From the NCBI GenBank assembly GCA_025450255.1, contig JANWHV010000034.1:1-6561 (forward strand): a stretch of DNA of 6,561 nt, in the 5' to 3' direction. The position numbers and the translations under genes were made by a program. Of this stretch, positions 1 through 6,561 are shown in pieces (position 1 is the stretch's first letter; the number at the start of each line of letters is the position of its first letter). The notes under the pieces are model-generated. The model searched no databases. It was not told the DNA's origin and was given only the letters and a program-made list of their open reading frames with translations. Source of the DNA: Chloroflexota bacterium. Lineage in GTDB: Bacteria; Chloroflexota; UBA5177; JANWHV01.

Positions 1-207
1 ATCGGCCGGGACGGTAAGAAGCTCGGCGAGGCGCACCAGCTTTTCTTCGACATCGAAAGCGGTCTGCTCACGCACTTTATCGTGCGCAAGGGTTTCCTCG
101 TCGGCAAGGACCACGATCTGCCCGCGTCGCTCATCGCCAGTGTCGATGATGGAGTCCTGTATCTGAAATCCGACCTGGATGATCTCCAAGGGAACGGTAC
201 ACGGTAG
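1..207 (+). CDS. PRC-barrel domain protein, 3' end only (5' end outside window)
   Basis: Frame 1 is open from the first base to a TAG at 205-207 and encodes the last 68 residues of a protein. The segment has the alternating strand pattern of a PRC-barrel: DGKKLGEAHQLFFD, then ESGLLTHFIVRKGF, then KDHDLPASLIASVDDGVLYL. The elements are a 'G-K-x-L-G' turn, a strand carrying the 'D..SG.LTH..V' pattern, and a final 'lPasLIaSvddg.vyL' strand. PRC-barrel domains are small beta-barrels found in photosynthetic reaction-centre H subunits, in the rRNA maturation factor RimM and in many uncharacterised stress or sporulation proteins. The family does not give a specific function here. No signal peptide can be judged because the N-terminus is missing. 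The next gene starts 28 bases downstream on the same strand with its own ribosome binding site, so the two are probably co-transcribed. Assignment to the fold is fairly secure; the role is unknown. Confidence 0.8.
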   Translation: MGRDGKKLGEAHQLFFDIESGLLTHFIVRKGFLVGKDHDLPASLIASVDDGVLYLKSDLDDLQGNGTR

Positions 208-235
208 CTTCGACAAAGCAGGGGAGGATAGCGAC

Positions 236-1138
236 ATGGCACTGCACATTGTCTACCAGGATCCGCTATACACGCCGACCGCGCTGCTGGAGCCAAGCAC
301 ACGCGGCTACATCCATATTGCCGCCGAAGTGAGTCCGTCCCCGATACCGCTCCAACTGCCGGCGCGGAAACGGACGCGGCTGCTGGCAAGACTTTCCGAT
401 CTGGCAAGCCGGCTTGAGCAGGTCGACGGCGTCGAGTGCGTCACCATATTCGACGCCCTGGCAATCGCCCCCGCCGGGCGCATGCCCTATATTCGAGAAC
501 GAGCCGGCGCGGTTCGCGTGGCGCGCTTCGACGTCGTGGTGCTCGTCGAGACGACCTCGCCCGAGGCTGCCCGCGCCGTGCGGAGCGCGCCGGAATGCGT
601 GGCGCTGGTTGAGGCGATAAGGAGCGCTGCCACGCACATGCATGTCATGGTGGCCCGCAACGCCAAACGGATTGGCGACGTGGACAAGACCAGGAAGGGC
701 CTTTTCCTGTTCAACTATTTCGTCGCCGACGACGCGCAAACCATGCTGGAGTTGTGGGATTATCTTGCCGGCTGGTATGAAGTGGAGACCGGCCTCGACA
801 ACTCCACGCTGCTGACGCCGCTAGACGGCGAAACGTCGGATTACCTGGCAATCAACAACGCGCGCTGGGACGAGAGCCTGCCGCGCGTGATGTTCCGGCA
901 GCTAGCCAAGAAGAGCTTCCGCACCTATGTGCTGGCGAACATGGAGGCCAATCATGTCGGCGCCATGCCCATTCTGTACCGGCGCGCGCCGCGTGAACGC
1001 CGAACCTTCAAAGCGCCGCCATCCTGGATAGTCGCGCTGGGCGCGACGTTCGCCGCGATGGTCGCGTGGCGTAAGCGGCGTCACGAGCGGCAGCCTGCCG
1101 CTGAACCGGAAGGCAAGGGCGCCAAACGCGCCGCATAG
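236..1138 (+). CDS. Protein of unknown function with two possible ferredoxin-like halves and a C-terminal membrane anchor
   Basis: This 300-residue protein is not one I can name. The start at 236 (MALHIVYQDP) is chosen because GGGGAGG lies just upstream at a normal distance; an in-frame ATG at 179 would overlap the preceding gene and has no comparable site. Two segments read like repeated alpha/beta units. In the first (about residues 25-140), a hydrophobic strand FDVVVLVET is followed by a helix beginning SPEAARAVRS. In the second (about 155-245), the strand GLFLFNYFVAD is followed by the helix AQTMLELWDYLAGWY and then ETGLDNSTLL. This resembles dimeric alpha-beta barrel (ferredoxin-like) proteins, but that is inference from pattern only. 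Near the C-terminus (about 262-278, SWIVALGATFAAMVAW) is one hydrophobic segment flanked by basic residues (RKRRH), followed by a short charged tail. This suggests a tail-anchored protein with the main domain in the cytoplasm. It probably shares a transcript with the PRC-barrel gene 28 bases upstream. Confidence 0.8.
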   Translation: MALHIVYQDPLYTPTALLEPSTRGYIHIAAEVSPSPIPLQLPARKRTRLLARLSDLASRLEQVDGVECVTIFDALAIAPAGRMPYIRERAGAVRVARFDVVVLVETTSPEAARAVRSAPECVALVEAIRSAATHMHVMVARNAKRIGDVDKTRKGLFLFNYFVADDAQTMLELWDYLAGWYEVETGLDNSTLLTPLDGETSDYLAINNARWDESLPRVMFRQLAKKSFRTYVLANMEANHVGAMPILYRRAPRERRTFKAPPSWIVALGATFAAMVAWRKRRHERQPAAEPEGKGAKRAA

Positions 1139-1161
1139 GCGGCGACCATCTGGCTGGAACA

Positions 1162-1191
1162 CTACGCCGGGAAGACAACTTCCCGGCGTAG
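1162..1191. terminator. Perfect 13-bp inverted repeat between convergent genes, probable bidirectional terminator
   Basis: CTACGCCGGGAAG (1162-1174) is the exact reverse complement of CTTCCCGGCGTAG (1179-1191), with a 4-base ACAA loop. The position, 24 bases after the stop of the upstream + gene and about 145 bases after the end of glyS on the other strand, fits a shared terminator. Neither side is followed by a good U-tract, so it may instead act as a Rho-associated or transcript-stabilising hairpin. Confidence 0.65.
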
Positions 1192-1334
1192 GCGCTCCGC
1201 CGCAGGGTCATGGCCGCCTGTTGCGCCGGACTCAGCCATGGATCAGCTCCTTCATACAGATAAAGCCGGTCAACATCCTGGGCGACCGCTCGGACGAGTG
1301 TGCCTTGTTCGCGGCAGGTCCGCCGGAATGGGCG
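1192..1334. other. Intergenic spacer downstream of glyS
   Basis: No convincing gene or RNA is seen here. The frame of glyS stays open for more than 300 bases past its TAG stop, but it has no start codon with a ribosome binding site and runs into the neighbouring gene on the opposite strand, so it is treated as chance. A short minus-strand reading frame (1162-1239) with a good Shine-Dalgarno sequence is discussed among the findings. Confidence 0.5.
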
Positions 1335-2699
1335 CTACGCCAGATCCTGGATCAGCGTCGCGGCCAGTTCCGCGATCGGTACGCGGCGCTGGGTCATGGT
1401 GTCGCGGTCACGGATCGTCACCGCCTTGTCTTCCAGCGACTGGAAATCGAACGTCACGCAATACGGCGTCCCGATCTCATCCTGCCTGCGGTAGCGGCGA
1501 CCAATCGCCTGCGTCTCATCGTACTCCGTGGGGAACAGCGCGGCGAGCGTGCGCCAGATCTGCCTCGCCGGCTCCGTCAGTTCCGCTTTCTTCGAAAGCG
1601 GCAATACCGCGACCTTGTACGGGGCAATCTTCTTGTGCAGGCGCAGGACCGTGCGCGTCTCGCCGTTCACTATCTCCTCGTGGTATGCGTCCACCAGCAG
1701 ATAGAAGAAGGTGCGATCCACGCCGCCCGAGGTCTCCACGATATTGGGGATGTATCGCTCGTTGGTAACGGGGTCGGTGTAACTGAGGTCCTGGCCGCTG
1801 TACTGCGCGTGCCGGCTGAGGTCCCAGTCTCCCCGCCAATGGATGCCTTCCCACTCTTTCCAGCCGATCCCCGGCACCTCGTACTCGATGTCGGTGGCGC
1901 GCTTGGCATAGTGGGCTAGCTCGGTGGGGGCGTGCTCGCGCAGCCGCACCCGCTCGGCGTGGTTGGTCAGGCTCTTGCACCAGACGGCCCGCTCCGCCTG
2001 CCAGTATGCGAACCACTTCTCCATCTCGCTCGGGTGCGTGAAGAACTGCAGGTCCCACTGCTCGAACTCGCGCTGCCGCATGATGAAGGGGCCAAGCGTC
2101 ACTTCATTGCGGAACGCCTTCCCGATCTGGCAGATGCCGAATGGGATGCGCACGCGGGACGACTTCATCACGTTGTCCCAGTCGAGGTAGATGTTCTGGC
2201 AGGCCTCGCCGCGCAGATAGGTCTTCATGCGCTCGCCTTCGACCACGCCAAGCTCGGTTTCCATCAGCAGGTTGAAGCGGCGCGGCTCCATCAGCTCGCC
2301 GCCGCAGGCCGGGCATTTGTCGGGCATGGCGCCGTCATTTTCCTCGATCAGGTGGTCGGCGCGGAAACGCTTGCGGCAACTTTTGCAGTCCACCAACGGA
2401 TCGCTGAAGTTCTCGACGTGGCCGCTTGCCTCCCACACTCGCGGGTGCGTCAGGATGGCGCCCTCGATGCCCACCACGTTCTCACGCGTCTGCACCATGT
2501 ACGTCCACCAGAGGTTCTTGAGGTTCCGGCGCATTTCCGCGCCGAGCGGCCCGAAATCGTAGACCCCGGCCACGCCGCCGTAGATCTCGCTGTTTTGGTA
2601 GACGAAGCCGCGCCGTTTGCAGAGCGAGACCAGTTTCTCCAGCAATTCCGATCCCTCGGGCACGACTACGGTTGTTATCTCGGTTGTCTCGGTCGTCAT
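1335..2699 (-). CDS. glyS: Glycyl-tRNA synthetase, single-chain alpha2 type
   Basis: This class II aminoacyl-tRNA synthetase of 454 residues charges tRNA-Gly with glycine in the cytoplasm. The length fits the eukaryote/archaeal-like homodimeric GlyRS found in many bacteria, as opposed to the GlyQ/GlyS alpha2beta2 enzyme. The N-terminal core includes YGGVAGVYDFGPLGAEMRRNL (about 40-60) and EASGHVENFSDP (90-101). A zinc-type cysteine set follows (C105, C108, C129, C132). Next come the substrate segment YLRGEACQNIYLDW (161-174), motif 2 FRNEVTLGPFIMRQREFEQWD (196-216) and motif 3 ETSGGVDRTF (322-331, with the invariant Arg at 329). The C-terminal anticodon-binding domain starts near APYKVAVLPL (359-368). 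The substrate motif differs from the usual RPETAQG, although its Glu (E165) and Gln (Q168) are kept, and EPSFGIDR is changed to ETSGGVDR. The ATG at 2699 is set by GGAGGAG six bases upstream. The gene stands alone on this strand behind a T-box leader. Confidence 0.96.
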   Translation of the reverse strand: MTTETTEITTVVVPEGSELLEKLVSLCKRRGFVYQNSEIYGGVAGVYDFGPLGAEMRRNLKNLWWTYMVQTRENVVGIEGAILTHPRVWEASGHVENFSDPLVDCKSCRKRFRADHLIEENDGAMPDKCPACGGELMEPRRFNLLMETELGVVEGERMKTYLRGEACQNIYLDWDNVMKSSRVRIPFGICQIGKAFRNEVTLGPFIMRQREFEQWDLQFFTHPSEMEKWFAYWQAERAVWCKSLTNHAERVRLREHAPTELAHYAKRATDIEYEVPGIGWKEWEGIHWRGDWDLSRHAQYSGQDLSYTDPVTNERYIPNIVETSGGVDRTFFYLLVDAYHEEIVNGETRTVLRLHKKIAPYKVAVLPLSKKAELTEPARQIWRTLAALFPTEYDETQAIGRRYRRQDEIGTPYCVTFDFQSLEDKAVTIRDRDTMTQRRVPIAELAATLIQDLA

Positions 2700-2705
2700 G
2701 TCTCA

Positions 2706-2714
2706 CTCCTCCGG
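2706..2714 (-). promoter_or_regulatory. Ribosome binding site of glyS
   Basis: On the minus strand CCGGAGGAG lies six bases before the ATG at 2699. It is a strong Shine-Dalgarno sequence and sits after the leader terminator, so it is transcribed only when the T-box terminator is read through. Confidence 0.85.
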
Positions 2715-2721
2715 TGTGCCC

Positions 2722-2930
2722 GGAAAACAAACATCCCCGGGCCCCTACATCAGGCCCGGGGACGAAAAGTTTCGCGGTTCCACCCCGATTCCCCGCGCCT
2801 GAGCGCGAGGCTCTCGTATCGATTGCGGCTCGGAAGCGCCTTCACCGCGAGCCCCTCACCGGGCTTCCACCAAATCCCGGTTCGCTATGCCTGGGGCCGT
2901 CGTGGCTACTTATCTTCGTCTGCGCCGCGT
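2722..2930 (-). promoter_or_regulatory. Glycine T-box riboswitch (tRNA-Gly sensing leader) of glyS
   Basis: On the minus strand the leader carries the hallmarks of a T-box in order. Stem I closes with GCGGC (2928-2924) against GCCGC (2829-2825). It contains AGTA (2910-2907) opposite GAA in the specifier loop, then an inner stem GCCCC (2897-2893)/GGGGC (2855-2851). At the tip are AGCGA and GGTGGAA on either side of a CCGGG/CCCGG stem. The specifier is GGC at 2840-2838, a glycine codon, followed by G. Stem III is an 8-bp hairpin (2810-2791, TCAG loop). The T-box proper, GGGGTGGAACCGCG (2786-2773), matches the AGGGUGGNACCGCG consensus at 13 of 14 positions. Its UGGA bulge (2782-2779) fits the NCCA end of a tRNA with discriminator U, as expected for bacterial tRNA-Gly. 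No stem II or pseudoknot is seen, as in the compact glyQS type. Uncharged tRNA-Gly should favour the antiterminator, in which GGGG pairs with CCCC at 2761-2758, and so turn glyS on. Confidence 0.95.
2723..2762 (-). terminator. Intrinsic terminator of the glyS T-box leader
   Basis: Read on the minus strand, TCCCCGGGCC (2762-2753) pairs exactly with GGCCCGGGGA (2743-2734), giving a 10-bp GC-rich stem. It is followed by a U-rich run TGTTTGTTTT. The first Cs of its 5' arm are the same bases that would pair with the T-box GGGG in the antiterminator, so the two structures are mutually exclusive. Confidence 0.92.
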
Positions 2931-2955
2931 ATATGCCTTGTGTGTTGTACGTACC

Positions 2956-2964
2956 AGTATACCA
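2956..2964 (-). promoter_or_regulatory. Candidate extended -10 promoter of glyS
   Basis: On the minus strand TGGTATACT has a near-consensus -10 hexamer (TATACT, 5 of 6) preceded by TGn, the extended -10 motif. It lies about 26 bases before the base of T-box stem I, the right distance for transcription to start near 2950. No -35 box is found at the usual spacing. A direct repeat CTGGTA-TA-CTGGTA overlaps the hexamer; its meaning is unknown. Confidence 0.5.
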
Positions 2965-3225
2965 GCGACGGCAACGACGTATGCCCGCGCGCCGCCCTGG
3001 GAGCGCGAGCATCCTTGCTCGCCTTATTTCGCTCCTTCCACGACGTAGGTCATAGTTGCCGTCTACTTGCGCCTGAGTCATGATCTAGGTGGCTGTTGTC
3101 TGGCCGCGCCAGGCCGTCGACGATCGGAGCGCAAGAGGCCCAGGTGGGCATGGCACGCCATGCACTGGTGGCACGTATCCGGCCGATGTGCGGGTTGCGT
3201 GCGTCACGCTCGTAACCATTTGCCG
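2965..3225. other. Shared upstream region of divergent glyS and phosphofructokinase genes
   Basis: No gene is supported in these roughly 260 bases. The region holds a 7-bp hairpin, GCGAGCA (3005-3011)/TGCTCGC (3016-3022), without a U-tract. It also has a 16-bp palindrome at 3148-3163 (listed separately) and two copies of ACGACGTA. Open frames across it on either strand lack ribosome binding sites and recognisable protein sequence. Confidence 0.5.
3148..3163. repeat. 16-bp palindrome upstream of the phosphofructokinase gene, possible operator
   Basis: GCATGGC (3148-3154) and GCCATGC (3157-3163) are exact inverted repeats around a 2-base centre. Imperfect outer arms CCAG (3140-3143) and CTGG (3165-3168) extend the dyad. 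TGGCAC from this element recurs at about 3169 and 3237. It lies about 60 bases upstream of the candidate -10 of the phosphofructokinase gene, a plausible place for a dimeric regulator to bind. No regulator family can be assigned. Confidence 0.4.
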
Positions 3226-3231
3226 TATAGT
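3226..3231 (+). promoter_or_regulatory. Candidate -10 box of the phosphofructokinase gene
   Basis: TATAGT matches the TATAAT consensus at 5 of 6 bases and lies about 27 bases upstream of the ribosome binding site. No good -35 element is seen at 16-18 bases upstream, so the call is tentative. Confidence 0.35.
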
Positions 3232-3270
3232 ATGCGGTGGCACTAATACCTCGCTGTAAGGAGCACTGCG

Positions 3271-4425
3271 ATGAAGATTGGCATTTTGACCGGGGGTGGC
3301 GATGTTCCCGGCTTGAATCCGGCGATCAAGGCGGCGGTGAACAGGATCACCGACGCCGGTATCGAAATGGTCGGCATCCGGCGTGGCTGGGCCGGACTGC
3401 TCTATTACAACCCGGATCGGCGGGAGCCGCAGCCGGACTGGATACGGCCCCTCTCTCGCGCCGACGTGCGCACTATCGACCGCTTCGGTGGCACCTACCT
3501 GCACAGCTCGCGCACCAATCCCGGCAAGGTGAAGGAAAATAGGCTCCCTGACTTTCTCAAGGGTAAATACGCGTTCTCGCCGAAGGGCATCGCGGACTGC
3601 ACGGATCACGTGCTGCGTGTGCTGAACCACCTGGAGATCGGCGCCTTGCTGGCGATCGGCGGCGACGATACGCTGAGCTACGCTCTACGCCTGCACCAGG
3701 AGAAATTCCCGATCATCGGCATCCCCAAGACGATGGACAATGACGTGTTCGGCACCGATTACTGTATTGGTTTCTCCACCGCTGTCAGCCGCAGTATCGC
3801 CTTCATCAACGATCTGCGCACTCCAACCGGCTCGCACGAACGCATCGCCATCGTCGAGTTGTTTGGCCGGAACTCCGGTGAGACAGCTTTGATTGCGGGC
3901 TATCTTGGCGACGCGGACCGCACGGTTATCCCCGAAGTGCCGTTCGATCCGGAGCGGCTCGCCGCGCTTGTGATGGAGGATAAGCGCCGCAACCCCAGCA
4001 ACTACGCCATCGTGGCCGTCTCCGAAGGCGCCACCATGACCGGAGGCCGCATCTTCGAGACGGGGCCGGAGGACGCGTATGGCCACCGTAAGCTAGGCGG
4101 CATTGGCCAGGCTACCGGCGAGGCGCTGAAAGAGCTGACCGGTGAGGAGATCGTGCAGCAGCAACTCGGCTATCTGATGCGTTCCGGCCCGCCCGACGCG
4201 CTAGATCGCATGGTGGCGATCAGCTACGCCAACATTGCCGCCGACCTGGTGCTGCGCGGTGATACGGGCCATATGGTGGCCCTGAGCAAGGGTGTATACA
4301 CCACCGTTCCGCTGGACCTGATCGGCACCGGTGTACGCAGGGTAGACGTCGATCAGCTCTATGACGTCGAGACTTACCGCTCCAAGGTCGCCCACCTGGT
4401 CGGGAAGCCGATGTTTCTCTACTAG
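3271..4425 (+). CDS. 6-phosphofructokinase, predicted pyrophosphate-dependent
   Basis: The 384-residue protein belongs to the PfkA family, which phosphorylates fructose 6-phosphate to fructose 1,6-bisphosphate in glycolysis. The N-terminal phosphate-donor loop is GGGDVPGLN (8-16). The donor-discriminating segment is IGGDDTLS (129-136), and the catalytic segment is PKTMDND (152-158, with D156 the expected base). Further sugar-phosphate residues lie in VELFGRNSG (195-203), VSEG (250-253) and [15 protein letters not shown] (299-313). In E. coli PfkA the donor positions are Gly104 and Gly124; here they are Asp132 and Lys153. The Asp plus Lys pair is the established signature of PPi-using enzymes, because Asp blocks the ATP alpha-phosphate site. 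The reaction would then be reversible. The usual MGR is changed to FGR. The ATG at 3271 follows AAGGAG (3258-3263) with a 7-base spacer. The gene appears monocistronic, between its own promoter region and two hairpins. I left the symbol blank because the donor, and hence pfkA versus pfp, is inferred. Confidence 0.95.
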
Positions 4426-4443
4426 CGGACAAATATGGTGAAC

Positions 4444-4477
4444 GGGATGGCGGTCGTGAATAAGCGACCGCCCTCCC
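4444..4477 (+). terminator. Probable terminator hairpin after the phosphofructokinase gene
   Basis: GGCGGTCG (4449-4456) pairs exactly with CGACCGCC (4465-4472) around an 8-base loop. Outer GGGA/TCCC pairs across one mismatch extend the stem to 12 pairs. It starts 18 bases after the stop codon. The bases after it (ATATGTGTGTG) are not a proper U-tract, so termination may be weak or factor-assisted. Confidence 0.6.
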
Positions 4478-4515
4478 ATATGTGTGTGCTGCCGACAGTG
4501 TTTCACGCCCGCCGC

Positions 4516-4534
4516 TCGGCGCGAACAGCGCCGA
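4516..4534 (+). terminator. Second hairpin between the phosphofructokinase and dprA-like genes
   Basis: TCGGCGC (4516-4522) and GCGCCGA (4528-4534) form a perfect 7-bp stem with a GAACA loop. No U-tract follows. It could be a back-up terminator or a leader structure of the downstream gene; the sequence does not decide. Confidence 0.35.
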
Positions 4535-4552
4535 TGATGATAGCATCCACTG

Positions 4553-4558
4553 TACTAT
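4553..4558 (+). promoter_or_regulatory. Weak candidate -10 box of the dprA-like gene
   Basis: TACTAT, preceded by TG at 4551-4552, resembles a -10 element (4 of 6) and lies downstream of both hairpins and 59 bases before the chosen ATG. No -35 box is evident. The call is based on position as much as sequence. Confidence 0.25.
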
Positions 4559-4617
4559 GAGTTATCGTTCGCCAACGAGGTTCCCCGAGAACGCTCTTGC
4601 CGCGCGTCACGGGCGCC

Positions 4618-6045
4618 ATGCATCCTGAAGCCGCGTATTGGACGCTGCTGTCCGATCATCCTCCCGAGGACGACACGGCGATAGCGAGCCTGCTGGCATC
4701 CTGGCACGCCAGAGGGAAGCGTTCGGTAAACGATCTCTTCGAGCGCGACGCGGATTTCCTGGCGGATTCGCTTGGCGTCGCGGTGGATGCTCTGGCGCCG
4801 CTGCTGCGGCTCCGGCCGCGTCTGACCCAGGCGCATCGCCTGGTCGACCGGCTGGCGCGCGATGAGGTTGAGCTGGTAACGGTTTGGGAGCGACGCTACC
4901 CCAAGCACTTGAAGGAGCTACTCGGCGACGCGGCGCCGATGGCCCTATGGCATGCCGGCCCGCTCAAATTGCTTGATGGGGCGCCGGTTGCGTTGCTCGG
5001 CTCCCGCGAATCGCCGGTCGAAGCACTCGATTTCGCTCACCACCTGGGCGCTGGCCTGGCGCGCGCCGGCCGCCCCGTGCTCACCGGCATGTCACGCGCC
5101 ATTGAGCGCGCGGCGCTTGAAGCGGCGCTTCGCGTAGAAGGTGGCACGGCGATCGTCGTTCTCGGGCAAGGGATCGCCCGCGTGATGCCGGAGCTACGGC
5201 AGTGGCAGCAGGCGATTCGCGGTAATCGCCTGCTTGTCGCGAGCCTCCTTCATCCCGAGGCGGCCTGGCAACCGTGGCTCGAAGCGCTGCGAGGGCTGGT
5301 CAGCATCGGGTTGGCGGACAAAGTGGTGGTGGCGCAGGCGCGCGCCGGCGAGGATGTTTGGGATACCGCCCAGCAGGCGTTGCGGTTCGAGCACGAAGTC
5401 TTCATCCGCGGCGGCGTGGACGCCGAATTGGAGCGGCAAGGGGCGACCGCGCTGCCGGACGGCAAACAAGCGGCCGCCACGGTTATCGGCGTGCAGCCGC
5501 TCCTTGGCCTGGCTGTCGAGGAGCGCGGGCCTGATATAGCAGAGTGTGAGCCCGACGGCGCGGGACTCGCCGAGGGCGGAGGCTTGCCACTGTATAAGCC
5601 GCTGGTTGACGACGGGTCACGCACGCCGGCCATGGCAAGCGATCGGCAGACGAACGGCAAGGCGCCGGACGCGGCTCCGCCAGATTTCCAACTGCTCACG
5701 CCGCCCGTCGCTCGCCACCCGGCAGCCGGCGCACGTCAGCGGGCGAGGGTTGAGCCGCGGTTCGAGATGCCCGCGCCCATGCCCGCGGACCGCGAGACGC
5801 CCCTGGAAACGGTGCTGCTTACCCTGCTGGGACGCGGCGGGAAGACCATCGGCAAAGGCACGCTGCTGCTGGCGCTCGGCGTCGACGAAGCGAGCCTCGA
5901 CGTAGCGCTGGCGGCGCTCATATGCTCCAGAGACATAGTACAGCGCTCGGCCCGCGGGATGATAGGGTATGCCCTTGCCGATCCCAAGCAGGCGGGTCGT
6001 GCTCCTGGCGCGTTTCAGCCGTCACTATTCGGCAAAGAGCCGTAG
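4618..6045 (+). CDS. Divergent DprA/Smf-like DNA-processing protein
   Basis: DprA loads RecA onto incoming single-stranded DNA during natural transformation. This 475-residue protein has the family layout. Helical N-terminus MHPEAAYWTLL (1-11) leads to YPKHLKELLGDAAPMALWHAGPLKLL (94-119). The Rossmann core begins with VALLGSRES (124-132, G128-S129-R130 being the phosphate-binding motif) and includes VLTGMSRAIERAALEAAL (154-171) and AIVVLGQGIARVMP (178-191). A further core segment, GLADKVVVAQARAGEDVWDTAQQA (231-254), ends it. A proline- and alanine-rich, probably disordered linker (about 300-392) joins it to a C-terminal winged helix (395-452). Canonical SGLARGID..AH is altered: Asp becomes Glu163 and His becomes Leu167, and RNRIIAGL is not preserved. 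The linker makes it longer than typical DprA (about 300-380 residues). The ATG at 4618 is chosen because family members begin near 'YW.L'; an in-frame TTG at 4597 is possible, and neither has a clear Shine-Dalgarno sequence. A non-competence SLOG-type sensor is an alternative. Confidence 0.85.
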   Translation: MHPEAAYWTLLSDHPPEDDTAIASLLASWHARGKRSVNDLFERDADFLADSLGVAVDALAPLLRLRPRLTQAHRLVDRLARDEVELVTVWERRYPKHLKELLGDAAPMALWHAGPLKLLDGAPVALLGSRESPVEALDFAHHLGAGLARAGRPVLTGMSRAIERAALEAALRVEGGTAIVVLGQGIARVMPELRQWQQAIRGNRLLVASLLHPEAAWQPWLEALRGLVSIGLADKVVVAQARAGEDVWDTAQQALRFEHEVFIRGGVDAELERQGATALPDGKQAAATVIGVQPLLGLAVEERGPDIAECEPDGAGLAEGGGLPLYKPLVDDGSRTPAMASDRQTNGKAPDAAPPDFQLLTPPVARHPAAGARQRARVEPRFEMPAPMPADRETPLETVLLTLLGRGGKTIGKGTLLLALGVDEASLDVALAALICSRDIVQRSARGMIGYALADPKQAGRAPGAFQPSLFGKEP

Positions 6046-6048
6046 ACG

Positions 6049-6504
6049 CTACATCTGGCTCGCGGTTTGCCAGCGCGCGTGATGCACCGCGAGATGGCAA
6101 TTCTTACACAGCGTGTAGCCATATTGATCCCACGAGTGATGGACCAAGGTGCCGAAATCATCGTCGGACCGTCCATCGGACGTGAGCATCGACCAGGGCT
6201 CGGTTGGTGATCCGCAGAACTCGCAGACATGATTGTCCTGGGTTGCGTTGGCCGCGTGGCGCAAGGCATTGACCAGGCCAACCACTTCCATTTCCGTCAT
6301 CACGCTCGCCAGATGCACGAGCGCGAAATCGATCCGGCTTTTGCGCTCGGCAGCATCCGCCGGTCGAATACGCGCCGTACCGGCTTTATAGCCGGCGCTT
6401 TCCAGTTGGGCGGCAAGTTGCCGAATTACGCTGGCCGCGGCGCTGTTCGCCGACGCCAGATCGCAGCCGTCTCGATCGAAATCCATTTGTCCGTTCGCCG
6501 GCAC
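6049..6504 (-). CDS. Small zinc-binding, HNH-nuclease-like protein
   Basis: The 151-residue protein is not one I can name. The first 90 residues look mostly helical, without a signal peptide or membrane segment. The C-terminal third has HVCEFCGSP (92-100), then TLVHHSWDQYGYTLCKNCHLAVHH (119-142). This gives C94, C97, C133 and C136 in CxxC...CxxCH spacing, plus a His pair H122-H123 and H137, H141 and H142. Two CxxC knuckles around 'VHH' and ending 'lCxnCHxavH' are typical of the HNH (McrA-like) endonuclease fold. The gap between HH and the second knuckle is short, so nuclease activity is uncertain and a pure zinc-ribbon role is possible. The GTG at 6504 is supported by AAGGAG (6514-6519) nine bases upstream; an internal ATG at 6486 has no such site. 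It is convergent with the dprA-like gene, with only 3 bases between stop codons and no visible terminator. Confidence 0.75.
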   Translation of the reverse strand: MPANGQMDFDRDGCDLASANSAAASVIRQLAAQLESAGYKAGTARIRPADAAERKSRIDFALVHLASVMTEMEVVGLVNALRHAANATQDNHVCEFCGSPTEPWSMLTSDGRSDDDFGTLVHHSWDQYGYTLCKNCHLAVHHARWQTASQM

Positions 6505-6513
6505 GTACGCACA

Positions 6514-6519
6514 CTCCTT
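6514..6519 (-). promoter_or_regulatory. Ribosome binding site fixing the GTG start of the HNH-like gene
   Basis: Read on the minus strand, AAGGAG lies nine bases before GTG at 6504. It decides for the GTG over the ATG at 6486. The remaining upstream bases to the window end show no clear promoter. Confidence 0.7.
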
Positions 6520-6561
6520 ATATCAACGGGGCTGCAATTGCCAGTGTGCTCAAGCTCAGTA

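Follow-up and report, generated by a model that had tools for sequence, protein, structure and literature searches.

The closest described systems are glycine T-boxes. In Bacillus subtilis, glyQS encodes a two-chain glycyl-tRNA synthetase (GlyRS) and its T-box has a spacer between GAA and the GGC specifier, while the genome of Deinococcus radiodurans, a second point of comparison, is GC-rich. The leader examined here shares with the B. subtilis glyQS T-box (RF00230) stem I, a short linker, stem III, an antiterminator/terminator, the GGC specifier and the lack of stem II (PMC6197855, PMC7583486), and the glycine class is described as naturally devoid of stem II (PMC7583486, PMC6197855). In this class the specifier is described as followed by a purine that matters for function, and an RRRxG-stem III-AA motif, a 7-nt UGGN bulge and a G-U pair at the base of helix A2 are described for T-boxes (PMC7583486). 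Outside the Firmicutes, a glycyl T-box tied to glycyl-tRNA ligase is reported in D. radiodurans (PMC2494555), which belongs to another phylum than our locus and is likened to it by description, not sequence; T-boxes in Chloroflexi were reported in 2008 and 2013 (PMC2494555, PMC3766115). A glycine T-box also precedes staphylococcal glyS, and the stem Sa described as a staphylococcal addition to its terminator/antiterminator domain has no counterpart here (PMC9495366). Literature searches joining T-box with Ktedonobacter, or T-box with glycyl-tRNA synthetase and Deinococcus, returned no paper, although the glycine T-box of this group may still have been published.

We analyzed a 6,561-nucleotide stretch of a Chloroflexota genome (contig JANWHV010000034.1, hereafter the window), for which an earlier note had proposed a complete compact glycine T-box at 2722..2930 of the minus strand, upstream of glyS. 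Its elements are listed below in the direction of transcription. Invariance refers to an alignment of 32 leaders (window, L009 from a related genome, and L021-L050); the -10 element, GAGAG and the ribosome-binding site were read from the sequence.

2956..2964, minus strand: probable extended -10 element TGGTATACT, roughly 30 bases ahead of the Rfam-matched leader
2826..2927, minus strand: T-box stem I (Rfam alignment, pair list and counts), closed by CGGC 2927-2924 with GCCG 2829-2826
2919..2923, minus strand: 5' side of a kink-turn-like element, GCA bulge then GA, with partner GA 2831-2830 (by eye, from sequence only)
2907..2910, minus strand: AGUA, 5' side of the specifier loop (Rfam alignment; invariant in 32 leaders)
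2882..2886, minus strand: AGCGA distal bulge motif (A46, G47, G49 and A50 invariant in 32 leaders)
2865..2871, minus strand: GGUGGAA distal loop motif (G62, U63, G64 and A67 invariant in 32 leaders)
2841..2843, minus strand: GAA, 3' side of the specifier loop (Rfam alignment, leader alignment)
2838..2840, minus strand: GGC specifier (glycine), followed by G2837
2811..2815, minus strand: GAGAG before stem III, fitting RRRxG, with AA after stem III at 2790-2789
2791..2810, minus strand: stem III, eight pairs (2810-2803 with 2798-2791), loop UCAG
2757..2787, minus strand: antiterminator, helix A1 CGGGG 2787-2783 with CCCCG 2761-2757, bulge UGGAACC 2782-2776
2722..2764, minus strand: intrinsic terminator, with a stem of 13 pairs (2764-2732) and a U-rich tail (2731-2722), TTTGTTTTCC
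2706..2712, minus strand: ribosome-binding site GGAGGAG, six bases ahead of the ATG
1335..2699, minus strand: glyS, dimeric-type (alpha2) single-chain GlyRS of 454 aa (NF003211, 588.8 bits; TIGR00389, 478.9 bits; PF03129 and PF00587)

Each T-box element named in the earlier note was located, and the family matches agree with its single-chain alpha2 GlyRS as the regulated gene, a difference from the two-chain enzyme of B. subtilis. Its emphasis on a GC-rich setting carries less weight than it was given, a glycyl T-box being reported in D. radiodurans (PMC2494555). Elements beyond that note are the kink-turn-like GA/GA, GAGAG-stem III-AA, the A2 G-U pair and the specifier directly after GAA. Elsewhere in the window, the frame at 4597-6045 (plus strand) is DprA-like (PF02481, 87.4 bits; under the NCBIfam cut-off) with a long C-terminal part, and those at 179-1138 (plus strand, 319 aa) and 6049-6504 (minus strand, 151 aa) had no Pfam or NCBIfam match at E up to 0.001.

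A cmscan of the entire window (E up to 1) gave RF00230 as the sole Rfam match. The match spans 2931-2755 of the minus strand and the full model length (1-219), with 70.1 bits and an E-value of 3.9e-14; the earlier note had made its claim depend on a significant hit to this model. The score falls below the Rfam gathering score of 93 bits, yet lies far beyond chance. None of the 32 aligned leaders attains 93 bits (the top score is 87.5), so annotation using this cut-off would omit them all. What would remain is the empty intergenic DNA or spurious 79-residue frame that had been foreseen, and that frame does exist, at 2842-3081 on the minus strand. In 14 control genomes, RF00230 gave matches in five at E up to 0.001, and at E up to 0.1 it also matched Bacteroides and Methanocaldococcus, so weak matches alone carry little meaning. 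Dinucleotide shuffles of 2931-2710 seldom folded to as low an energy as the native sequence (2 of 200; z -2.82). A chance origin of the leader is ruled out by the E-value together with the relatives and pair counts given below. The minus-strand leader before glyS is a complete, compact, stem II-less glycine T-box, a well-known type of RNA switch and no new system.

Within stem I, the kink-turn-like residues G12, A13, G101 and A102 (window leader numbering) are the same in all 32 leaders, and the window's middle stem has an A-C mismatch at one of its pairs. The GGC specifier, invariant in 32/32 leaders, fits the downstream gene, a GlyRS. The following base, G2837, is a purine, as described for the compact glycine class. 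The earlier note had read this G correctly and thought it less usual than A; among the relatives it is the rule, with G in 30 leaders and A in two, although it does set the window apart from B. subtilis glyQS, which has A. A further difference from glyQS is that GGC adjoins GAA directly in the window, one base nearer than in 29 of the 32 aligned leaders; the spacer base is absent in three (window, L009 and L033). If a one-base spacer were assumed after GAA as in those 29, the next triplet in the window would be GCG, making this an alanine T-box. Given the invariant GGC and the GlyRS gene behind it, we consider an alanine specifier exceedingly improbable. The Rfam alignment also lacks this base in three other T-boxes of the related genome G001 (L008, L012 and L013), so the spacer is dispensable in the family.

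Downstream of stem I, the stem II positions of the model are skipped in the RF00230 alignment and only 10 bases separate stem I (2826) from GAGAG (2815). There is thus neither a stem II nor a IIA/B pseudoknot in the window leader, as the earlier note had said in placing it in the compact glyQS class, and the purine after the specifier and the RRRxG-stem III-AA motif are both present. The T-box sequence GGGGUGGAACCGCG agrees at 13 of 14 positions with the T-box consensus AGGGUGGNACCGCG, the count given in the earlier note; the consensus displayed by Rfam is aGGGUGGUACCGCG. Helix A2 pairs GCGAA (2775-2771) with UUCGU (2766-2762) and is closed by the G2775-U2762 pair, so that the leader has both a 7-nt bulge starting with UGGN and the basal G-U pair of A2, the bulge opening with the UGGA previously noted. 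As also proposed, the terminator (2764-2722) overlaps the 3' side of the antiterminator, the shared bases being CGUCCCCG, and L009 has the same arrangement. Calculated without tRNA, the local stretch gave -35.7 kcal/mol for the terminator and -19.8 kcal/mol for the antiterminator, and the 207-base stretch gave -96.3 and -82.0 kcal/mol, respectively. With the terminator about 16 kcal/mol more stable locally, the default state would be off.

A short distance past this hairpin is the ribosome-binding site (2712-2706), as would suit a T-box that acts on translation by masking it. The hairpin ends at 2732, however, and is followed by TTTGTTTT, with GGAGGAG lying beyond. The long stem I is of the kind seen in transcriptional T-boxes, and a U-run follows the hairpin in L009 and in most of the 30 other leaders, though not in L040. 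Control of translation is therefore very unlikely, and a transcriptional glycine T-box almost certainly controls glyS.

By analogy with the known family, stem I would grip tRNA-Gly(GCC), with the anticodon at GGC and the elbow at the AGCGA/GGUGGAA tip. The UCCA end of an uncharged tRNA would pair with UGGA of the bulge and stabilize helices A1 and A2; with both held in this way the terminator could not form and glyS would be transcribed. With charged tRNA, or with none, the terminator, as the stronger hairpin, would be expected to form and end transcription ahead of glyS. A tRNA-Gly pattern was matched in one of eight genomes. The related genome G084, also the source of L025, carries two tRNA-Gly(GCC) genes with U (U73) before CCA/CCG, as UGGA requires. 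The related genome G001 yielded one doubtful tRNA-Gly call among 30 tRNA loci scanned.

For the promoter, a consensus scan requiring a -35 box found no full -35/-10 promoter. From the probable extended -10 element, transcription would start near 2949. TATACT is likewise present 20 bases ahead of the L009 leader, and 26/32 leaders have this hexamer or TATAAT in the 75 bases preceding them.

To place the leader in its phylum, we surveyed 400 sampled genomes, scoring at most five T-box candidates per genome in most of them. T-box matches (E up to 0.001) were present in 360, above the Rfam cut-off in 214, and GlyRS (E up to 1e-40) was matched in 317. With T-boxes common in the phylum and already reported in Chloroflexi and Deinococcus, the window leader belongs to a known kind. 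Loci L021-L050 are the best 30 of the 317 GlyRS matches, all from the class of genome G236; Ktedonobacter and Thermogemmatispora are names among GlyRS matches of similar identity. A T-box lies upstream of glyS on the same strand in all 30. These T-boxes share with the window the site before glyS, GGC, AGUA, AGCGA, stem III and the lack of stem II; they differ in that most have the spacer before GGC and 29 of 30 have a stretch of 44-50 nt in helix A2, compared to 8 in the window. When the window leader was used as a DNA query, none of 47 genomes of this class matched, although 30 carry the T-box by covariance model; the leader sequence has diverged too far for such a search.

The alignment of 32 leaders supports the drawn structure. 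Paired cells amounted to 91.1%, compared to 29-44% after sliding partners by one to three columns, and two-sided changes occurred in 24 of 33 drawn pairs (mean in shuffles, 14.3), counts that are favored by the structure having been drawn on the window, itself among the sequences. None of 500 shuffles attained any of five structure measures. Stem III (helix 6 of the drawing) had 97.8% of cells paired, with five of seven pairs changed on both sides, while helix 4 (59.1% of cells paired) and helix 7, the last pair of stem III on the loop side (40.7%), were not supported. Six leaders (L024, L026-L029 and L032) have a long insertion in the stem III loop.

A sister leader came from G001, a fragmented metagenome-assembled genome (MAG). 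Its contig L009 carries a T-box of 87.5 bits that precedes a glyS start, where the contig ends; the first residues of the frame after the T-box resemble the window GlyRS, and a phosphofructokinase gene, divergent beyond the leader, is 90.9% identical to that of the window. A GlyRS of the window type ends on another G001 contig, L006 (89% over 92 residues). The same MAG has a different GlyRS gene at L015, about 51% identical and lacking an upstream T-box, which points to a second synthetase or to an assembly of mixed origin. Scanned at E up to 0.01, L001 and the six GlyRS loci L015-L020, which belong to the class of G001 and are 46-51% identical to the window's GlyRS, showed no T-box. G001 has ten T-box matches at E up to 0.1; the genes downstream, judged by eye, include an isoleucyl-type synthetase (L007), an anthranilate synthase-like gene (L008) and a serine acetyltransferase-like gene (L014).

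One reading of this pair of genes in G001 is that the GlyRS under T-box control serves as a second copy, induced by starvation, next to a constitutive one. In a fragmented MAG the two may instead stem from different organisms, and the GC contents of L006, L009 and L015 are 0.635, 0.599 and 0.565; the single ribosomal protein S12 in G001 speaks against such a mixture. Among the matches listed, however, the 30 genomes of L021-L050 have one GlyRS each, except G236 with two. We therefore consider a second, induced copy unlikely.

The longer A2 stretch of the relatives is found in 29 of the 30 leaders from the G236 class (L021-L024 and L026-L050), compared to 8 nt in the window and L009 and 14 nt in L025. 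Helix A2 insertions are known in translational T-boxes (PMC7583486). In the relatives, the insert loop (GCCCCRGGC) complements the 3' arm of the terminator at 8 or more of 9 positions in 24 of the 29 leaders and at 6 or 7 in the other five. Compared to the commonest loop-arm pairs, L034 has an A-U to G-C change, and two changes, A-U to G-C plus C-G to U-A, occur in L040. The terminator region of L040 is rearranged: its arm sits further downstream, with a U-run before it and none after. When loops were shuffled 300 times, 2-37 were equally complementary to the terminator in 26 of 29 leaders, and 161, 184 and 159 were equally good in L022, L021 and L040, respectively, a different arm of L040 having been chosen here than in the position count. 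For that count, the patterns that picked out loops and arms were drawn up by hand with the sequences already in view, and the leaders share ancestry; the figures are thus not independent, and we treat them as a lead rather than a result. We tentatively suggest that the insert, with which helix A2 has grown by about 36-42 bases, might act as a pseudoknot lock that keeps the leader antiterminated, or compete with the terminator as a second structure. A stem I stretch of the window that resembles the relatives' A2 loop, GGCCCCAGGC, was dismissed as coincidence, since it is absent at that place in L009.

With these assignments, an otherwise empty leader gains an annotation, and a compact glycine T-box precedes an alpha2 GlyRS gene across a whole group of Chloroflexota. 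The relatives provide a test case for an added antiterminator lock; should the A2 insert prove to act as proposed, the window and L009 would show the lock-free state of an otherwise compact glycine T-box.
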